In this document: positions 1 through 64,000 of the stretch, piece by piece
Layout: the number at the start of each line of letters is the position of its first letter
How positions within the stretch are numbered: the first letter of the stretch is position 1
Source: Aliiroseovarius sp. S1123
GTDB taxonomy: Bacteria; Pseudomonadota; Alphaproteobacteria; Rhodobacterales; Rhodobacteraceae
Assembly: GCF_023015885.1 (NCBI RefSeq)
Contig: NZ_JALKBE010000008.1
Location: forward strand, 1-64,000
Direction of reading: 5' to 3'
DNA: 64,000 nt
Translations under genes and position numbers: made by a program
The notes under the pieces: generated by a model
The model's input: only the letters and a program-made list of their open reading frames with translations
Told to the model about the DNA's origin: nothing
Databases searched by the model: none

Positions 1-74
1 CCTTGGCCGCAAAGCACCTCAACCTGCCGTAACTTCGTGACAATCTCTTCAGGCTTGTGTCGTTTGATTCCCAT
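1..74 (-). CDS. IS3-family transposase OrfA, N-terminal fragment (runs off the window)
   Basis: Read leftward, the ATG at 74 opens MGIKRHKPEEIVTKLRQVEV, the typical N-terminus of the small OrfA protein of IS3-family elements, which carries a helix-turn-helix and binds the element ends. Only about 24 codons lie inside the window, so I cannot say whether the element is intact. An AGGA-type ribosome binding site lies just upstream. The adjacent element end is described separately. Confidence 0.75.
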   Translation of the reverse strand, partial: MGIKRHKPEEIVTKLRQVEVLCGQ

Positions 75-130
75 ATCTGATCCTCCGTTTCCTAACTATA
101 GGGGCGGACCACTTCAGTGGGGGAGGATCA
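75..130. repeat. Probable IS3-element terminus with inverted repeat
   Basis: Between OrfA and unrelated sequence the nine bases TGATCCTCC (78-86) and GGAGGATCA (122-130) face each other. I take the outer copy, ending at 130, as the element tip, because IS3-family ends begin with TG and lie a few dozen bases before orfA. The other tip is outside the window, so the target duplication cannot be checked. Confidence 0.55.
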
Positions 131-201
131 GGTCGACCAACCGAAACCTCAGACTTTACAGTCATTTATAGCAAATGATTATGTTTTGAGGGGATTACAC
201 T

Positions 202-768
202 ATGCGCCAGGCACAAACACTCAACGAAGCCCAGCTGCGTCGAGTTTTACACTACTGCCGTAGCCGCCGTCATCCAACTCGCGACGAAACCATCGTCCTG
301 TTCAGCTTTTACGCAGGACTAAGGGCCAAGGAGCTGGCAGCACTCAAACGCGGTGATGTATTTGATGAAGAGGGCAATGTGCGTGAGCAGTTCATCCTGA
401 GCGCGGCGCAGAGCAAAGGCGGCAAAACGCGAACCGTGTATCTCAACCAACGTTTGCGCAAAGCATTGGCAGAGTTTGCTGCTGGACTAAACCTCAGTGA
501 TCCAAATCGGGCTCTGTTTGAAAGCCAAAAAGGTGGACACTTCTCGGCCAATACCATGTGCCAGCTGTTCTTGGATATCTATAAAGCAGTAGGGCTAAAG
601 GATGCATCAAGTCACTCGGGACGCAGAACATATATCACGCGGCTAGCAAACAAAGGCGTTGGTGTGCGCTTGCTGGCTGAGCTTGCCGGGCATTCTCATA
701 TCTCAACAACACAGCGCTACATTGATGTGAATGCGGAGCAACTCAGTGCAGCGGTGGAGCTACTTTGA
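202..768 (+). CDS. Short tyrosine recombinase (catalytic domain only, FimB-like size)
   Basis: A 188-residue phage-integrase-family protein that should cut and rejoin DNA through a tyrosine. The catalytic set is visible: Arg41 in AGLRAKEL, His138-x-x-Arg141 in SHSGRRT, His164 in AGHSHIS and the nucleophile Tyr173 in QRYID, with the usual nine-residue His-to-Tyr spacing. There is no N-terminal arm-binding or core-binding domain, so its size matches the FimB/FimE inversion recombinases rather than ordinary integrases. A GAGGGG ribosome binding site precedes the ATG. It starts about 70 bases inside the IS3 terminus. Its target site is unknown; it could be a decayed integrase, but nothing inside the catalytic domain is broken. 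Confidence 0.8.
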   Translation: MRQAQTLNEAQLRRVLHYCRSRRHPTRDETIVLFSFYAGLRAKELAALKRGDVFDEEGNVREQFILSAAQSKGGKTRTVYLNQRLRKALAEFAAGLNLSDPNRALFESQKGGHFSANTMCQLFLDIYKAVGLKDASSHSGRRTYITRLANKGVGVRLLAELAGHSHISTTQRYIDVNAEQLSAAVELL

Positions 769-851
769 TTGTCACTTACGGCCCAAAGCTGCCGTTCGGT
801 CTCTGGCCGATCGCTGCGCCGCAGCTTCTCAGAAGCGTACAAGGCTCTCCT

Positions 852-1445
852 CTATCTGCGTAGCAGCCCCATTTGTACGTCAAACAAGCGCAATCCTTCA
901 TCAACGAGAGAAAAGCCACGTGCTCCAAGGGTCCATCGGATTGCGATACCCTGCACAAGCGAGGTTAGCAAAATGGCGATGTCTTCGGGACTTTCGTCAC
1001 CCTGCAGATCCCCAGACGCCTGCTGATCTCGGATCGCAGAAACCAATCGACTTTGATACGCGCTGAGAATTTCGCGAAACACATTGCGCAAGCCAGGATT
1101 TTCTACCTGCAATTCGCGGGAGAATAAGATTGATGGCAAGGCCGGCGTGTGGGCAATTTCTGATAGCTGCGCTTCGATCAAAGCCTTCAATCGATCATTC
1201 GGCCCATTAGCAAAGAGTTCTGCTGCGCTCCAAGCTGTATTTAGCTGTTCCGCGATATACTCGGCCACTTCCAGCCAGAGTTCGTTTTTGGTCGGGAAGT
1301 GGCGAAAGATCGCAGGCTGGCTGAGGCCAATGGCGCGTGCGACATCTGTTGTACTTAACCGATCAGGGCCAATCTCATCGGCTAATTTTAACACCGCAGC
1401 CACGATCTGCGTCTTTCGCTCTTCAGCACTCTGACGGCTGGACAT
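852..1445 (-). CDS. TetR-family transcriptional regulator
   Basis: A 197-residue TetR-type repressor. The helix-turn-helix lies at about residues 30-60, with the family pattern TTDVARAIGLSQPAIFRHFP followed by the ligand-binding helices. The ATG at 1445 has a GAGGTGA ribosome binding site. The gene is divergent from the cytochrome b561 and RND efflux genes, and an inverted repeat lies in the shared promoter region, so it most likely represses that efflux operon until an inducer binds. The ligand cannot be told from sequence. Confidence 0.85.
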   Translation of the reverse strand: MSSRQSAEERKTQIVAAVLKLADEIGPDRLSTTDVARAIGLSQPAIFRHFPTKNELWLEVAEYIAEQLNTAWSAAELFANGPNDRLKALIEAQLSEIAHTPALPSILFSRELQVENPGLRNVFREILSAYQSRLVSAIRDQQASGDLQGDESPEDIAILLTSLVQGIAIRWTLGARGFSLVDEGLRLFDVQMGLLRR

Positions 1446-1457
1446 TTGTCACCTCTT

Positions 1458-1477
1458 GTTAGTTATAACTCACTAAC
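1458..1477. promoter_or_regulatory. Candidate TetR operator between regulator and efflux operon
   Basis: GTTAGT (1458-1463) and ACTAAC (1472-1477) form a perfect six-base inverted repeat around eight bases. It lies 13 bases upstream of the tetR start codon and before the divergent cytochrome b561 gene. Size and position fit a TetR-dimer site. The role is inferred. Confidence 0.5.
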
Positions 1478-1540
1478 ATATAAGGGAGGCGCCAACAACT
1501 ACTATCCCGAGTCTTCAGTCCAGTTACAAAGGTCCCTGCC

Positions 1541-2038
1541 ATGAATGTCAAAACTGTCCCCTCGGGCTATTCTCGCCTGCAAATAGTTTTACACTGGCTG
1601 GTCTTTGCGTTGATCGCCCAGCAATACCTCTTCAAGGGTGCGATTTCGGCAGCGTGGGATCGCGTGACTGACGGGATGGAAATCGGCTTCGATCCGCTCG
1701 TCTTTACCCATGTCGGGGGCGGTGCCCTCGTCTTGCTCTTTGCACTGTGGCGAATATCTCTGCGCGCCCGGCATGGTGTGCCGGAAGCAATTGAAGCCAA
1801 CAAGCTTCAGGGGGCGCTCGCCAAACTCACTCATTTTGGCCTCTATGCGTTGATGATCCTGATGCCGGTGAGCGGATCTGTCGCGTGGTTCGGAGGTGTT
1901 GAGGCCGCTGCGCAGGGGCACAACGTGATGAAAATCGTGCTGTTGGCGCTAGTGGCCCTTCATGTCGTGGGTGCATTCTACCACCACTTCGTGCTGCGCG
2001 ATGGCACGTTGGCGCGGATGCGCGTAGCGAAAGGATGA
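1541..2038 (+). CDS. Cytochrome b561 family membrane protein
   Basis: A 165-residue inner-membrane di-heme cytochrome. Four hydrophobic helices are visible, with candidate heme-ligand histidines at His18 (VLHW), His57 (FTHVGG), His98 (LTHFG) and His141/His148 (ALHVVGAFYHH), the pattern of bacterial cytochrome b561. Such proteins pass electrons between quinol and a periplasmic or membrane partner. It is the first gene of a three-gene unit, four bases before the RND adaptor. A link between a b-type cytochrome and an RND pump is not a textbook pairing, so its job here is unclear. Confidence 0.85.
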   Translation: MNVKTVPSGYSRLQIVLHWLVFALIAQQYLFKGAISAAWDRVTDGMEIGFDPLVFTHVGGGALVLLFALWRISLRARHGVPEAIEANKLQGALAKLTHFGLYALMILMPVSGSVAWFGGVEAAAQGHNVMKIVLLALVALHVVGAFYHHFVLRDGTLARMRVAKG

Positions 2039-2042
2039 CCTC

Positions 2043-3341
2043 ATGCGTATAGCACCGCTCTTTGCTGCACCACCCATCGCGCTTGGTATCGCTGTCGCCG
2101 TCTGGTTGATTTCGTCTGCTCCCGGCCCAGATCGGATTGAGAGTGCAGCGCCTGCTCTGCCAGTCCGGGTTATTACGGCCGCGACAGAAATTATTCGCCC
2201 CACGATCAATGTTTGGGGAAACCTGCGTGCGGCCGATACCTGGGTTGCGGTTGCTGAGGTGCAGGGGGAGGTGATCTGGCGTCACCCCGACTTGGAACCC
2301 GGACGCTTGATCCCGGCCGGGACCAAGGTGCTGCGTATTGATCCTGCCGATTACGAGCTTGCTTTGGCTCAGGCCCAGGCAGACCTGTTGGCTTTTAACG
2401 CTGAAAGCGCGCAATTGGCTACTGAAGCGACCAACACTGCCCGGATATTGGAATTGGAACGCGAGCGGCTCGTTCTTGCCGAAGCTGATCTGGAGCGCAT
2501 TAGCACGTTGGCCGCTCAGGAGACGATTTCCCAGTCCCGCGCTGATGATGCTGAGCGCGCAACCCTACTGGCACGCCGCACTGTTGCCGAACTGGAAAAC
2601 AGCCTCGCATTGATCCCGCCTCGTGAGGCTCGGATCACAGCACAGATCGCACGTAGCGAAGCTGCAATTGCGCGGGCCTTGAGGGCACTGGAGCACACCG
2701 AGATAAGGACGCCTTTCGATCTAAGAGTCACCGAGGTCGCTGCCGAGCGGTTTCAAACCGTCGCACCCGGTCAGGTCGTTGTCCGGGCAAATGGCATCGC
2801 TGCCGCTGAGGTCGTCGCGCATCTGCCGATCGATAGCTTTCGTGGCTTGTTTGGCGACACGTCTGATACAATCTCTGTTTCAGAGATGATGCGCGCCATG
2901 CCCTTCACGCAAGTTGATGTGGTTCTAAGTCCGCTGTCAGATCCATCGCAGATCTGGTCAGCCCGCATTAGTCGGGTCGAAGGGGCGCTTGATGCTCGCG
3001 CTCGGACCGTGCCGGTCGTGGTGGTCGTTGATGATCCATATGCTGGAGCTAACCCACCAAGCCGCCTGCCGCTGGTTCCAAACATGCAAGTGCTGATTTC
3101 CTTTGAAGGCGAGCCTCTCACCGACGCAGTTGTACTTCCTGAAACAGCGCTCCACGGCGGAATGGTACGCGTCTTGGGTCATGGTGGCCTCTTAGAATTG
3201 CGTCCGGTCTCAGTTGCCCTTTCTCAGAACGGGCGCATCGTCATCGCCGACGGGATCGAGCCGGGCGACATTGTCGTCATCGACGACATCGCTCCTGCTA
3301 TTCCTGGAATGGCGCTGACCGCGATCGAGGTTCATCAATGA
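2043..3341 (+). CDS. RND efflux periplasmic adaptor (membrane fusion protein)
   Basis: A 432-residue HlyD/AcrA-type adaptor that bridges an inner-membrane RND pump to an outer-membrane channel. It starts with a single hydrophobic segment (about residues 5-25), followed by a lipoyl-like half, a long Glu/Ala/Leu-rich coiled coil (about 100-210) and beta-barrel regions. The stop overlaps the next start in an ATGA (3338-3341), so pump and adaptor are translationally coupled. No outer-membrane factor is encoded in the cluster; the TolC-type channel at 11414 outside the island could serve, which is speculation. Confidence 0.88.
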   Translation: MRIAPLFAAPPIALGIAVAVWLISSAPGPDRIESAAPALPVRVITAATEIIRPTINVWGNLRAADTWVAVAEVQGEVIWRHPDLEPGRLIPAGTKVLRIDPADYELALAQAQADLLAFNAESAQLATEATNTARILELERERLVLAEADLERISTLAAQETISQSRADDAERATLLARRTVAELENSLALIPPREARITAQIARSEAAIARALRALEHTEIRTPFDLRVTEVAAERFQTVAPGQVVVRANGIAAAEVVAHLPIDSFRGLFGDTSDTISVSEMMRAMPFTQVDVVLSPLSDPSQIWSARISRVEGALDARARTVPVVVVVDDPYAGANPPSRLPLVPNMQVLISFEGEPLTDAVVLPETALHGGMVRVLGHGGLLELRPVSVALSQNGRIVIADGIEPGDIVVIDDIAPAIPGMALTAIEVHQ

Positions 3342-6300
3342 TACGTTGGTTCACGGGCCATCCGACGGCGGGCAATCTTCTATTGCTTCTTTTTCTTGCT
3401 GCAGGTTTCTTTGCGGCGCCTGGACTTTTGCGCGAGACCTTCCCTGATTTCCGCGCAGTGGAAGCCGAGATTGTCGTACCCTACAGAGGGGCGGCTGCCG
3501 AGGATGTGGAAACAGCTATCTGCGCGCCCCTGTGGGACGGTGTGCAAAGTGTCGAGGGGCTAGAAACCTTCACCTGCACCGCACAGGCTGGTCGCGCGCG
3601 AGCAGTAGCCACAATGGCGCCTGGCAATGATGCTTTGCGCTTCGTTAACTCTCTGCGGACCGAGGTTTCGGCCATCGACACCTTCCCAGAACGCGCAGAT
3701 CCGGCTGTGGTCCGTGAACTACATCGCACCGATCCTGTCACATCAGTTGCCATCTCGGGCGATCTCCCCTTAAGCGAGTTGGATTTCTACGCAGACGGAC
3801 TGTCGGACCGCTTGACAGCTCTGCCTGGCGTTGCCCGTGTTACACGCGGAGGGTTGGGCACCCGCACCCTTACAATTTCTGTCTCGCGCAAAGTAATGGA
3901 AGGCCACGGGCTCACACCCGCGGCACTTGCTATGGCTATCGCTGCGCAAAACATTGACCTGCCTATCGGAACGCTTGAGGGAGATGGTGCCGAACTTACT
4001 GTGCGCTTCACCGCTGAACGTGACACCGCTGCTGAGCTGGCCACGATCCCCGTTATGGTGCTACCGAATGGTGCTACTCTGACGCTGAGCGACGTTGCGT
4101 TGATCGAGGAGCGCTTCGAGCCGCCGCACGATCGCGCCTTCGTCGATGGCGCTCCTGCTATCGTGCTTGACGTGGCGAAAGCGCTCAATGCAGACGCATT
4201 GCGCGTGCTGGACGGCGTGGCAACGCTTGTAGTTGAGGAAACGGATCGCCTACCTGCCTCAATCAAGGTTGAGGTCGTTCAGGACGTGACATCCATCATC
4301 CGCGATCGATTGGTGATGCTGGTGCAGAACGGGGTGATCGGCCTTGTTCTAGTCGTCATCGTCATGAGTTTGTTTTTTCGCCCTGGCTTTGCGATCTGGG
4401 CGGCAATGGGCTTGCCCGTTGCTTTTGCCGGTGCATTCCTCTGGATGGCATTGACTGGTCTCAGCTTGAATATGATGACGTTGGTTGCGCTTCTTATGGC
4501 TATCGGCATCGTAATGGACGACTCTATTGTGATTGCGGATTCCATTGCGGTGCATGCCGCTGAAGATCCGACAGTCGAAACTGTAACGAAAGGCGTCAAA
4601 GCTGTAGCCCCTGGCGTTATATCGTCATTCCTAACGACGTTGGCAGTATTTCTACCTCTGGCTTTTTTGGCAGGTGAATTGGGAGCCGTGCTCGAAGTTC
4701 TGCCTGTCGTCTTGTTGGCGGCCCTCGCCGCTTCGCTTATCGAAGCCTTTTTTATATTGCCACATCACCTAAAAGGCGGAATGAAAAAGACCACTCCGTC
4801 TCGTTTCCGGACTCGATTTGATGCAGGCTTCGATACCTTGCGTGAACGTGGTGTGGGCCGTCTGGCTGACGCAGCAATCAAGGCGCGCTGGCTGGTTGCA
4901 GGTCTCGCTATTGGGGCCCTAATCCTGACAGTTGGCGCTCTCGTGGGAGGGGTGGTCAAGCGGGAGGCTATGCCTGAAATAGATGGCGATGTTCTTGAGG
5001 CGCGATTGATGCTGCCTGCCGGTACCCCACTGGCACGAGCGACAGAAGCCGTTGTGCAGGTTGAGGCTGCTCTTGACCGCGTAAATGAACGCCTTTCCCC
5101 CGAACAGCCTGCGGCGCAGACACTCGTGATCCGTCGCATTACCCGACTTGGCCGCAACCTTTCGACAGGCGAAAATGGCGCTCATGTAGCCACTGTTGCA
5201 GTGGACCTTCTTGGCGCTGAGACCCGAGCAAATTCTTTGGATGAGATTGTCACTCTATGGCGAGAAGAGATCGGCTCATTGGCCGGGGTATCATCGCTAA
5301 TCCTGACTGAGCCGGGGATTGGCCCTCAGGGTATCGCTGTTGAATTGCGCCTCACACACGTTGACCTTGTCGCGCTCGAAGCGGCAGGGCGTACTACTTT
5401 GGCTGAACTCGAAACCTACGCCGGCGTACGCAACGCGATCCTCGATCTACGACCCGGCGCAACTGAGTTGCGACTGACCTTATTGCCAGGTGCAGAGGCG
5501 CTTGGACTGACTGCCACTGATGTCGCTGGCCAACTTCGTGCCGCTTTTCTTGGTACCCAACTTTCTGAAATCTGGCGCGGTGATCTTGCTTGGGATCTTG
5601 AAGTGCGCCTGCCGGATATTGAGCGCGTTACCCGCGCCGACCTAAATGACTTCAGAATTGCCCTACCCGACGGAGTGACCGTGCCGCTATCGAGCATCGT
5701 TACCATTGACGAGGCACGTGGATGGGGAGGCATCACACGGCGTAATGGTTTGAGGACACTAACCATTGCTGCTGACGTAGACGGTCGCATCGGCAACGCT
5801 GACGCTATCACCGCTCAACTGGTCGATGGTTTTCTTCCTGATTTGGTGTCTGCAACCCCAGGCCTTGACTTCGAAGTTGGAGGACAAGCCGCAAATTCAG
5901 CCGAGACCGTCGCCTCGATCCTGCGCGGTTTTTTGATCGGCTTGGTAGGTATCTACATTGTTCTCAGCTTCCAGTTCCGAAGCTATGTTGAGCCGATCAT
6001 TGTGATGATCACCATCCCACTTGCTTTTCTAGGCGTGATTTGGGGCCATGTCCTTATGGGCTACAATATTTCCATGCCGTCTCTCGTTGGGGCCGCGTCT
6101 CTTGCCGGTATTGTTGTGAACAACGCGATTTTATTGGTCGGCGTCATCAATGAACGCCGCGCCGAAGGGCTTTCTGCCGCACTGGCCGCAGGAGAGGCTG
6201 TCAGGTCGCGCTTCCGACCGATTTTTGTCTCGGTGTCAACGACCATCATGGGAATGGCACCTTTACTGTTCGAAACTTCGACGCAAGCCCAGACGTTGAA

Positions 6301-6427
6301 ACCACTCGTTATCTCGGTTGTTTTTGGCTTGCTGGCGGCAACGGTTTTGATCTTGCTGGTGTTGCCTGCGTTCTATGCTGCGCTCGAGGATATCCGGCCG
6401 CGGAAGCCGTTTGACATCGAGAGGTGA
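3338..6427 (+). CDS. RND efflux transporter permease
   Basis: A 1029-residue AcrB/MexB-superfamily proton-driven pump of the usual length. The two-fold repeat is clear: helix 1 near residue 12, a large periplasmic part, a helix bundle from about 328, a second periplasmic part from about 540 and the final bundle from about 865. The proton-relay acidic pair lies in GIVMDDSIVIAD (about residues 390-400). The second half carries VVNNAILLVG in the equivalent helix. Substrate cannot be assigned. Codon use is more relaxed than in the housekeeping genes right of 10715, consistent with transfer. Confidence 0.92.
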   Translation: MIRWFTGHPTAGNLLLLLFLAAGFFAAPGLLRETFPDFRAVEAEIVVPYRGAAAEDVETAICAPLWDGVQSVEGLETFTCTAQAGRARAVATMAPGNDALRFVNSLRTEVSAIDTFPERADPAVVRELHRTDPVTSVAISGDLPLSELDFYADGLSDRLTALPGVARVTRGGLGTRTLTISVSRKVMEGHGLTPAALAMAIAAQNIDLPIGTLEGDGAELTVRFTAERDTAAELATIPVMVLPNGATLTLSDVALIEERFEPPHDRAFVDGAPAIVLDVAKALNADALRVLDGVATLVVEETDRLPASIKVEVVQDVTSIIRDRLVMLVQNGVIGLVLVVIVMSLFFRPGFAIWAAMGLPVAFAGAFLWMALTGLSLNMMTLVALLMAIGIVMDDSIVIADSIAVHAAEDPTVETVTKGVKAVAPGVISSFLTTLAVFLPLAFLAGELGAVLEVLPVVLLAALAASLIEAFFILPHHLKGGMKKTTPSRFRTRFDAGFDTLRERGVGRLADAAIKARWLVAGLAIGALILTVGALVGGVVKREAMPEIDGDVLEARLMLPAGTPLARATEAVVQVEAALDRVNERLSPEQPAAQTLVIRRITRLGRNLSTGENGAHVATVAVDLLGAETRANSLDEIVTLWREEIGSLAGVSSLILTEPGIGPQGIAVELRLTHVDLVALEAAGRTTLAELETYAGVRNAILDLRPGATELRLTLLPGAEALGLTATDVAGQLRAAFLGTQLSEIWRGDLAWDLEVRLPDIERVTRADLNDFRIALPDGVTVPLSSIVTIDEARGWGGITRRNGLRTLTIAADVDGRIGNADAITAQLVDGFLPDLVSATPGLDFEVGGQAANSAETVASILRGFLIGLVGIYIVLSFQFRSYVEPIIVMITIPLAFLGVIWGHVLMGYNISMPSLVGAASLAGIVVNNAILLVGVINERRAEGLSAALAAGEAVRSRFRPIFVSVSTTIMGMAPLLFETSTQAQTLKPLVISVVFGLLAATVLILLVLPAFYAALEDIRPRKPFDIER

Positions 6428-6510
6428 GCGGAGACTTGAAGCCAGTTTGGCAAGTGTAAAGCAAAGGGCTAAGACCGAATGTGAGCTCAAATTTTGAGTG
6501 GAGTGTCCGG

Positions 6511-6556
6511 CCCAAACTGAACATTCACGCTTCAGATATCGCGCGTCCAGTTTGGG
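6511..6556. terminator. Inverted repeat between convergent genes
   Basis: CCCAAACTG (6511-6519) and CAGTTTGGG (6548-6556) are perfect nine-base arms around a 28-base loop, between the ends of the RND permease and the acetyltransferase. There is no T-tract on either strand, so termination is a guess from position. A smaller palindrome, CTCAAATTTTGAG, lies at 6486-6498. Confidence 0.3.
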
Positions 6557-6573
6557 TGACGAATGGTTAGCTG

Positions 6574-7269
6574 TCACTCACTGGGAGAAGCAAACTCCGC
6601 TCGGAAATCTTCCAGCTTACGACGCTGTTGGCCGTGTTCATCAAAGTTATCTTCGGACAGCCACGCATCATAGGCGGGGCGCAGTGCTGCCCAATCCTTA
6701 TCGAGCATCGCGAACCATGCGGTATCGCGGTTGCGGCCTTTGACGATCAAATGCTGATGGAACACCCCTTCGTGACGGAAGCCAAACCGTTCAGCAGCGC
6801 GTCTGGATGGGAGGTTTTCGTTGTTACATTTCCATTCGAAACGTCTGTATCCCAGATCGTCAAAGATATGTCGCGCAAAGAGGTAAAGCGCCTCTGTCGC
6901 GGCGGGGGTCCGAGAAACGAGAGGGCCCCAATAGATATGGCCGATCTCTACAACGCCATTGGCGGGATCGAGGCGCATCAGGGTCTGACGGCCAGCCACT
7001 TTACCCGTCGCCTTGTCGATTACAGCGAAAAAGATGGGGTCTTCGCTTGCGGCGACGTTCTCGACCCACCCGTAAAACTCCGCGCGATCGTTGGGCGGAA
7101 AATCGGGCAACCAACGGAAACGTTCTTCACCGTCGGGCTGTGCAGAGGCGTCAAACAGACCATCGGCATGTTTGTTGGCGTTGAGCTTTTCGAGGCGCAC
7201 GAAGCGTCCTTCAAATACATCGGTTGAGGGTCTGGGGCGGGGTGTCCACTTTGAGAGATCTTCGATCAT
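6574..7269 (-). CDS. GNAT-family N-acetyltransferase (RimJ/RimL type)
   Basis: A protein of about 231 residues with a GNAT fold. Its C-terminal half carries the family pattern for acetyl-CoA binding and the final strands, including GHIYWGPLVSRTPAATEA, LGYRRFEWKCNNEN and RAAERFGFRHEG, as in RimJ/RimL-like enzymes that acetylate protein N-termini or small molecules. I chose the ATG at 7269; a GTG three codons upstream is possible and no ribosome binding site decides it. It follows the cupin gene by about 35 bases on the same strand, so they are probably cotranscribed. Substrate is unknown. Confidence 0.82.
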   Translation of the reverse strand: MIEDLSKWTPRPRPSTDVFEGRFVRLEKLNANKHADGLFDASAQPDGEERFRWLPDFPPNDRAEFYGWVENVAASEDPIFFAVIDKATGKVAGRQTLMRLDPANGVVEIGHIYWGPLVSRTPAATEALYLFARHIFDDLGYRRFEWKCNNENLPSRRAAERFGFRHEGVFHQHLIVKGRNRDTAWFAMLDKDWAALRPAYDAWLSEDNFDEHGQQRRKLEDFRAEFASPSE

Positions 7270-7303
7270 ATCAGTCACTTTGGTCTTAGTATTTCAGGAT
7301 GTC

Positions 7304-7696
7304 TTAGGCGTCAGGGCCGTCGACGTTTTCCAAGGTTTCGCCTTTACCAATGCGAAGGAAGACGTAGCGCACATCGTCATCCCCTTCGAGAATTTGGCAG
7401 CGATGGATCAGCCGGCGTGGGAAATACGCGTAGTCACCAGCACCCAACTCAAACGACTCCTTGCCGCCAGAACCATGATCAACGCGAATACGCCCTGATA
7501 GCATATACATTACGCTGTCAAAGTCCTTGTGGTGATGCCACTGGCTTGGCTCATCAAGCGCCGTTACGTGACATTCGCCAACCCAGAGGTCGCCCGCTTC
7601 CAAAGCCTTGCGGCGGATTTGACCCGGGGTGATCGGTCCATCTTGAAGTTCATGGGATCGGATCACGCCGATTTCTTTGAATAGTTCAACAGTCAT
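7304..7696 (-). CDS. Small cupin-domain protein
   Basis: A 130-residue single-domain cupin. The metal-binding pattern is visible as HHHKDFDSVMYMLSG, followed in the second motif by GDYAYFPRRLIHR. The ATG at 7696 is preferred because GAGGGA lies nine bases before it; upstream in-frame starts would add an unlikely 30-residue leader. Cupins of this size bind a metal and may be sensors, isomerases or dioxygenases, and the sequence does not settle which. It lies between an AraC-type regulator and a GNAT acetyltransferase, all on one strand. Confidence 0.75.
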   Translation of the reverse strand: MTVELFKEIGVIRSHELQDGPITPGQIRRKALEAGDLWVGECHVTALDEPSQWHHHKDFDSVMYMLSGRIRVDHGSGGKESFELGAGDYAYFPRRLIHRCQILEGDDDVRYVFLRIGKGETLENVDGPDA

Positions 7697-7796
7697 AGGC
7701 TGTTCCCTCATGCTATATCGTTCTGCGCTTTTCAAAGCACAGTTCGGGCCGAAACAGATGGACAACCTTTGTTGTGAAACTGACAAAATTGATGGC

Positions 7797-8603
7797 TTAG
7801 CCCAGATGTAGCGTCCGAGCCTGCGCTGGCGTCAGGCCAAAGGTTCGTTTGAAGGCGACCCCGAACGCAGACTGACTGCTGAACCCAACCTTTTGTGCCA
7901 CTTTGGAAATGTCACCGTCAGTTGCCAGCATGATGAACGCTGCATTTAGGCGCGCCTGCAACCGCCATTGTCCAAAGGTCATGCCCGTTTCCTTGTAGAA
8001 CAGCCGCGCTAATGTGCGCCCCGAAGCGCCGCAGGTTTCTGCCCAATCTTCGAGGGATCGTGGATCGGACGGCATTTCCAAAATTGCGTTTGCGACACGA
8101 GATAGACGTGCTTCTTTCGGCGAGGGGAGCTTTGTGAACAGTGTTTTAGCTGAGGCGATCTCGCTCAGGATCAGCGCTACAATATGCGGTGTCCGTCCGC
8201 TTTCATCCCAGTCCACGGGCTCGTCGCAAAGGGCAACAATCAATTCACGCAGTAGGGGCGTCACTGCGAAAACCCGAGCCTCGGTTGCTACTTTTTCAGC
8301 GAAAGTTGGCTCAATGAACAACTCACGCATCGCAACCGCTCCTTCCATCAGAATGGAGTGCTGTTCATCTGCGGGTAAAAACAACGCCTTCGTGGGTGGC
8401 AAAACAAAAAACGCATCGGTCGTTTCAATCCGCATGACCCCCGAAACCGCATAGATCAACTGAGCCTTTGGGTGGCAATGCATGCCCGAAGAAAGACCGT
8501 CGGGATAGTCCATCGAGAACCCAACGGCCGACCGGTCAGATCGATCGTAGGTGTCCAAAAGGGCCTGTCTCTCTGGCGATATAAATGTATTTTCGGTTGT
8601 CAT
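7797..8603 (-). CDS. AraC-family transcriptional regulator with cupin sensor domain
   Basis: A 268-residue regulator. The N-terminal half is a cupin-like sensor (GMHCHPKAQLIYAVSGVMRI near residues 40-60). The C-terminal hundred residues hold the paired AraC helix-turn-helix, including GMTFGQWRLQARLNAAF and KVGFSSQSAFGVAFKRTFG, ending in the usual TPAQAR. It is upstream of the cupin and GNAT genes on the same strand and could activate them. The signal is unknown. The ATG at 8603 has no clear ribosome binding site. Confidence 0.88.
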   Translation of the reverse strand: MTTENTFISPERQALLDTYDRSDRSAVGFSMDYPDGLSSGMHCHPKAQLIYAVSGVMRIETTDAFFVLPPTKALFLPADEQHSILMEGAVAMRELFIEPTFAEKVATEARVFAVTPLLRELIVALCDEPVDWDESGRTPHIVALILSEIASAKTLFTKLPSPKEARLSRVANAILEMPSDPRSLEDWAETCGASGRTLARLFYKETGMTFGQWRLQARLNAAFIMLATDGDISKVAQKVGFSSQSAFGVAFKRTFGLTPAQARTLHLG

Positions 8604-8699
8604 ATAGACACATTAGCTGCGTGTAGATTTGCACGCAATTACAAGGTGTTTTCAAAGCAGACGTTTGTGGAACGCACAGCGAATGCCCGCTTTCCGCCC

Positions 8700-10193
8700 T
8701 TAACCGCCAAGTACGCGCGTCAAGCCATCTTCACTGAGCCTCTCGGCCTCAAATGTCATCAATGCTCTTAGCCGCAGCTCCTCGCTTGGATCATAGCCCG
8801 CACGCGACACGCCTAGCGCAATCAACAAAGCACTTTCACTGAGTTTACCAGCGTCGAACAGATCAAACGCTTTTGCCGCGGCAGATAGGGCAGGGGCCTG
8901 GTCAGTCCTACTGAGCTTAGCAGTAACGAGATCGGGTTCAGCAAGTAATGACTCCTGCTCCTGCATGGCCGCAGTGTTTCGACGCTCAAGCTGCTCGTTC
9001 CGCAAATCACGCCCCGAGTGCAGGCCTGGGTTCATAAAGGGCGATAGCTTGCTGTAAAACCGGTCAAGCACGCCTGTGCTATTGCCCATTTGACGGCTGA
9101 GCACATGCGTACTGACGCCGCGCTGTAGGTCCAGTGTCGCGTAAAAGTGCCGCCAGCTGTAGAGCGTACGTTTCTTGCCATCTGCCCCGTAGACCAGCCC
9201 GAGCTTTTCCAAGAGTTTTTCAAAATTGCGGGATAAATTGGCACGTGCAACGCGCTGTCCAAGTGGTGTGACAAACACATAGTCATCCAGCTTGGCTTCC
9301 AGCACATCGTTCAAACTCATGTCTTTGAGTTTGGGGTTCATTTCAACTTGGCGTTCAAATGGACGTATTGCGCGATCTCGAGCGACCAATGGGCGCTGAC
9401 CTGTCTTGCCGTCTACATAAAGACCTAGATAGGTCTGATCATCTTCGCGCAGCCACAGCAGGTTCTTCCATTTGAGGTCTAGGGCTTCAGTGCCATGCCG
9501 CATGCCTGTGTTGGCGAGGATCAGCACATAGTTGCGCAGTACTTCGCGTGTACCAGACGTGATGGGTTTGTCTGTGAGTTTGTGGAACTCCCGCAGCTCT
9601 TCATAGATCATGCGGTATTCTTCACGGGTAAAGCTACCCCGGCTTTTGGTCTTTATGCCGTCATTGATAGGCTTTGGACGTATAGCATGTGTGATCCAGC
9701 CACGCTGCTCTGCTTCATCCAAAACTCGGTTCAAAGCTGTGTTGTGCGTATTGATGGTGCTGTGATGCGCTTTGCGTCCCAGCTTCTCTGTACGCCACTT
9801 GCCAAAATCCACCAGTGCCTTGGCATCAATGCTAGAGACATCATGGCCGCCAAAATAGGGCACAAGGTATTTGTCGATGGCGGTGATATAGTCTTTGAAC
9901 ACAATGTGCCCGCCGCCCGCATCTAACTCTTCCTGCATACGATCCCGTGCAAACTCAGCCACACGCTTAAACTTGCGAGTGCTCTGAGGGAGGTTGTTCT
10001 TGGCGCGATCTTCAGCTGTGTAGAAGAACTTCATCGCAATATCAGTCGCGCGATTGACGTCCTCAGTTTTTGTAGAGAAACGGTGCCACGAACCGTCAGC
10101 CAGTTTGACGCGCGCCTGCCATTTGGCACTCCGTTCACGCTTGTCCAAGCGCACGTATTCGCTGATGTGGATGGTTTGGGCATCCTGTGACAT
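8700..10193 (-). CDS. Tyrosine-type site-specific integrase of the tRNA-Cys island
   Basis: A protein of about 497 residues, phage-integrase family. An N-terminal arm and core-binding region (about residues 60-200) is followed by a catalytic domain with the first Arg in NTGMRHGTEAL, the Arg-His of YSWRHFYATL and the nucleophile Tyr in DRFYSKLSP. The His before the tyrosine is replaced: RQMGNSTG stands where most integrases have LGHS. A 100-residue C-terminal extension rich in Ala, Leu and Glu follows the catalytic domain. The ATG at 10193 is preferred to a GTG two codons upstream. It points away from the tRNA-Cys 3' end, as expected for an element integrated there. Confidence 0.88.
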   Translation of the reverse strand: MSQDAQTIHISEYVRLDKRERSAKWQARVKLADGSWHRFSTKTEDVNRATDIAMKFFYTAEDRAKNNLPQSTRKFKRVAEFARDRMQEELDAGGGHIVFKDYITAIDKYLVPYFGGHDVSSIDAKALVDFGKWRTEKLGRKAHHSTINTHNTALNRVLDEAEQRGWITHAIRPKPINDGIKTKSRGSFTREEYRMIYEELREFHKLTDKPITSGTREVLRNYVLILANTGMRHGTEALDLKWKNLLWLREDDQTYLGLYVDGKTGQRPLVARDRAIRPFERQVEMNPKLKDMSLNDVLEAKLDDYVFVTPLGQRVARANLSRNFEKLLEKLGLVYGADGKKRTLYSWRHFYATLDLQRGVSTHVLSRQMGNSTGVLDRFYSKLSPFMNPGLHSGRDLRNEQLERRNTAAMQEQESLLAEPDLVTAKLSRTDQAPALSAAAKAFDLFDAGKLSESALLIALGVSRAGYDPSEELRLRALMTFEAERLSEDGLTRVLGG

Positions 10194-10267
10194 GAGCACA
10201 GCATACAGCTCGCGCAGCCTTAGGAAAACTCTGCAGATTTAGTATTAGAAAAATCTTGAGCTTTTGT

Positions 10268-10397
10268 GTGTGGCACACAGCAATTGCGCTCATAACGAGC
10301 TCAAAATGCCGCCGACTCAGCTGAGGCTCAAAACGCTCTGTTCAACACCGCAAACACACTCAGTTTGAGGTGTGTATAGTGTGTATCAAGTGTGTAT
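10268..10397. repeat. Short repeats upstream of the integrase
   Basis: This 250-base gap between integrase and tRNA-Cys has no gene but carries repeats. TGTGTAT occurs at 10371-10377, 10380-10386 and 10391-10397. The imperfect inverted pair ACACACTCA / TGAGGTGTGT spans 10354-10376. Two related direct copies read GAGCTCAAAA and GAGGCTCAAAA, at about 10299 and 10323. Repeats beside an attachment site are often arm-binding sites for the integrase; that role is inferred. Confidence 0.45.
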
Positions 10398-10440
10398 CGC
10401 TATTTTGGAGTGGAAAAATCAGCTAAGTCATTGATTTTAT

Positions 10441-10514
10441 TGGAGGCGAGTAGGAGAATCGAACTCCTGTACACGGATTTGCAATCCGCTGCGTCACCAC
10501 TCCGCCAACTCGCC
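10441..10514 (-). tRNA. tRNA-Cys (GCA)
   Basis: Read on the minus strand, a 74-base cloverleaf starts GGCGAGTTGG and ends CTCGCCTCCA, with CCA encoded. The acceptor arms GGCGAG and CTCGCC pair, the T loop is TTCGATT and the anticodon loop is ATTGCAAAT, giving anticodon GCA. The 3' half is intact, as expected if an integrated element restores it. The integrase at 8700-10193 lies immediately past its 3' end. Confidence 0.96.
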
Positions 10515-10714
10515 ATCCGTGGTGTTGGGGTTCTCTAGCGCGGGTCTTGGGGGGATGTCCAGCCCGGTTTCGTGCTTGGATGTGTGATTTTCCGGCACAA
10601 GTTTCAGAAAACGCCAGATCCGGTGCTCAATAAGGTCGCACCACCTTGCAGGATTGCAGCCATCGGCCTAACTGTGGCAGAAGATAACAAAGATCCCAGA
10701 ACCATAGGCCCGCC

Positions 10715-11368
10715 ATGACTGATTTCGCCGCACGCCGTACCATGATGGTCGACACGCAGGTGCGTCCCTCGGATGTTACCAAATTCCCGATCATTGATGC
10801 GATGTTGACTGTCGCGCGCGAGGAATATGTTCCGGATGGCAAACGCGAGGCTGCTTATGTCGGTGAAAATATCGATTTGGATGATGGTCGCGTGATGCTT
10901 GAACCGCGCACTCTGGCCAAGATGCTGGATGCGTTGAACGTGCAGCCGAACGAGCTGGTATTGGATTTGGGCTGTGGCCTGGGCTACAGCGCCGCCATTT
11001 TGGCGCGTCTGGCGGATTTCGTCATTGCGGTGGAAGAAACAGAAGACCGCGCCAACGAAGCACAGGGCATTCTGTCGGCTCAGGGTGTGGACAACGTGGC
11101 TGTGGTCGCAGGTCCGCTTGTCGAGGGCAACGAAAAGAACGGTCCTTATGATGTGATCATGGTTGAGGGTGCAGTGGAAACCGTACCCGCAACCTTGTTG
11201 GATCAGCTCAAGGATGGCGGGCGCATTGCCTGCATCTTTGCCGAGGGGATGTTGGGAACTGTAAAAATCGGGTATAAGATTGATGGGGACATGGTCTGGC
11301 GGCCGAATTTCAACGCCGGCGCCCCCGTTGTGGCTGGATTTGAAGCGCCACAAGAGTTCGCGCTTTAA
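10715..11368 (+). CDS. pcm: Protein-L-isoaspartate O-methyltransferase family protein
   Basis: A 217-residue SAM-dependent methyltransferase of the PCMT family, which repairs isoaspartyl residues in aged proteins. The SAM-binding motif I is DLGCGLG at residues 84-90, and the N-terminal RRTMMVDTQVRPSDVTK is the form common in Rhodobacterales. It lies about 45 bases before the TolC-type gene on the same strand, so the two are probably cotranscribed, a linkage I associate with this family of bacteria. Activity on isoaspartate is inferred from family. Confidence 0.85.
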   Translation: MTDFAARRTMMVDTQVRPSDVTKFPIIDAMLTVAREEYVPDGKREAAYVGENIDLDDGRVMLEPRTLAKMLDALNVQPNELVLDLGCGLGYSAAILARLADFVIAVEETEDRANEAQGILSAQGVDNVAVVAGPLVEGNEKNGPYDVIMVEGAVETVPATLLDQLKDGGRIACIFAEGMLGTVKIGYKIDGDMVWRPNFNAGAPVVAGFEAPQEFAL

Positions 11369-11413
11369 GATCGACGACACGCCCGCACTGAATTTGAGAG
11401 GCAGGAGAGCAAT

Positions 11414-12814
11414 ATGCGTATTGGGTTTAAATCGAAGCTGACCGGGCTGGCCGTAGCCTGCGCGCTTGTCGCCACGCCGGCGGCCCATGCTGAAAGCCTC
11501 TCGGACGCGATGGCGTCGGCCTATAAGAACAGCGGTCTACTGGATCAGAATCAAGCTCTGCTGCGCGCCGCGGACGAAGACGTCGCGATTGCGCAGGCCA
11601 GACTTCGCCCCGTTCTAAGCTACGCGATTCAGCACACTTGGATCGACCCGACCACGCTTGTACCAAATGACGACTATTGGCGCACGTCGGCAACGCTTAC
11701 GGCCTCGGTCCTGTTGTTCAACTTTGGCCGTGGTAAAATGGCGGTTGAAGCCCAGAAAGAAGCCGTGCTTGCGACGCGTGACAGCCTTGTCGGTGTCGAG
11801 CAGAGCGTGCTTCTACGCGCGGTCAACGCGTTCCTGAATGTCCGCTCGGCAAGCGAGAACGTTCAGCTTCAGGCCAACTCGGTCCGTGTTCTGACGCAGG
11901 AGCTGCGGGCTGCGAATGACCGCTTCGAAGTGGGCGAGGTCACGCAGACTGACGTCGCGCTGGCGCAGGCGCGTCTTGCTGCCGCGCGATCAGGCGAGGC
12001 TTCGGCGCAAGGCAACCTTGCGATTGCGCGTGAAGAGTATCGTGCCGCAACCGGGCATTACCCAGGCACTTTGTCGGCACCGCCGCGCTTCCCTATGACC
12101 GCAAAAACGCTGGATGCCGCGAAGGCCATTGCGCGCGAACGTCATCCTGATCTGCTTGCCGCACAACACAATGTGCGCGTAACCGAACTGGCTGCAGAGA
12201 TTTCGAAAGCGTCGATGAAACCGTCCTTGGTGGGCTCGGCCAGCGCGACTTGGATGGACCGGACCTCGGCTTCGTCCAGCGCGGACAGCACAAACACCAC
12301 CGTCGGCATCGCGCTGCAGGGCGATATTTATTCCGGCGGTTTGAAATCCGCTGAGTATCGCAAATCGATTGCTCAGATCGACGCCGCAAAGGCAGGCCTG
12401 CGTCAGGCGCGCATCGCCGTTGATCAGGGGGTTGCAAACGCATGGGCGCAACTGGCCATCGCATCGGCTTCGCTTGAAGCGACAGATCGTCAGATCCGCG
12501 CCAGCCGCGTTGCTCTGCGCGGTGCACGGGAAGAGGCATCTCTGGGCTCGAGAACCACGTTGGATGTTCTGAATGCCGAGCAAGAGCTGCTCGATGCAGA
12601 AGCCGCCCGCATCACCGCACAATCGAATCAGTACCTTGCTGTCTATTCTCTGTTGTCCTCGATGGGTCTTCTGACGGCCGAGTACCTGAATCTCGGCGTC
12701 GTCGCTTTCGACCCCGAAGCCTACTACAACACCGTCAAATCCGCGCCGATCTACCGCGTCAGCCCTCAGGGCCAGCGTCTGGACCTCGTGCTCGAGGCGC
12801 TGGGTAAGAAGTAA
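11414..12814 (+). CDS. tolC: TolC-type outer-membrane channel protein
   Basis: A 466-residue outer-membrane efflux protein. A Sec signal peptide ends after AHA at about residue 26. Two tandem repeats of long, Ala- and Gln-rich alpha-helices follow, including FEVGEVTQTDVALAQARLA and, in the second repeat, LGSRTTLDVLNAEQELLDAE, both diagnostic of TolC. A GAGAGGCAGGAGAG ribosome-binding region precedes the ATG. It would form the exit duct for type I secretion or tripartite pumps. It lies just right of the island that carries an RND pump without its own channel. Confidence 0.92.
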   Translation: MRIGFKSKLTGLAVACALVATPAAHAESLSDAMASAYKNSGLLDQNQALLRAADEDVAIAQARLRPVLSYAIQHTWIDPTTLVPNDDYWRTSATLTASVLLFNFGRGKMAVEAQKEAVLATRDSLVGVEQSVLLRAVNAFLNVRSASENVQLQANSVRVLTQELRAANDRFEVGEVTQTDVALAQARLAAARSGEASAQGNLAIAREEYRAATGHYPGTLSAPPRFPMTAKTLDAAKAIARERHPDLLAAQHNVRVTELAAEISKASMKPSLVGSASATWMDRTSASSSADSTNTTVGIALQGDIYSGGLKSAEYRKSIAQIDAAKAGLRQARIAVDQGVANAWAQLAIASASLEATDRQIRASRVALRGAREEASLGSRTTLDVLNAEQELLDAEAARITAQSNQYLAVYSLLSSMGLLTAEYLNLGVVAFDPEAYYNTVKSAPIYRVSPQGQRLDLVLEALGKK

Positions 12815-12918
12815 AGCACTTTCCGAGACTTGCGCAGCGTGTGTGATTTGCCTCGCTGTCGCAGGTTTCTACTTGTGGCTGTTGTCTGGTTGGACTGAAC
12901 TGGCTAGTCTGACATGAA

Positions 12919-12943
12919 ACACACCGGGATTCCCGCGGTGTGT
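12919..12943. repeat. Hairpin upstream of the DUF2497 gene
   Basis: ACACACCG (12919-12926) pairs with CGGTGTGT (12936-12943) around a nine-base loop, 23 bases before the next start codon and about 100 bases after tolC. There is no T-tract. It could be the tolC terminator or a structure in the leader of the next gene. Confidence 0.4.
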
Positions 12944-12966
12944 CGCAGTCAAATAGGAAGTGCCAT

Positions 12967-14001
12967 ATGTCGGATCCGGTCTCGAACGCAGAAATTGAAG
13001 ATGTTCTGTCCTCGATCCGTCGTCTGATTGCTGCCGGTGATCCCGACCAAAAGGACGAGGTTCAATCGCCCGCGCCTGAAGATGACAAGTTGATCCTGAC
13101 GCCTGCCTTCCGCGTGTTCGGAGGCGACCCTGAGAACGCCGTCAATGACGACACGCCGATCGTCTCGAAGCATGCCCCAACAGGGCGCGATATACCTGTT
13201 GAGTTGCTGGAGCAGGGTGATCCATCTGCCGCTGAAGTGGTTGAGCTGTCCGACGATGCCGACGCGACCCCTCCGTTTGTTCTGTCCTTTGACACCAACA
13301 TGGCCGAGCCCGGGCTGCAAAGCACGTCGGATATGCCGATGCCCCCTGCGGACACACAGGTTGATTTCGAGGATAACTGGGACAGCGACGCATTGGGTGA
13401 AACCGCACAGGTGGCTTTTCTCCATCAGCGCGTGACGAGCGTGGCGGCGCATTCGCCCTCTGACGAGGTTGAACCGGAAACAGCTGTTGAAGACGCTGCC
13501 AAGCCCGAGATTATGGTCGAGGAAGAGGTTTCCACACTTGAAGCCGAAGCATCCGCGATCGACGCCGTGGCGCCCGCAGTTGAAGATGCACCTGAGGTCG
13601 AAGGCGTGGTTGGGCTGGCCTCTGGCGACGACGCCATCGACGACGAAGATCCCAAGTTTGTCGAGGTCGAGCCGCTTCAGGCCGACGGTGACGTCCCGCC
13701 AGAAGACGAGGCCGAAGACCAGCCTATTCTCGCCGAGGCCGACGATAATGATCTGACGGATGAACCGGCTGATGACAGCCTAGGAACCGAGGTCATGGCC
13801 GCAAGCGTAGATGACGCGCCCATGGCCGAGATCGTCGATGACGACAGCGATTTCATCGACGAAGACCACCTACAAGAGATCGTCTCGCGGATTGTGCGAG
13901 AAGAGCTGAAAGGCGAAATGGGCGTGAAGATCACCCAGGCCGTCCGCCGGATGGTGCGTCGCGAAGTGACCCGCGCTTTGTCTTTGGAAAAGTTCGACTA
14001 A
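12967..14001 (+). CDS. DUF2497 (PopZ-type) protein
   Basis: A 344-residue protein of the DUF2497 family, whose best-known member is the polar organiser PopZ of Caulobacter. The N-terminal helix SNAEIEDVLSSIRRLIA is the conserved recognition segment. Residues from about 25 to 290 are a low-complexity, very acidic linker rich in Asp, Glu, Ala and Val. The C-terminal 55 residues return to ordered helices (HLQEIVSRIVREELKGEMG and RRMVRREVTRALSLEKF), where PopZ oligomerises. I chose the ATG at 12967 because AGGAAG precedes it. A polar scaffold role is inferred from the family. Confidence 0.8.
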   Translation: MSDPVSNAEIEDVLSSIRRLIAAGDPDQKDEVQSPAPEDDKLILTPAFRVFGGDPENAVNDDTPIVSKHAPTGRDIPVELLEQGDPSAAEVVELSDDADATPPFVLSFDTNMAEPGLQSTSDMPMPPADTQVDFEDNWDSDALGETAQVAFLHQRVTSVAAHSPSDEVEPETAVEDAAKPEIMVEEEVSTLEAEASAIDAVAPAVEDAPEVEGVVGLASGDDAIDDEDPKFVEVEPLQADGDVPPEDEAEDQPILAEADDNDLTDEPADDSLGTEVMAASVDDAPMAEIVDDDSDFIDEDHLQEIVSRIVREELKGEMGVKITQAVRRMVRREVTRALSLEKFD

Positions 14002-14032
14002 AGCTTTCCACCTTTGACCCGAGATCTAGAGC

Positions 14033-14071
14033 GACACGAATGCGCCGAGCGCGTGTCAGGGTATTCGTGTC
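14033..14071. terminator. Inverted repeat between convergent genes
   Basis: GACACGAAT (14033-14041) and ATTCGTGTC (14063-14071) form perfect nine-base arms between the 3' ends of the DUF2497 gene and cobQ. The sequence after it on the plus strand is not a T-tract, so termination is suggested mainly by position. Confidence 0.4.
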
Positions 14072-14099
14072 TTACGAAAAAGGCAGAGTGTTCTGAGGC

Positions 14100-15545
14100 T
14101 TAGTGGGCTAACGCCAGTAGGGCATCAATATCCAGATGGGTTTCCAGATGATCGGCCAACGCGTCTAGACTGGTCTCGATCTGCGCGTCGAAACTAACGT
14201 CTGAGGTTTGCGCGCCCAGCCCGTTCAGGAAATGACGCCGGAAGCCGTCTGCTGCGAAAAGCCCGTGCAGATAACAGCCCTGAATGCGCCCGTCGCTGCT
14301 GCTAGCGCCTTCCGGGCGGTCGCCGACTGACAGCCAGGCCTTGTCACAATCCGGGCCTTCCGTGCGGCCCAGATGGATCTCGTACCCTTCAACCACTTTG
14401 CCCGAGGGCAAGTGGGTGGCTTGGGTCAGCGCCAGCGTTTTGCGGGGTTCCAGATGCGTGACAACGTCCAGATGCCCCAGCCCGGCCACGCGCCCCGCCG
14501 GGCCTTCGATGCCGTCGGCGTCGATGATCTCGGTTCCCAGCATCTGATAGCCACCACAGATGCCCAGAACGTGCCCGCCGCGCCGGATATGGGCGGTCAG
14601 GTCGATGTCCCAGCCCTGCGCGCGGAAGTCCGCTAGATCGGCGATGGTGGACTTCGAACCCGGGATCAGCACCAGATCAGCATCGCCGGGCAGGGGGCGG
14701 CCGGGCTCGATGATCTCGACCGTGACATCTGGTTCATTCACCAGCGGGTCCAGATCGTCGAAATTGGCAATTCGGTTCAGACGCGGCACGGCAATCTTGA
14801 AGGCGCCGCCTTTGCGGGTGGTGATGTCCATCACGTCCTCGGCGGGCAGGCGCCACGCATCCGAGAACCAGGGCAAGGTGCCCAGATCGTGCCAGCCGGT
14901 CAGGCGGGCAATCTCGGCGGCACCATCGGCGAACAGGGTGGGGTCTCCACGAAACTTGTTGACCAGAAAGGCTTTGATCCGCGCGCGGTCCTCGTCGGGC
15001 AACACGGCATGGGTGCCCACCAGCTGGGCAATCACGCCACCCCGATCAATGTCACCAGCCAGCACGACGGGCAGGTCGGCAGCTTCGGCAAAGCCCATAT
15101 TGGCAATGTCGCCCTTGCGCAGATTGACCTCGGCAGGGCTGCCTGCGCCCTCGACCAAAACCAGATCGCGGCCCCTGCCCAGACGGTGAAAGCTCTCCAA
15201 TACGCGCGGCATCAGCTCGGCCTTGGCCTTGCCATAGTCGCGGGCTTTCATCGTGGCAAAGCGCTTGCCCTGCACAATGACCTGCGCCCCGGTGTCGGTC
15301 TCGGGCTTCAAGAGAACCGGGTTCATGTCCACAATCGGGTCCAGCCCACAGGCCCGCGCTTGCAGCGCCTGCGCGCGCCCGATCTCGCCCCCATCCACGG
15401 TGACGGCCGCGTTGTTTGACATGTTCTGCGGCTTGAATGGGGCCACATTCAGCCCGCGCTTCACAGCCGCCCGCGCAATCCCTGCCACCAGCAGGGATTT
15501 CCCAACATTCGAGCCCGCGCCCTGGATCATAATCGCCTTGGTCAT
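14100..15545 (-). CDS. cobQ: Cobyric acid synthase
   Basis: A 481-residue enzyme that amidates four carboxyl groups of adenosyl-cobyrinic acid diamide using ATP and glutamine, in cobalamin synthesis. The N-terminal dethiobiotin-synthetase-like domain begins [17 protein letters not shown] with its nucleotide-binding loop. The C-terminal class I glutamine amidotransferase has its nucleophile Cys330 in [11 protein letters not shown] and His391 in GYEIHLGRT. The length is normal for the family. No other cobalamin genes are nearby, so it stands alone here. The cofactor it serves is needed by the ethylmalonyl-CoA mutase at 60026. Confidence 0.96.
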
Positions 15546-15612
15546 GGCCCAGACTTAGGCGCTTTTCAAAGCACGCTCCAGCCCTGTTCCGACATTGGGA
15601 AGGGCTGAAACG

Positions 15613-15638
15613 AAAAACGCGCCCCAAACGGGACGCGC
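15613..15638 (-). terminator. Rho-independent terminator after the DUF6280 gene
   Basis: On the minus strand a GCGCGTCCC / GGGGCGCG stem with loop GTTT is followed by TTTTTCG, about 30 bases after the stop codon at 15667. It has one G-T wobble in the stem and a good T-tract. Confidence 0.75.
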
Positions 15639-15666
15639 TTTCCTTGGAGTATTCTGCGTATGTACC

Positions 15667-15984
15667 TTAGGCGGCTTCCGCGGTGGCGGCGTTGCGACGC
15701 TCGCTTTCCTCGCGGCTCAGCGCAACCGAGGTACGAATGCCTTTGGAGACGAAGTCCATCAGACCGCTGACGACACGCTCGTTCGGGTCGATGCCAGCAC
15801 AGCTCAACACCTCGCGCCCATCGCGCGAGCGGGCCCAGCGGGCGATCTGATCGGGGCCGTTGCCGTATTTCTTGTCATCAGCAATGGCGTCGTCCAACGC
15901 AGCCAGCACGACAGCAGCAAACAGCTTGCGCGCGCGGTTGCCTTGTTCGTTGTTGAAAGCGGTACCGTCTACGGAGTCCAGCAT
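15667..15984 (-). CDS. DUF6280 family protein (conserved in Rhodobacterales)
   Basis: A 105-residue cytoplasmic protein of unknown function. It has no signal peptide or membrane segment. The middle reads as helices, with the strongly conserved-looking stretch DGREVLSCAGIDPNERVV, and the tail is Glu/Arg/Ala-rich. I recognise it as a short protein found widely in Rhodobacterales and assigned to DUF6280, from memory. An AAAGGA ribosome binding site precedes the ATG at 15984, and a terminator follows. It is divergent from efp. Confidence 0.75.
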   Translation of the reverse strand: MLDSVDGTAFNNEQGNRARKLFAAVVLAALDDAIADDKKYGNGPDQIARWARSRDGREVLSCAGIDPNERVVSGLMDFVSKGIRTSVALSREESERRNAATAEAA

Positions 15985-16126
15985 GGTCGTCCTTTGTTAT
16001 TCTTGCTCTTGCGGTTTCTGGCGTAGCGGCCAATATGGCTTTTTCTGCGTGATTCGGTATCCCCTGGATCACATGGCAGCCATGCACTTGTTGCATAGCT
16101 GTTACAATTGGCCGTTTCACTCGTGC

Positions 16127-16155
16127 TTGCCAGGGACAAGCCTGCAAGATATAGG
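16127..16155 (+). promoter_or_regulatory. Predicted promoter of efp
   Basis: TTGCCA (16127-16132) and TATAGG (16150-16155) are separated by exactly 17 bases, close to the sigma-70 consensus, 43 bases before the efp start codon. This is the best-matching promoter I noticed in the window. Confidence 0.55.
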
Positions 16156-16197
16156 ATCGGGCCAAGAAATTTCAACCTTTTGTGAAGGTTTCAGGAT

Positions 16198-16761
16198 ATG
16201 CCCAAGATCAACGGAAACGAAATTCGCCCCGGCAACGTGCTTGAACACAATGGCGGCCTGTGGGCTGCTGTGAAGGTCGACCACGTCAAGCCCGGCAAAG
16301 GTGGCGCATTTGCTCAGGTCGAGATGAAGAACCTGCGCAATGGTTCCAAACTGAACGAACGCTTCCGCTCGGCGGACAAGGTCGAGCGTGTTCGTCTGGA
16401 ACAAAAGGACCAGCAATTCCTTTATGAAGATGACGGCATGCTGATCTTCATGGACACCGAGACCTATGAACAAAACCAGATCCCGGCCGACCTGCTGGGT
16501 GAACGCCGCCCCTTCCTGCAAGACGGCATGACCATCGTGGTCGAGTTCTACGACACCGAGGCCCTGAACGCGACCCTGCCGCAGAAAGTGACCTGTGTCA
16601 TCGAAGAGACCGAGCCAGTCGTGAAAGGTCAGACCGCCGCCAACAGCTTCAAGCCGGCCGTGCTGGACAATGGCGTACGCATTTCGGTGCCGCCCTTTGT
16701 GGCACAAGGCGAGGCCATCGTGGTCAACACCGAAACCATGGAATATTCGGAACGCGCCTAA
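16198..16761 (+). CDS. efp: Elongation factor P
   Basis: A 187-residue EF-P of normal length with three beta-barrel domains. It binds ribosomes stalled at consecutive prolines and helps peptide-bond formation. The tip loop of domain I reads KPGKGGAF with Lys34 at the position that is lysylated in Escherichia coli. Whether it is modified here cannot be told, and no EpmA or EpmB gene is in the window. The C-terminal domain ends with [19 protein letters not shown], typical of the family. A possible terminator at 16784 separates it from rluE. Confidence 0.97.
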
Positions 16762-16783
16762 GCGCTTGGCGATACCCCAAAAG

Positions 16784-16812
16784 AGGGCAGGGCGCAGGCT
16801 CTGCCCTTTGTG
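16784..16812 (+). terminator. Probable terminator after efp
   Basis: AGGGCAG (16784-16790) pairs with CTGCCCT (16801-16807) around a ten-base loop, followed by TTGTGTTT. The stem is sound but the T-tract is interrupted. The ribosome binding site of the next gene begins right after it. Confidence 0.55.
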
Positions 16813-16824
16813 TTTGAGGCCCAG

Positions 16825-17370
16825 ATGACCACGATCCTCTTCAATAAGCCCTTCAACGTTCTGTCGCAGTTCACCGACAAGGGGAACGACGGCAGCGACC
16901 GGCAAACCTTGTCGGACTATATCGATCTGCCGGGTGTTTATGCGGCGGGCCGCCTTGATCGCGACAGCGAAGGGCTTTTGGTGCTGACGGATGATGGGAA
17001 GCTTCAGGCGAAACTTGCAAACCCGAAGCATAAGCTTGCAAAAACATATTGGGTGCAGGTCGAGGGCACTCCGGACGAGACCGCCCTTCAAGCGCTGCGC
17101 GACGGCGTTGACCTAAAGGACGGGCGCACTCGCCCCGCAAACGCCCGCCGGATCGACGAACCTGCCGGGCTATGGATGCGCAATCCGCCCATCCGCGTAC
17201 GCAAATCCATCCCCGATTGCTGGATCGAGTTGAAGATCACCGAAGGTAAAAACCGTCAGGTTCGCCGCATGACCGCCGCTGTGGGCCACCCAACCCTGCG
17301 CCTGATCCGCTATGGCGTCGGCGCCTACACGCTGGACGGCATTGGCCATGGCAAATGGCGCTACGCCTAA
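16825..17370 (+). CDS. rluE: 23S rRNA pseudouridine synthase, RluE/RsuA family
   Basis: A 181-residue RsuA-family enzyme that isomerises one uridine in ribosomal RNA. The catalytic motif is GRLDRDSEG with the essential Asp45, and NRQVRRM near the C-terminus is the other family signature. It lacks the N-terminal S4 RNA-binding domain that RsuA and RluB carry, as RluE does, which favours RluE (23S U2457 in Escherichia coli numbering). The ATG at 16825 was chosen because the protein starts at the first beta strand, with GAGG upstream. Confidence 0.88.
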
Positions 17371-17403
17371 TCCGTTTTTTCTTGTCTCAAGTATCCCGGG
17401 GGA

Positions 17404-17444
17404 GCATGACTTTCCGCAGGAAAATCATGCGGGGGCAGAGCCCC
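17404..17444. repeat. Two tandem hairpins after rluE and ygfZ
   Basis: GCATGA-C-TTTCC (17404-17415) pairs with GGAAA-A-TCATGC (17419-17430), with one mismatch and a three-base loop. GGGGC-AGA-GCCCC (17432-17444) follows at once and abuts the ygfZ stop codon. I have the impression that similar GC-rich pairs occur between genes in Rhodobacterales, but I cannot check copy number. It may serve as a two-way transcript end. Confidence 0.5.
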
Positions 17445-18179
17445 TTAGCCCTTCCAGCTGACCACCGCGTCCCCGGCCTGCATGTCGGGACCTGCGCGAT
17501 CAAAACGCAGATAGGCAATCGCCTGACCACTTGATTGGGTAAACAAAGTCCCCACAGGTTTTCCGTCTCGTGTGATGTCTGTGCCCACAGGGGCTTCCCC
17601 CTCGACGGATACCGTCGCCAGACCCTTTTTCAACTCGGTCTTGTGCTTCATCCGCGCTGTCACTTCCTGCCCGACATAGCAGCCCTTGCGGAAGTCTACG
17701 CCGTTCAGCCGTTCGAAACCCGCTTCCAGAAGATAGCTGTCGCCGGTCAGTTCCACTCCGCTTTCCGGGATGCAGTGCGCCACGCGAATGGCGTCCCAGT
17801 CGGCGCTCGTGTCACCGTTGCGCCCGTCATAGGCACGCCACCCCAGCGCCGCATGGCGGGGATCAGCGAAGGCGCCCTCGGGCGTTTCACCCAACCCACG
17901 GGCAGGCACGATATCGGTCGCCTCGATCGAGACATCCGCACGCAGCTTGTACATCGTCAGACGCTGCGCCAGCGAGCGTGCCAGATTCGTGGATACGTCG
18001 ATCAGAATGGCATCCTCGGCCGGGACCAGCAGGAAATCGGCCAGATACTTGCCCTGCGGCGTCAGAAGGGCCGCGTAGACCAACCCGTCCTTCAGCCCCT
18101 TCACGTCATTGGACACCAGCCCCTGCAAAAAGCTTTCGCGATCTGCGCCCGAGACCTTCAACACCGTGCGGTCTGTCAT
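17445..18179 (-). CDS. ygfZ: Folate-binding iron-sulfur assembly protein YgfZ/CAF17
   Basis: A protein of about 244 residues related to the glycine-cleavage T protein. It helps maintain [4Fe-4S] enzymes and binds tetrahydrofolate. The family signature KGCYVGQEVTARM is present at about residues 164-176. The ATG at 18179 has CAGGAGAG just upstream; an upstream in-frame ATG at 18200 would lie inside the preceding gene's tail. It follows the ABC transporter by about 24 bases and ends the three-gene minus-strand unit. Confidence 0.9.
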   Translation of the reverse strand: MTDRTVLKVSGADRESFLQGLVSNDVKGLKDGLVYAALLTPQGKYLADFLLVPAEDAILIDVSTNLARSLAQRLTMYKLRADVSIEATDIVPARGLGETPEGAFADPRHAALGWRAYDGRNGDTSADWDAIRVAHCIPESGVELTGDSYLLEAGFERLNGVDFRKGCYVGQEVTARMKHKTELKKGLATVSVEGEAPVGTDITRDGKPVGTLFTQSSGQAIAYLRFDRAGPDMQAGDAVVSWKG

Positions 18180-18203
18180 GTTGCTCTCCTGTGTGTCCAA
18201 GGG

Positions 18204-20093
18204 TCAGTCCTTGCGCTTGCGCCACAAGCTGCCCGACAGAATGCCGCGGAACGACCAGCGGGGCGGCTCCTTGGCTTCCTTCGGCAGATAGATCTTATCT
18301 TTGCGCGTGGTCGTAGTATCTTGCACGTCGCCGCCGCCATCCTGAAACTGCAGATTATACAGCTGAGCATACAGGCCCCCGCGCTCCAACAGTTGGTCAT
18401 GGGTGCCCTGATCGACCACACGGCCATGATCCATCACGACGATCTTGTCAGCATCTCGCACGGTGGACAGACGGTGGGCAATGACCAGTGTGGTGCGGCC
18501 CTTGGACAGGGTGTCCAAAGCCTCTTGCACCAGCTTTTCCGATTTCGTGTCCAGTGCCGAGGTCGCCTCGTCCAACAGCAGCACCGGGGCATCGCGCAAC
18601 ACGGCGCGTGCAATGGCAACCCGCTGGCGCTGCCCACCAGACAGGTTCGACCCGCGCGGGCCGGCGGGGCTGTCCAAGCCATGTTCCAGGCGTGGGATGA
18701 AATCCGAGACATGCGCCGTGTCCAGCGCGTGTTTCATCGCCGTCTCATCCACGCCTTCGCGCCCCATCAGAATGTTGTCGCGCAGGGTCTCGTCAAACAG
18801 AAGTGCCTCTTGGCTGACCACCGAGAATAGCCCGCGCAGCTGATCCAACGGCAGGGCAGTTACGTCGGTTTTCCCGATTTTGACCTTGCCGGACTTGGCG
18901 TCAGCAAGACGGGTCAGCAAGTTGAACACGGTGCTTTTCCCGGCCCCTGAGGCGCCCACAAGGGCGGTGGTCTTTCCGGCCTCGGCGGTGAAGCTGGTAC
19001 CGCGCAGGATCGGCGTGTCGCCATAGGCAAAATTCACATTGTCCAGCACGATATCCGCCTGTGCGGCTTTCGCAGGCAGGGCGGCTGGTTTGGTCGGGGA
19101 CAGGATCGACGGGCGCTGGGCGAACACGTCACGGATCCGCATCATGCTGGCAATCGCCGCCTGCCAGCCGCCGGACACTTTGCCCAGATTGCGCAGCGGA
19201 TCAAAGACCAGCGCCATCGCGGTGAAGAAGCTCATGAACTCGCCCACGGTCTTCACGCCCGCATTGATCTGCAGCCCTCCATAGACCAGTACGCCGAAAA
19301 ATCCGATTGCGGCGATGATGTCGATCAGCGCAACAATGGCCCCCTGATTGGCTTGGCTTTGCAGGTGGGTCTTCGCGAAGACGTCGATCTCGCGGTCGAC
19401 GCGGGACTGTTCGTGCTTCTCGGTCCCTGACAGTTTGATCGAGTTGATGCCATGGAAGATCTCGTCCAACCGGGTCGAAATCTGGGCCGCAGCCCCCCGG
19501 CTATCCGTCGTCGTCTTGCGCACGCGTTTTTGCAGGATGCCCATCGGATAGGTCAGGACAGGCGCCGCCGCCACGGCCACCACGACCCACAGCCAGTCAA
19601 TGGACATCGCCACGCCCAAAAGCGCCAGCAAGGACACCACGTCGCGGGCGACAGCGGCCAGAACGACCTCCCAAATCGTGGCGATCGCCTGCGCGTCGCC
19701 GCGTACGCGCTCCATCAACGTACCGGGCGAGTTGTCGCGGAAATAGTCGCTATCCAGTGTCAGCATATGTGCAATCATGTCAGATTGCAGTTTAGCGGCC
19801 ACACGTTGGCCCACATGGACCATCAGCACGCGGTGCCCGAAGGCGGCAAAGGCGCGTGTGACGAAGATGGCGGCCACGATCAAAGCGACCCCGATGATGG
19901 CCTGTGTCGACCCGGACGAAAACGCCACGTCGAACATCGGCTTGATCATGTAGCTTAGACCACCCAGCGCCAGCCCTTCGGTCAGCATCAACAGCATCGC
20001 CAGCGTCAAGGGCAGGCGATAGGCGCGCATATAGCCTTTCCACAGCCAGCGGATCATTTCTTTCTGGTCGGTGCGGGCAGTCTCAGAACTCAT
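18204..20093 (-). CDS. MsbA-like ABC transporter (fused membrane and ATPase domains)
   Basis: A 629-residue half-transporter. Six membrane helices lie in about residues 25-310. The ATPase domain has Walker A GASGAGKS (380-387), signature LSGGQRQ (484-490) and Walker B VLLLDE (504-509). It is most like the MsbA group that flips lipid A or other lipids, but the substrate is not proven. A charged tail of about 60 residues follows the ATPase. The start overlaps the stop of the upstream phosphatase gene in TAATG, so the two are translationally coupled. Confidence 0.88.
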   Translation of the reverse strand: MSSETARTDQKEMIRWLWKGYMRAYRLPLTLAMLLMLTEGLALGGLSYMIKPMFDVAFSSGSTQAIIGVALIVAAIFVTRAFAAFGHRVLMVHVGQRVAAKLQSDMIAHMLTLDSDYFRDNSPGTLMERVRGDAQAIATIWEVVLAAVARDVVSLLALLGVAMSIDWLWVVVAVAAAPVLTYPMGILQKRVRKTTTDSRGAAAQISTRLDEIFHGINSIKLSGTEKHEQSRVDREIDVFAKTHLQSQANQGAIVALIDIIAAIGFFGVLVYGGLQINAGVKTVGEFMSFFTAMALVFDPLRNLGKVSGGWQAAIASMMRIRDVFAQRPSILSPTKPAALPAKAAQADIVLDNVNFAYGDTPILRGTSFTAEAGKTTALVGASGAGKSTVFNLLTRLADAKSGKVKIGKTDVTALPLDQLRGLFSVVSQEALLFDETLRDNILMGREGVDETAMKHALDTAHVSDFIPRLEHGLDSPAGPRGSNLSGGQRQRVAIARAVLRDAPVLLLDEATSALDTKSEKLVQEALDTLSKGRTTLVIAHRLSTVRDADKIVVMDHGRVVDQGTHDQLLERGGLYAQLYNLQFQDGGGDVQDTTTTRKDKIYLPKEAKEPPRWSFRGILSGSLWRKRKD

Positions 20094-20776
20094 TACTTTT
20101 TCCGTTTCGCCTGAAAGGCTTGGGTCGTTGCCTCGGGGTCATAATGCTGTGTCAACCAATCGCGGACCGAGATCGGGTCGTCCTTGAAATGGTCGGCATA
20201 GGCGTTGATCATCGCAGTTAGAATACCCGCTTTCGACCAGCGTTGGTGGGCGTATTTCAAGGACAGTTGCGCGCGCGCTTCGTCAATCGTCGCGCCACAC
20301 TGGTCCAGCAGATAAAGCGCAGACGCGATGCCAGTGCGATCTGCGCCAGACTTACAATGGACCAGAAATGGCTTCTCGGCACGTTCCATGATGTCCAGCA
20401 GTTCCAGATAAACTTCGCGCTCTTTCGCGGCATATGCGGTCATCTGGTGGTTGATCAGCGTCATGCCATAGTCGCGACACGCTTCGACTTCGAACAGGTA
20501 GTGCGAAAATTGGCTCTCACCGCGCAGGTTGATCACCGTCTTGATTCCTGCAGCCTGAAGCGCTGGAAAATGCACCGGATCGGGCTGGTTCGACCGCCAT
20601 GCATCTGGCGACAGCTGATAGCGATTGGGCAGGATCCGGCGAATGAAGGAATGATCGATGATGTTGCTGCGCAGCCGTGCCGCACGCCGTGCTTCTGGGG
20701 TCGAGATATCCATCCCGAACCCGTTCTTCCACGCACGTTCGCGTTGTTTGATCTTGGCATACAAGCTCTTGAACAT
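20093..20776 (-). CDS. Tyrosine / dual-specificity phosphatase-like protein
   Basis: A protein of about 227 residues with the Cys-based phosphatase loop HCKSGADRTG (Cys-x5-Arg) in the second half and a general-acid region upstream. The N-terminus is rich in Lys and Arg (FKSLYAKIKQRERAWKNGFG). The ATG at 20776 was chosen by similarity of length; upstream sequence in frame looks non-coding and the ribosome binding site is weak. It heads the operon with the MsbA-like exporter and ygfZ. Phosphatases of this kind act on phosphotyrosine, phospholipid head groups or lipid A-type phosphates; its place beside a lipid exporter makes a lipid substrate worth considering. Confidence 0.8.
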   Translation of the reverse strand: MFKSLYAKIKQRERAWKNGFGMDISTPEARRAARLRSNIIDHSFIRRILPNRYQLSPDAWRSNQPDPVHFPALQAAGIKTVINLRGESQFSHYLFEVEACRDYGMTLINHQMTAYAAKEREVYLELLDIMERAEKPFLVHCKSGADRTGIASALYLLDQCGATIDEARAQLSLKYAHQRWSKAGILTAMINAYADHFKDDPISVRDWLTQHYDPEATTQAFQAKRKK

Positions 20777-20932
20777 GCGGTCTCGATCCAAATTCAAATT
20801 TCCGCCCAAAGGGGTACTTACCGGATGTAGCTTGTCCACGCGCCACAAACAAGCAGGCGACCCTGACAACGACGTTGACGCAATCAGGGTCGCGCATTAC
20901 CGCTTAAGGCCGGAGAAGTTAAAGAGCAGCCC

Positions 20933-22132
20933 ATGTCCCTATCCTACGGTCGTTCCCATCTGGCCATTCCCGGTCCTTCCGTCATGCCTGATCGCGTGTT
21001 GCAAGCGATGCATCGCGCCGCGCCCAACATCTATGCGGGCGAGGTTGTGGATATGATGCCCGACTTGATTGACGGGCTGAAATCGGTCGCACGCACGCAA
21101 CACCATGCGGTGATCTATATCGCCAATGGTCATGGCGCATGGGAAGCTGCGCTGTCCAATACGCTGGCCCCCGGAGACAAGGTGCTGTCGCTCTGCACGG
21201 GGCGGTTTGGGCATGGGTGGCACGAAATGGCTTCGGGGCTGGGCATTGAGCCAGTCATCGCAGAGTTCGGCCTGAAGGCCCCTGTCGATCCAACACGTGT
21301 CGAAGAGCTTCTGCGCGCGGATGCTGCGCATAAGTTGAAGGCGGTTCTTCTGACCCATGTGGACACCTCGACCTCGATCCGGAACGATGTGGCGGCGGTA
21401 CGCGCGGCGATGGACGCTTCCGGGCACCCGGCGCTGTTGATGGTCGATTGCATTGCGTCCATGGGCTGCGATCGTTTTGAAATGGACGATTGGGGCGTGG
21501 ATGTCGCCGTCGCGGCGTCGCAGAAGGGGCTGATGGTGCCGCCGGGAATGGGCTTTGTCTTCTTCAATGACAAAGCCGCTGCCGTCCGCGCCGTCCATCC
21601 GCGCGTGTCGCGCTATTGGGATTGGGAGCCGCGCGCCAACCCGGACCTTTTCTATCAGTATTTCGGCGGTACCGCTCCGACTCATCACCTTTATGGCCTG
21701 CGCGAATCGTTGGCGATGATTGCCGAGGAAGGCGGAATGGATGCCGTCTGGGCGCGTCACGCGCATCTGGCCCGCGCGATCTGGGCCGCGTTTGATGCGT
21801 GGGGCTCGGATGGTCCGCTTCAGATGAATGTGACCAATCCTGCGCATCGTTCGAATGCCGTGACCTCGCTCCATATCGGCGCACCGCATGGCACTGCGCT
21901 GCGCGACTGGACCGAGCAGAACATGGGCGTCACCCTTGGCATCGGCCTTGGCATGTCGACGCCCGAGGACCAGAAAGGCGACGGGTTTTTCCGTCTGGGC
22001 CATATGGGCCATGTGAACGCGCCGATGGTGATGGGCGCGCTATCCGCAATTCAGTCGGGCTTGACCGCGCTGGGCATCCCGCATGGCGCGGGCGCGTTGC
22101 CCGCCGCTGCACAGGTGATGTCCGAGGTTTAG
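20933..22132 (+). CDS. Class V aminotransferase (serine/alanine-glyoxylate type)
   Basis: A 399-residue PLP enzyme of the alanine-glyoxylate / serine-glyoxylate aminotransferase family. The PLP lysine is Lys198 in AASQKGLMVPPG, and GNGHGAW-like residues (ANGHGAWEAAL, 64-74) hold the phosphate. This family moves the amino group of serine or alanine to glyoxylate, and in C1- or C2-using alphaproteobacteria feeds the serine and glyoxylate pools. The gene is the only plus-strand one between two minus-strand groups, and its last bases overlap the stop of the convergent aminotransferase by four bases. Confidence 0.85.
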   Translation: MSLSYGRSHLAIPGPSVMPDRVLQAMHRAAPNIYAGEVVDMMPDLIDGLKSVARTQHHAVIYIANGHGAWEAALSNTLAPGDKVLSLCTGRFGHGWHEMASGLGIEPVIAEFGLKAPVDPTRVEELLRADAAHKLKAVLLTHVDTSTSIRNDVAAVRAAMDASGHPALLMVDCIASMGCDRFEMDDWGVDVAVAASQKGLMVPPGMGFVFFNDKAAAVRAVHPRVSRYWDWEPRANPDLFYQYFGGTAPTHHLYGLRESLAMIAEEGGMDAVWARHAHLARAIWAAFDAWGSDGPLQMNVTNPAHRSNAVTSLHIGAPHGTALRDWTEQNMGVTLGIGLGMSTPEDQKGDGFFRLGHMGHVNAPMVMGALSAIQSGLTALGIPHGAGALPAAAQVMSEV

Positions 22133-23241
22133 GCGCGGGCGGCGGCCAGTGCTTTGGGCAGGGCCGCTGCGAAGACATCCAGTTCGTTCGGCTGCCCAGC
22201 TGAAATGCGGATGCACCGGTTTTGCGGGGCCGCAAAGGGCATGCGCACGAACACATCCTGCGCAATCAATTGATCCAATACGGCCTTGGCGAACTCGGCG
22301 TCCCGCCCGCAATCCACCGCCACGAAATTGGTGGCCGAGGGCAGGGTGGTCAGGCCGTTATCCCGCGCGATCTGGTCGATCCGGGCGCGCGCCTGCGCCA
22401 CATTCGCGACCACCTGCGCCAAATACTCTTGGTCGTTCAAAGCGGCCAACGCCCCCGCCTGGCTGATCCGGCACATGCCGAAATGGTTGCGGATTTTATT
22501 GAAGGCGGTGATCAGCTCGGCCTGCCCAACGGCATAGCCCACCCGTGCGCCTGCCATCCCGTATGCCTTCGAGAACGTGCGCATACGGATTACGCGTGGG
22601 TCATTCGTGTTCAGAGCGGGCGCACTGCCTTCCGGGGCAAATTCGATATAGGCTTCGTCCAGCACCAACAGGCAGCCATCGGGTACCGCGTCGATCATGC
22701 TCTGGATGGTCTCGGCATCATGCCATGTGCCCATCGGGTTGTCCGGGTTCGCGATGTACACAAGCTTGGCCCCGACCTCGGCCGCTTTGGCGATCAGTGC
22801 CTCGGGATCCTCGTGGTCGTCTTTGTAGGGCACTGTCTCCAACACGCCGCCAAAGCCGGCCACGTGATAGTTGAAGGTCGGATACGCGCCCTGCGAGGTT
22901 ACGACTTTGTCGCCCGGCCCAATGATCAGCCGCACCAGATAGCCAAGGATTCCGTCGATCCCTTCGCCAAACAGAATATTCTCGGGCGCGATGCCGTGGT
23001 GATCCGCCAACGCGTGGCGCAGATCGAAGTTTTCGGGGTCGCCATACATCCAGACATCCCCTGCGGCCTCGGCCATCGCGGTGATTGCGCTGGGCGACGG
23101 CCCAAAGGTGTTCTCGTTCGCGCCCAATCGCGCCGCAAAATCACGCCCACGGGCGCGTTCCTGTGTCTCTGGGCCAACGAAGGGCACGGTTGCAGGAAGG
23201 CTGTCGGCAAGCGGGGTCAGGCGGGCATGGGTCTTGGTCAT
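22129..23241 (-). CDS. Histidinol-phosphate aminotransferase-like PLP enzyme
   Basis: A class I/II aminotransferase of about 370 residues. The PLP lysine is Lys225 in TFSKAYGMAGARVGYA, with NPDNPMGT for cofactor binding and DEAYIEF before it, all as in HisC. Many genomes of this group carry extra HisC-like genes, and no other histidine gene is present here, so use of histidinol phosphate is not assured; other aromatic or imidazole-type amino donors are possible. The ATG at 23241 is preferred over one 18 codons upstream. It converges with, and slightly overlaps, the class V aminotransferase. Confidence 0.82.
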   Translation of the reverse strand: MTKTHARLTPLADSLPATVPFVGPETQERARGRDFAARLGANENTFGPSPSAITAMAEAAGDVWMYGDPENFDLRHALADHHGIAPENILFGEGIDGILGYLVRLIIGPGDKVVTSQGAYPTFNYHVAGFGGVLETVPYKDDHEDPEALIAKAAEVGAKLVYIANPDNPMGTWHDAETIQSMIDAVPDGCLLVLDEAYIEFAPEGSAPALNTNDPRVIRMRTFSKAYGMAGARVGYAVGQAELITAFNKIRNHFGMCRISQAGALAALNDQEYLAQVVANVAQARARIDQIARDNGLTTLPSATNFVAVDCGRDAEFAKAVLDQLIAQDVFVRMPFAAPQNRCIRISAGQPNELDVFAAALPKALAAARA

Positions 23242-23292
23242 GCCTTTGTTAGAGCAGGGCGCACGCAGGCGGGCAAGGTTGAAATGACGCAC

Positions 23293-23321
23293 CAAAAGAA
23301 AAGGCCGGGTCGCCCCGGCCT
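23293..23321 (-). terminator. Rho-independent terminator after valS
   Basis: On the minus strand AGGCCGGG-GCGA-CCCGGCCT forms a perfect eight-pair stem with a GNRA loop and is followed by TTTCTTTT. It begins a few bases after the valS stop codon. Confidence 0.88.
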
Positions 23322-23326
23322 GTCCT

Positions 23327-26300
23327 TTAGATTTCTTTCAAACGGGCGAGGGCGCCGTTCAGCGTCGCCTCTTCCTCTTCGCGGGCAGCAAGGTTTGCCT
23401 GCGTTTCGGCCAAAACCTCGGGTGGGGCGTTTTCCGCGAATTTCGGGTTCTTCAGACGCCCGCGCAACCCGCCCAGCTCCTTGGCCAGCTTGCCCAGCGT
23501 CTTTTCAAGCCGCGCAATTTCCTCGTCCACGTCGATGATCTCGGCCAAGGGCAGAGCAAAGATGCCACCAGCGACCGCAACGGTGATGCAGCCCTTGGGC
23601 AGCTCGGCCATTTCCGTGATCGAGTCGACACGCGCCATGCGCATCACCAGCGCTTGGTTGTTCTCCAGCGCGGTGCGGCCAGCGGTGTCCAGTTCCTGCT
23701 GGATCACCGGGATTTTCAGACCTGCAGGGACGTGCATCTGCGAGCGCGCCGAGCGGATGTTTTCGATCAGCGAAATCACCCAGTTCATCTCGCGCGCGGC
23801 GTCTTCGTCCAGCAGTTCATCGCCATATTCCGGCCAATCGGCGTGGATCAGCATCTTCGGACGCTCGGCGATCTGGCCCCACAGCTCTTCTGTCACGAAG
23901 GGCATGATCGGGTGCAGCATGATCAGACACTGGTCGATAACCCAAGCCATGGTCGCACGGGTTTCGGCCACCACGGCCGCGTCATCCGAGTTCAGAAGCG
24001 GCTTCGAGAATTCGACATACCAGTCGCAAACCTTGCCCCAGACATAGGCGTAAAGCCCATGCGCCGCGTCGTTGAAACGGTATGCGGTCAGCGCGGCGTC
24101 CACATCTTCGCGGATCTTCGCGGTTTCCGAGATGATCCAGCGGTTCACGGTCTGCGTTGGGCTTGTTGGGTCGAAATCCGCGACCGGTTTACAGTCGTTC
24201 ATTTCCGCAAATCTTGCAGCATTCCAAAGTTTGGTGCCGAAATTCCGGTATCCCGCCACGCGATCCTTGGACATTTTCAACACGCCCCCGATCGAGGCCA
24301 TGGCGGTGTTGGTAAACCGCAACGCATCCGCGCCGTATTCGTCAATGATCTCGAGCGGGTCGATCACATTGCCCGTGGTCTTGGACATTTTCTTGCCCTT
24401 CTCGTCACGGACAAGACCGTGCAGATAGACCGTGTGGAACGGGTTTTTATGGCAAACGGCCTGAGACATCATCATCATGCGCGCAACCCAGAAGAACAGG
24501 ATGTCCTGACCGGTGATCAGCACGTCACCCGGGAAGAAGCGGTTAAGCTCGTCCGTGTCCTGAGGCCAGCCCAGCGTGCCGAAGGGCCAGAGACCGGACG
24601 AGAACCACGTGTCGAGAACGTCAGGGTCGCGCCAGACAGGGTAAACCAGCTTGGTCGGATCCTGCGAGGTCTCATAGGTTGCAAGGGTTTCGGCCAACAT
24701 GTGCATCGCTTCGGCGCGGGTGGCCACTTCGACCACACGGGCGTGGTTGAGCGGCGCAGGCAGCGTGACCAGAACCTCACCAAACTTAGGCGCAACCGCG
24801 TCGAAGTCATGGGCGCAGTGGCTGTGCTCGTGACCCGGCAGCAGGTCTTGGTCCAGAAGCAGGCGGCCCATTTCGACCAGATCCAGCTCGCCGTCGTTCT
24901 CGTCGTCCTTGAAGCCTTTGCCAGACAGATCAAGGCCGTACCACACCGGCACTTGGTGTCCCCACCACAGCTGGCGCGAGATACACCACGGCTCGATGTT
25001 TTCCAGCCAGTGATAGAAGGTCTTCTCGCCGCTTTCCGGCATGATCTTCACGTCGCCATTGCGCACAGCGTCCAGCGCGGGGCCGGCGATCTTCTCGGCA
25101 TCTACGAACCACTGGTCGGTCAGCATAGGCTCGATCACAACGCCCGAGCGGTCGCCGAAGGGCTGCATGATCGGTTTGTTTTCGACGTAAGGCACGGTGC
25201 CGGTGACGTCCTCGCCGTCGACGTCGACGGTTTTGGTGATCATCACGGCCAGACCCTCGGCAGTGATCTGATCGACCACCAGCTTACGGGCCTCGAAACG
25301 ATCCAGCCCGCGGAACTCATCCGGGACAAGGTTCATCGCGGCGATCTTCGCCTCGTCAAAGCCTTCTTCGCCGTTGGCGATGCGCTGGGCGGTCGCGGCT
25401 TCGTCTGCGTAGGGCAGGCCATCGGCCCGCATCGCACCGCGGGTGTCCATCAGCGAATACATCGGGATGCCGCCGCGCTTGGCGACCTGATAGTCGTTGA
25501 AGTCATGCGCGCCGGTGATCTTCACGGCCCCGGAACCGAAGTTCATATCCGGGTATTCGTCGGTGATGATCGGGATCAGGCGGCGATGCTCTTTCGGACC
25601 CACGGGGATTTCGCAAAGCTTGCCGACGATGGGAGCATAGCGTTCGTCATCGGGGTGCACAGCAACGGCGCCGTCGCCCAGCATGGTTTCAGGGCGGGTC
25701 GTCGCGATCGAGATGTAATCACGCTCTTCTTCCAGTGTGACATTCCCGTCCTCGTCTTTCTCGACATAGGTATAGGTCGCGCCACCGGCCAGCGGGTATT
25801 TGAAGTGCCACATGTGGCCGGGGGTCTCGATGTTCTCGACCTCGAGATCCGAAATCGCGGTTTCGAAATGCGGGTCCCAGTTGACCAGACGCTTGCCGCG
25901 ATAGATCAGGCCCTTGTCGTACATATCCACGAAGACCTTCAGAACGGCATCGTGGAAATCGGCCGAGTTCTCGTGCCCCGTACGCGGATCGCCCGGAGCA
26001 CCTGCCATGGTGAAGGCGTTGCGCGACCAGTCGCAGGTCGAGCCAAGGCGCTTCAGCTGTTCGATGATGGTCGAGCCGTATTCGCCCTTCCATTCCCAGA
26101 CCTTGTCCAGAAAGGCTTCGCGGCCCAGTTCACGGCGACCGGGCTGCTGCGTTTCGGCCAGCATCTTTTCGACCTGAAGCTGGGTCGCGATGCCTGCGTG
26201 GTCCTGACCAGGCTGCCACAGCGTGTCGAACCCGCGCATACGGTGCCAACGGATCAGGATGTCCTGCAGCGTGTTGTTGAACGCGTGGCCAAGGTGCAGC

Positions 26301-26452
26301 GCGCCCGTCACGTTGGGGGGCGGGATCATGATGGTGAAGCTGTCAGCACCGGGTTTGGCGTTCGCGCCCGCCTTGAAGGCGCCGGCCTCTTCCCAGGTCT
26401 TATAGATGCGTGCCTCGGCGGATGCTGCGTCGAAGGTCTTGTCCATGGCCAT
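23327..26452 (-). CDS. valS: Valyl-tRNA synthetase
   Basis: A class I aminoacyl-tRNA synthetase of about 1041 residues that charges tRNA-Val. The HIGH motif is HLGH (53-56) after PPPNVTGAL, and the KMSKS motif is KMSKT near residue 687. An editing domain lies between them and the C-terminal tail has the coiled coil typical of ValS ([19 protein letters not shown]). I chose the ATG at 26452, giving the common MAMDKTFDA start; the ATG two codons further in is equally possible, and no strong ribosome binding site decides. Confidence 0.96.
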
Positions 26453-26719
26453 GGTGGTCGTCCCAAATCTCATAAATCAAAGACCGTTTACCCAAGTGGG
26501 CGGCAAAGGGAAACCCCGCCTGCACCGGTAGACGAGGGGAGTGGCGAAAATGATCGGACAGGTGGCGAAATCGGAGCCGATCCAAAAAATGGTTAACTTT
26601 GGCAACGGTTGGAAAGGGTTTTGACAAAATGATGCCATATTCAACCCGTAGCAGTTCGGGCCACGCGACGGATCAATCTATGCTGTCTGACGGAAACCCG
26701 GATCAACAGGCGAATACAA

Positions 26720-27058
26720 ATGAAAAAAGCACTCCTTCTTTTGGCTTTCACCCCCACCATGGCTTTGGCACAGGAACGGACGTTCAACTGCGAAGTTCCG
26801 AACGGAAATCTGCCCGAGATGGCGGTGACCTTGGTGTCTATTGATAATGGTCACGATGGCTATCTGATGATGGGTGGCGAAAAGAAGACCGCCAGCGTGT
26901 ATCCCGGTCTGGACTCGGTGACCTACCTGATGTTCAGCGACGACTACAGCTATACGCTGCACTACAATTTGAACCTGAAAGACGGGCATTATGACTTCTC
27001 GGCGTCGGGCGCCAAGTCGGGCTGGGGGCGCGGGACCTGCACGGAAGTCACCGGCTAA
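26720..27058 (+). CDS. Small exported protein of unknown function
   Basis: A 112-residue protein with a clear Sec signal peptide, KKALLLLAFTPTMALAQ, probably cleaved after ALA. The mature part has two cysteines (NCEVPNG near the N-terminus and GTCTEV near the C-terminus) that could form a disulfide. The rest alternates short polar strands suggesting a small beta fold. I do not recognise the family. It is transcribed alone and ends at a good terminator. The gap of about 250 bases upstream, from valS, has a TTGACA at 26621-26626 but no matching -10 box that I could find. Confidence 0.75.
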   Translation: MKKALLLLAFTPTMALAQERTFNCEVPNGNLPEMAVTLVSIDNGHDGYLMMGGEKKTASVYPGLDSVTYLMFSDDYSYTLHYNLNLKDGHYDFSASGAKSGWGRGTCTEVTG

Positions 27059-27076
27059 CCCATTATTAGAATTGAC

Positions 27077-27110
27077 AAACGCCCGGGCAAGTCCTGGGCG
27101 TTTTGCTTTT
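27077..27110 (+). terminator. Rho-independent terminator after the small exported protein gene
   Basis: AAACGCCC (27077-27084) pairs with GGGCGTTT (27096-27103), followed by a run ending TTTTGCTTTT. It lies 18 bases after the stop codon. Confidence 0.85.
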
Positions 27111-27134
27111 GATGCGCGTCACCTGTGCCTGTGT

Positions 27135-28802
<1,668 letters not shown>

Positions 28803-28823
28803 TTAAGCTATATCGCGACAATC

Positions 28824-29255
28824 TTAGCCCAGCCGGTCGATCCGCGTCGAGAGGTGGATCAAGCTTTCTGAACCTTTCACCCCGTCGATCTCGCCGATGG
28901 CGTCCAGCACCTCGTCCAGCAACGCTGTCGACGGCGCGGCCAGTTGCAACACCATATCCCAGCGCCCCGAGGCCGTGTGGGCGGCTTCGACCTGCGTCAG
29001 GGTTTTCAGGCGTGCCAGAACTGCCGGGGTCGAACGTGGTTCGATGGAAATCAGCACGGTCGCGCGGATACGGTCCCCGCGTGCCGCATCCCCCAGTCGA
29101 AGCGCGTAGCCCGCGATAATGCCTTTCTCTTCAAGGCGTTCGATCCGCGCTTGCACGGTCGAGCGTGCAAGCCCCAACCGTCGTGCCAAGGTTGCCACCG
29201 GCAGTCGTGCGTTGCCCTCAAGTTGGGCCAGAAGCTCGCGATCAGTATCGTCCAT
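28824..29255 (-). CDS. Lrp/AsnC-family transcriptional regulator
   Basis: A 143-residue regulator with an N-terminal winged helix (about 8-50; PVATLARRLGLARSTVQARI) and a C-terminal RAM domain that binds amino acids and makes octamers. It is divergent from the ornithine-decarboxylase-like gene with about 120 bases between, which makes that gene a likely target and ornithine, lysine or arginine a likely effector. That link is inferred from position only. pgm follows on the same strand after about 40 bases. Confidence 0.9.
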   Translation of the reverse strand: MDDTDRELLAQLEGNARLPVATLARRLGLARSTVQARIERLEEKGIIAGYALRLGDAARGDRIRATVLISIEPRSTPAVLARLKTLTQVEAAHTASGRWDMVLQLAAPSTALLDEVLDAIGEIDGVKGSESLIHLSTRIDRLG

Positions 29256-29378
29256 TTGTCAGGTCTTCCATTCAATCTGACGACATTTAACCGGCATTTT
29301 GCCCGGAGTGCCACTGGAAATCGACGGCGCGGATTGAGATTCTATGGTTAGCGTCAACAGGATCCCGGAAATACGACC

Positions 29379-30518
29379 ATGAGCAGACAACCCTCGATTT
29401 GGCTGACACCACTGTCCCACCTCAAGACCGAGCGCCCGATGGAGCCGGTCATGTACTTTGCGCCTGCCGTGTTGCAGGCAACCGCGCGTCGCTTTATCGC
29501 CGGATTCGATGGGTTGGTAACCTACGCGGTCAAAGCCAATGATGCGCCTATGGTCCTCGAGAACCTCGTGACGGCTGGTCTGCAAGCCTTTGATGTGGCC
29601 AGCCCAGCCGAGATGCTCGCGCTGCGTGCCGTGTCCCGCGATGTCGAGATGCATTACAACAATCCGGTCCGCTCCCGGTCCGAGATTGCGCAAGCGGTGG
29701 CGCTGAACGTGCAATCCTATTCCGTGGACAGCGCGCGTGAGCTGGACAAGCTGATCGAACAGGTGCCGCCGCAAGGTGTTGAAATCTCGGTCCGTTTGGC
29801 ACTGCCGGTCGATGGCGCCGCCTATAATTTTGGTGCGAAGTTCGGCGCGGATCCCGATCAGGCGGTGGCGCTGCTTCAGCACGCGCAGGCGGCGGGCTTC
29901 ACGCCCTCCATGACGTTCCATCCCGGGACGCAATGCGCCGATCCCTCGGCGTGGGTCGCCTATGTTTCGCAATGTGCCGACGTGGCAAAACGTGCTGGCA
30001 TCCGCTTGCATCGCTTGAACGTGGGCGGAGGGTTTGCCGCCAATCGTGGCATCGCGCCCGATCTTGAAGCGATCTTCCACGCCATTCACGCGGCCGTCGC
30101 GGTCGAGTTTGGTGAAGACGCGCCCGAACTGGTATGCGAACCGGGCCGCGCCATGGTTGCCGAGGCGTTCAGCCTGGCCACCTGTGTGAAAGCCATCCGC
30201 GAAGACGGCGCCGTCTATCTGAATGACGGGATCTACGGCGCATTGTCGGAAGCGCCGTCTATTGGTGTGCCGGACCGGTTGAAAACCGTGCGCGCCGATG
30301 GAGAGTCGCATCAAGGTGCGCTGGAAAAGCGCGTTGTATTCGGGCCGACCTGCGATTCCATCGACCAGTTGCCCGACCCACTGTCGCTTCCTGACGATTT
30401 GGCCGAGGAAGACTATCTCCTGATCGCGGGCATGGGGGCTTACAGTTTTGCGACCGTCACCCGGTTCAACGGCTATGGCGCGATTGAAACCGTGACCGTG
30501 CAGTCGCTGGCGCTTTAG
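29379..30518 (+). CDS. Fold-type III PLP decarboxylase (ornithine/lysine decarboxylase family)
   Basis: A 379-residue alanine-racemase-fold decarboxylase. The PLP lysine is Lys52 in TYAVKAND, the barrel carries FHPGTQC and NVGGGFAAN, and the C-terminal domain has the substrate Cys-Asp pair in GPTCDSID. This is the eukaryotic-type ornithine decarboxylase family, which in alphaproteobacteria makes putrescine (or cadaverine) for polyamines. It is probably controlled by the divergent Lrp-type regulator. Its stop overlaps the convergent thioesterase gene. Confidence 0.9.
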   Translation: MSRQPSIWLTPLSHLKTERPMEPVMYFAPAVLQATARRFIAGFDGLVTYAVKANDAPMVLENLVTAGLQAFDVASPAEMLALRAVSRDVEMHYNNPVRSRSEIAQAVALNVQSYSVDSARELDKLIEQVPPQGVEISVRLALPVDGAAYNFGAKFGADPDQAVALLQHAQAAGFTPSMTFHPGTQCADPSAWVAYVSQCADVAKRAGIRLHRLNVGGGFAANRGIAPDLEAIFHAIHAAVAVEFGEDAPELVCEPGRAMVAEAFSLATCVKAIREDGAVYLNDGIYGALSEAPSIGVPDRLKTVRADGESHQGALEKRVVFGPTCDSIDQLPDPLSLPDDLAEEDYLLIAGMGAYSFATVTRFNGYGAIETVTVQSLAL

Positions 30519-30994
30519 GCAACTTTCATGATGATACAGGTGGTCGAGCCGGTGGCATAAAGTTTGCCATCCTCGACGCCTCGGATCTCGCCATTGGAAA
30601 TCCCGGTGGAACGCCCTGCATGTTGCACCTGTGCCGTGGCCTCGATCAATGTGCCGGGCAGGATCGGGCGCAGAATATTCACCTTGTATTCTAGGGTGGT
30701 GTAAACTGAACCCTTGGGAACGCGGGTCATCACCGCGCAAGCCATCGCGCTGTCCAGAAGCGTGCCGTACCAGCCACCATGAACCGTGCCCATGGGGTTG
30801 CAATGCGCAAATTCCGGGGTGCCGTGGAATGTGACCTTCCCATCTTCGACCGCATGCAGATGATAGTTCAGTGTGGCCCCAATCGGTGGCGCGGGCATGG
30901 TGCCGTTCAGGACGCCTTGCATAAACTCCAACCCCGACATCGAGGCCGTGACGTCAAGGGTTGGCAATTGGTCAAACGAGGTCGCATTCAGCAT
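30515..30994 (-). CDS. PaaI-family hotdog thioesterase
   Basis: A 159-residue hotdog-fold protein. The central helix carries the family pattern NPMGTVHGGWYGTLLDSAMA, with the Asp that activates water in PaaI-type thioesterases. It would hydrolyse an acyl-CoA or aryl-CoA; the substrate is unknown. The ATG at 30994 follows directly on the T-tract of the metF terminator, leaving no room for a normal ribosome binding site. Translation may start further in, for example at the ATG of MSGLEF, 19 codons downstream. Confidence 0.82.
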   Translation of the reverse strand: MLNATSFDQLPTLDVTASMSGLEFMQGVLNGTMPAPPIGATLNYHLHAVEDGKVTFHGTPEFAHCNPMGTVHGGWYGTLLDSAMACAVMTRVPKGSVYTTLEYKVNILRPILPGTLIEATAQVQHAGRSTGISNGEIRGVEDGKLYATGSTTCIIMKVA

Positions 30995-31029
30995 GAAAAA
31001 GCCTTTCCGAAAGGGTGTCCGGAAAGGCT
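30995..31029 (-). terminator. Rho-independent terminator of metF, touching the next start codon
   Basis: AGCCTTTCCG (31000-31009) and CGGAAAGGCT (31020-31029) are perfect ten-base arms with a ten-base loop. On the minus strand the stem is followed by TTTTTC and then at once by the ATG of the thioesterase gene. It is a strong terminator shape about 70 bases after metF. Confidence 0.8.
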
Positions 31030-31099
31030 AGGTGGTGAGTGAGTTCATGCAAGACTTACGCCGGGTCACAGGGATTGTGACGTCGTGGCGTGGTCTCGA

Positions 31100-31966
31100 T
31101 CAGGCAACTTTTGCCAAGCTGACTTGCGGTGTGACGCCCAATGCGTGGGCCACATCGCGGGTCAGGCTGGGTTTGTTCAGCGTATAGAAATGCAGGTTCT
31201 CGACGCCACCATCGATCAGATCCGAGCACAGCTCGGTGCAGATTGCGGTGGCCAGCAGGTCGGTGCGGTCGTCACGTTCTGCCTTGTGGAAGGCATCATC
31301 CAGCCATGTGGGGACCGATGCGCCGCAGCGTTCAGCAAACTTGCGCACACCCTTCCAGTTTTCGATGGGCAGGATGCCGGGGATGATTGGCACGTCGATC
31401 CCGGCCTTCTCGCATTTGTCGCGGAAGCGGAAGAACGTGTCCGCTTCAAAGAAGAACTGCGTAATCGCGGAACCCGCACCCGCATCCACCTTGCGCTTCA
31501 GCCATGCGACATCGGCGTCCAGATCGGCGGCCTCGGGGTGGGGGTCAGGATAGGCGCCCACGCGAATGTGGAAGTCGCTGGTGTTTGCCAAGGCTTCGAT
31601 CAGCTCGACCGAGCTTGCGAAACCGTCTTCGCGGGCGGTGAAGCTATCCGCGCCTTTCGGGGCGTCTCCACGCAGGGCCACGATTTCTTTCACGCCAACG
31701 TCGGCATAGCTTTTCGCAATCGCCAATGTCTCTTCGCGCGAGGCCTCGACGCAGGTCAGATGCGCCGCGACGTTCAGGCCATAGTGCTTGTGGATCGTGC
31801 CAACCGCATCATGGGTCAGTTCACGGGTTGTCCCACCAGCGCCATAAGTGACCGAGACAAAGCTGGGGTCCAGCGGAGCCAGCTGGCGCACGGTTTCCCA
31901 CAGGCGGAACGAAGCGTCCAGCGATTGCGGGGGGAAGAACTCGAACGAGATATTAGGCGTGGTCAT
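31100..31966 (-). CDS. metF: 5,10-methylenetetrahydrofolate reductase
   Basis: A 288-residue flavoprotein that reduces methylene-tetrahydrofolate to methyl-tetrahydrofolate, the methyl donor for methionine synthesis. The N-terminus reads ISFEFFPPQS, and VTYGAGGTTR, HLTCVEASR and ITQFFFEAD are the standard family segments along the barrel. GAGGA lies before the ATG at 31966. It is divergent from metR, with a palindrome in between, so methionine or homocysteine control through MetR is likely. Confidence 0.96.
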   Translation of the reverse strand: MTTPNISFEFFPPQSLDASFRLWETVRQLAPLDPSFVSVTYGAGGTTRELTHDAVGTIHKHYGLNVAAHLTCVEASREETLAIAKSYADVGVKEIVALRGDAPKGADSFTAREDGFASSVELIEALANTSDFHIRVGAYPDPHPEAADLDADVAWLKRKVDAGAGSAITQFFFEADTFFRFRDKCEKAGIDVPIIPGILPIENWKGVRKFAERCGASVPTWLDDAFHKAERDDRTDLLATAICTELCSDLIDGGVENLHFYTLNKPSLTRDVAHALGVTPQVSLAKVA

Positions 31967-32017
31967 GGCATCCTCAGCGGCTGTTTGGCGAAGTTGCCCC
32001 CTTGTGCCTCATGTGTG

Positions 32018-32047
32018 TTTGTGAGACAAATTCATAATTCTCACAAA
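32018..32047. promoter_or_regulatory. Candidate MetR operator between metF and metR
   Basis: TTTGTGAG (32018-32025) and CTCACAAA (32040-32047) form a perfect eight-base inverted repeat with a 14-base centre. Inside it TGAG-N5-TTCA is one base away from the enterobacterial MetR half-site pair TGAA-N5-TTCA. It lies 18 bases before metR and about 50 before metF, suiting control of both. Binding is inferred. Confidence 0.55.
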
Positions 32048-32064
32048 GAACATGAGGATCATGC

Positions 32065-32970
32065 ATGTATATCGAGTTCCGGCATCTGCGCACTGTGCGC
32101 GCCATTCACCATGCGGGGTCTCTGGCGCGGGCCGCGGACATTCTGCACATCACGCAATCCGCGCTAAGCCACCAGATCAAGGGGCTGGAAGAACAGGTCG
32201 GGATGGAGCTGTTTCACCGACGGACCAAACCCATGCGCCTTAGCCCGGCCGGAATGAAGCTGCTTCGGCTGGCCGAGCAGGTATTGCCCGAGATTGACCG
32301 CCTTGAAGAGGAATTTCGCGCGCTGAAGTCAGGCCGCTCGGGCCGGTTGCATATCGCGATTGAATGCCACGCCTGTTTCGACTGGCTGTTTCCGGTGCTG
32401 GACAAGCTGCGCCACGCCTGGCCGGACGTGGATCTGGACATCCGTCAGCGTTTGGCCTTTGACGCGATCGAAGCGCTGCGGCGCGAGGAAGTCGACTTTG
32501 TCATTTCATCGGATCCGGTGGATATGGCGGGCATCACCTTTTCGCCGCTCTTTGCTTACGAGCCGCGGTTCGTCGCTGCGGCAGGACATCGACTGGCGGA
32601 TGAGGACTTTATCGTTGCTGAGGACTTCGAGCAGGAACTTTTGCTGACATACCCGGTAGAGCGCTCGAAAATTGACGTGTTTACAGGGCTTTTGACGCCC
32701 GAACGGGTCGAGCCGCGAGGCCTTAGACAGGTTGAGATGACCGAAGTGATCTTGATGCTGGTCGCCGCCGGACGCGGTGTCGCGGTGTTGCCCGACTGGG
32801 TTTTGGCAGATGTGAAACGCAACCCAGATTTCATCACCAAACCCCTGACCGAAGGCGGTCTGCGCAAGCAGATGTATGCTGCAACCCGGGACGAAGACAC
32901 GATGGTGCCCTTCATGGCGCACATGATCCGGTTGTGCCGCTCGGAACCGGTAAAACTTCAGCGCGGCTGA
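32065..32970 (+). CDS. metR: LysR-family regulator, probably MetR
   Basis: A 301-residue LysR-type regulator. The winged helix-turn-helix is at about residues 5-60 (YIEFRHLRTVRAIHHAGSLA, then LHITQSALSHQIKGLEEQVG), followed by the periplasmic-binding-protein-like effector domain. The divergence from metF and the start MYIEFRHLRTV match MetR of alphaproteobacteria, which responds to homocysteine. GAGGA precedes two overlapping ATGs; the second (32065) is in frame. Confidence 0.88.
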   Translation: MYIEFRHLRTVRAIHHAGSLARAADILHITQSALSHQIKGLEEQVGMELFHRRTKPMRLSPAGMKLLRLAEQVLPEIDRLEEEFRALKSGRSGRLHIAIECHACFDWLFPVLDKLRHAWPDVDLDIRQRLAFDAIEALRREEVDFVISSDPVDMAGITFSPLFAYEPRFVAAAGHRLADEDFIVAEDFEQELLLTYPVERSKIDVFTGLLTPERVEPRGLRQVEMTEVILMLVAAGRGVAVLPDWVLADVKRNPDFITKPLTEGGLRKQMYAATRDEDTMVPFMAHMIRLCRSEPVKLQRG

Positions 32971-33041
32971 CGTCCTTTCAGGCTTGGCAAACAAGGCTTA
33001 CGGGCGTATACGCGCCGTTTGAAACATCAGGAGTCCTTTCC

Positions 33042-33827
33042 ATGCAAGGCAGTGCAAATCTGAACGTTATGATCAAGGCAGCCCGCAAGGCTGGCCGCAG
33101 CCTTGTGAAGGACTTTCGCGAGGTCGAGAACCTGCAGGTCTCGATGAAGGGCGCTGGCGACTTTGTGTCTAAAGCTGACATTGCTGCCGAACAGATTATC
33201 CGTGACGAACTGATGGAAGCGCGTCCGAACTATGGCTGGCTGGCTGAAGAAGGCGGCGCGGCCGAGGGCAAGGACCCGACCCGTCGCTGGATCGTGGATC
33301 CGCTGGATGGCACCACCAACTTCCTGCACGGCCTGCCGCACTGGGCGATTTCCATCGCGCTGGAGCACAAAGGCGAAATCGTCGCCGGTGTGGTCTATGA
33401 CGCTGCCAAGGACGAGATGTTCTATGCAGAAAAAGGCGAGGGCGCCTGGCTAAACCAAAGCCGTTTGCGTGTGTCGGGCCGTTCGCGCCTGATCGAGTGC
33501 ATCTTTGCAACCGGTCTGCCCTTCGGCGGCCGCGCCGATCTGCCGGTAACACTTCAGGATCTGGCTCGCATTCTACCCTCTTGTGCCGGTGTACGCCGCT
33601 TTGGCTCTGCCGCTCTGGATTTGGCCTATGTCGCCGCCGGGCGCTATGACGGCTACTGGGAACGCAGCCTGAATGCGTGGGATATTGCCGCCGGATTGCT
33701 GATCGTCAAAGAGGCAGGTGGGATGGTTGAGCCGGTTGAGGGTGAAACAATCCTGGATAGTGGAAGTATTGTTGCTGCTAACGAACCAATTTTTGAGAAA
33801 TTCGACAATTTGGTGAAAAACCTATAA
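33042..33827 (+). CDS. suhB: Inositol-1-monophosphatase family protein
   Basis: A 261-residue magnesium-dependent phosphatase. The metal sites are Glu70 (LAEEGG), DPLDGTTNF at 86-94 and WDIAAG near residue 205. It hydrolyses inositol 1-phosphate and related sugar phosphates; the SuhB members also affect rRNA transcription in Escherichia coli. AGGAG lies eight bases before the ATG at 33042, which I prefer to longer in-frame extensions that would overlap the end of metR. Confidence 0.92.
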   Translation: MQGSANLNVMIKAARKAGRSLVKDFREVENLQVSMKGAGDFVSKADIAAEQIIRDELMEARPNYGWLAEEGGAAEGKDPTRRWIVDPLDGTTNFLHGLPHWAISIALEHKGEIVAGVVYDAAKDEMFYAEKGEGAWLNQSRLRVSGRSRLIECIFATGLPFGGRADLPVTLQDLARILPSCAGVRRFGSAALDLAYVAAGRYDGYWERSLNAWDIAAGLLIVKEAGGMVEPVEGETILDSGSIVAANEPIFEKFDNLVKNL

Positions 33828-33901
33828 TATGATCGAGCTCTGGGCTCGGATTTAATGTAGCCTGACATATTTGTGCCGTAAACTTCGCTAAAGAGTAGAT
33901 C

Positions 33902-34105
33902 ATGTTTATGTTGCCGCTCATATATCCCAGATTCGCGCGCTTTGCTCGCAGCGAAGATGGTGCCGTGACCGTCGATTGGGTTGCGCTGACTGCTGCCGTC
34001 CTGATGATTGGTCTGTTTGCCGGGTTTACTGTTAGTTCAAGTGTACCTGAGCTCGCGAACAAGATCAGTGAAGTCGTGTCGAAACAGCCGGTTGGCCCGA
34101 ACTAA
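33902..34105 (+). CDS. Tiny Flp-pilin-like membrane protein
   Basis: A 67-residue protein. RFARSEDGAVTVDWVALTAA followed by a hydrophobic stretch (about residues 26-47) resembles class IVb Flp prepilins, which have a short basic leader, a cut after Gly, and a hydrophobic helix starting near a Glu or Asp. Here the cut would fall after DG in SEDGAVTVDW, and the fifth residue is Asp rather than Glu. No tad or cpa assembly genes are nearby. It may be an orphan pilin or an unrelated small membrane protein. Confidence 0.65.
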   Translation: MFMLPLIYPRFARFARSEDGAVTVDWVALTAAVLMIGLFAGFTVSSSVPELANKISEVVSKQPVGPN

Positions 34106-34180
34106 GTCTCACGCGCATTTTCTCACTTAGCTAAGCGCAGTATAGCTGGGCGTGTTCGGCTGGCCACATTCGCTTTACAT

Positions 34181-34930
34181 TCAACGCTTGCGTCGTCCGG
34201 TCCGGGGAATGCTGGTCCGGGTTAGCTTGTATTTCGCCTCGGGATGATCGGGGTGGCCATCTGTGCGCGACCAGAAGCGCTGAGCGCCAAGCCGTAGCCA
34301 GAGCGGCAGGATCAAGGCAAACCCAGCGATAAAGCCTCCGGCATGGGCCCAGTGCGCAACACCTCCGCCTTCGACCCCAAGGGTTGATACGCCGTTGAAC
34401 AGCTGTAATCCAAACCAGACCAGTAGGGCGACCCAGGCGGGGATGGGGATGATCTTGAAGATGATCACGATGATGAACAGCACATCGACCTTCGCCTTGG
34501 GAAACAGCAGCAAATAACCTCCCATCACGCCGGCAATTGCTCCTGACGCGCCGATCATGGGCACAGAGCTGCCCGGATCCGTTGCGAATTGCAGAAGGGC
34601 TGCGGCAATTCCTGTGGCCAGATAAAACAGCAGGATGAGGACATGGCCCAGCATGTCCTCTAGATTGTCCCCGAAGATCCACAGAAACAGCATATTGCCC
34701 GCGAAATGCATGAAGCCGCCATGCAGGAACATCGAGGTGATGAGTGTTTCCAGCCCAAAGCCATGTAACAGGCGGGCGGGGATCATGCCGAAATCGATGA
34801 AGACCTGCGTCGCGGCTGCGGTTTCATAGAGCGGCCACATATAAAGAAAAACCACCGTGTTCACCGCCAGCAGGGCATAGGTGACAAAGGGTACACGCTC
34901 GGATGGGTTGTGATCGCGAATGGGGAACAT
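34181..34930 (-). CDS. Rhomboid family intramembrane serine protease
   Basis: A protein of about 249 residues with six to seven membrane helices. The catalytic pair is Ser129 in IGASGAIAG and His196 in HWAHAGGF; the conserved HFAGNMLFLWIFGDN at 75-89 is also present. It cuts membrane proteins within or near the bilayer; substrates are unknown. I chose the ATG at 34930, because a start nine codons upstream would lie inside the hairpin at 34936-34968. It follows putA on the same strand by about 50 bases. Confidence 0.92.
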   Translation of the reverse strand: MFPIRDHNPSERVPFVTYALLAVNTVVFLYMWPLYETAAATQVFIDFGMIPARLLHGFGLETLITSMFLHGGFMHFAGNMLFLWIFGDNLEDMLGHVLILLFYLATGIAAALLQFATDPGSSVPMIGASGAIAGVMGGYLLLFPKAKVDVLFIIVIIFKIIPIPAWVALLVWFGLQLFNGVSTLGVEGGGVAHWAHAGGFIAGFALILPLWLRLGAQRFWSRTDGHPDHPEAKYKLTRTSIPRTGRRKR

Positions 34931-34935
34931 GGGCT

Positions 34936-34968
34936 GACTTGACCCGATGCACGTCACCGGGTCAAGTC
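34936..34968 (-). terminator. Strong hairpin between putA and the rhomboid gene
   Basis: GACTTGACCCG (34936-34946) and CGGGTCAAGTC (34958-34968) are perfect eleven-base arms around an eleven-base loop. No T-tract follows on the minus strand. The hairpin ends five bases before the rhomboid start codon and would cover its ribosome binding site. It may end putA transcripts, protect them, or limit rhomboid translation. Confidence 0.6.
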
Positions 34969-34977
34969 GCTGGCGTG

Positions 34978-37900
34978 TCAGGCCTTGGTTTGGGCCAGCA
35001 TCAGCAGCTCGGCATTGCCGCCCGAGGCGGTTGTGTCGACGCAGAGGTGACGTTCATGGGTCACCGTTTCGGCCGTTGGCATGCCGGTGATCAATGGCAG
35101 GATTGCACCGGGACGCTTGGCTAGCGCGGTGACGATCTGACGAGCCACCTCATCGGTTCCCCAGAAGATCACGCCGCCGATTCCGTCGATCCCTTCCAGT
35201 GTGTCGCGAGCTAGATTGGGGGCCAGAACGGCGGTGCCGCCAAGGGCTTCGATGGCCTGTTTCTGGGCTTCAGCCGCCGCAACGCCCGGTCCTATGCACA
35301 AGAACGGTTCACGTGGGTGGACGGACAATTGGTTCAACTCTCCGGTCGGGCCGGGCAGGCGGGAGGACGAGAGGGTCGCGTTGCTCTGCGCTTGGGCGAT
35401 CAAATTGGCCAGCTTGTCTGCGTCGGGCGCAGCCGTGCCGTCTTCTTCATGCCGATCGGCCAAAGCCGCTTGGCAAAAACGATCCATATACATCGGGCCA
35501 CCCGCTTTCGGGCCGGTACCCGACAGGCCTTCACCGCCGAAGGGCTGCGAGCCAACAATGGCACCAATCTGGTTGCGGTTCACATAGGCGTTGCCCACAT
35601 GCATCCGGTCACAGACATGCTGCACGCGGTCGTCGATGCGGGTGTGCAGGCCGAAGGTCAGGCCGTATCCCGTGGCGTTGATCGCGTCGATTACCTGATC
35701 CAACTCATGTGCCTTGAAGGTGGCGATGTGCAGGACCGGGCCAAAAATCTCGCGCTTCATGTCCTCGATCCCTTTCACGCGGATCAGGGTCGGGGCGATG
35801 AAGAAGCCGCCTTCGGGCGCGGTCAATTCGTGCGCGATGCGGCCCTCGGCTCGGGCGGCGTCCACATAGGTCTTGATGCCTTGGAAGGCTTCGTCATCGA
35901 TCACCGGGCCAAGGTCAGTGTGCAGATGCCACGGATCATCCTGCTTCAGTTCGTTCATCGCGCCGACCAGCATGTCAGTCATGGCTTCGGCCACATCTTC
36001 TTGCACATAAAGGCACCGCAGGGCCGAACAGCGCTGGCCCGCCGATTGGAAGCTCGAGGCCACGATGTCGCGCACCGCTTGTTCGGGCAGGGCGGTACTG
36101 TCCACGATCATCGCGTTCAAGCCGCCGGTTTCTGCGATCAAAGGGGCCGAGGGCGCCATGTTTGCCGCCATGGCGCGGCGGATGATCTGCGCGGTTTCGG
36201 TCGAGCCGGTGAAGGCCACACCGCCAATGCGCGGGTCCGAGGTCAGGGCCGCGCCGACCGTTGCGCCGTCACCGGGCAGAAGCTGCAGCACGTCAGTTGG
36301 AACACCCGCCTGATGTAGCAGTTTCACCGCCGCGTGGGCGATCAATCCGGTCTGTTCGGCAGGTTTTGCCAAGACGCCGTTGCCCACGGACAAGGCCCCT
36401 GCGATCTGACCGGTGAAGATGGCCAGCGGGAAGTTCCACGGTGAAATGCAGGTGAACAGGCCCACGGGCGCGCGGGTGTGATCCTCCACGCGGCTGGCGT
36501 AGTAGCGCAGGAAATCAACGGCTTCGCGCAGCTCTCCCATACAATCCAGCCAGATTTTCCCCGCCTCACGCGATAGGAGCGCAAAGAAGAGGCCGAGGTT
36601 CTCTTCGTACAGATCCGCCGCGCGGTTCAGCACTTTGGCGCGTTCGGACGGGGTGGCGTCCCACGCCTTGGCAGAGGTCAAAGCCGTTTCCACATCCTCG
36701 GCGCTGGCCGATGTGATCTGGCCAATTGGCGCGTGGGTCGAGGGGTTTTTGACCGTGACAACCGGCCCGCCGTTCGGTGTGCCCGCGATCAGCGGTGCAC
36801 CGGCGAAGTCCGTGTCGGCAAATGCTCCGCGCGCGGTCTCGATCTGAGCCAGATGCGGGTCATAGGTCAGGTCCAACCCCATCGAGTTCTTGCGCGCGCC
36901 GAAAAGCTCGGGCCCGGTGGGGACGTGCGGTGCATCAACGGCGAGGGTATCGAACGGGCAGGCGGCAACTTCCTCGGGTGTGACGCTTTCGTCAACGATC
37001 TGGTTTACGAAGGAACTGTTCGCGCCGTTTTCCAGCAGTCGGCGTACCAGATAGGCCAGCAGGTCGCGATGCGCGCCGACGGGGGCATAGATGCGGCAGC
37101 GGGTGTCGTTTGCGTCCATGATGATCTGGTGCAGACGCTCGCCCATGCCATGCAGGCGCTGGAATTCATAAGCCTGCGTATCAACGCCCGAAGTTTGCGC
37201 AATGTCCAGAATGGCCGCGGCAGTATGGGCGTTATGGGTGGCGAATTGCGGATAGATACGGTCGGTCAGGCCCAGAAGCTTCTTGGCGTTGGCGATATAG
37301 CTGACATCGGTGGCGACTTTGCGGGTGAAAACCGGGAAACCCTCCAACCCCTCAACTTGGGCGCGCTTGATCTCGCTGTCCCAATAGGCGCCTTTCACCA
37401 GACGGACCATAATCTTGCGATCCAGTCTGGTGGCAGTCTGATGCAGCCAGTCGATCACGGCGCCCGCGCGGTGGCCATAGGCCTGCACCACGACGCCAAA
37501 CCCGTCCCATCCGGCCAGCGCCGGGTCTTCCAGAACCTTCTCGATCACGTCCAGAGAGATTTGCAGGCGGTCGGCTTCCTCGGCGTCGATGTTGAAGCCC
37601 ATTCCAGCCGATTTCGCCAGCTGCGCAAGGGCCGAGACGCGGGGAACCAGCGTCTCGATCACCCGCTTGTGCTGGGCACGCTCATAGCGGGCAAAGAGCG
37701 CAGACAGCTTAACCGAGATGCCGGGGTTCGACCGGATGTCGTCCGAGGTGCAGGCGCCCGCGATCTCGGAAATTGCCTTGGCATAGGCCATCTGATAGCG
37801 CCGCGCGTCGCTGTCTGTCAGGGCCGCTTCACCCAGCATGTCGTAGGAATAGGTGAACCCTTTTTCTTCCATCTTGGACCCGCGCTTCATCGCGGCTCCG

Positions 37901-38421
37901 ATGGTTTCGCCCAGCACGAATTGGCTGCCCATTTCCTTCATGGCGCGGCCAACAGCGGTGCGGATGACGGGTTCGCCCAGACGTTTCACGGCCCCACGCA
38001 GGGCACCGGCGATGCCCGGCTCGCGGTCTTCAAGAACCTTTCCGGTCAGAAGCAGCGCCCAGGTCGAGGCGTTCACCAGAGACGAGGACGAGCGGCCCAG
38101 ATGCTTGCCCCAATCGGACGGCGCGATCTTGTCTTCAATCAGCGCGTCGATGGTTTCGGCGTCCGGTACGCGCAGTAGAGCCTCGGCCAGACACATCAGC
38201 GCGATGCCTTCGTCGGTGGACAGGCCGTATTCGGCCAGAAAGACCTCCATCAAGCCGGGATCCGAGCTTTCACGGATGGCGCGCACCAGCTTGGCACCAC
38301 TGTCGGCAATCCGCGCGCGATCAGTGTTAGACAGGTTGGCCGCATCCACAAGGTCGGCGATATGGCGCTCTTCATCCGTATAGGCGAGGTCATCAATCAA
38401 TGTGCGCAGATCAGTGGTCAT
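34978..38421 (-). CDS. putA: Bifunctional proline dehydrogenase / P5C dehydrogenase
   Basis: A protein of about 1147 residues that oxidises proline to glutamate. The N-terminal half is the FAD proline dehydrogenase barrel (RLVKGAYWDSEIKRAQ near residue 320). The second half is an aldehyde dehydrogenase with AETGGLNAM and the catalytic Cys798 in SAGQRCSA. About 150 further residues close the substrate channel. Unlike Escherichia coli PutA there is no ribbon-helix-helix domain at the N-terminus, so it cannot repress itself; the divergent putR takes that role. The ATG at 38421 has a GGAGA ribosome binding site. Confidence 0.95.
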   Translation of the reverse strand: MTTDLRTLIDDLAYTDEERHIADLVDAANLSNTDRARIADSGAKLVRAIRESSDPGLMEVFLAEYGLSTDEGIALMCLAEALLRVPDAETIDALIEDKIAPSDWGKHLGRSSSSLVNASTWALLLTGKVLEDREPGIAGALRGAVKRLGEPVIRTAVGRAMKEMGSQFVLGETIGAAMKRGSKMEEKGFTYSYDMLGEAALTDSDARRYQMAYAKAISEIAGACTSDDIRSNPGISVKLSALFARYERAQHKRVIETLVPRVSALAQLAKSAGMGFNIDAEEADRLQISLDVIEKVLEDPALAGWDGFGVVVQAYGHRAGAVIDWLHQTATRLDRKIMVRLVKGAYWDSEIKRAQVEGLEGFPVFTRKVATDVSYIANAKKLLGLTDRIYPQFATHNAHTAAAILDIAQTSGVDTQAYEFQRLHGMGERLHQIIMDANDTRCRIYAPVGAHRDLLAYLVRRLLENGANSSFVNQIVDESVTPEEVAACPFDTLAVDAPHVPTGPELFGARKNSMGLDLTYDPHLAQIETARGAFADTDFAGAPLIAGTPNGGPVVTVKNPSTHAPIGQITSASAEDVETALTSAKAWDATPSERAKVLNRAADLYEENLGLFFALLSREAGKIWLDCMGELREAVDFLRYYASRVEDHTRAPVGLFTCISPWNFPLAIFTGQIAGALSVGNGVLAKPAEQTGLIAHAAVKLLHQAGVPTDVLQLLPGDGATVGAALTSDPRIGGVAFTGSTETAQIIRRAMAANMAPSAPLIAETGGLNAMIVDSTALPEQAVRDIVASSFQSAGQRCSALRCLYVQEDVAEAMTDMLVGAMNELKQDDPWHLHTDLGPVIDDEAFQGIKTYVDAARAEGRIAHELTAPEGGFFIAPTLIRVKGIEDMKREIFGPVLHIATFKAHELDQVIDAINATGYGLTFGLHTRIDDRVQHVCDRMHVGNAYVNRNQIGAIVGSQPFGGEGLSGTGPKAGGPMYMDRFCQAALADRHEEDGTAAPDADKLANLIAQAQSNATLSSSRLPGPTGELNQLSVHPREPFLCIGPGVAAAEAQKQAIEALGGTAVLAPNLARDTLEGIDGIGGVIFWGTDEVARQIVTALAKRPGAILPLITGMPTAETVTHERHLCVDTTASGGNAELLMLAQTKA

Positions 38422-38460
38422 GCGGATCTCCATGCTTACCGTTGTGACCATCATATCCCA

Positions 38461-38510
38461 AAATGACTAGGCGAAATGACTAAATTTGTGCTAGAGGGCA
38501 AAGATATAAT
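38461..38510 (+). promoter_or_regulatory. Promoter and candidate PutR sites in the putA-putR gap
   Basis: AAATGACTA occurs twice as a direct repeat, at 38461-38469 and 38474-38482, 13 bases apart. A perfect -10 box, TATAAT, sits at 38505-38510, facing putR, with no good -35 box at the right distance. The short gap between the two divergent genes and repeated sites fits activation and autoregulation by an Lrp-family protein. This is inferred. Confidence 0.5.
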
Positions 38511-38526
38511 CTGAATGGAGCGAAAA

Positions 38527-39000
38527 ATGCAGGACGAATGGAAAGCCGAGTTTGATCGCTTCGATCGTTTGATTCTGGATATTTTGTCGACGGATGGGCG
38601 GATTTCGATCACCGAGCTGGCAGGGAAGATCGGTTTGTCGAAATCACCGACACAAGCCCGCTTGAAGAAGCTTGAGAAGACCGGTGTGATCACCGGCTAC
38701 CGTGCCCAGATCGACCCGATCCGGATGGGCCGTGATCACGTGGCCTTTGTGGAAGTGAAACTGTCCGATACGCGCGAAGCCGCGCTGAAAGCCTTCAACG
38801 AAGGGGTCGCCGCCATTCCCGAGGTCGAGGAATGCTATATGCTCGCCGCCCATTTCGACTACCTTCTGAAGGTGCGCACGCAGGATATGCGGGATTATCG
38901 CCGGGTGCTGGGCGAGAAGATCAGCTCGCTTCCACACGTGGCGCAAAGCTCGACCCATGTGGCGATGCAGGCTGTGAAGGAAGATGGCACTTCGCTGTGA
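38527..39000 (+). CDS. putR: Lrp-family proline utilisation regulator
   Basis: A regulator of about 157 residues with an N-terminal winged helix (helix-turn-helix about 27-50; ITELAGKIGLSKSPTQARL) and the RAM effector domain. Divergence from putA is the arrangement of the proline-responsive putR activators of alphaproteobacteria. I chose the ATG at 38527 because GGAG lies six bases before it. An in-frame ATG at 38515 would fall close to the transcription start implied by the TATAAT box. Confidence 0.88.
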   Translation: MQDEWKAEFDRFDRLILDILSTDGRISITELAGKIGLSKSPTQARLKKLEKTGVITGYRAQIDPIRMGRDHVAFVEVKLSDTREAALKAFNEGVAAIPEVEECYMLAAHFDYLLKVRTQDMRDYRRVLGEKISSLPHVAQSSTHVAMQAVKEDGTSL

Positions 39001-39047
39001 TCTGCCGTTGCCCCTGCCCGACTTTAGGGTTAGGCAAAGGAGGCTTT

Positions 39048-39134
39048 GCCCGCGTGGTGGAATGGTAGACACAGGAGACTTAAAATCTCTAGGCCGGATA
39101 GGCCGTGCCGGTTCGAGTCCGGCCGCGGGTACCA
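39048..39134 (+). tRNA. tRNA-Leu (UAA)
   Basis: An 87-base tRNA with a long variable arm. The acceptor stem is GCCCGCG / CGCGGGT followed by the encoded A-CCA, the T loop reads GGTTCGAGTCC, and the anticodon loop CTTAAAATC gives anticodon TAA. The long variable region, with the paired GGCC...GGCC, identifies a class II tRNA. A terminator follows at 39160. Confidence 0.97.
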
Positions 39135-39159
39135 AGCAACTGACAAGCTGCCCATACGC

Positions 39160-39198
39160 AAACGGCGCACCTAAATGGCGCGCCGTTTTCTGTTTTGT
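39160..39198 (+). terminator. Rho-independent terminator after tRNA-Leu
   Basis: AAACGGCGC (39160-39168) pairs with GCGCCGTTT (39180-39188) over nine bases and is followed by TTCTGTTTTG. It lies 26 bases after the tRNA. Confidence 0.85.
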
Positions 39199-39207
39199 AT
39201 CAGGGAA

Positions 39208-40197
39208 TTACTTCAGTGCAGCATCGGTGATGGCGCTGGTCCAAGCCCCTTCAGGTGCTTTTGTGATCACCGGATCTGAACCGCCGCCCAACAGAGTGGC
39301 CACGGTGCGCTCGTAGGCTGCGACGTCCAGCGATCCGTCCGACCCTGCGGTCAGCTTGCCGATCTCGCCGATCATGCGGATCTGGTGGGTCTCGGTCTGG
39401 GCGCCAGTTTCGTCATAATCCAGGATGATCCCGGCTGCAGCTTCGGCGTTCTCTTCGGCCCATTTCCAGCCCTTCATCGAGGCGCGCACGAAGCGTTCCA
39501 TCTTATCGGTGAAGGCGGCATCCGACAGGTTCTCTTCCAGAACATACAGACCGTCTTCCAGTGTCGCGACGCCTTGGTCTTCATACTTGAAGGTCACCAG
39601 TTCGTCCGGGCTGACACCTGCGTCAATGACCTGCCAGTATTCGTTATAGGCCATGGTCGAAATGCAGTCGGCCTGACGCTGCAACAGGGCGTCAACGTTG
39701 AAGGCCTGCTTCAGCACTTCAACCCCGGTTTCGCTTTTGCCATCGGTCGACAGGCCCAGCTTGGACATCCAGTTCATGAAGGGGAATTCATTGCCGAAGA
39801 ACCAGACACCAAGGGTGCGGTTGGCAAGATCGGCAGGAGACGAGATGCCAACGTCGCCCCAGCAGGTCAGCATCATGCCCGAAGACGCAAAGGGCTGGGC
39901 GATGTTCACCAGCGGAAGACCTTTTTCGCGTGCTGCAAGGGCTGCGGGCATCCATTCGACAACAACATCTGCGCTGCCGCCAGCGATCACCTGCGTCGGG
40001 GCAATATCGGGGCCGCCGGGCAGGATGGTGACGTTCAGGTCTTCATCGGCGTAATAGCCGTTTTCAAGCGCCACATAATAGCCAGCGAACTGGCCCTGTG
40101 TGACCCATTTCAGCTGAAGCGTGACGTCATCTGCCGCAGATGCCGCGCTTGCGCTTACGGCAAGGGCAGCTGCGCCGATCATTGATTTAAGTTTCAT
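39208..40197 (-). CDS. NMT1/THI5-type ABC transporter substrate-binding protein
   Basis: A 329-residue periplasmic binding protein. The signal peptide is LKSMIGAAALAVSASAASA, cut near residue 22. The mature part starts VTLQLKWVTQGQFAGYYVA, the hallmark of the NMT1/THI5-like family that captures pyrimidine precursors or other small ring compounds. AAGGAGAG precedes the ATG. It is the last gene of the transporter and pyrimidine unit, so the ligand is likely a pyrimidine base, dihydropyrimidine or hydantoin. The context supports this but does not prove it. Confidence 0.9.
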   Translation of the reverse strand: MKLKSMIGAAALAVSASAASAADDVTLQLKWVTQGQFAGYYVALENGYYADEDLNVTILPGGPDIAPTQVIAGGSADVVVEWMPAALAAREKGLPLVNIAQPFASSGMMLTCWGDVGISSPADLANRTLGVWFFGNEFPFMNWMSKLGLSTDGKSETGVEVLKQAFNVDALLQRQADCISTMAYNEYWQVIDAGVSPDELVTFKYEDQGVATLEDGLYVLEENLSDAAFTDKMERFVRASMKGWKWAEENAEAAAGIILDYDETGAQTETHQIRMIGEIGKLTAGSDGSLDVAAYERTVATLLGGGSDPVITKAPEGAWTSAITDAALK

Positions 40198-40248
40198 GGT
40201 TCTCTCCTTGTTGAATCATTTTTTGTTTGGTTTTGCGGGCTGGTTTGA

Positions 40249-41094
40249 TCAGCCTCGTTGTGATGGGTGCCAGAAGGTCACCTTTTTCTCGATAAATGCG
40301 ACGATGCCGTAAAAGGCAGTGCCCGCAAGGGCGGCGACGACGATCTCGGCCCAGACCAGATCAATCGACAGGCTGCCGACACCGGTTGAAATCCGGAACC
40401 CCATCCCGCGGGTGGGTGATCCAAAGTATTCAGCCACAATTGCCCCGATCAGGGCAAGTGTCGCGGCCACTTTCAGCCCGTTGAAGATGAAGGGCATGGC
40501 GGCAGGGATGCGCAACTTGAGCAGCGTTTTGAAATATCCCGCTGCATAGGTTTTCATCAGGTCGCGCAGCATCGCGTCGGTCTCGCGCAGGCCTTGCACG
40601 GTGTTCACCAGTACCGGGAAGAACACCATGACGACGACCACGGCTGCTTTGGAGTGCCAGTCGAAGCCGATCCAGCTGACCAGAATGGGGGCAACGCCGA
40701 CGATGGGCAGGGCGGCCACGAAGTTCCCGATGGGCAGAAGCCCACGCGTCAGGAAAGGTGAGCGGTCGATCAGGATTGCTACAACGAATGCCGCAAGCAC
40801 ACCGAAGATGTACCCGCGCAGGGCGCCTTTCAGGACGGTTTGGACAAAGTCCTCCCACAGCATACCGGTCGAGTTTACAAACCTGTCCGCCACCGCAGAC
40901 GGGGCGGGCAGGATGGCCGGTGAGATGGCGAAACTGTGGACTGCGGCCTCCCACAGGACAACGATGGTCAGGCCAAACAGGATCGGCACCGTGTATTTCA
41001 CCGCCGTCGTGTCGGACAGCCGCGAGCGCACGAGCGCGATATTGGTGCCCCAGGCACCTATCCAGAAGACAAAGGCAAAGATCATCCAGCTCAT
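40249..41094 (-). CDS. ABC transporter permease (second subunit)
   Basis: A 281-residue inner-membrane permease of the BPD family with about six helices. The ATPase-coupling loop reads MKTYAAGYFKTLLKLRIPAA (about residues 185-204), the usual EAA-type motif of NMT1-linked permeases. Its start overlaps the stop of the other permease in an ATGA-type junction, so both are made together and probably pair as a heterodimer. A gap of about 50 bases separates it from the binding-protein gene. Confidence 0.9.
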   Translation of the reverse strand: MSWMIFAFVFWIGAWGTNIALVRSRLSDTTAVKYTVPILFGLTIVVLWEAAVHSFAISPAILPAPSAVADRFVNSTGMLWEDFVQTVLKGALRGYIFGVLAAFVVAILIDRSPFLTRGLLPIGNFVAALPIVGVAPILVSWIGFDWHSKAAVVVVMVFFPVLVNTVQGLRETDAMLRDLMKTYAAGYFKTLLKLRIPAAMPFIFNGLKVAATLALIGAIVAEYFGSPTRGMGFRISTGVGSLSIDLVWAEIVVAALAGTAFYGIVAFIEKKVTFWHPSQRG

Positions 41095-42026
41095 GTGCGC
41101 ATCCCCATCTTGCGCAACAGAACATGCTGCGTTCGGTCAAGAAGTGTAACCAGAACGCCCGCCAGAATGGCTGCGGCGAACAGCGCCGACCAGATCGCCA
41201 AAGGCGTTCCGAACTGGTCTCCGATCAGGATCCGTGCACCCAGCCCACTGATCGCACCCGTCGGCAGCTCGCCCACGATGGCACCGACCAGCGCGGCGGC
41301 GATGCCGATTTTTAGCGAGGTGAAGAGGTAGGGAAGGGACGCCGGAACACGCAATTTCAAGAACTGCTGCTGGCCCGAGGCCGAGTAGGTTTTCAGAAGG
41401 TCCAGCTGCTCGGCATTGGGGGCACGCAGGCCCTTGATCATGCCGACCATGACTGGGAAGAAGCACAGATAGGACGAGATCAGCGCTTTGGGAAAGCCAC
41501 GCCCTTCAATCCCCGCCTGAGATGACAGGACGATGATCATCGGCGCCAGTGCCACGATGGGCACAGCTTGCGAGATGATGGCCCAAGGGACCAATGACAT
41601 CTCAAGCACGCGCGATTTCACCACCAAAACGGCGCCCAAGATGCCGACCGAGGTGCCCAGAAGGAAGCCCCAGAAGGTTGATTGCAGAGTGATCCAGCCG
41701 TGATAGATGAGCGATCGTTTCGACCATGTGCGCCCTTTCAAGATCATGGCGCCAGTGGTCTTCCACAGCTCTTGGCCGACCTGCGTCGGTGTGGGTAGGC
41801 GCGGACGATCAAGGTCATAGCCGCCCGCGATATAGCTTTTATTGTTCAGCAGAAGCGACAGGGTCGAGGCATTGCGCCGTTCCACGGCTTCGGTTGGGAA
41901 GACATCACCACCAGCGCGTACGGCCTGATCCAGAGTGACGCGGATGTTCATCGGCGCCACGGCCAGAAACCAGATCACCAGAATGCCGAACAGCACAGTC
42001 AGGACAGGAAACAGCGTTCTAGTCAT
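41091..42026 (-). CDS. ABC transporter permease (first subunit, with periplasmic insert)
   Basis: A permease of about 311 residues. After the first helix (about 5-25) comes a polar stretch of about 60 residues, which should face the periplasm, before the remaining helices begin near residue 105. The coupling loop is LLKTYSASGQQQFLKLRVPA. The ATG at 42026 overlaps the end of the ATPase gene by eight bases. It differs enough from the other permease that the transporter is probably a heterodimer. The insert could contact the binding protein. Confidence 0.88.
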   Translation of the reverse strand: MTRTLFPVLTVLFGILVIWFLAVAPMNIRVTLDQAVRAGGDVFPTEAVERRNASTLSLLLNNKSYIAGGYDLDRPRLPTPTQVGQELWKTTGAMILKGRTWSKRSLIYHGWITLQSTFWGFLLGTSVGILGAVLVVKSRVLEMSLVPWAIISQAVPIVALAPMIIVLSSQAGIEGRGFPKALISSYLCFFPVMVGMIKGLRAPNAEQLDLLKTYSASGQQQFLKLRVPASLPYLFTSLKIGIAAALVGAIVGELPTGAISGLGARILIGDQFGTPLAIWSALFAAAILAGVLVTLLDRTQHVLLRKMGMRT

Positions 42027-42801
42027 AGGAATGCCCCGCGCGCAGCCCCTCGCGAACCCGATGGGCGACGTCCAAAAACTCCTGCGTGTCGCGAATGTCC
42101 AGCGGGCGTTCGGCGGGCAGGGGGCATTCAATCACGTCGGAAATCCGGCCGGGACGCGGGGACATGACGACGATCTTGGTCGACAGGTACACGGCCTCGG
42201 GGATCGAGTGGGTGACGAAGCAGATCGTTTTCTGCGTCTTGGCCCAAAGCTTCAAAAGCTGCTCGTTCAGGTGATCGCGGACGATCTCGTCCAGCGCGCC
42301 AAAGGGCTCGTCCATCAAAAGGATGTCGGCGTCAAAGGCCAGTGCGCGGGCAATAGACGCCCGCTGCTGCATGCCGCCCGAAAGCTGCCACGGGAACTTC
42401 TTCTCAAATCCTTCCAAATCGACCAGCTCAAGCACCCGCTTGATCCGCTCGTCTTGGTCGGCCTTGGAATAGCCCATGATTTCCAGCGGCAGGCGCACAT
42501 TGCGCCCGATGGTTCGCCACGGATACAACCCTGCGTGCTGGAAAACATAGCCATAGGCGCGCGAGCGGCGGGCTTCGTGCGGGGAGACGCCGTTCACCGT
42601 GATGTCGCCCGCCGTTGGTGTCTCCAAATCCGCCATACAGCGCAGGAAGGTGGTTTTGCCACAGCCCGAGGGACCGATGAAACTGACAAAATCACCCTTC
42701 TTGATGTCCAGCGACACGTCTTTCAACGCATGCACAGGCCCGTCATTGGTCTGAAAGGTCAGAGAGAGGTTCTCGGCCTTGATTACCGTTTCTGCTGTCA
42801 C
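42019..42801 (-). CDS. ABC transporter ATP-binding protein
   Basis: A 260-residue ATPase with Walker A GPSGCGKTT (43-51), signature LSGGMQQRASIARAL, Walker B ILLMDEPFGALD and the switch His in THSIPEAVYL. It powers the two-permease importer. The start codon is GTG at 42801, one base after the hydantoinase stop, so the two are tightly linked in one mRNA. Confidence 0.93.
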   Translation of the reverse strand: MTAETVIKAENLSLTFQTNDGPVHALKDVSLDIKKGDFVSFIGPSGCGKTTFLRCMADLETPTAGDITVNGVSPHEARRSRAYGYVFQHAGLYPWRTIGRNVRLPLEIMGYSKADQDERIKRVLELVDLEGFEKKFPWQLSGGMQQRASIARALAFDADILLMDEPFGALDEIVRDHLNEQLLKLWAKTQKTICFVTHSIPEAVYLSTKIVVMSPRPGRISDVIECPLPAERPLDIRDTQEFLDVAHRVREGLRAGHSYD

Positions 42802-42802
42802 G

Positions 42803-44257
42803 TCAAACCCCCGTCGCCGGAATGCCGGTGCGTTGCACAGGTTGCGGAGCCGTCAGTTCTTTCCACTTGGATAGCGCGGTGTTGACGGTCGCGTTGGGTT
42901 CCCGGGCGACAAACTGTCCATGACCTTCCTGCGTGCGGATCTCTCCGTCATGCACAGCCACTTGGCCGCGTGTCAGGGTGAAGCGCGGCAGGCCTTTGAC
43001 CTCGTGCCCTTCAAAGACGTTGTAGTCGATCGAGGATTGCTGCGTGCCTGCGGCAATGGTCTTGGACTTCTCGGGATCCCAGACGACAAGGTCGGCATCG
43101 GCACCAACCAGAACGGCCCCCTTGCGTGGGTAGCAGTTCAGGATCTTCGCGATATTGGTCGAGGTGACGGCGACAAATTCGTTCATCGTCAGACGGCCCG
43201 TGGCAACGCCGTGCGTCCACAGCATTGGCATCCGATCCTCAAGCCCGCCGGTCCCGTTCGGGATCTTGGTGAAGTCGCCCACGCCATAGCGTTTCTGCTC
43301 GGTCGTGAAGGCGCAGTGGTCGGTGGCTACGACGGACAGCGAGCCCGACTGCAGACCTGCCCACAGGCTGTCTTGGTGTTTCTGATTGCGGAAGGGGGGC
43401 GACATAACGCGACGCGCAGCGTGGTCCCAATCGGTGTTGAAATACTCGCTTTCATCCAGCGTTAGGTGCTGGATCAGCGGCTCGCCCCAAACGCGCTTAC
43501 CCTGCATACGGGCGCGGCGAATTGCTTCGTGCGCTTCCTCGCAAGAGACATGCACCACGTAAAGCGGTGCGCCTGCCATATCGGCGATCATGATCGCGCG
43601 GTTGGTGGCCTCGCCTTCGACCTGAGAGGGGCGGGAATAGGCGTGTGCCTCGGGCCCGGTGTTGCCTTGGGCCAGCAGTTTGGCGGAAAGCTCGGCAATC
43701 ACGTCGCCGTTTTCGGCATGGACCATTGGGGTCGCGCCCAGCTCGGCCAGGCGGGTGAACGACGAATACAGCTCGTCATCATTCACCATCAGCGCGCCTT
43801 TGTAGGCCAAGAAGTGCTTGAACGTGTTGATGCCGCGCTCCTGCACGACGGTCTGCATGTCGTTAAACACCTGCTCGCCCCACCATGTCACGGCCATGTG
43901 GAACGAATAATCACAGTTCGCGCGGGTTGATTTGTTGTCCCAACGCTTCAGCGCATCCAGCAGGCTTTCGCCTTGGTTGGGCAGGCAGAAATCCACCACC
44001 ATCGTGGTGCCGCCCGCCAGACCGGCGCGCGTGCCGCTTTCGAAATCATCCGATGAGTAGGTGCCCATAAATGGCATCTCGAGGTGCACATGCGGGTCGA
44101 TCCCACCGGGCATGACATAGCAGCCGGTGGCGTCGAGCACCTCGTCGCCTTTCAGGTCCGGCCCGATTTCGATGATCTTGCCGTGGTCGATCAGGACGTC
44201 TGCTTTGTAGGTCAGGTCGGCTGTGACGACGGTTCCGTTTTTGATGACTTTGGTCAT
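42803..44257 (-). CDS. hydA: Dihydropyrimidinase (D-hydantoinase)
   Basis: A 484-residue zinc amidohydrolase that opens dihydrouracil or dihydrothymine to N-carbamoyl-beta-amino acids. The metal ligands begin with His56 and His58 in DPHVHLE, and the carboxylated lysine is Lys153 in AYKGALMVND. GGAGGAAAC lies before the ATG at 44257. It is the second catabolic step after PreT/PreA. The small exported protein gene ends one base before it and the ABC ATPase follows, so enzyme and import are in one operon. Confidence 0.95.
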   Translation of the reverse strand: MTKVIKNGTVVTADLTYKADVLIDHGKIIEIGPDLKGDEVLDATGCYVMPGGIDPHVHLEMPFMGTYSSDDFESGTRAGLAGGTTMVVDFCLPNQGESLLDALKRWDNKSTRANCDYSFHMAVTWWGEQVFNDMQTVVQERGINTFKHFLAYKGALMVNDDELYSSFTRLAELGATPMVHAENGDVIAELSAKLLAQGNTGPEAHAYSRPSQVEGEATNRAIMIADMAGAPLYVVHVSCEEAHEAIRRARMQGKRVWGEPLIQHLTLDESEYFNTDWDHAARRVMSPPFRNQKHQDSLWAGLQSGSLSVVATDHCAFTTEQKRYGVGDFTKIPNGTGGLEDRMPMLWTHGVATGRLTMNEFVAVTSTNIAKILNCYPRKGAVLVGADADLVVWDPEKSKTIAAGTQQSSIDYNVFEGHEVKGLPRFTLTRGQVAVHDGEIRTQEGHGQFVAREPNATVNTALSKWKELTAPQPVQRTGIPATGV

Positions 44258-44258
44258 T

Positions 44259-44630
44259 TTAGTTTCCTCCACACCCAGCCGAGCGCGAGCCCAGCACTGT
44301 TGGTAGCCCCTTAAGGGCGTTGAATGCGGCAAACATGATCGGATGATCCTCGATTGGTCCGCATTGGATTTTAATTAGTGTTCGAATTGAAGATGCATCG
44401 ATGGCCGATATGTCAGCCCGTTCAGCGCACAAGTCAGTGCCGCCTAAATATAGGTTGGCGCCAGTCCAATAGCCTTGCACCCAATTGGTCAAGTCCTGGT
44501 CAGACACTGTCTGCAATTCCTCGCACAGGGTCATCCCAATCCCAGTTGCCCAGTCCAATCGAGATTCAGCAACGGCATCTCCAATGGGCAAAGTTGCAAT
44601 TACAAAAGCTATCGGAGCAGTGAGTCTCAC
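44259..44630 (-). CDS. Small exported protein embedded in the pyrimidine operon
   Basis: A 123-residue protein with a signal peptide (RLTAPIAFVIATLPIGDAVA, probably cut after AVA). The mature part has four cysteines (MTLCEEL, TDLCAE, IQCGPI, AGCGGN), suggesting two disulfides. I do not recognise the family; the size and cysteine count recall small periplasmic proteins of the HdeA/Rap1a kind, a weak comparison. It starts with GTG in a GTGA overlap with hyuC and ends one base before hydA, so it is almost certainly cotranslated with both. A periplasmic protein between two cytoplasmic enzymes is unusual. Confidence 0.7.
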   Translation of the reverse strand: MRLTAPIAFVIATLPIGDAVAESRLDWATGIGMTLCEELQTVSDQDLTNWVQGYWTGANLYLGGTDLCAERADISAIDASSIRTLIKIQCGPIEDHPIMFAAFNALKGLPTVLGSRSAGCGGN

Positions 44631-45874
44631 TTCACAATCTCCGCCGTCGCCAACACAGCATGCATCAACACATCCGTGCCAGCCGCAGCCCAGTCCTTGG
44701 AAATGTCCTCGGCCTCATTATGGCTCAGGCCATCCACACAGGGGCACATGATCATTGCGGTTGGATAGATCTCGTTGATCCAGCAGGCGTCGTGGCCCGC
44801 GCCGGACACGATATCCATGTGGCTATAGCCCAGCTCTTCCGCCGCATCGCGGACCGCTTTCACGCAGCCCTCATCAAAGGCGGGTGGGTCGAAGGTTCCG
44901 ACCATTTCCCAGCTCATCTCGACGCCAATGTCAGCACAAAGCTTCGGCGCGCGCTCGTCAAACTCAGCGATCATTGCGTCGATGACCTCTTGCAGGTGCG
45001 AGCGGAAATCGACGGTGCAGACAACCTTGCCGGGGATGATGTTGCGCGAGTTCGGATAGACGTCGATATGCCCGATGGCCCCCACCGCGTTGGGCTGGTG
45101 CTTCATCGCGATCTCGTGCACCAGTTCAGTGATCAGCGCCAAGCCACGGCCGGCGTTGATCCGCATGGGCATGGGGGTCGAGCCTGTGTGGCTTTCCTTG
45201 CCGATGATGGTCACTTCCAGCCAGTTCAGCCCTTGGCCGTGGGTGACGACACCGATGTCTTTGCCTTCGGCCTCCAGAATGGGGCCTTGTTCGATGTGCA
45301 GTTCAAACATCGCGTGCATCTTACGTGCGCCGACTTCCTCGTCACCGACCCAGCCAATGCGTTTCAGCTCGTCGCCGAACTTCTTGCCCTCGGCATCTTC
45401 GCGGTCATAGGCCCAGTCCTGCGTGTGCTTGCCAGCAAACACGCCCGAGGCCAGCATGGCCGGCGCAAAACGCGTGCCTTCTTCGTTGGTCCAGTTGGCA
45501 ACGACGATCGGGTGCTTCGTTTTGACGTTCAGGTCATTCATCGTGCGGACTGCTTCCAATCCGCCAAGCACGCCAAGCACGCCGTCATATTTGCCACCGG
45601 TGGGCTGCGTATCCAAATGCGAGCCCATATAGACGGGCAGGGCGTCCGGGTCTTCGCCGGGGCGGGTGGCAAACATGTTGCCCATCGTGTCGACGCCCAT
45701 GGTCATGCCGGCGGCTTCGCACCATGTTTGGAACAGCGCGCGCCCTTCGGCGTCTTCATCCGTCAGCGTCTGGCGATTGTTGCCGCCTGCGATGCCGGGG
45801 CCGATCTTGGCCATCTCCATCAGACTGTCCCACAGCCGATCCGCATCGATGCGCAGGTTTTTCCTGTTGGTCAT
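44627..45874 (-). CDS. hyuC: Zinc-dependent N-carbamoyl-amino-acid hydrolase (beta-ureidopropionase type)
   Basis: An M20-family amidohydrolase of about 415 residues that removes ammonia and carbon dioxide from N-carbamoyl-beta-alanine, the third step of reductive uracil breakdown. Metal ligands include His86 in GSHLDTQPTGGKYDG and the acidic NWTNEEGTRF segment. The family is also called HyuC or AmaB and includes allantoate amidohydrolase, so specificity rests on its neighbours. The ATG at 45874 is six bases after GGGAG. It is the first gene of the unit and divergent from the tetR pair. Confidence 0.92.
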   Translation of the reverse strand: MTNRKNLRIDADRLWDSLMEMAKIGPGIAGGNNRQTLTDEDAEGRALFQTWCEAAGMTMGVDTMGNMFATRPGEDPDALPVYMGSHLDTQPTGGKYDGVLGVLGGLEAVRTMNDLNVKTKHPIVVANWTNEEGTRFAPAMLASGVFAGKHTQDWAYDREDAEGKKFGDELKRIGWVGDEEVGARKMHAMFELHIEQGPILEAEGKDIGVVTHGQGLNWLEVTIIGKESHTGSTPMPMRINAGRGLALITELVHEIAMKHQPNAVGAIGHIDVYPNSRNIIPGKVVCTVDFRSHLQEVIDAMIAEFDERAPKLCADIGVEMSWEMVGTFDPPAFDEGCVKAVRDAAEELGYSHMDIVSGAGHDACWINEIYPTAMIMCPCVDGLSHNEAEDISKDWAAAGTDVLMHAVLATAEIVK

Positions 45875-45951
45875 ATTCATCTCCCTTTGGGTACACATGA
45901 ATGTGTATGCGGAATTTAGATTCCGTCTTGTCCTCAGGCTGGATGATTTCT

Positions 45952-45986
45952 GCACGATCGGTCAACATTTTTCTGAACGATCGTGC
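45952..45986. promoter_or_regulatory. Inverted repeat in the hyuC / tetR divergent promoter region
   Basis: GCACGATCG (45952-45960) and CGATCGTGC (45978-45986) are perfect nine-base arms around 17 bases. It lies about 80 bases upstream of hyuC and 94 upstream of the first tetR. A second, smaller pair, CTGCG and CAGAC-type CGCAG, spans 46033-46051. This operator candidate is unlike the preT palindrome at 50915. Confidence 0.5.
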
Positions 45987-46079
45987 GAATTGTTCTGTTT
46001 TCTGAGGAAATCTCGTGCGAAAAGGTAAAGAACTGCGCGAAAGTTACGCAGAATTAAGGTGTGAAGTGTTGACGTAAGT

Positions 46080-46712
46080 ATGGCGACAAAAGGCATTCAA
46101 AGCCGCAACCGGCAAGAAATCACAGCGCGGATTCTGACCGCAGCTGAACGCGTGTTCGCCGAGTTCGGATATGCGGGCGCCTCGATCAGCCGGATCGCGG
46201 CAGAGGCGGGCATTCCGAAATCCAACGTGGTCTATTACTTCGAGACCAAGGAGCTTCTCTATCGTCGCGTCGTGGGCGAGATCTTTGACATCTGGCGCGC
46301 GGCGGCGGACAGTATCACCGTCGACAATGATCCGATCCAGGCGCTGGGCGATTATATCGACACGAAGCTCGATCTGGCGCGGACGCGGCCCTATGGCTCG
46401 AAGGTCTGGGCGAATGAGATCATCCAGCGTGCGCCGATTGTGCAGGACTATCTGGAAGATGAACTGCGGTCCTGGACCGAGGACCGGATCGTGGTGATCG
46501 AGGCGTGGATCGCGAACGGAAAGATCCGCCCGATCAGCGCACGCCATCTGCTTTATGCGATCTGGGCAACAACCCAGCACTATGCGGATTTTACCCATCA
46601 GATCACCACGCTGAACGAAGGGGTCGAGCTGACGAACCGCCAGTGGGGCGAGACCAAATCTGCGGTGAAAGATCTGCTTCTGCGTGGCGTTGAAAAGCAC
46701 GGTGATGCGTAA
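46080..46712 (+). CDS. TetR regulator, RutR type (first of a tandem pair)
   Basis: A 210-residue TetR-family protein. The helix-turn-helix is at about 31-55 (ISRIAAEAGIPKSNVVYYF). The C-terminal domain, with YGSKVWANEIIQRAP and AIWATTQHYADFTHQI, is that of RutR (YcdC), the uracil- and thymine-sensing regulator of Escherichia coli. It is divergent from hyuC and overlaps the next tetR by one base (TAATG). Likely control of pyrimidine genes is inferred from family and position. Confidence 0.88.
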   Translation: MATKGIQSRNRQEITARILTAAERVFAEFGYAGASISRIAAEAGIPKSNVVYYFETKELLYRRVVGEIFDIWRAAADSITVDNDPIQALGDYIDTKLDLARTRPYGSKVWANEIIQRAPIVQDYLEDELRSWTEDRIVVIEAWIANGKIRPISARHLLYAIWATTQHYADFTHQITTLNEGVELTNRQWGETKSAVKDLLLRGVEKHGDA

Positions 46713-47338
46713 TGGCGCGGGCGGGCACAACAGCGCGTAAGACGCGCAATCAGATGGAAAAGCGACAAGCGATTTTTGAGGCCGCTTTGGACGTGTTCTC
46801 GGAAAAAGGGTTGCGTGGCGCGACGTTAGAGCAGGTGGCGAAGGCCGCCGGGTTGTCCAAGCAGAACGTGGTCTATTACTTCGCCGGTAAGGATGAAATT
46901 TACGCCGAGCTTTTGGAAAGCCTGCTTCAGAAATGGGTGCAGCCGCTGCATGACCTGACGGCGGATGGTGATCCGATGGACGAGATCCTGACCTATGTCT
47001 CGCGCAAGGTGCAGATGTCGCGCAATATGCCCCGCGAAAGCCGCTTGTTCGCAACCGAAATTCTGCATGGTGCCCCGCGTTTGGGAGAGGTGCTGCCGAC
47101 GGATCTGAAGGCTCTGGTCGACGAAAAAGCCGCGATCATTCAGGGCTGGATGGACGCGGGTAAGCTGGCACCGCTCGACCCGCACCACCTGATCTTCTCG
47201 ATCTGGGCGATGACGCAGCACTATGCGGATTTCGATGTGCAGGTGCGGTCCGTGTTGGGGTCAGAGCGTTCGGCCACGCGGTTTGAGGATGCCGAGCGGT
47301 TCATCAAGGATATGCTGATCAGGACGCTTCGGCCCTAA
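46712..47338 (+). CDS. TetR regulator, RutR type (second of a tandem pair)
   Basis: A 208-residue paralogue of the upstream protein, with the same architecture: helix-turn-helix near residues 38-60 (LEQVAKAAGLSKQNVVYYF) and a RutR-type C-terminus (SIWAMTQHYADFDVQ). Both share NVVYYF and QHYADF. One-base overlap with the first tetR implies translational coupling and perhaps heterodimers. Its last 20 bases overlap the convergent drug/metabolite transporter gene. Confidence 0.88.
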   Translation: MARAGTTARKTRNQMEKRQAIFEAALDVFSEKGLRGATLEQVAKAAGLSKQNVVYYFAGKDEIYAELLESLLQKWVQPLHDLTADGDPMDEILTYVSRKVQMSRNMPRESRLFATEILHGAPRLGEVLPTDLKALVDEKAAIIQGWMDAGKLAPLDPHHLIFSIWAMTQHYADFDVQVRSVLGSERSATRFEDAERFIKDMLIRTLRP

Positions 47339-48173
47339 GCAGCATCAGAAGCGCCAGAAGGGTAGCAAAGACACCCAGAAGCAGCATCAGCGGCTGGGTT
47401 TTGCCATGCAGCAGCAGATCCCAAAGGACGACCCAGCTGGGCACCAGATAGGTATAGGCCATGACCTTGCCCGCGGGCAGGCGCTGGGCTGCGTATTGCA
47501 GCAGGAAGAACGACCCGGCTGTGGCCGCGACAGCCAGATAGACGATCACCAGCCAGACCGCCGGGCGCAGGGCAGCATAATCCGTCGCGATCAGGTCTGG
47601 CGCGCCGTAGATCGCCGTGACAATCAGTGCGCCTAGGATGGTCCCGAGCGATGTCTGGACGGGTTTCACGTCGTGGGCCAGCTTGCGGGCGAGGGCTGGC
47701 ACCATCGCGTGTGCGAAAGCTCCGACGGTAAACAGGGCTTCGCCAAAGCCGATCTCGAACCGCAGAAGCGCGTTTAGATCAGCGCGGAAGATCACCCAGA
47801 CTGCCCCCACAGCGCCGATGGTTAGGGCGATCAGGGTCCAGCGACTGGCGTATTGGCGGGCAATGACATAGCCGAACCCAGCAGCCATCAGAGGTGTCAG
47901 GGTGAAGACGGCGGCGGTGGAGACGGCGGATGTGACGCGCAGTGCCTCGAACATGGTGATGAAATAGACGGCCATCAGCCCACCCATCAGGCCGAAACGC
48001 CAGAAGCGGTGGAACACTGGTGCAATCGGTACGCGCATCGCCTTTGCAACGGCCATCAGCAGCAACGCGGCCAAGGCAAAGCGTACGGTGCTCAGCGCCG
48101 CCGGGGCCATGTCGCGGGCTACGATATGTCCGAAGGTGAAGGATAGCGACACTAGCATCGAAAAGCTGAGCAT
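47319..48173 (-). CDS. EamA-type drug/metabolite transporter
   Basis: A ten-helix EamA permease of about 284 residues from the ATG at 48173; two EamA repeats are visible, joined near the middle. The reading frame stays open upstream into the end of preA (to about 48380), so the true start is uncertain; 48173 gives the normal family start at the first helix. It is the third gene of the preT-preA unit. It could export or import an amine, beta-alanine or pyrimidine product; the substrate is unknown. Confidence 0.82.
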   Translation of the reverse strand: MLSFSMLVSLSFTFGHIVARDMAPAALSTVRFALAALLLMAVAKAMRVPIAPVFHRFWRFGLMGGLMAVYFITMFEALRVTSAVSTAAVFTLTPLMAAGFGYVIARQYASRWTLIALTIGAVGAVWVIFRADLNALLRFEIGFGEALFTVGAFAHAMVPALARKLAHDVKPVQTSLGTILGALIVTAIYGAPDLIATDYAALRPAVWLVIVYLAVAATAGSFFLLQYAAQRLPAGKVMAYTYLVPSWVVLWDLLLHGKTQPLMLLLGVFATLLALLMLLRAEAS

Positions 48174-48216
48174 CGCCAAATGGCCCTGCCACGCGGGCGG
48201 CAGGGCCGAAGGGTTT

Positions 48217-49521
48217 TTACTCCGCAGCGGCTGCGCTGGGGTTGTTGGGGTGGGTCGTCCAGTTTGCATACTCATCCACAACAGGCTTTCCGGTCCGTTC
48301 ATCCATGGCGCCGGGCGCGATGGTTTCCATCGTGATACAGCCTTCGACGGGGCAGACATTGACGCACAGGTTGCAGGCAACGCATTCGTCGTCTTTTACA
48401 TCAAAGACACGGTCTTCGGACATGGTGATTGCCTGATGCGAGGTGTCTTCGCAAGCGGCAAAGCAACGGCCACATTTGATGCAATCGTCCTGACTGATCC
48501 GCGCCTTGGTGACGTGGTTCAGGTTCAGATATTGCCAGTCGGTGACGTTTGGAACGGCGCGACCTACAATTTCGTCAATCGAATTGTAACCCTGTTCGTC
48601 CATCCATTGGCTGAGGCCCGAGATCATCTCTTGCACCACTTTGAAGCCATAGGTCATCGCTGCGGTACAGGCCTGCACATTACCTGCGCCAAGCGCCATA
48701 AACTCGGCCGCGTCGCGCCACGTGGTCACGCCACCAATGCCCGAGATGGGCAGTCCATGCGTGCCGGGATTGCGGGCAATCTCGGCCACCATGTTCAGGG
48801 CGATGGGTTTCACCGCTGGACCGCAATAGCCGCCATGGGTGCCTTTGCCATCGATCATCGGTTCGGGCGACATGGCGTCCAGATTGACGGATGTGATCGA
48901 GTTGATCGTATTGATCAGACTGACCGCATCCGCGCCACCATCTTTTGCCGCCTGAGCAGGCATCAGAATGTTGGTGATGTTGGGCGTCAGTTTCACGATC
49001 ACCGGCAGATCGGTGGCTTCTTTACACCAGCGCGTGACCATCTCGATATATTCGGGGACTTGGCCAACAGCCGATCCCATACCGCGTTCGGCCATCCCAT
49101 GCGGGCAACCGAAGTTCAGTTCAAACCCGTCACAACCAGTTTCCGCGATGCGGGGAATGATCTCTTTCCACGCGGCTTCTTCGCAGGGCACCATGACCGA
49201 GGCGATCAGCGCGTGATCGGGATAGTCCTTCTTCACGCGGGTCATTTCGGCAAGGTTGACCTCAAGCGGTCGGTCGGTGATCAGCTCGATATTGTTCAGG
49301 CCCAGAAGGCGACGATCCGCGCCGTGGATCGCGCCGTAGCGCGGGCCATTGACGTTGACGACCGGAGGGCCTTCCATGCCCAGCGTTTTCCAGACCACAC
49401 CGCCCCAACCGGCCTCGAACGCGCGGCGGACATTGTATTCTTTGTCCGTGGGCGGAGCCGAGGCCAGCCAGAACGGGTTGGGAGATGAAATTCCAAGAAA
49501 GTTTGATGTCAGATCGGCCAT
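48217..49521 (-). CDS. preA: NAD-dependent dihydropyrimidine dehydrogenase, subunit PreA
   Basis: A 434-residue FMN barrel protein with a C-terminal ferredoxin domain that reduces uracil and thymine to dihydropyrimidines together with PreT. The two [4Fe-4S] motifs are CIKCGRCFAAC from Cys347 and CVACNLCVNVCP from Cys380. The barrel has FELNFGCPHG and the catalytic Cys of that motif. Its start overlaps the preT stop in TAATG, so subunits are made in balance. Confidence 0.95.
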   Translation of the reverse strand: MADLTSNFLGISSPNPFWLASAPPTDKEYNVRRAFEAGWGGVVWKTLGMEGPPVVNVNGPRYGAIHGADRRLLGLNNIELITDRPLEVNLAEMTRVKKDYPDHALIASVMVPCEEAAWKEIIPRIAETGCDGFELNFGCPHGMAERGMGSAVGQVPEYIEMVTRWCKEATDLPVIVKLTPNITNILMPAQAAKDGGADAVSLINTINSITSVNLDAMSPEPMIDGKGTHGGYCGPAVKPIALNMVAEIARNPGTHGLPISGIGGVTTWRDAAEFMALGAGNVQACTAAMTYGFKVVQEMISGLSQWMDEQGYNSIDEIVGRAVPNVTDWQYLNLNHVTKARISQDDCIKCGRCFAACEDTSHQAITMSEDRVFDVKDDECVACNLCVNVCPVEGCITMETIAPGAMDERTGKPVVDEYANWTTHPNNPSAAAAE

Positions 49522-50861
49522 TAGCTTGCTCCCATCAATGAAGTGTGGATGTCCATGGCCGCATCGCGACCTTCGGCAACGGCGGTGACGGTCAGGTCAT
49601 CTCCGCCCGAGGCACAGTCGCCCCCGGCCCAGACGCCGCCAGCACTTGTGCGCTGCGCATCGTCGACCTTGATCTTGCCGCCCTCCAAGGTCAGCGCGTC
49701 GGGCGTATCGCCCAGCTTTTGACCGATGGCTTTGAACAGCTGATCGGCGGGCAGGGTGAAGGTCTCGTCCAGCGTGACCAGCTTACCGTTTTGGGTTTCG
49801 GTATACGCAAAGGTGACGCCGGTCAGCGATCCGTTGCCTTCGACACCCACGGGGGTCGCGTTGCAAATCAGGGTGACGCCCTTTTGCTGCGCAAGCTCCT
49901 GTTCGAAGCTGGATGCGGCCATCGCCTCTTGCCCACGGCGATAGACGATGGTGACGTCTTCTGCGCCCAAAAGCTTGGCCTGCACGCCCGCATCAATCGC
50001 GGTCATACCGCCACCGATAACGACAACGCGACGACCGACGGGCAGGGAGGTCAGATCAGACGCCTGACGCAGTTCTGCGATGAAATCAACGGCGTCCGAG
50101 ACGTTGTCCTTGTCCTCGCCGTCCATTCCCAATGCGTTCACGGCCGACAATCCCATACCAAGGAACACTGCATCGAAATCGCTTTGCAGCGCGTCCAGCG
50201 TGATCCCGTCCCCAAGCGATTGGCCATAGCGGATCTCGATCCCGCCGATGGAGAGAAGCCAGTCTAGCTCGCGCTGGGCGAAGTCGTTGGTGGATTTATA
50301 GGCGGCGATGCCGAACTCGTTCAGGCCACCCCCTTTGGCGCGGGCCTCGAATACCACAACATCATGGCCCAGCATGGCCAGACGGTGCGCACAGGACAGG
50401 CCCGCAGGACCGGCGCCCACAACGGCAACCGATTTCCCGGTTTTGTCTGCGCGGGTGAAGGGATGCGTGTTTGATGCCATCAGCGTGTCGGTCGCATAGC
50501 GCTGCAGACGTCCGATCTCGACCGGCTTGCCTTCTGCGGTTTCTCGTACGCAAACCTCTTCACACAAGGTCTCGGTCGGGCAGACGCGGGCGCACATGCC
50601 ACCGAGTATGTTCTGGTTAAGAATGGTCTTCGCCGCAGCCTCGGGCGTGCCAGTTGCGATCTGCCGGATGAACAACGGAATGTCGATCGAGGTGGGGCAG
50701 GCCGTCATACACGGTGCGTCGTGGCAGAAATAGCAGCGATCCGCTGCGACCAATGCCTCGTGCCCATCATATTCCGGGTGAAGATCTGTAAAGTTGTCGG
50801 CAACTTGCGTCGGGTCTAACCGCCCGGCTGCAACGCCGTTTTCCCTGTTGATATGTGCCAT
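49521..50861 (-). CDS. preT: NAD-dependent dihydropyrimidine dehydrogenase, subunit PreT
   Basis: A subunit of about 446 residues that takes electrons from NADH and passes them to PreA. The N-terminal Fe-S domain has CYFCHDAPCMTACP, followed by an FAD site (VVGAGPAGLSCAHRL) and an NAD site (VVVIGGGMTAIDAG). This is the glutamate-synthase small-subunit fold. The ATG at 50861 has AAGGA eight bases before; longer in-frame extensions would run into the operator at 50915-50932. Confidence 0.94.
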   Translation of the reverse strand: MAHINRENGVAAGRLDPTQVADNFTDLHPEYDGHEALVAADRCYFCHDAPCMTACPTSIDIPLFIRQIATGTPEAAAKTILNQNILGGMCARVCPTETLCEEVCVRETAEGKPVEIGRLQRYATDTLMASNTHPFTRADKTGKSVAVVGAGPAGLSCAHRLAMLGHDVVVFEARAKGGGLNEFGIAAYKSTNDFAQRELDWLLSIGGIEIRYGQSLGDGITLDALQSDFDAVFLGMGLSAVNALGMDGEDKDNVSDAVDFIAELRQASDLTSLPVGRRVVVIGGGMTAIDAGVQAKLLGAEDVTIVYRRGQEAMAASSFEQELAQQKGVTLICNATPVGVEGNGSLTGVTFAYTETQNGKLVTLDETFTLPADQLFKAIGQKLGDTPDALTLEGGKIKVDDAQRTSAGGVWAGGDCASGGDDLTVTAVAEGRDAAMDIHTSLMGAS

Positions 50862-50914
50862 AGCTGGTTCCTTGGATTGGCTTTGGTGCAACCAGTAGGA
50901 CATAGAATCAAAAG

Positions 50915-50932
50915 TTTTACCAGATGGTAAAA
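50915..50932. promoter_or_regulatory. RutR-like operator upstream of preT
   Basis: TTTTACCA-GA-TGGTAAAA is a perfect 8+2+8 palindrome, 53 bases before the preT start. It closely resembles the published Escherichia coli RutR consensus TTGACCA-N2-TGGTCAA: the inner CCA-N2-TGG core, spacing and length are the same, and the flanks differ by a few bases. Given two RutR-type genes in the locus, this is the best-supported operator in the window. Binding is inferred. Confidence 0.7.
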
Positions 50933-51010
50933 TAAATTTCTGTTGGCGAGGGATGTCATATCCGTGCGGAAACATGGAGCGCGGGGACGTGTGCTTCACC
51001 CGAAAACGAA

Positions 51011-51037
51011 AAAGCCGCGACGGGCTGTCGCGGCTTT
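51011..51037 (-). terminator. Rho-independent terminator after ychF
   Basis: AAAGCCGCGAC (51011-51021) and GTCGCGGCTTT (51027-51037) pair perfectly over eleven bases with a five-base loop. On the minus strand TTTTTCG follows, so it ends ychF transcripts coming from the right. Confidence 0.85.
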
Positions 51038-51060
51038 AGCTGTTTGATATTTAAGTCAGA

Positions 51061-52158
51061 TCAGGCGTTGAACAAGAAGTGCAGAACGTCGCCGTCTTTG
51101 ACCATGTAACCCTTACCCTCGGCGCGCATCTTGCCGGCTTCTTTTGCAGGGCCTTCACCGCCCAATTCGACATAATCGTCATAGGCAATGGTCTCGGCCC
51201 GGATGAAACCACGCTCGAAATCGCCGTGAATCACGCCAGCGGCCTGCGGGGCCATGGTGCCCTCGCGGATGGTCCAGGCGCGCGCCTCTTTCGGGCCGAC
51301 GGTGAAATAGGTTTCAAGGTGCAGCAATTCGTAGCCTGCGCGGATCAGACGATCCAGACCAGCTTCGGCCAGACCAAGCTCTTCCAAGAACATCTCCATG
51401 TCCTCGTCTTCCAACTGGCTGATTTCTTCTTCGATCTTGGCAGAGATTACAACGGATGCGGCACCCTGCGCTGCGGCCATTTCTTCCACAGCTTTCGAAT
51501 AGGCGTTGCCGGTGGCTGCGTCACTTTCATCCACGTTGCAGACATAAAGGATCTTTTTGGTGGTCAGAAGCTGCAGCAGTTTCCACGCCTTCTTGTCTTC
51601 TTCGTCCACCTCGACGGTGCGGGCGGGCTGGCCGTTTTCCAGCACTTCTTGCGCGGCGGCCAGCAGGCGGTCCTGCTGTTGGGCGTCCTTGTCATTGCCC
51701 TTCAGCTTGCGCACCAGACCGGCGCGACGCTTCTCGATGCTTTCCAGATCGGCCAGCATCAGCTCGGTCTCGATCACTTCGGCGTCTTCAACCGGGTTCA
51801 CGCGACCGTCGACGTGGGTCACATCGCCATCATCAAAGCAGCGCAGCACATGGGCAATCGCGTCGGTTTCGCGGATGTTGGCCAAGAACTGGTTGCCCAG
51901 ACCTTCGCCTTTGGACGCGCCCTTTACCAGACCGGCAATGTCCACAAAGGTCATGCGGGTAGGAATGATCTCTTTCGAGTTCGCAATCGCGGCCAGTTTG
52001 TCCAAACGCGCATCTGGCACGTTCACTTCGCCCGTATTGGGTTCGATGGTGCAGAACGGAAAGTTCGCAGCTTGTGCCGCCGCGGTCTTGGTCAGTGCGT
52101 TGAACAGGGTCGATTTGCCCACATTCGGCAGACCCACGATACCCATCTTGAAACCCAT
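51061..52158 (-). CDS. ychF: Redox-regulated ATPase YchF (OLA1 family)
   Basis: A 365-residue Obg-related P-loop protein that, unlike its GTPase relatives, prefers ATP and associates with ribosomes. The P-loop is GLPNVGKST near the N-terminus, and the family segments DIAGLVKGASKGEGLGNQFL and the C-terminal TGS-like domain (GPKEARAWTIREG to VKDGDVLHFLFN) are present. The ATG at 52158 is five bases after GGAGG. It stands alone with its own terminator. Confidence 0.95.
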   Translation of the reverse strand: MGFKMGIVGLPNVGKSTLFNALTKTAAAQAANFPFCTIEPNTGEVNVPDARLDKLAAIANSKEIIPTRMTFVDIAGLVKGASKGEGLGNQFLANIRETDAIAHVLRCFDDGDVTHVDGRVNPVEDAEVIETELMLADLESIEKRRAGLVRKLKGNDKDAQQQDRLLAAAQEVLENGQPARTVEVDEEDKKAWKLLQLLTTKKILYVCNVDESDAATGNAYSKAVEEMAAAQGAASVVISAKIEEEISQLEDEDMEMFLEELGLAEAGLDRLIRAGYELLHLETYFTVGPKEARAWTIREGTMAPQAAGVIHGDFERGFIRAETIAYDDYVELGGEGPAKEAGKMRAEGKGYMVKDGDVLHFLFNA

Positions 52159-52258
52159 CACGGCCTCCGTCGTTGAAATACTCGCGCGTTCTAGGGCTTT
52201 GACAGGCTGGGCGCAAGCGTGGTGGAGTGGGAAGGCATGAAATGGAGGAGGATGACGT

Positions 52259-52675
52259 ATGCAACCTATTCCCTATGTGTTTTTCAAAGACCAAGCGCGC
52301 GCCGCCATGACCCGCTATGGCGAGGTGTTCGGGACCACGCCCGAAATCATGTCGTTCAAGGATATGCCCGAGGCAGATCGCGCCCAAATGCCGGGCGTGC
52401 CGGATGATGCGGTGATGCATGCCGGGTTGGCCATTGGCGATGGCTGGCTCTTTGCCAGCGACGATCCCTCGGGCGAGACGCCCGCGATGGCAGGCTGCAA
52501 TGTTTGCGTGTCCTTGGCGGGCGATGACGAAACCCGTCGCGTGTTCGACGCCTTGGCCGAGGGCGGCGAGGTGCGGATGCCTCTGTCGCCAATGTTCTGG
52601 ACCTCGCTTTTCGGGACGTTGACCGACAGGTTCGGGGTGCGATGGATGATCATGGCGGACAGTGATTATCAGTGA
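52259..52675 (+). CDS. VOC/PhnB-like glyoxalase-fold protein
   Basis: A 138-residue protein of the PhnB-like vicinal-oxygen-chelate family. Two beta-alpha-beta-beta-beta halves are suggested by PIPYVFFKDQARAAMTRYGE at the start and the Pro- and Trp-rich C-terminus (SPMFWTSLFGTLTDRFGVRW). Such proteins lack a known reaction in most genomes. GGAGGA lies just before the ATG at 52259. trpA follows about 60 bases later, possibly from the same transcript. Confidence 0.82.
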   Translation: MQPIPYVFFKDQARAAMTRYGEVFGTTPEIMSFKDMPEADRAQMPGVPDDAVMHAGLAIGDGWLFASDDPSGETPAMAGCNVCVSLAGDDETRRVFDALAEGGEVRMPLSPMFWTSLFGTLTDRFGVRWMIMADSDYQ

Positions 52676-52734
52676 GCCATTGATTTTCCTGTCCCGCTTG
52701 GGCAAACCGGGCTGGACCAAGAAGGGGATCACGC

Positions 52735-53526
52735 ATGACTCGCATCGACGCCAAATTTGCCGCGCTTAAGGAAAAGGGCCAGAAAGCCTTTGTTGCCTAC
52801 ATCATGGGCGGTGATCCCGATATGGAAACCTCGCTTGAGGTGATGAAGGGGCTGCCTGCAGCCGGTGTGGATGTGATCGAGCTGGGCGTGCCCTTCACCG
52901 ATCCGATGGCAGATGGTCCGACCATTCAGCTGGCCGGCCAGCGTGCGCTTGGTGCAGGTATGACACTGCAAAAGACGCTGGATATGGCTGCCGAGTTCCG
53001 CAAGGAAGACGACACCACGCCGATCGTACTGATGGGCTACTACAACCCAATCTATAATCGCGGCGTTGAGAAGTTCCTGGTCGATGCGAAGGCTGCCGGC
53101 GTTGACGGGCTGATCGTGGTGGACCTGCCGCCGGAAGAAGATGACGAGCTGTGCATCCCGGCCCAAAAGGCGGGTCTGAACTTCATTCGTCTGGCCACCC
53201 CGACCACCGATGACAAGCGCCTGCCGAAGGTGCTGCAGAATACCTCGGGCTTTGTGTATTATGTGTCGGTGACCGGCGTGACCGGCTCGGCCGAGGCGCA
53301 AGCGGGCAATGTTGGCCCCGAGGTCGCACGCATCAAGTCAGCTACGGATATTCCGGTGATTGTCGGGTTCGGCGTGAACACTCCGGAAAAGGCCGAGGCG
53401 ATTGCCAGCGTGGCCGACGGCACTGTGGTCGGCTCGGCCATCGTGTCGAAAATCGGCGCGGGCGAACCTGTCGCCGATATTCTGGACTTCGTGAAGAGCT
53501 TGGCCGACGGCGCGCACAGAGGCTGA
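52735..53526 (+). CDS. trpA: Tryptophan synthase alpha chain
   Basis: A 263-residue barrel enzyme that splits indole-3-glycerol phosphate to give indole to TrpB. The catalytic residues fall at the canonical positions: Glu49 in VIELGVPF and Asp60 in [15 protein letters not shown] lies before the ATG. No trpB or trpF is nearby, so trpA is detached from the trp operon here. Confidence 0.96.
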
Positions 53527-53543
53527 GGCGCGGCTGATCGCGA

Positions 53544-54761
53544 TTAGATCACGGCGCTCTCGCCAAAAGGGGTGCCGGTGACGATCCGTTCATACCCAAA
53601 GGGCGACAGGTCCATGCTGCGATAGCTGCCGTGGACGATTAGTTCGGCTAATCCGCGCCCCATGGCAGGGGCTTGCTGCAGCCCGTGACCCGAAAATCCA
53701 TTGATAAAGTGGAAGTTTTCCAGATCGGGATGCGGGCCAAGAATGGCGTTCTGGTCCAGCGTATTATAGTCGTAATGCCCCGCCCATTCAGTGACGATCT
53801 TCAGCGCCTCGAACTGGGGAATGCGAGTGGCGATATGCGGCCAGACATGGGTTTCCCAAATGCTGTGATCCATGTGGAAATCATCCGGCGCGACGGCGAT
53901 GTCGTCATGGGGCGCAGCTCCGGCCATATAGGTTCCGGGCCCGTCTTGACGGAAATGGATGCCGCTGGGGTCGATGGTCAAGGGCAGGGGGCGGTCCAGC
54001 GGGTTGGCGGCGCTGAAGACCCAAGTAAAGCGCTTGCGCGGCTCGATCGGGACGTCCAGTCCGGCCATTTTCGACAGGAACGCGGCCCGCGGCCCGGCGG
54101 CGTTGACCAACTGGCCACATCCAATTTGTGTGCCGTCTGACAGGGTGACCGAAGTGGCGCGCCCACCGTCGGTCTGAATGCCAGTGACTTCGCCCGACAG
54201 ATACTCCACACCCGCCTCGATGGCTTTGCGGCGGAACCAGTCGAACAGAGCACCTCCGTCCCAATAGCCCTCGTCGACCGCGCCGTGGCTGCCCAGAATG
54301 ATGTCTTCCAGATCATAGAACGGATAGGCCCGTGCCAGTTCATCACGGGTCAGAATGCGGGTGCTGGCCCCAAGAGCGGCTTGCATGGCTTGGGCGGCCT
54401 TCAGCTCTTCGGCGCGGGCTTCACTATCGGCCAGATAGAGATAGCCAAAACCCTGCACTTCGATGTTTTCGATGCGTTCGTCCCCGCCCATATTGGTACG
54501 CAGGTCCTTGATGAACTGAAGTGTGAACTGTGAAATCTTCACGTTCAATGCTTCGGAAAACTGCTGGCGAATGCAGGAATTTGTATGGGCGGTTGCGCAG
54601 TGTGCAAAGCTGGGATCACGCTCGATCACCAAGACCCGGCCTTTAAAATCGGCATTTTGCGACAACCACCATGCGACCGACGATCCCATGATCGCCCCCC
54701 CGACGATCACGACGTCATAGGTGCTGTGTTCGGGTTTGGTGCGGAAAGACCGTTGGCTCAC
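53544..54761 (-). CDS. DAO-family FAD-dependent oxidoreductase
   Basis: A 405-residue flavoprotein of the D-amino-acid/sarcosine oxidase family. The FAD motif is VIVGGAIMGSS (about 18-28), and the C-terminus has GFSGHGLQQAPAMGRGLAEL typical of the FOXRED1/sarcosine-oxidase-like branch. It should oxidise a secondary or primary amine and pass electrons to oxygen or an acceptor; the substrate is not identified. The start codon is GTG with AGGAG six bases before. It converges with trpA. Confidence 0.88.
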   Translation of the reverse strand: MSQRSFRTKPEHSTYDVVIVGGAIMGSSVAWWLSQNADFKGRVLVIERDPSFAHCATAHTNSCIRQQFSEALNVKISQFTLQFIKDLRTNMGGDERIENIEVQGFGYLYLADSEARAEELKAAQAMQAALGASTRILTRDELARAYPFYDLEDIILGSHGAVDEGYWDGGALFDWFRRKAIEAGVEYLSGEVTGIQTDGGRATSVTLSDGTQIGCGQLVNAAGPRAAFLSKMAGLDVPIEPRKRFTWVFSAANPLDRPLPLTIDPSGIHFRQDGPGTYMAGAAPHDDIAVAPDDFHMDHSIWETHVWPHIATRIPQFEALKIVTEWAGHYDYNTLDQNAILGPHPDLENFHFINGFSGHGLQQAPAMGRGLAELIVHGSYRSMDLSPFGYERIVTGTPFGESAVI

Positions 54762-54878
54762 GGAAGGCTCCTGTCGATGTGGTGAGGTCGGCGCGGCGTG
54801 CCACGCGTCCCGGCACGTTAGCGCCGGGTTGCACGTCTGGAAAGGTCTTGTGACAGGGAATTGCCGTGGAACGTCAGG

Positions 54879-55385
54879 TCACTGGCGTCCGGTTGCCGAC
54901 AGCGCCCAATTCAGCACCGCGTCATGCTCGGGCGTGATTTCCTCCGCCTCGCCCACGAAGGCCATGAACGCATCGCGCACCCCTTCGCTTAGTCCGATGA
55001 TGGCAGGAATGTCCTGCGCCAATGCTTGCCCTACTGCCTCGCGAAACCCGCGCCCTTCGGCCTCTTGCTTGCCGAATTTGTTGACGATCAGCAGGTCGGC
55101 ACCATCGCGCAGGCGTTCCTCGGTTTGGCCAACGGCGGTTTCCAGCGCCTCGGGGTTCAGCTTGCAGCCGCGCGCATTGGCGCCAAGATACTGGCTGATG
55201 CGGATTTTAGGCCCGTCCGGCAGTACCAACACATCCATGTCGCAGTGGTGTTCCTCGGCCCGTTCGGTGTCCAGCTGGACAGTCCCGCACAGGGTCACAC
55301 CTTTGTCGGCCAAGGCCTGGGCCACACCCGCCAGCAGAAGGTTCGTCGTGCCCCGACCGGGTGCGATTACGTAAGCAAGTTTCAT
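54879..55385 (-). CDS. DUF2478 nucleotide-binding-like protein
   Basis: A protein of about 168 residues. MKLAYVIAPGRGTTNLLLAG resembles a P-loop region and DLLIVNKFGKQEAEGRGFRE is the diagnostic DUF2478 stretch, as I recall that family, which is linked in some genomes to molybdenum transport. The first part lacks a classical GKS, so ATP binding is uncertain. The ATG at 55385 has AGGGAG upstream. It is divergent from the DUF1989 gene; a role is not known. Confidence 0.7.
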   Translation of the reverse strand: MKLAYVIAPGRGTTNLLLAGVAQALADKGVTLCGTVQLDTERAEEHHCDMDVLVLPDGPKIRISQYLGANARGCKLNPEALETAVGQTEERLRDGADLLIVNKFGKQEAEGRGFREAVGQALAQDIPAIIGLSEGVRDAFMAFVGEAEEITPEHDAVLNWALSATGRQ

Positions 55386-55444
55386 CGGCTGCTCCCTTTG
55401 GGTCTGACTTGGCAATCCTACGGGGGCTTGTCAATTGCGCGGAA

Positions 55445-55460
55445 CGCATGTCTTCATGCG
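55445..55460. repeat. Small hairpin in the DUF2478/DUF1989 divergent gap
   Basis: CGCATG (55445-55450) and CATGCG (55455-55460) pair around TCTT, 22 bases before the DUF1989 start codon. It could be an operator half or a leader hairpin. Confidence 0.35.
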
Positions 55461-55481
55461 AACACACAATCGGAGCGCCCC

Positions 55482-56345
55482 ATGAAACCCCAGAACCCCG
55501 CGCATGCCGCCCCGGCAGATGCTGACGCCCGCAAGGCCGTGAAGCCCGTCATTTGTTACCCGGTCGACAGTCTGAAGGCGCCGAATTTGGAGCTTTACCG
55601 CGCTGCCCGTGCAACATCGCAGAAGGTGGACGAGGTTCTGATTCCCGCCCGTGATGCACGTAGTTTCCATGTGCCCGCTGGGCAGTTCTTTCGCATCTCG
55701 TCGGTCGAAGGGCCGCAGGTAGGGGACTTGAACCTGTGGAACGCCGATGATCTGAGTGAGCGGTTTTATTCGGGCAAAACCCGCGCCCTGCACGGAACGC
55801 ACTTATCGGTGGCGGATCGGATGTGGACCAGCTTTCCCGCCATGCGCCCGATGGCGACGATTATCGACGACACGCTGGATTGGTACGGGTTCGACGAATT
55901 TGGCGGCTCGGTCCATGATGTGATCGGCACGCGCTGCGATCCCTACACCAACAACCTGCTGTCTGGCGGGCAGTATCATCATTGCTGCCATTCCAACCTG
56001 ACCCGCGCCTTGGCCGACCATCTGGGCTGTTCGCTGGACGCGGCACAGCCGCATGTGCATGACGTGCTGAACGTGTTCATGTGCACCGGGTTCACCCGCG
56101 ACACAGGTCAGTATTTCATGAAAGCCAGCCCCGTGCGTCCCGGTGACTACCTTGAATTCTTTGCGGAAATCAATCTTCTGGGCGCGCTCAGCGCCTGTCC
56201 CGGCGGTGATTGTTCGGACGAGCATAGCTCGGACAGTGCGGCCTGTTATCCGCTGCTGGTCGAAGTATTTGCCCCGGAAGAGGGCGCGCTGGGCGATTGG
56301 CAGTCCCCGCCCGTGAACGGCTATGACCAAAGCCACGGGCGCTAA
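55482..56345 (+). CDS. DUF1989 (urea-carboxylase-associated) family protein
   Basis: A 287-residue protein of the DUF1989 family. The domain fills nearly the whole length; conserved-looking segments include QVGDLNLWNADDLSERF, FPAMRPMATIIDDT and the Cys-rich GTRCDPYTN and HHCCHSNLTRAL, which suggest metal binding. Members are found beside urea carboxylase or choline and purine degradation genes, so a role in nitrogen-compound breakdown is plausible but unproven. CGGAG lies before the ATG at 55482. It is divergent from DUF2478. Confidence 0.8.
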   Translation: MKPQNPAHAAPADADARKAVKPVICYPVDSLKAPNLELYRAARATSQKVDEVLIPARDARSFHVPAGQFFRISSVEGPQVGDLNLWNADDLSERFYSGKTRALHGTHLSVADRMWTSFPAMRPMATIIDDTLDWYGFDEFGGSVHDVIGTRCDPYTNNLLSGGQYHHCCHSNLTRALADHLGCSLDAAQPHVHDVLNVFMCTGFTRDTGQYFMKASPVRPGDYLEFFAEINLLGALSACPGGDCSDEHSSDSAACYPLLVEVFAPEEGALGDWQSPPVNGYDQSHGR

Positions 56346-56413
56346 GGAAAACCCCAACTTGCATGTCGCGCCTCAACCCATAGTGTAGGGGGGTATTGTA
56401 GAAGGAGTGTGCC

Positions 56414-57889
56414 ATGCGATCCCTCGGCTGGCGGTTTATTATTGTGGGCGTTTTGTGCCTTGTGATGTTCATCCCCCTAATGATGGTCTCGGACATCGTG
56501 AATTCCCGGCGTCACTATTCCTAAGACACCATCCGGTCGGTCGGACAGGAGTGGGGCGGCGAGCAGACCATTTCCGGCCCGAAAGTCGTGATTCCCGTGA
56601 AGGCGCGTGTCACCGTGACCGAGCTTCACAATGTGATCGACGAAGCGACCGGCCTTGTCATGCGTGACAAGGAAACCGGCGAGAACCTGCAAAAACTGGT
56701 CGAGGTCGAGCGGATTGAAACCCGCGAGCCGCTTCATATCTATCCGGATGTCTTCGATGTGCAGATCGCGACCGAAACCCAGATGCGCCATCGCGGCATT
56801 TTTCAGGTGCCGGTCTATAAGGCGCAGGCCGACATCGCGACCGAGTTCCCGTTTGATCGGGTCGAGGCGCAGCTGGAAGAGGACGAGTTCGCCGTGTGGG
56901 AAGAAGCAAGCCTGCGTCTTTCCGTCAGTTCAAACCGCGCCTTGCGCGGCGAAGCACGCCTGACCGCAGACGGGGAAGAGATCTTGATGGAGCCGCTGGG
57001 CGAGTCAGCGGGGCTGATCGCAGCCCTGACCGGTGGCAAGGCGCAGACGAAATTTGATCTGGCGCTTGGGCTGAATGGCGCGGCCCAGCTGCACGTGGCC
57101 CCGGTGGGCCGGATATCGACGGTCGAGATGAACAGCGACTGGCCCGATCCCAGCTTTGGCGGGGCCTTCCTGCCTGATGGGTCCGAGATTTCCGAGACCG
57201 GGTTCCAAGCCAAGTGGACCATCCCGCATCTGGCGCGCAGCCTGCCGCAAATCTCGCGCCAGGATTACGAGCAAACCGCGCGCAGAAGCACCGCTTTCGG
57301 GGTTAGCTTCTACCAACCCAATGATTTCTATCAAAAAGCTTGGCGCGCGGCGCGTTACGGCATCCTGTTCGTGTCGCTGACTTTCCTGACGGTTCTTCTG
57401 ATGGATATGCAAAGCAAGAAGCCGGTGCATCCGGTGCAATACCTGCTGATCGGTCTGTCGCAGGCAGTGTTTACGCTTCTAATGCTGGCCTATGCCGAGC
57501 AGGTAGGCTTTACCGTTGCCTACATCGGATCGGCGGCGGCCTTGATCCTGTTGTTGTTGATGTTTGGGCGCTTCGCATTGAAGCTCGGATCCCGGACATG
57601 GGTCTTGGGGGGCATGTTGGTGCTGCTGTACGCTGTGCTCTATCTGATCCTCTATTCGACCGACTATGCGCTTCTGGCGGGTGCCACGCTGGCCTTCGTG
57701 GCGATCGGGGCGACCATGTACGCCACGCGGAACGAAGAATGGTACGGCGAAGATGGACCCGGGCCGGGATTGTTCGCCCGACGTACGCCCAAAAAGGCAG
57801 TGGCGCGGTCCAGCCCTGTAGCGACACAAAATTCTGAAGGACCGTGGCGTGCATCACCTTCGGATGACACGCCGAAAGAGGACCAATAA
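56414..57889 (+). pseudogene. creD: creD-like inner membrane protein gene with an in-frame stop
   Basis: The reading frame would encode about 491 residues. The ATG at 56414 follows GGAG, and codons 1-36 give one membrane segment (about 8-29) ending in SRRHYS. Codon 37 (56522-56524) is TAA. The same frame then continues without change through DTIRSVGQEWGG and SGPKVVIPV, the CreD N-terminal pattern, into the usual periplasmic domain and five C-terminal helices (about 315-440). A single base change from CAA, GAA or AAA explains it. A GTG at 56588 could restart translation but would drop the first helix. It may be a recent nonsense mutation, a sequencing error or read-through. Confidence 0.85.
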
Positions 57890-57894
57890 CGAAA

Positions 57895-57920
57895 AAAGAG
57901 GCGCCGAAAGGCGCCTCTTT
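57895..57920. terminator. Bidirectional terminator between creD and deoD
   Basis: AAAGAGGCGCC-GAAA-GGCGCCTCTTT is a perfect eleven-base stem with a GNRA loop (57895-57920). A run of A before it and of T at its end serve both strands, so it can end creD and deoD transcripts. Confidence 0.88.
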
Positions 57921-57944
57921 CGCATTCAGGATGATCGGGTGCGG

Positions 57945-58649
57945 TCAGGCGAAGGCCGCCTCAAGTGCAATCTCAACCATGTCGCCAAAGGTCTTCTCGC
58001 GTTGGTCCGAGGGCAGCGCCTCGCCGGTTTGCAGGTGATCAGACACCGTCATGATCCCCAGCGCCCGTACGCCATAACGGTTGGCCAGCATATAAAGCTC
58101 GGCCGCTTCCATCTCGACCCCCAGAATGCCGTGGCGGGTCATCTCTTTGTTCAGGTCAGGGCGTTCGTCATAGAACGTGTCGGATGAATAGATCCCACCC
58201 ACATGCACGCCCACATCGCGGCCACGTGCGGCGGCAACGGCGGCTTCCAGCAGGCCATAATCCGCGCAGGGCGAGAAGTTCAGCTCGCGGAAAATGGTGT
58301 TCGACGGCGTGCCTACGGTTGTGCAGGTCATTGCGATCACCATGTCACGGACCTTTACATGCGGCTGCATGCCGCCACAGGATCCAATACGGATCAGCGT
58401 TTTCGCACCGTAATCGCGGATCAGCTCGTTCGCGTAGATCGAGATCGACGGCATCCCCATGCCAGACCCCTGAATGGTCACACGGTTTCCTTTATAGGTG
58501 CCGGTAAAGCCCAGCATCCCGCGCACCTCGTTGACCAGCTCGGCCCCTTCAAGAAAGGTCTCAGCGGCCCAGCGGGCGCGATAGGGGTCGCCCGGCATCA
58601 GAACGGTTTCAGCGATTTGGCCCTGTTCGGCCCCGATATGGACGGTCAT
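57945..58649 (-). CDS. deoD: Purine-nucleoside phosphorylase, DeoD type
   Basis: A 234-residue hexameric phosphorylase that splits purine nucleosides with phosphate. The N-terminus ends in [10 protein letters not shown], then IRIGSCGGM for phosphate binding, and the substrate loop [13 protein letters not shown], all typical of DeoD. AGGAGCC precedes the ATG. It stands alone beyond the shared terminator and is divergent from the DUF4329 gene. Confidence 0.94.
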
Positions 58650-58695
58650 GGTTGGCTCCTATATTCAAGAAGGGTCGCAGGCAAAGGAGAGCCCC

Positions 58696-59220
58696 GTGCG
58701 CTGGATCGTATTCCCATTCTTTATCGTGCCAAGTTTAACCCATGCGCAAGAGGCAGCCGAGTTGACGCTGGTGAAACAGGTTTTCGCCGAGCTTCAGCCA
58801 AGGTCCATCCGTTGGAACCGCGAGTATTGCGGTTATATCGGCTATGACGCCGATGGCACCCTTTCAGCGTCACGCCCGACACCCGGCAAACGGGATGCGT
58901 GTCTGCCGGATGACCCCGAAAATCTCGAAACCATCGTGGCCTCGTATCACACCCACGGCGCGTTCTCGACCGACTACGCGAACGAGGTGCCGTCGGGCGA
59001 GGATATGGAAGGCGACGAGGACGAGGGGATCGACGGCTGGGTCGCCACGCCGGGCGGGCGGCTTTGGTATATTGATACGGAAGACATGGTGACCACGCAG
59101 ATTTGCGGGATCGGATGCCTGCCGATGGACGAAGATTTTCAGCCCGGCGACATGGGGCATGTCGCCCAGAGCTATAGCTATGATGCGTTGGTCAAGAAGC
59201 TGGAAGATGGGGGCGTCTGA
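58696..59220 (+). CDS. Exported DUF4329 domain protein
   Basis: A protein of about 174 residues. I chose the GTG at 58696, because AGGAG lies seven bases before it and it opens straight into a signal peptide, RWIVFPFFIVPSLTHA, cut near residue 18. The mature part contains VASYHTHGAFST and EVPSGEDMEGDED, which match the DUF4329 family, a JAB-like fold sometimes found as a tip of secreted toxins. Here it is a lone short domain. Histidines and acids of the YHTHG segment may bind metal. Function is unknown. Confidence 0.75.
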   Translation: MRWIVFPFFIVPSLTHAQEAAELTLVKQVFAELQPRSIRWNREYCGYIGYDADGTLSASRPTPGKRDACLPDDPENLETIVASYHTHGAFSTDYANEVPSGEDMEGDEDEGIDGWVATPGGRLWYIDTEDMVTTQICGIGCLPMDEDFQPGDMGHVAQSYSYDALVKKLEDGGV

Positions 59221-59264
59221 GGAAACTCAGTGCGCGCGCGCCGGATCGGACATGACGCCCAACC

Positions 59265-59897
59265 CTAGTTGCGTTGGGGCTTGCCTGCCGGGTCTTTCGC
59301 ATCCCCGAACCAGATCGACCAGAACGTCCGGTACTGCCCCTGAACCTTGGCGCGGCCAAAGCCAATCCCGACCGAGCGCCATGTTTTGCGCCGCCACATG
59401 CCTTCGTTCAGGATGACCTTGCGGTGATTGGGCGAATTCAGGAAGCCTTTGATCACAACCTCTGGGTCGCTATATCCCCACGCGGTAATTTCATAGCCGT
59501 TCTTGCGGTAGCGCGTGCGCAAGCGCTTGGGCGCGTCCCACATGGCTTTCGGGGCGCCGTGATTGGCATAATAGGGCGCGTCGCTCCAGCTGTGCGTGTT
59601 TGTGCCCGGGATGGGGCCGCCACGGGGGGCGATGTTGCGGGTGAAGTCCTCGACATGGCGTCCGGCAACAAGGGTCAGGCTGGAGGACAGCGGGATCGAC
59701 GGCAACCCGCGCTTTGCACGTTCGCGCATCAGAATATCATAGGCCTGTTTTTCGATGTCACTCAGGTGGTCATTCGGGGTCGGCTTATAATAGTTGAACG
59801 CCCCGGTTTTCGAGCTGACCAAGATTGGGTCACCCGCTAGCGCGGGTGACTGAAGAGCGAACAGCCCCAGAGCTGCTGTCATAAGAAGCTTTTTCAT
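59265..59897 (-). CDS. Exported CAP (SCP/PR-1) domain protein
   Basis: A protein of about 210 residues with a signal peptide (KKLLMTAALGLFALQSPALA) and a CAP domain. Conserved CAP elements are GRHVEDF, NTHSWSD and FLNSPNHRKVILN, with the histidines and Glu that line the cavity. Bacterial CAP proteins are secreted and their activity is mostly unknown. The ATG at 59897 has GGCGAG upstream. It converges with the DUF4329 gene. Confidence 0.82.
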   Translation of the reverse strand: MKKLLMTAALGLFALQSPALAGDPILVSSKTGAFNYYKPTPNDHLSDIEKQAYDILMRERAKRGLPSIPLSSSLTLVAGRHVEDFTRNIAPRGGPIPGTNTHSWSDAPYYANHGAPKAMWDAPKRLRTRYRKNGYEITAWGYSDPEVVIKGFLNSPNHRKVILNEGMWRRKTWRSVGIGFGRAKVQGQYRTFWSIWFGDAKDPAGKPQRN

Positions 59898-60025
59898 GTG
59901 GACACTCGCCTTTGGTTTGACTCGACGCACTACTTTCACGAGACTTACGCGCGAAATGAGGCTGAATTCTGCACCGAATGGTGCAAAATCGCGTCAATTG
60001 TTTCCAATGCGAGTTACCGCTTGTC

Positions 60026-61990
60026 CTATTCTGCAGCGATGCCCTTTGGCGCAACCAGCGTCACGATGTCTTCCATGATCGTGTTCAGCTCGAAATCCTT
60101 CGGCGTATAGACCTTGGCCACACCCATCGCGCGCAGGCGCGCGGCGTCTTCGTCCGGGATGATGCCACCTGCGACCACGGGCACGTCGCCCAGACCGGCG
60201 TCTTTCATACGCTCCATCAGCTCTTCCAGCAGCGGAATGTGGCTGCCCGACAGGATCGACAGGCCAACCACATGGGCTTTGGTTTCCAGCGCCGAGGCCA
60301 CCAGCTCTTCGGGCGTCAGGCGGATGCCTTCATAGGTAATGTCCATGCCGCAATCGCGGGCGCGGGCAGCGATTTGTTCGGCTCCGTTCGAATGGCCGTC
60401 GAGGCCCGGCTTGCCAACCAGGAAGGTCAGGCGGCGGCCCAGAGCGTCTGATACGGCATCGACGCGCGCACGGATTTCGTCCAGCCCTTCGGTGCGGTTC
60501 GAGGGGTTCTTCGACACACCTGTGGGCGCGCGATACTGGCCAAAGGTCTGGCGCATCACTTCGCCCCATTCGCCGGTGGTCACGCCTGCTTTGGCGGCGG
60601 CGATCGAGGACGGCATGATGTTCTCGCCGGATTTAGCGGCGGCGCGCAGGGCGTTCAAGGCATCTTGCACGGCGGCGTCGTCGCGATCCGCACGCCACTG
60701 TTCCAGACGTGCGATCTGGTCAGCTTCGGCTTCTTTATCAGCGACCATGATGGCCCCGTCACCAGCGGTCAGCGGGCTTTCGGTGGTCTCGAGCCATTTG
60801 TTCACACCGACAACCGTGGTGTCGCCGACCTCGATCTTGCCGATGCGGGCGGCGTTGGATTCTACCAGACGCGACTTCATGTATTCGATGGCCGCAACCG
60901 CGCCCCCCATGCCGTCAATCTGGGCAAGCTCGGCACGTGCACCTTCCTTCAGCTCGGCCACTTTGCGTTCCACGGCGGGGTTTTCGTCGAACAGGTCGTC
61001 GAACTCCAACAGGTCGGTTTCATAGGCCAGGATCTGTTGCATGCGCAGCGACCACTGCTGGTCCCACGGGCGGGGCAAGCCAAGCGCTTCGTTCCATGCA
61101 GGCAGCTGCACCGCACGGGCGCGGGCGTTTTTCGACAGCGTCACGGCCAGCATTTCGATCAGGATGCGGTAGACGTTGTTTTCCGGCTGCTGCTCGGTCA
61201 GGCCAAGGCTGTTCACCTGAACGCCGTAGCGGAAGCGGCGGAATTTCGGGTCTTCAACGCCATACCGCTCGCGGGTGATTTCGTCCCACAGCTCGACAAA
61301 GGCGCGCATCTTGCACATCTCGGTCACAAAGCGAATGCCTGCGTTCACGAAGAACGAGATACGCCCGACCATCGCGGGGAAGGCCTCGGCGGGTACTTTT
61401 TCCTTCAGGTCGTCCAGGACGGCAATGGCTGTGGCCAGTGCGAACGCCAGCTCCTCCTCTGGCGTCGCACCGGCTTCCTGCAGGTGATAGGAACACACGT
61501 TCATCGGGTTCCATTTCGGCAGGTGTTCACGGGTGTAGGCGGCAACATCGGTAATCATGCGCAGCGACGGCTTCGGCGGACATACATATGTACCGCGCGA
61601 CAGGTATTCTTTGATGATGTCGTTCTGAACGGTGCCCTGCAGCTTCGAGATATCGGCGCCCTGTTCCTCGGCGGCGGCAATATAAAGCGACAAAAGCCAC
61701 GGCGCAGTGGCGTTGATCGTCATCGAGGTGTTCATCTGTTCAAGCGGGATATTGTCAAACAGGCTGCGCATGTCGCCCAGGTGGCTGAGCGGCACGCCCA
61801 CCTTGCCCACCTCGCCACGCGACAGCTTGTGGTCGCTGTCATAGCCGGTCTGGGTCGGCAGGTCGAAGGCCACCGACAGGCCGGTCTGACCTTTGGCCAG
61901 GTTGGTGCGGTACAGTTCGTTCGAGGCCTTTGCGGTCGAGTGACCCGCATAGGTGCGGAAAAGCCAGGGGCGGATGGTATTCGAAGACAT
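60026..61990 (-). CDS. ecm: Ethylmalonyl-CoA mutase
   Basis: A 654-residue adenosylcobalamin enzyme of the methylmalonyl-CoA mutase family. The catalytic barrel starts with YRTNLAKGQTGLSVAFDLPT, and the C-terminal B12 domain has the Asp-x-His-x-x-Gly motif DGHSNG (near residue 530), followed by GLSILSGSH. The substrate-channel region and the proximity of ccr mark it as ethylmalonyl-CoA mutase (also meaA). It turns ethylmalonyl-CoA to methylsuccinyl-CoA in the ethylmalonyl-CoA pathway, used to assimilate acetate. Confidence 0.93.
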   Translation of the reverse strand: MSSNTIRPWLFRTYAGHSTAKASNELYRTNLAKGQTGLSVAFDLPTQTGYDSDHKLSRGEVGKVGVPLSHLGDMRSLFDNIPLEQMNTSMTINATAPWLLSLYIAAAEEQGADISKLQGTVQNDIIKEYLSRGTYVCPPKPSLRMITDVAAYTREHLPKWNPMNVCSYHLQEAGATPEEELAFALATAIAVLDDLKEKVPAEAFPAMVGRISFFVNAGIRFVTEMCKMRAFVELWDEITRERYGVEDPKFRRFRYGVQVNSLGLTEQQPENNVYRILIEMLAVTLSKNARARAVQLPAWNEALGLPRPWDQQWSLRMQQILAYETDLLEFDDLFDENPAVERKVAELKEGARAELAQIDGMGGAVAAIEYMKSRLVESNAARIGKIEVGDTTVVGVNKWLETTESPLTAGDGAIMVADKEAEADQIARLEQWRADRDDAAVQDALNALRAAAKSGENIMPSSIAAAKAGVTTGEWGEVMRQTFGQYRAPTGVSKNPSNRTEGLDEIRARVDAVSDALGRRLTFLVGKPGLDGHSNGAEQIAARARDCGMDITYEGIRLTPEELVASALETKAHVVGLSILSGSHIPLLEELMERMKDAGLGDVPVVAGGIIPDEDAARLRAMGVAKVYTPKDFELNTIMEDIVTLVAPKGIAAE

Positions 61991-62029
61991 GGCAGAGACT
62001 CACCTTATGTTGCGCTGCAGCATTTTTAG

Positions 62030-62051
62030 TTGCGCAAGAAAATTACGCAAG
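62030..62051. promoter_or_regulatory. Direct repeats upstream of ecm
   Basis: TTGCGCAAG (62030-62038) and TTACGCAAG (62043-62051) are related nine-base copies 13 bases apart, 40-60 bases before the ecm start on the other strand. Spacing is a little over one helix turn. They may be a regulator site; the protein is unknown. Confidence 0.4.
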
Positions 62052-62186
62052 GGGTAAAATCACGGGAAGAAAGTTACGTGGGGCGGTGCGCGTGGCGTGA
62101 CGCTCTCGCTGGTCGCATTGGAGATGCCAGATTGACTGGCGTCACTCCTTCTTTACCTTTCTGAAAAATGGTGAGAAGGCTTGAGC

Positions 62187-63629
62187 ATGACGCGCGTTGT
62201 GGAACTTCCTCTTTGGTTGCTTGTGCTGATCCTGGCTTTTGCCACGGTGACCTTTGCCTCGCATTTTCTGTTCCCGTCTGTGCGTTGGTTCTTTCGTAAG
62301 CGGCTGGAGCGTGCTGTCGCCAAGTTGAATGAACGGCTGGAGCGTCCGATCGAGCCGTTCAAGCTGGCGCGGCGCTATGACATGGTGCAGCGGCTGTCGT
62401 ATGACCCGGAAGTGGCCAAGGCCATCGTAGACCACGCGCGCAAGGCGGGCATCCCGGAACAGGTGGCATTTGAGAAAGCCCAGCGTTACGCGCGCGAGAT
62501 CGTGCCGCGGTTCTCGGCCACCGCCTATTTCGGGTTTGGCATTCGGTTGGCGAAACTCTTGTCGCGCGCTTTCTATCGTGTGCGCCTTGGTGCCTTTGAC
62601 GAAGCGCGGCTGAGCGAGATTGATCCCGACGCGACGGTCATCTTCGTGATGAACCACCGCTCTAACATGGACTATGTGCTGGTCACATGGTTGGCGGCCG
62701 AACGGTCGCACCTGTCTTATGCGGTGGGTGAATGGGCGCGAGTCTGGCCATTGCGGATGTTGATCAGGTCGATGGGGGCGTATTTCATCCGGCGCAAAAG
62801 TCGCAACAACCTCTATCGTAAAGTGCTTTCACGCTATGTGCGCATGGCGACGGATGGTGGTGTGACGCAAGCCATGTTCCCGGAAGGGGGGCTGAGCCTG
62901 AATGGCGAGGTCGGTGCACCCAAGCTGGGGCTGCTCAGCTACATTGTGCAAGACTTCGTTCCGGGCGAAAGCCGCAACGTGGTCTTTATTCCGGTCGCGA
63001 TGAACTATGACCGGGTGCTGGAAGATCGCGTGCTGGTGTCTGCGGATATCAAGGGCACCCGCCGTTTCGGGCTTCGGTTCAAATATGTGGCACGTCACGT
63101 GGGGCGGCATGTTTGGCAACGGGTCACGGGGCGGTTCTATCGCTTTGGCTATGCCTCGGTATCCTTTGGTGATCCGGTGTCGCTGGTAGATTTCTTGGGT
63201 GGGAACCCACCTGAAGACATGTTGGAGCCTCTGGGGGATACGCTGATGGCGCGTATTCGTGATGTGGTGCCGGTACTGCCGGTGCCGGTGGTCTCGGCTA
63301 TTTTACTTGAGGGTGATGGGCAGACCCGCGCCGAGATCGCCGCGCGCTTTGATGCTTTGGTCTCGGCGATGGAGGCCGACGGCGCACATGTCCATATCCC
63401 GCGGGGGGACATGGCTTACGCGGCCGAAGTGGGGCTGCGTGAACTTTTACTGCGGAAGATCATAACTGAAGAGGGCGAGGGTGATGCGGCCCAATTCCGT
63501 CTGCATCGTCCCGACAGGCTGATCCTGGCCTATTACGCGAATTCGATCGCGCATCTCAGCCCGGAATTAGAGCCCATTCATATCTCGGATCTGACACCCG
63601 CCGAGGTCGCGGACGCGTCTGTGCTATAA
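62187..63629 (+). CDS. PlsB-like glycerol-3-phosphate acyltransferase family protein
   Basis: A protein of about 480 residues. The membrane anchor is at residues 8-28. The acyltransferase motif is NHRSNMD (156-162), i.e. NHxxxxD, with FPEGG at 231-235, as in PlsB/PlsC enzymes that acylate glycerol 3-phosphate or lysophosphatidate. It is shorter than enterobacterial PlsB (about 800). AAGG lies before the ATG at 62187. It lies between ecm and ccr, whose pathway handles acyl-CoA, but lipid synthesis is the safer call. Confidence 0.85.
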   Translation: MTRVVELPLWLLVLILAFATVTFASHFLFPSVRWFFRKRLERAVAKLNERLERPIEPFKLARRYDMVQRLSYDPEVAKAIVDHARKAGIPEQVAFEKAQRYAREIVPRFSATAYFGFGIRLAKLLSRAFYRVRLGAFDEARLSEIDPDATVIFVMNHRSNMDYVLVTWLAAERSHLSYAVGEWARVWPLRMLIRSMGAYFIRRKSRNNLYRKVLSRYVRMATDGGVTQAMFPEGGLSLNGEVGAPKLGLLSYIVQDFVPGESRNVVFIPVAMNYDRVLEDRVLVSADIKGTRRFGLRFKYVARHVGRHVWQRVTGRFYRFGYASVSFGDPVSLVDFLGGNPPEDMLEPLGDTLMARIRDVVPVLPVPVVSAILLEGDGQTRAEIAARFDALVSAMEADGAHVHIPRGDMAYAAEVGLRELLLRKIITEEGEGDAAQFRLHRPDRLILAYYANSIAHLSPELEPIHISDLTPAEVADASVL

Positions 63630-63804
63630 TGCGCATGGGATGCGCCTGCTTGACGTTAAGGTCAAAATTGGGCGCGACATAAAATTACAAAAAGTTGCCA
63701 AATGGTGTTGCAATCTTGCTTTTGGAAAAGTAATGCTGCAGTAGCAGCCGCAATTCTGCACTGCGGCGATAGAATCAAATAACACGCGAAAACAGGAGGC
63801 CGCC
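63630..63804 (+). promoter_or_regulatory. Upstream region of ccr
   Basis: No gene fits here. It holds TTGC-rich repeats (GTTGCCAAA and GTTGCAATCTTGC at 63694-63719) and two short palindromes, GCTGC-AGTA-GCAGC (63735-63748) and CCGCA...TGCGG (63748-63766). AGGAGG (63794-63799) is a near-perfect ribosome binding site for ccr. Repeated TTGC motifs are reminiscent of sites for short-chain acyl-CoA regulators such as PccR/RamB, but the match is loose. Confidence 0.4.
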
Positions 63805-64000
63805 ATGGCTTTGGACACGCAAACTGGCATCGCCGAATATGATGCTCCGAAGAAAGATCTCTACGAGATCGGTGAAATGCCCCCGCTGGGCCACGTTCCC
63901 GCACAGATGTACGCATGGGCGATCCGCCGCGATCGTCAGGGCGAACCCAACAAGGCCATGCAGGTTGAAGTCGTAGAGACTCCCACCTTGGACAGCCACG
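63805..64000 (+). CDS. ccr: Crotonyl-CoA carboxylase/reductase, N-terminal part (runs off the window)
   Basis: The first 65 codons, MALDTQTGIAEYDAPKKDLY onward, match the N-terminus of crotonyl-CoA carboxylase/reductase, which reduces crotonyl-CoA and carboxylates it to ethylmalonyl-CoA with NADPH and CO2. GEMPPLGHVPAQMYAWAIRR is characteristic. AGGAGG lies five bases before the ATG. It is the defining enzyme of the pathway that ecm serves. Only the start is visible. Confidence 0.9.
   Translation, partial: MALDTQTGIAEYDAPKKDLYEIGEMPPLGHVPAQMYAWAIRRDRQGEPNKAMQVEVVETPTLDSH

What the first reader, a model, noticed from the sequence alone, without database searches (positions are those of the whole stretch)
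50915..50932. Perfect palindrome TTTTACCA-GA-TGGTAAAA matching the RutR operator form
The core CCA-N2-TGG and the 8+2+8 layout match the Escherichia coli RutR site, 53 bases before preT and 3.5 kb from the tetR pair. It gives a concrete prediction that this family controls preTA here, and that its flanks have changed from TTGA to TTTTA.
Basis: partly seen in the sequence, partly recalled or inferred. Interest (0 to 1): 0.6.

Follow-up and report, generated by a model that had tools for sequence, protein, structure and literature searches.

The report
RutR-type operator controlling pyrimidine breakdown
The palindrome is a real, conserved DNA site in front of the genes that start uracil and thymine breakdown, most likely a switch bound by a relative of E. 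coli's uracil sensor RutR; this kind of control is already known, but here it comes with a second regulator copy and altered sites.

Summary
Confirmed: TTTTACCAGATGGTAAAA lies at 50915-50932, 53 bases before preT. Symmetry alone is weak evidence (about 1.25 such palindromes expected in 64 kb); conservation decides. The 80 nearest preT loci (80 of 474) all carry a version within 120 bp upstream (controls 7 and 6 of 1600). A motif-only search hit 43 of 61 family genomes; of 29 new sites fetched, 27 lie 50-100 bp before preT. Class-wide, 31 of 47 preT genes have a box.

The genome's only two RutR-family (TetR_C_3) proteins are the tetR pair. Of 50 relatives, 36 have one, TetR2-type, and keep the box, so TetR2 is the likeliest binder. 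Both paralogues keep RutR's five uracil-contact residues.

In 54 of 80 loci the box is asymmetric and its right half fits a -35 element. TetR1 goes with a doubled box before the ureidopropionase gene, or in this clade a composite repeat. RutR-like control of this pathway is known; the paralogue and operator split is the less familiar part. Binding is untested.

The parts
50915..50932 (.). preT operator, TTTTACCAGATGGTAAAA (RutR-type box with half-site TTACC)
50894..50923 (-). putative preTA promoter: -35 position (CTGGTA, 50918-50923) inside the right half of the operator, TG-preceded -10-like CCTACT at 50894-50899; a consensus scan found no promoter here, so this is inferred from relatives
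   Evidence: inference
49521..50861 (-). preT, NAD(P)-binding subunit of dihydropyrimidine dehydrogenase; named from Pfam Fer4_20 (dihydropyrimidine dehydrogenase domain II), Pyr_redox_2 and its place beside preA; none of the 25 best NCBIfam matches shown passes its cut-off
48217..49521 (-). preA, dihydropyrimidine dehydrogenase subunit (NF006183, 718 bits, cut-off 335)
46712..47338 (+). tetR2: RutR-like TetR_C_3 regulator, on the E. coli RutR side of the tree; proposed preT repressor
46080..46712 (+). tetR1: divergent RutR-family paralogue, found only in some relatives
45952..45986 (.). composite inverted repeat (13-base arms, 9-base spacer; one mismatch between the arms in the window) between tetR1 and the ureidopropionase gene; stands where relatives have one or two RutR boxes
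44627..45880 (-). M20-family carbamoyl-amide hydrolase, probably beta-ureidopropionase (third step); NCBIfam labels over cut-off are allantoate amidohydrolase subfamily and hydantoinase/carbamoylase family
   Evidence: function inferred from the cluster
42803..44257 (-). dihydropyrimidinase (TIGR02033, 603 bits, cut-off 393)
51011..51037 (-). terminator-like hairpin downstream of the gene before preT (reads as ychF, named by eye), so preT probably needs its own promoter

Best explanation
The palindrome is the operator of the preTA promoter. A dimer of TetR2, the RutR-like regulator encoded 3.6 kb away in the same pyrimidine-degradation cluster, binds it. The right half lies where relatives carry a -35-like element, so bound TetR2 blocks RNA polymerase. 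When uracil (or thymine) fills the pocket TetR2 releases the DNA, and preTA, whose product catalyses the first reductive step, is made. Shown here: sequence, conservation, position, the regulator census and pocket residues. Inferred: binding, repression, ligand, promoter.
For: 80 of 80 nearest preT loci keep the box (controls 7/1600 and 6/1600). A motif-only genome search returns preT: 43 of 61 genomes hit against 6 of 61 for the reversed pattern; of 29 new sites fetched, 27 lie 50-100 bp before the preT match, in the same orientation to it. Class-wide, 31 of 47 preT genes have a box against 38 of 1880 shuffles. The own genome holds exactly two TetR_C_3 proteins, this pair. Of 50 relatives (50 of the 80 loci), 36 hold only one, TetR2-type in 36 of 36, with the box kept at 1-3 mismatches in 36 of 36. 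W77, Y97, W167, Q171 and Q179, the uracil contacts of E. coli RutR (passages of PMC10891134), are kept in 85 of 85 proteins. In 54 of 80 loci the right half reads TTGATA, with an xAxxxT hexamer at spacing 16-18 and none at 14, 15, 19 or 20. A terminator-like hairpin separates preT from the gene upstream. Precedent: P. putida PydR represses dihydropyrimidine dehydrogenase (title in a reference list).
Against: No binding or expression data. Both TetR proteins score below the NCBIfam RutR cut-offs (TetR2 234 of 368 and 208 of 230 bits; TetR1 176 of 368 and 151 of 230). 16 of 47 preT genes in the class sample lack a box at 2 mismatches; 18 of 61 family genomes lack the motif as written; 2 of 29 fetched motif sites have no preT beside them. 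The window's own promoter is poor by consensus (0 found). The 80 loci are the nearest 80 of 474, not a random sample. The regulator census covered 50 of the 80 loci, and the completeness of those genomes is not given. In this clade TetR1 is also present and also has the pocket.
Confidence: 0.85

Rival explanations
1. The site is bound mainly by TetR1, or by both paralogues equally or as competitors.
For: TetR1 is encoded in the same cluster and keeps the uracil-contact residues and the lysines K52 and K62. In this clade its recognition helix (PKSNVVYYF) resembles that of TetR2 (SKQNVVYYF). The 8 of 80 loci with the exact preT palindrome, L004-L011, all have TetR1.
Against: 36 of 50 genomes have no TetR1 and keep the preT box. 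TetR1 presence goes with changes at the ureidopropionase/tetR1 promoter region instead: 13 of 13 TetR1 loci outside the clade have a box pair 29-34 bp apart.
Confidence: 0.1
2. The operator belongs to an unrelated regulator, and the RutR likeness is coincidental.
For: Half-sites differ from the E. coli-like form (TTACC, not TGACC), and most of the 80 relatives are not symmetric.
Against: The same relatives carry a RutR-like box, mostly TGACC-N4-GGTCA, before the ureidopropionase gene: 41 of 48 TetR1-free loci have exactly one, and 34 of those 41 have a divergent tetR2 beside it. In the class sample outside the family the preT box is G/G in 19 of 28. TTTACC-form boxes also occur at tetR2/ureidopropionase in L057, L072 and L078.
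Confidence: 0.04
3. Chance palindrome or a weak RNA hairpin without regulatory role.
For: About 1.25 perfect 8+2+8 palindromes are expected in 64 kb, and a transcript could form a 7-pair stem (-5.6 kcal/mol; 15 of 200 shuffles fold as well, z -1.37).
Against: Conservation, near-fixed position and motif-only recovery of preT. Most relatives break the symmetry while keeping the other letters, which is not what selection for a hairpin would give (inference).
Confidence: 0.01

Closest known systems
E. coli RutR and its operators (rutA-rutR, carAB)
   Same: TetR_C_3 (YcdC-like) regulator; palindromic site of about 16 bp; uracil-contact residues identical.
   Different: E. coli RutR controls the rut operon for pyrimidine degradation; here the reductive pathway (preTA, dihydropyrimidinase, ureidopropionase). 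Half-site is TTACC at preT. Two paralogues. NCBIfam RutR cut-offs not reached.
Pseudomonas putida PydR (Hidese et al. 2012; only the title seen, in the reference list of PMC7332683)
   Same: By its title, a RutR-like regulator repressing the dihydropyrimidine dehydrogenase gene of the reductive pathway.
   Different: Operator and number of paralogues could not be compared; I did not see the paper.
RutR regulons in Proteobacteria (Leyn et al. 2016, PMC5343134; abstract, section 9 and passages seen)
   Same: Lists RutR sites for pyrimidine catabolism in 68 genomes of 13 taxa and states that the RutR motif has taxon-specific substitutions.
   Different: The text seen does not give the alphaproteobacterial motif, a preT/-35 overlap, a second paralogue or a doubled box. 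The RegPrecise database was not available, so a Rhodobacterales motif may already be listed there.

Membership tests
RutR-family (TetR_C_3 / YcdC-like) regulator | TetR_N plus TetR_C_3 domains over Pfam cut-offs | tested here: met
   TetR2 173 bits and TetR1 153 bits for PF08362, cut-off 25; TetR_N 47 and 47 bits, cut-off 24
RutR equivalog (NCBIfam TIGR03613, NF011584) | Score above the curated cut-off | tested here: not met
   TetR2 234/368 and 208/230 bits; TetR1 176/368 and 151/230. Neither is filed as RutR in that strict sense; TetR2 is called RutR-like.
RutR-like uracil sensor | Uracil-contact residues W77, Y97, W167, Q171, Q179 (E. coli numbering, from passages of PMC10891134) | tested here: met
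   Identical in 85 of 85 aligned TetR1 and TetR2 proteins
RutR-like uracil sensor | Binds uracil and then leaves DNA | not testable with these tools
   Needs protein and ligand
RutR operator | Palindrome like TTGACCANNTGGTCAA (consensus recalled, not from a call) near the promoter of a pyrimidine gene | tested here: met
   Two of 14 specified bases differ, one in each half, symmetrically; conserved before preT. The E. coli rutA-rutR site differs at 3.
RutR operator | Protein binds the site | not testable with these tools
   Gel shift or footprint needed

The most novel reading that the evidence does not exclude
Two paralogous uracil sensors have divided one degradation pathway. TetR2 keeps preTA through a TTTACC-form operator fused to the -35 box, while TetR1 has taken over the ureidopropionase/dihydropyrimidinase promoter. 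It did so first through a duplicated RutR box about three helical turns apart and then, in the window's clade (L004-L012: records titled mostly Aliiroseovarius, one Cognatishimia, one unnamed MAG), through a new composite inverted repeat, with changes in both recognition helices. The two may answer to different pyrimidines or at different thresholds.
Probability: 0.3. Interest if true: 0.55.

Novelty: new member of a known kind. Interest (0 to 1): 0.35.

Why it matters
It gives a well-supported regulatory assignment for uracil and thymine use in a large, mostly marine bacterial family, and a natural series (one regulator with one box, two regulators with two boxes, two regulators with a rewritten box) in which the co-evolution of paralogous repressors and their operators can be tested directly.

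Tried and rejected
Palindrome symmetry as evidence by itself: rejected, about 1.25 expected by chance.

Other copies in the own genome as a wider regulon: the 1-mismatch copy lies inside a luxR-like frame. 23 positions of TKACC-N4-GGTMA against 11 for the reversed control are too close to chance. I looked at the flanks of 15 of the 23 and at the reading frames around 6. Two have good flanks and lie between frames (L091, L095), but their neighbours are not pyrimidine genes by my reading of the translations.

A PWM scan of the window for further preT-type boxes found nothing above 5 bits besides the preT site at 29.6; the matrix was built from the relatives' preT sites.

Consensus sigma-70 promoter in the window's preT upstream: none; the -35 idea rests on relatives.

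The composite repeat as a terminator or attenuator was not excluded; it folds well as RNA (z -4.06). The TTGACC it contains at a -35-like place makes me favour a DNA site (inference).

Papers: the listings of six searches showed no paper on this operator in Rhodobacterales. Only the listed top hits were seen (for example 20 of 10,539), and the library lacks most subscription journals.

Full report
OBSERVATION. TTTTACCAGATGGTAAAA is at 50915-50932. With up to 3 mismatches the pattern occurs once in the window; dinucleotide shuffles give a mean of 0.01. It is the only perfect 8+2+8 palindrome in the window, but 1.25 are expected from base composition, so symmetry alone proves little. In the whole genome (3.23 Mb) it is the only exact TTTACCANNTGGTAAA; up to 2 mismatches there are two more places, one of them inside a luxR-like frame. 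preT starts at 50861 on the minus strand, 53 bases away. A terminator-like hairpin at 51011-51037 lies between preT and the gene upstream, so preTA probably has its own promoter.

SURROUNDINGS. The cluster reads: dihydropyrimidinase (42803-44257), an M20 carbamoyl hydrolase, probably ureidopropionase (44627-45880), tetR1 (46080-46712) and tetR2 (46712-47338) divergent from it, an EamA transporter, preA, preT. PreA and dihydropyrimidinase pass their NCBIfam cut-offs; the hydrolase passes those of an allantoate amidohydrolase subfamily and of the hydantoinase/carbamoylase family, and its role here is inferred; preT passes none of the 25 best shown and is named from Pfam domains and its place. 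The order preT-preA-(transporter)-tetR-ureidopropionase-dihydropyrimidinase recurs in many of the 80 loci.

CONSERVATION. A genome-contig scan with preT gave 474 relatives, of which the best 80 were kept. All 80 have a site with at most 3 mismatches within 120 bp upstream of the preT match: 8 with 0, 47 with 1, 18 with 2, 7 with 3. Controls at 3 mismatches or better: 7 of 1600 random windows from the same loci, 6 of 1600 shuffles, 0 of 64 upstream of dihydropyrimidinase, 0 of 78 upstream of preA, 0 of 5 upstream of the ychF-like gene, and 19 of 67 upstream of the ureidopropionase gene, which has a box of its own, see below. The 80 are nearest neighbours, so I added two wider samples. In a family-wide draw (61 genomes, each of another genus, own included) the motif TTTACCRNYTGRTAAA hits 43 genomes and the reversed control 6. 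The call fetched 29 new loci (its cap was 30 with the own one); 27 of 29 have the preT match starting 50-100 bp from the site, always in the same orientation to it, and 2 do not contain preT. In a class-wide draw (289 genomes, 47 besides the own one with preT at E <= 1e-120), 31 of 47 have a site with at most 2 mismatches to TTKAYCRNNYGRTMAA within 300 bp, against 38 of 1880 shuffles; 16 of 47 do not.

DIRECTION OF CHANGE. In the class sample outside the window's family, 19 of 28 boxes have G in both half-sites (TGACC/GGTCA, the E. coli-like form), 8 are mixed and 1 has T in both; of 3 family members with a box, 2 have T in both and 1 is mixed. Among the 80 loci, 65 have T in both, 12 are mixed, 2 have G in both and 1 is irregular. 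So the G-to-T change at preT is widespread in the family (43 of 61 genomes have a TTTACC form) and not special to this genome. The E. coli rutA-rutR site is itself 3 mismatches from the recalled consensus.

OVERLAP WITH -35. 54 of 80 preT boxes have TTGATA in the right half (TTTACC-type left half, then TTGATA-AA). An xAxxxT hexamer follows TTGATA at spacing 16 (33), 17 (19) or 18 (3; a sequence may count twice) and never at 14, 15, 19 or 20. The asymmetry is then explained by one half doubling as a -35 box (inference). The window and L004-L011 have CTGGTA there instead, which makes the site fully symmetric, and a consensus scan of the window finds no promoter. One genome of another genus also has a symmetric site at preT (L211).

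WHICH PROTEIN. The own genome has exactly two TetR_C_3 proteins, the pair. A tree of 86 proteins splits them into a TetR1 clade (21) and a TetR2 clade (64), with E. coli RutR on the TetR2 side; the tool warns that long branches may mislead. Of 50 relatives searched whole (50 of the 80 loci; completeness not given), 36 have one TetR_C_3 protein and 14 have two. In the 36 it is TetR2-type in all, by best match, tree place or identity, including the 7 where it lies away from the cluster; preT keeps its box in all 36, at 1 (24), 2 (7) or 3 (5) mismatches. TetR2 is thus sufficient for the conserved box. Both paralogues keep all five uracil-contact residues given for E. coli RutR in PMC10891134 (passages), in 85 of 85 proteins, and K52 and K62. 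NCBIfam's RutR cut-offs are not reached, so I call TetR2 RutR-like rather than RutR.

THE SECOND SITE AND THE SECOND PARALOGUE. In the 68 loci with a ureidopropionase gene, I counted TKACC-N4-GGTMA boxes (at most 1 mismatch) in the 420 bp upstream. Without TetR1 in the locus (48): 41 have one, 5 none, 2 two, the latter 249 and 113 bp apart. With TetR1 (20): 10 have two boxes 29-34 bp apart; 10 have none. Of those 10, 9 are the window's clade (L004-L012) and 1 (L082) has its pair, 32 bp apart, upstream of a tetR1 that is not next to the gene. Two TetR1 genes lying elsewhere in the genomes of L058 and L070 also have pairs 33 and 34 bp apart, so 13 of 13 TetR1 loci outside the clade have the pair. 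The sequences are related, so Fisher's value printed overstates their independence. In the window's clade the place is taken by GCACGATCG(G/T)TCA-N9-TGACCGATCGTGC, seen in L004-L012 and the window (45952-45986), and by exact pattern in only 2 of 394 family genomes, both of the window's genus. The recognition helices in this clade also differ: TetR2 SKQN(V/I)VYYF against the commonest SKPNLLYYF, TetR1 PKSNVVYYF against PKAN(L/V/I)HYYF in the rows shown.

MECHANISM. TetR2 dimer on the palindrome blocks the preTA promoter; uracil or thymine releases it. Position, conservation, regulator census and pocket are shown; binding, repression, ligand and transcript start are inferred.

KNOWN OR NEW. RutR sites for pyrimidine catabolism were listed for 68 genomes of 13 proteobacterial taxa, with taxon-specific motif changes noted (PMC5343134), and P. 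putida PydR, a RutR-like repressor of dihydropyrimidine dehydrogenase, is named in a reference title. The preT box is a new member of that kind. Less familiar, and not seen in the listings of six searches, are the -35 fusion, the TetR1-linked doubled box and the rewritten composite site.

Noticed in passing
45952-45986: Clade-specific composite inverted repeat between tetR1 and the ureidopropionase gene; in the commonest form each arm holds one intact RutR half-site (TGACC) and one altered (GTGCA).
   Followed up: partly
L069 and L077 (8911 and 8931); L081 (8894 and 8910): Some relatives have two boxes before preT: about 20 bp apart in L069 and L077, two direct copies 16 bp apart in L081.
   Followed up: no
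L095 (own genome C14:470259) and L091 (C14:117506): TTGACC-N4-GGTCA boxes between reading frames, upstream of what read as a cobS-like ATPase gene and a CarD-like gene (by eye); may be chance or further targets.
   Followed up: no
L002 1389-2102 and 2192-2842 (starting about 1.5 kb beyond the window's end): A luxR-like gene followed by what reads as an autoinducer synthase gene (by eye from the translations).
   Followed up: no
47319-47338: tetR2 and the convergent EamA transporter gene overlap tail to tail by 20 bases.
   Followed up: no
L012 and L135 (same genome): In this Cognatishimia genome TetR1 sits in the cluster while a TetR2-type gene lies on another contig, and the preT box is TTTACTATATGGTCAA.
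   Followed up: partly
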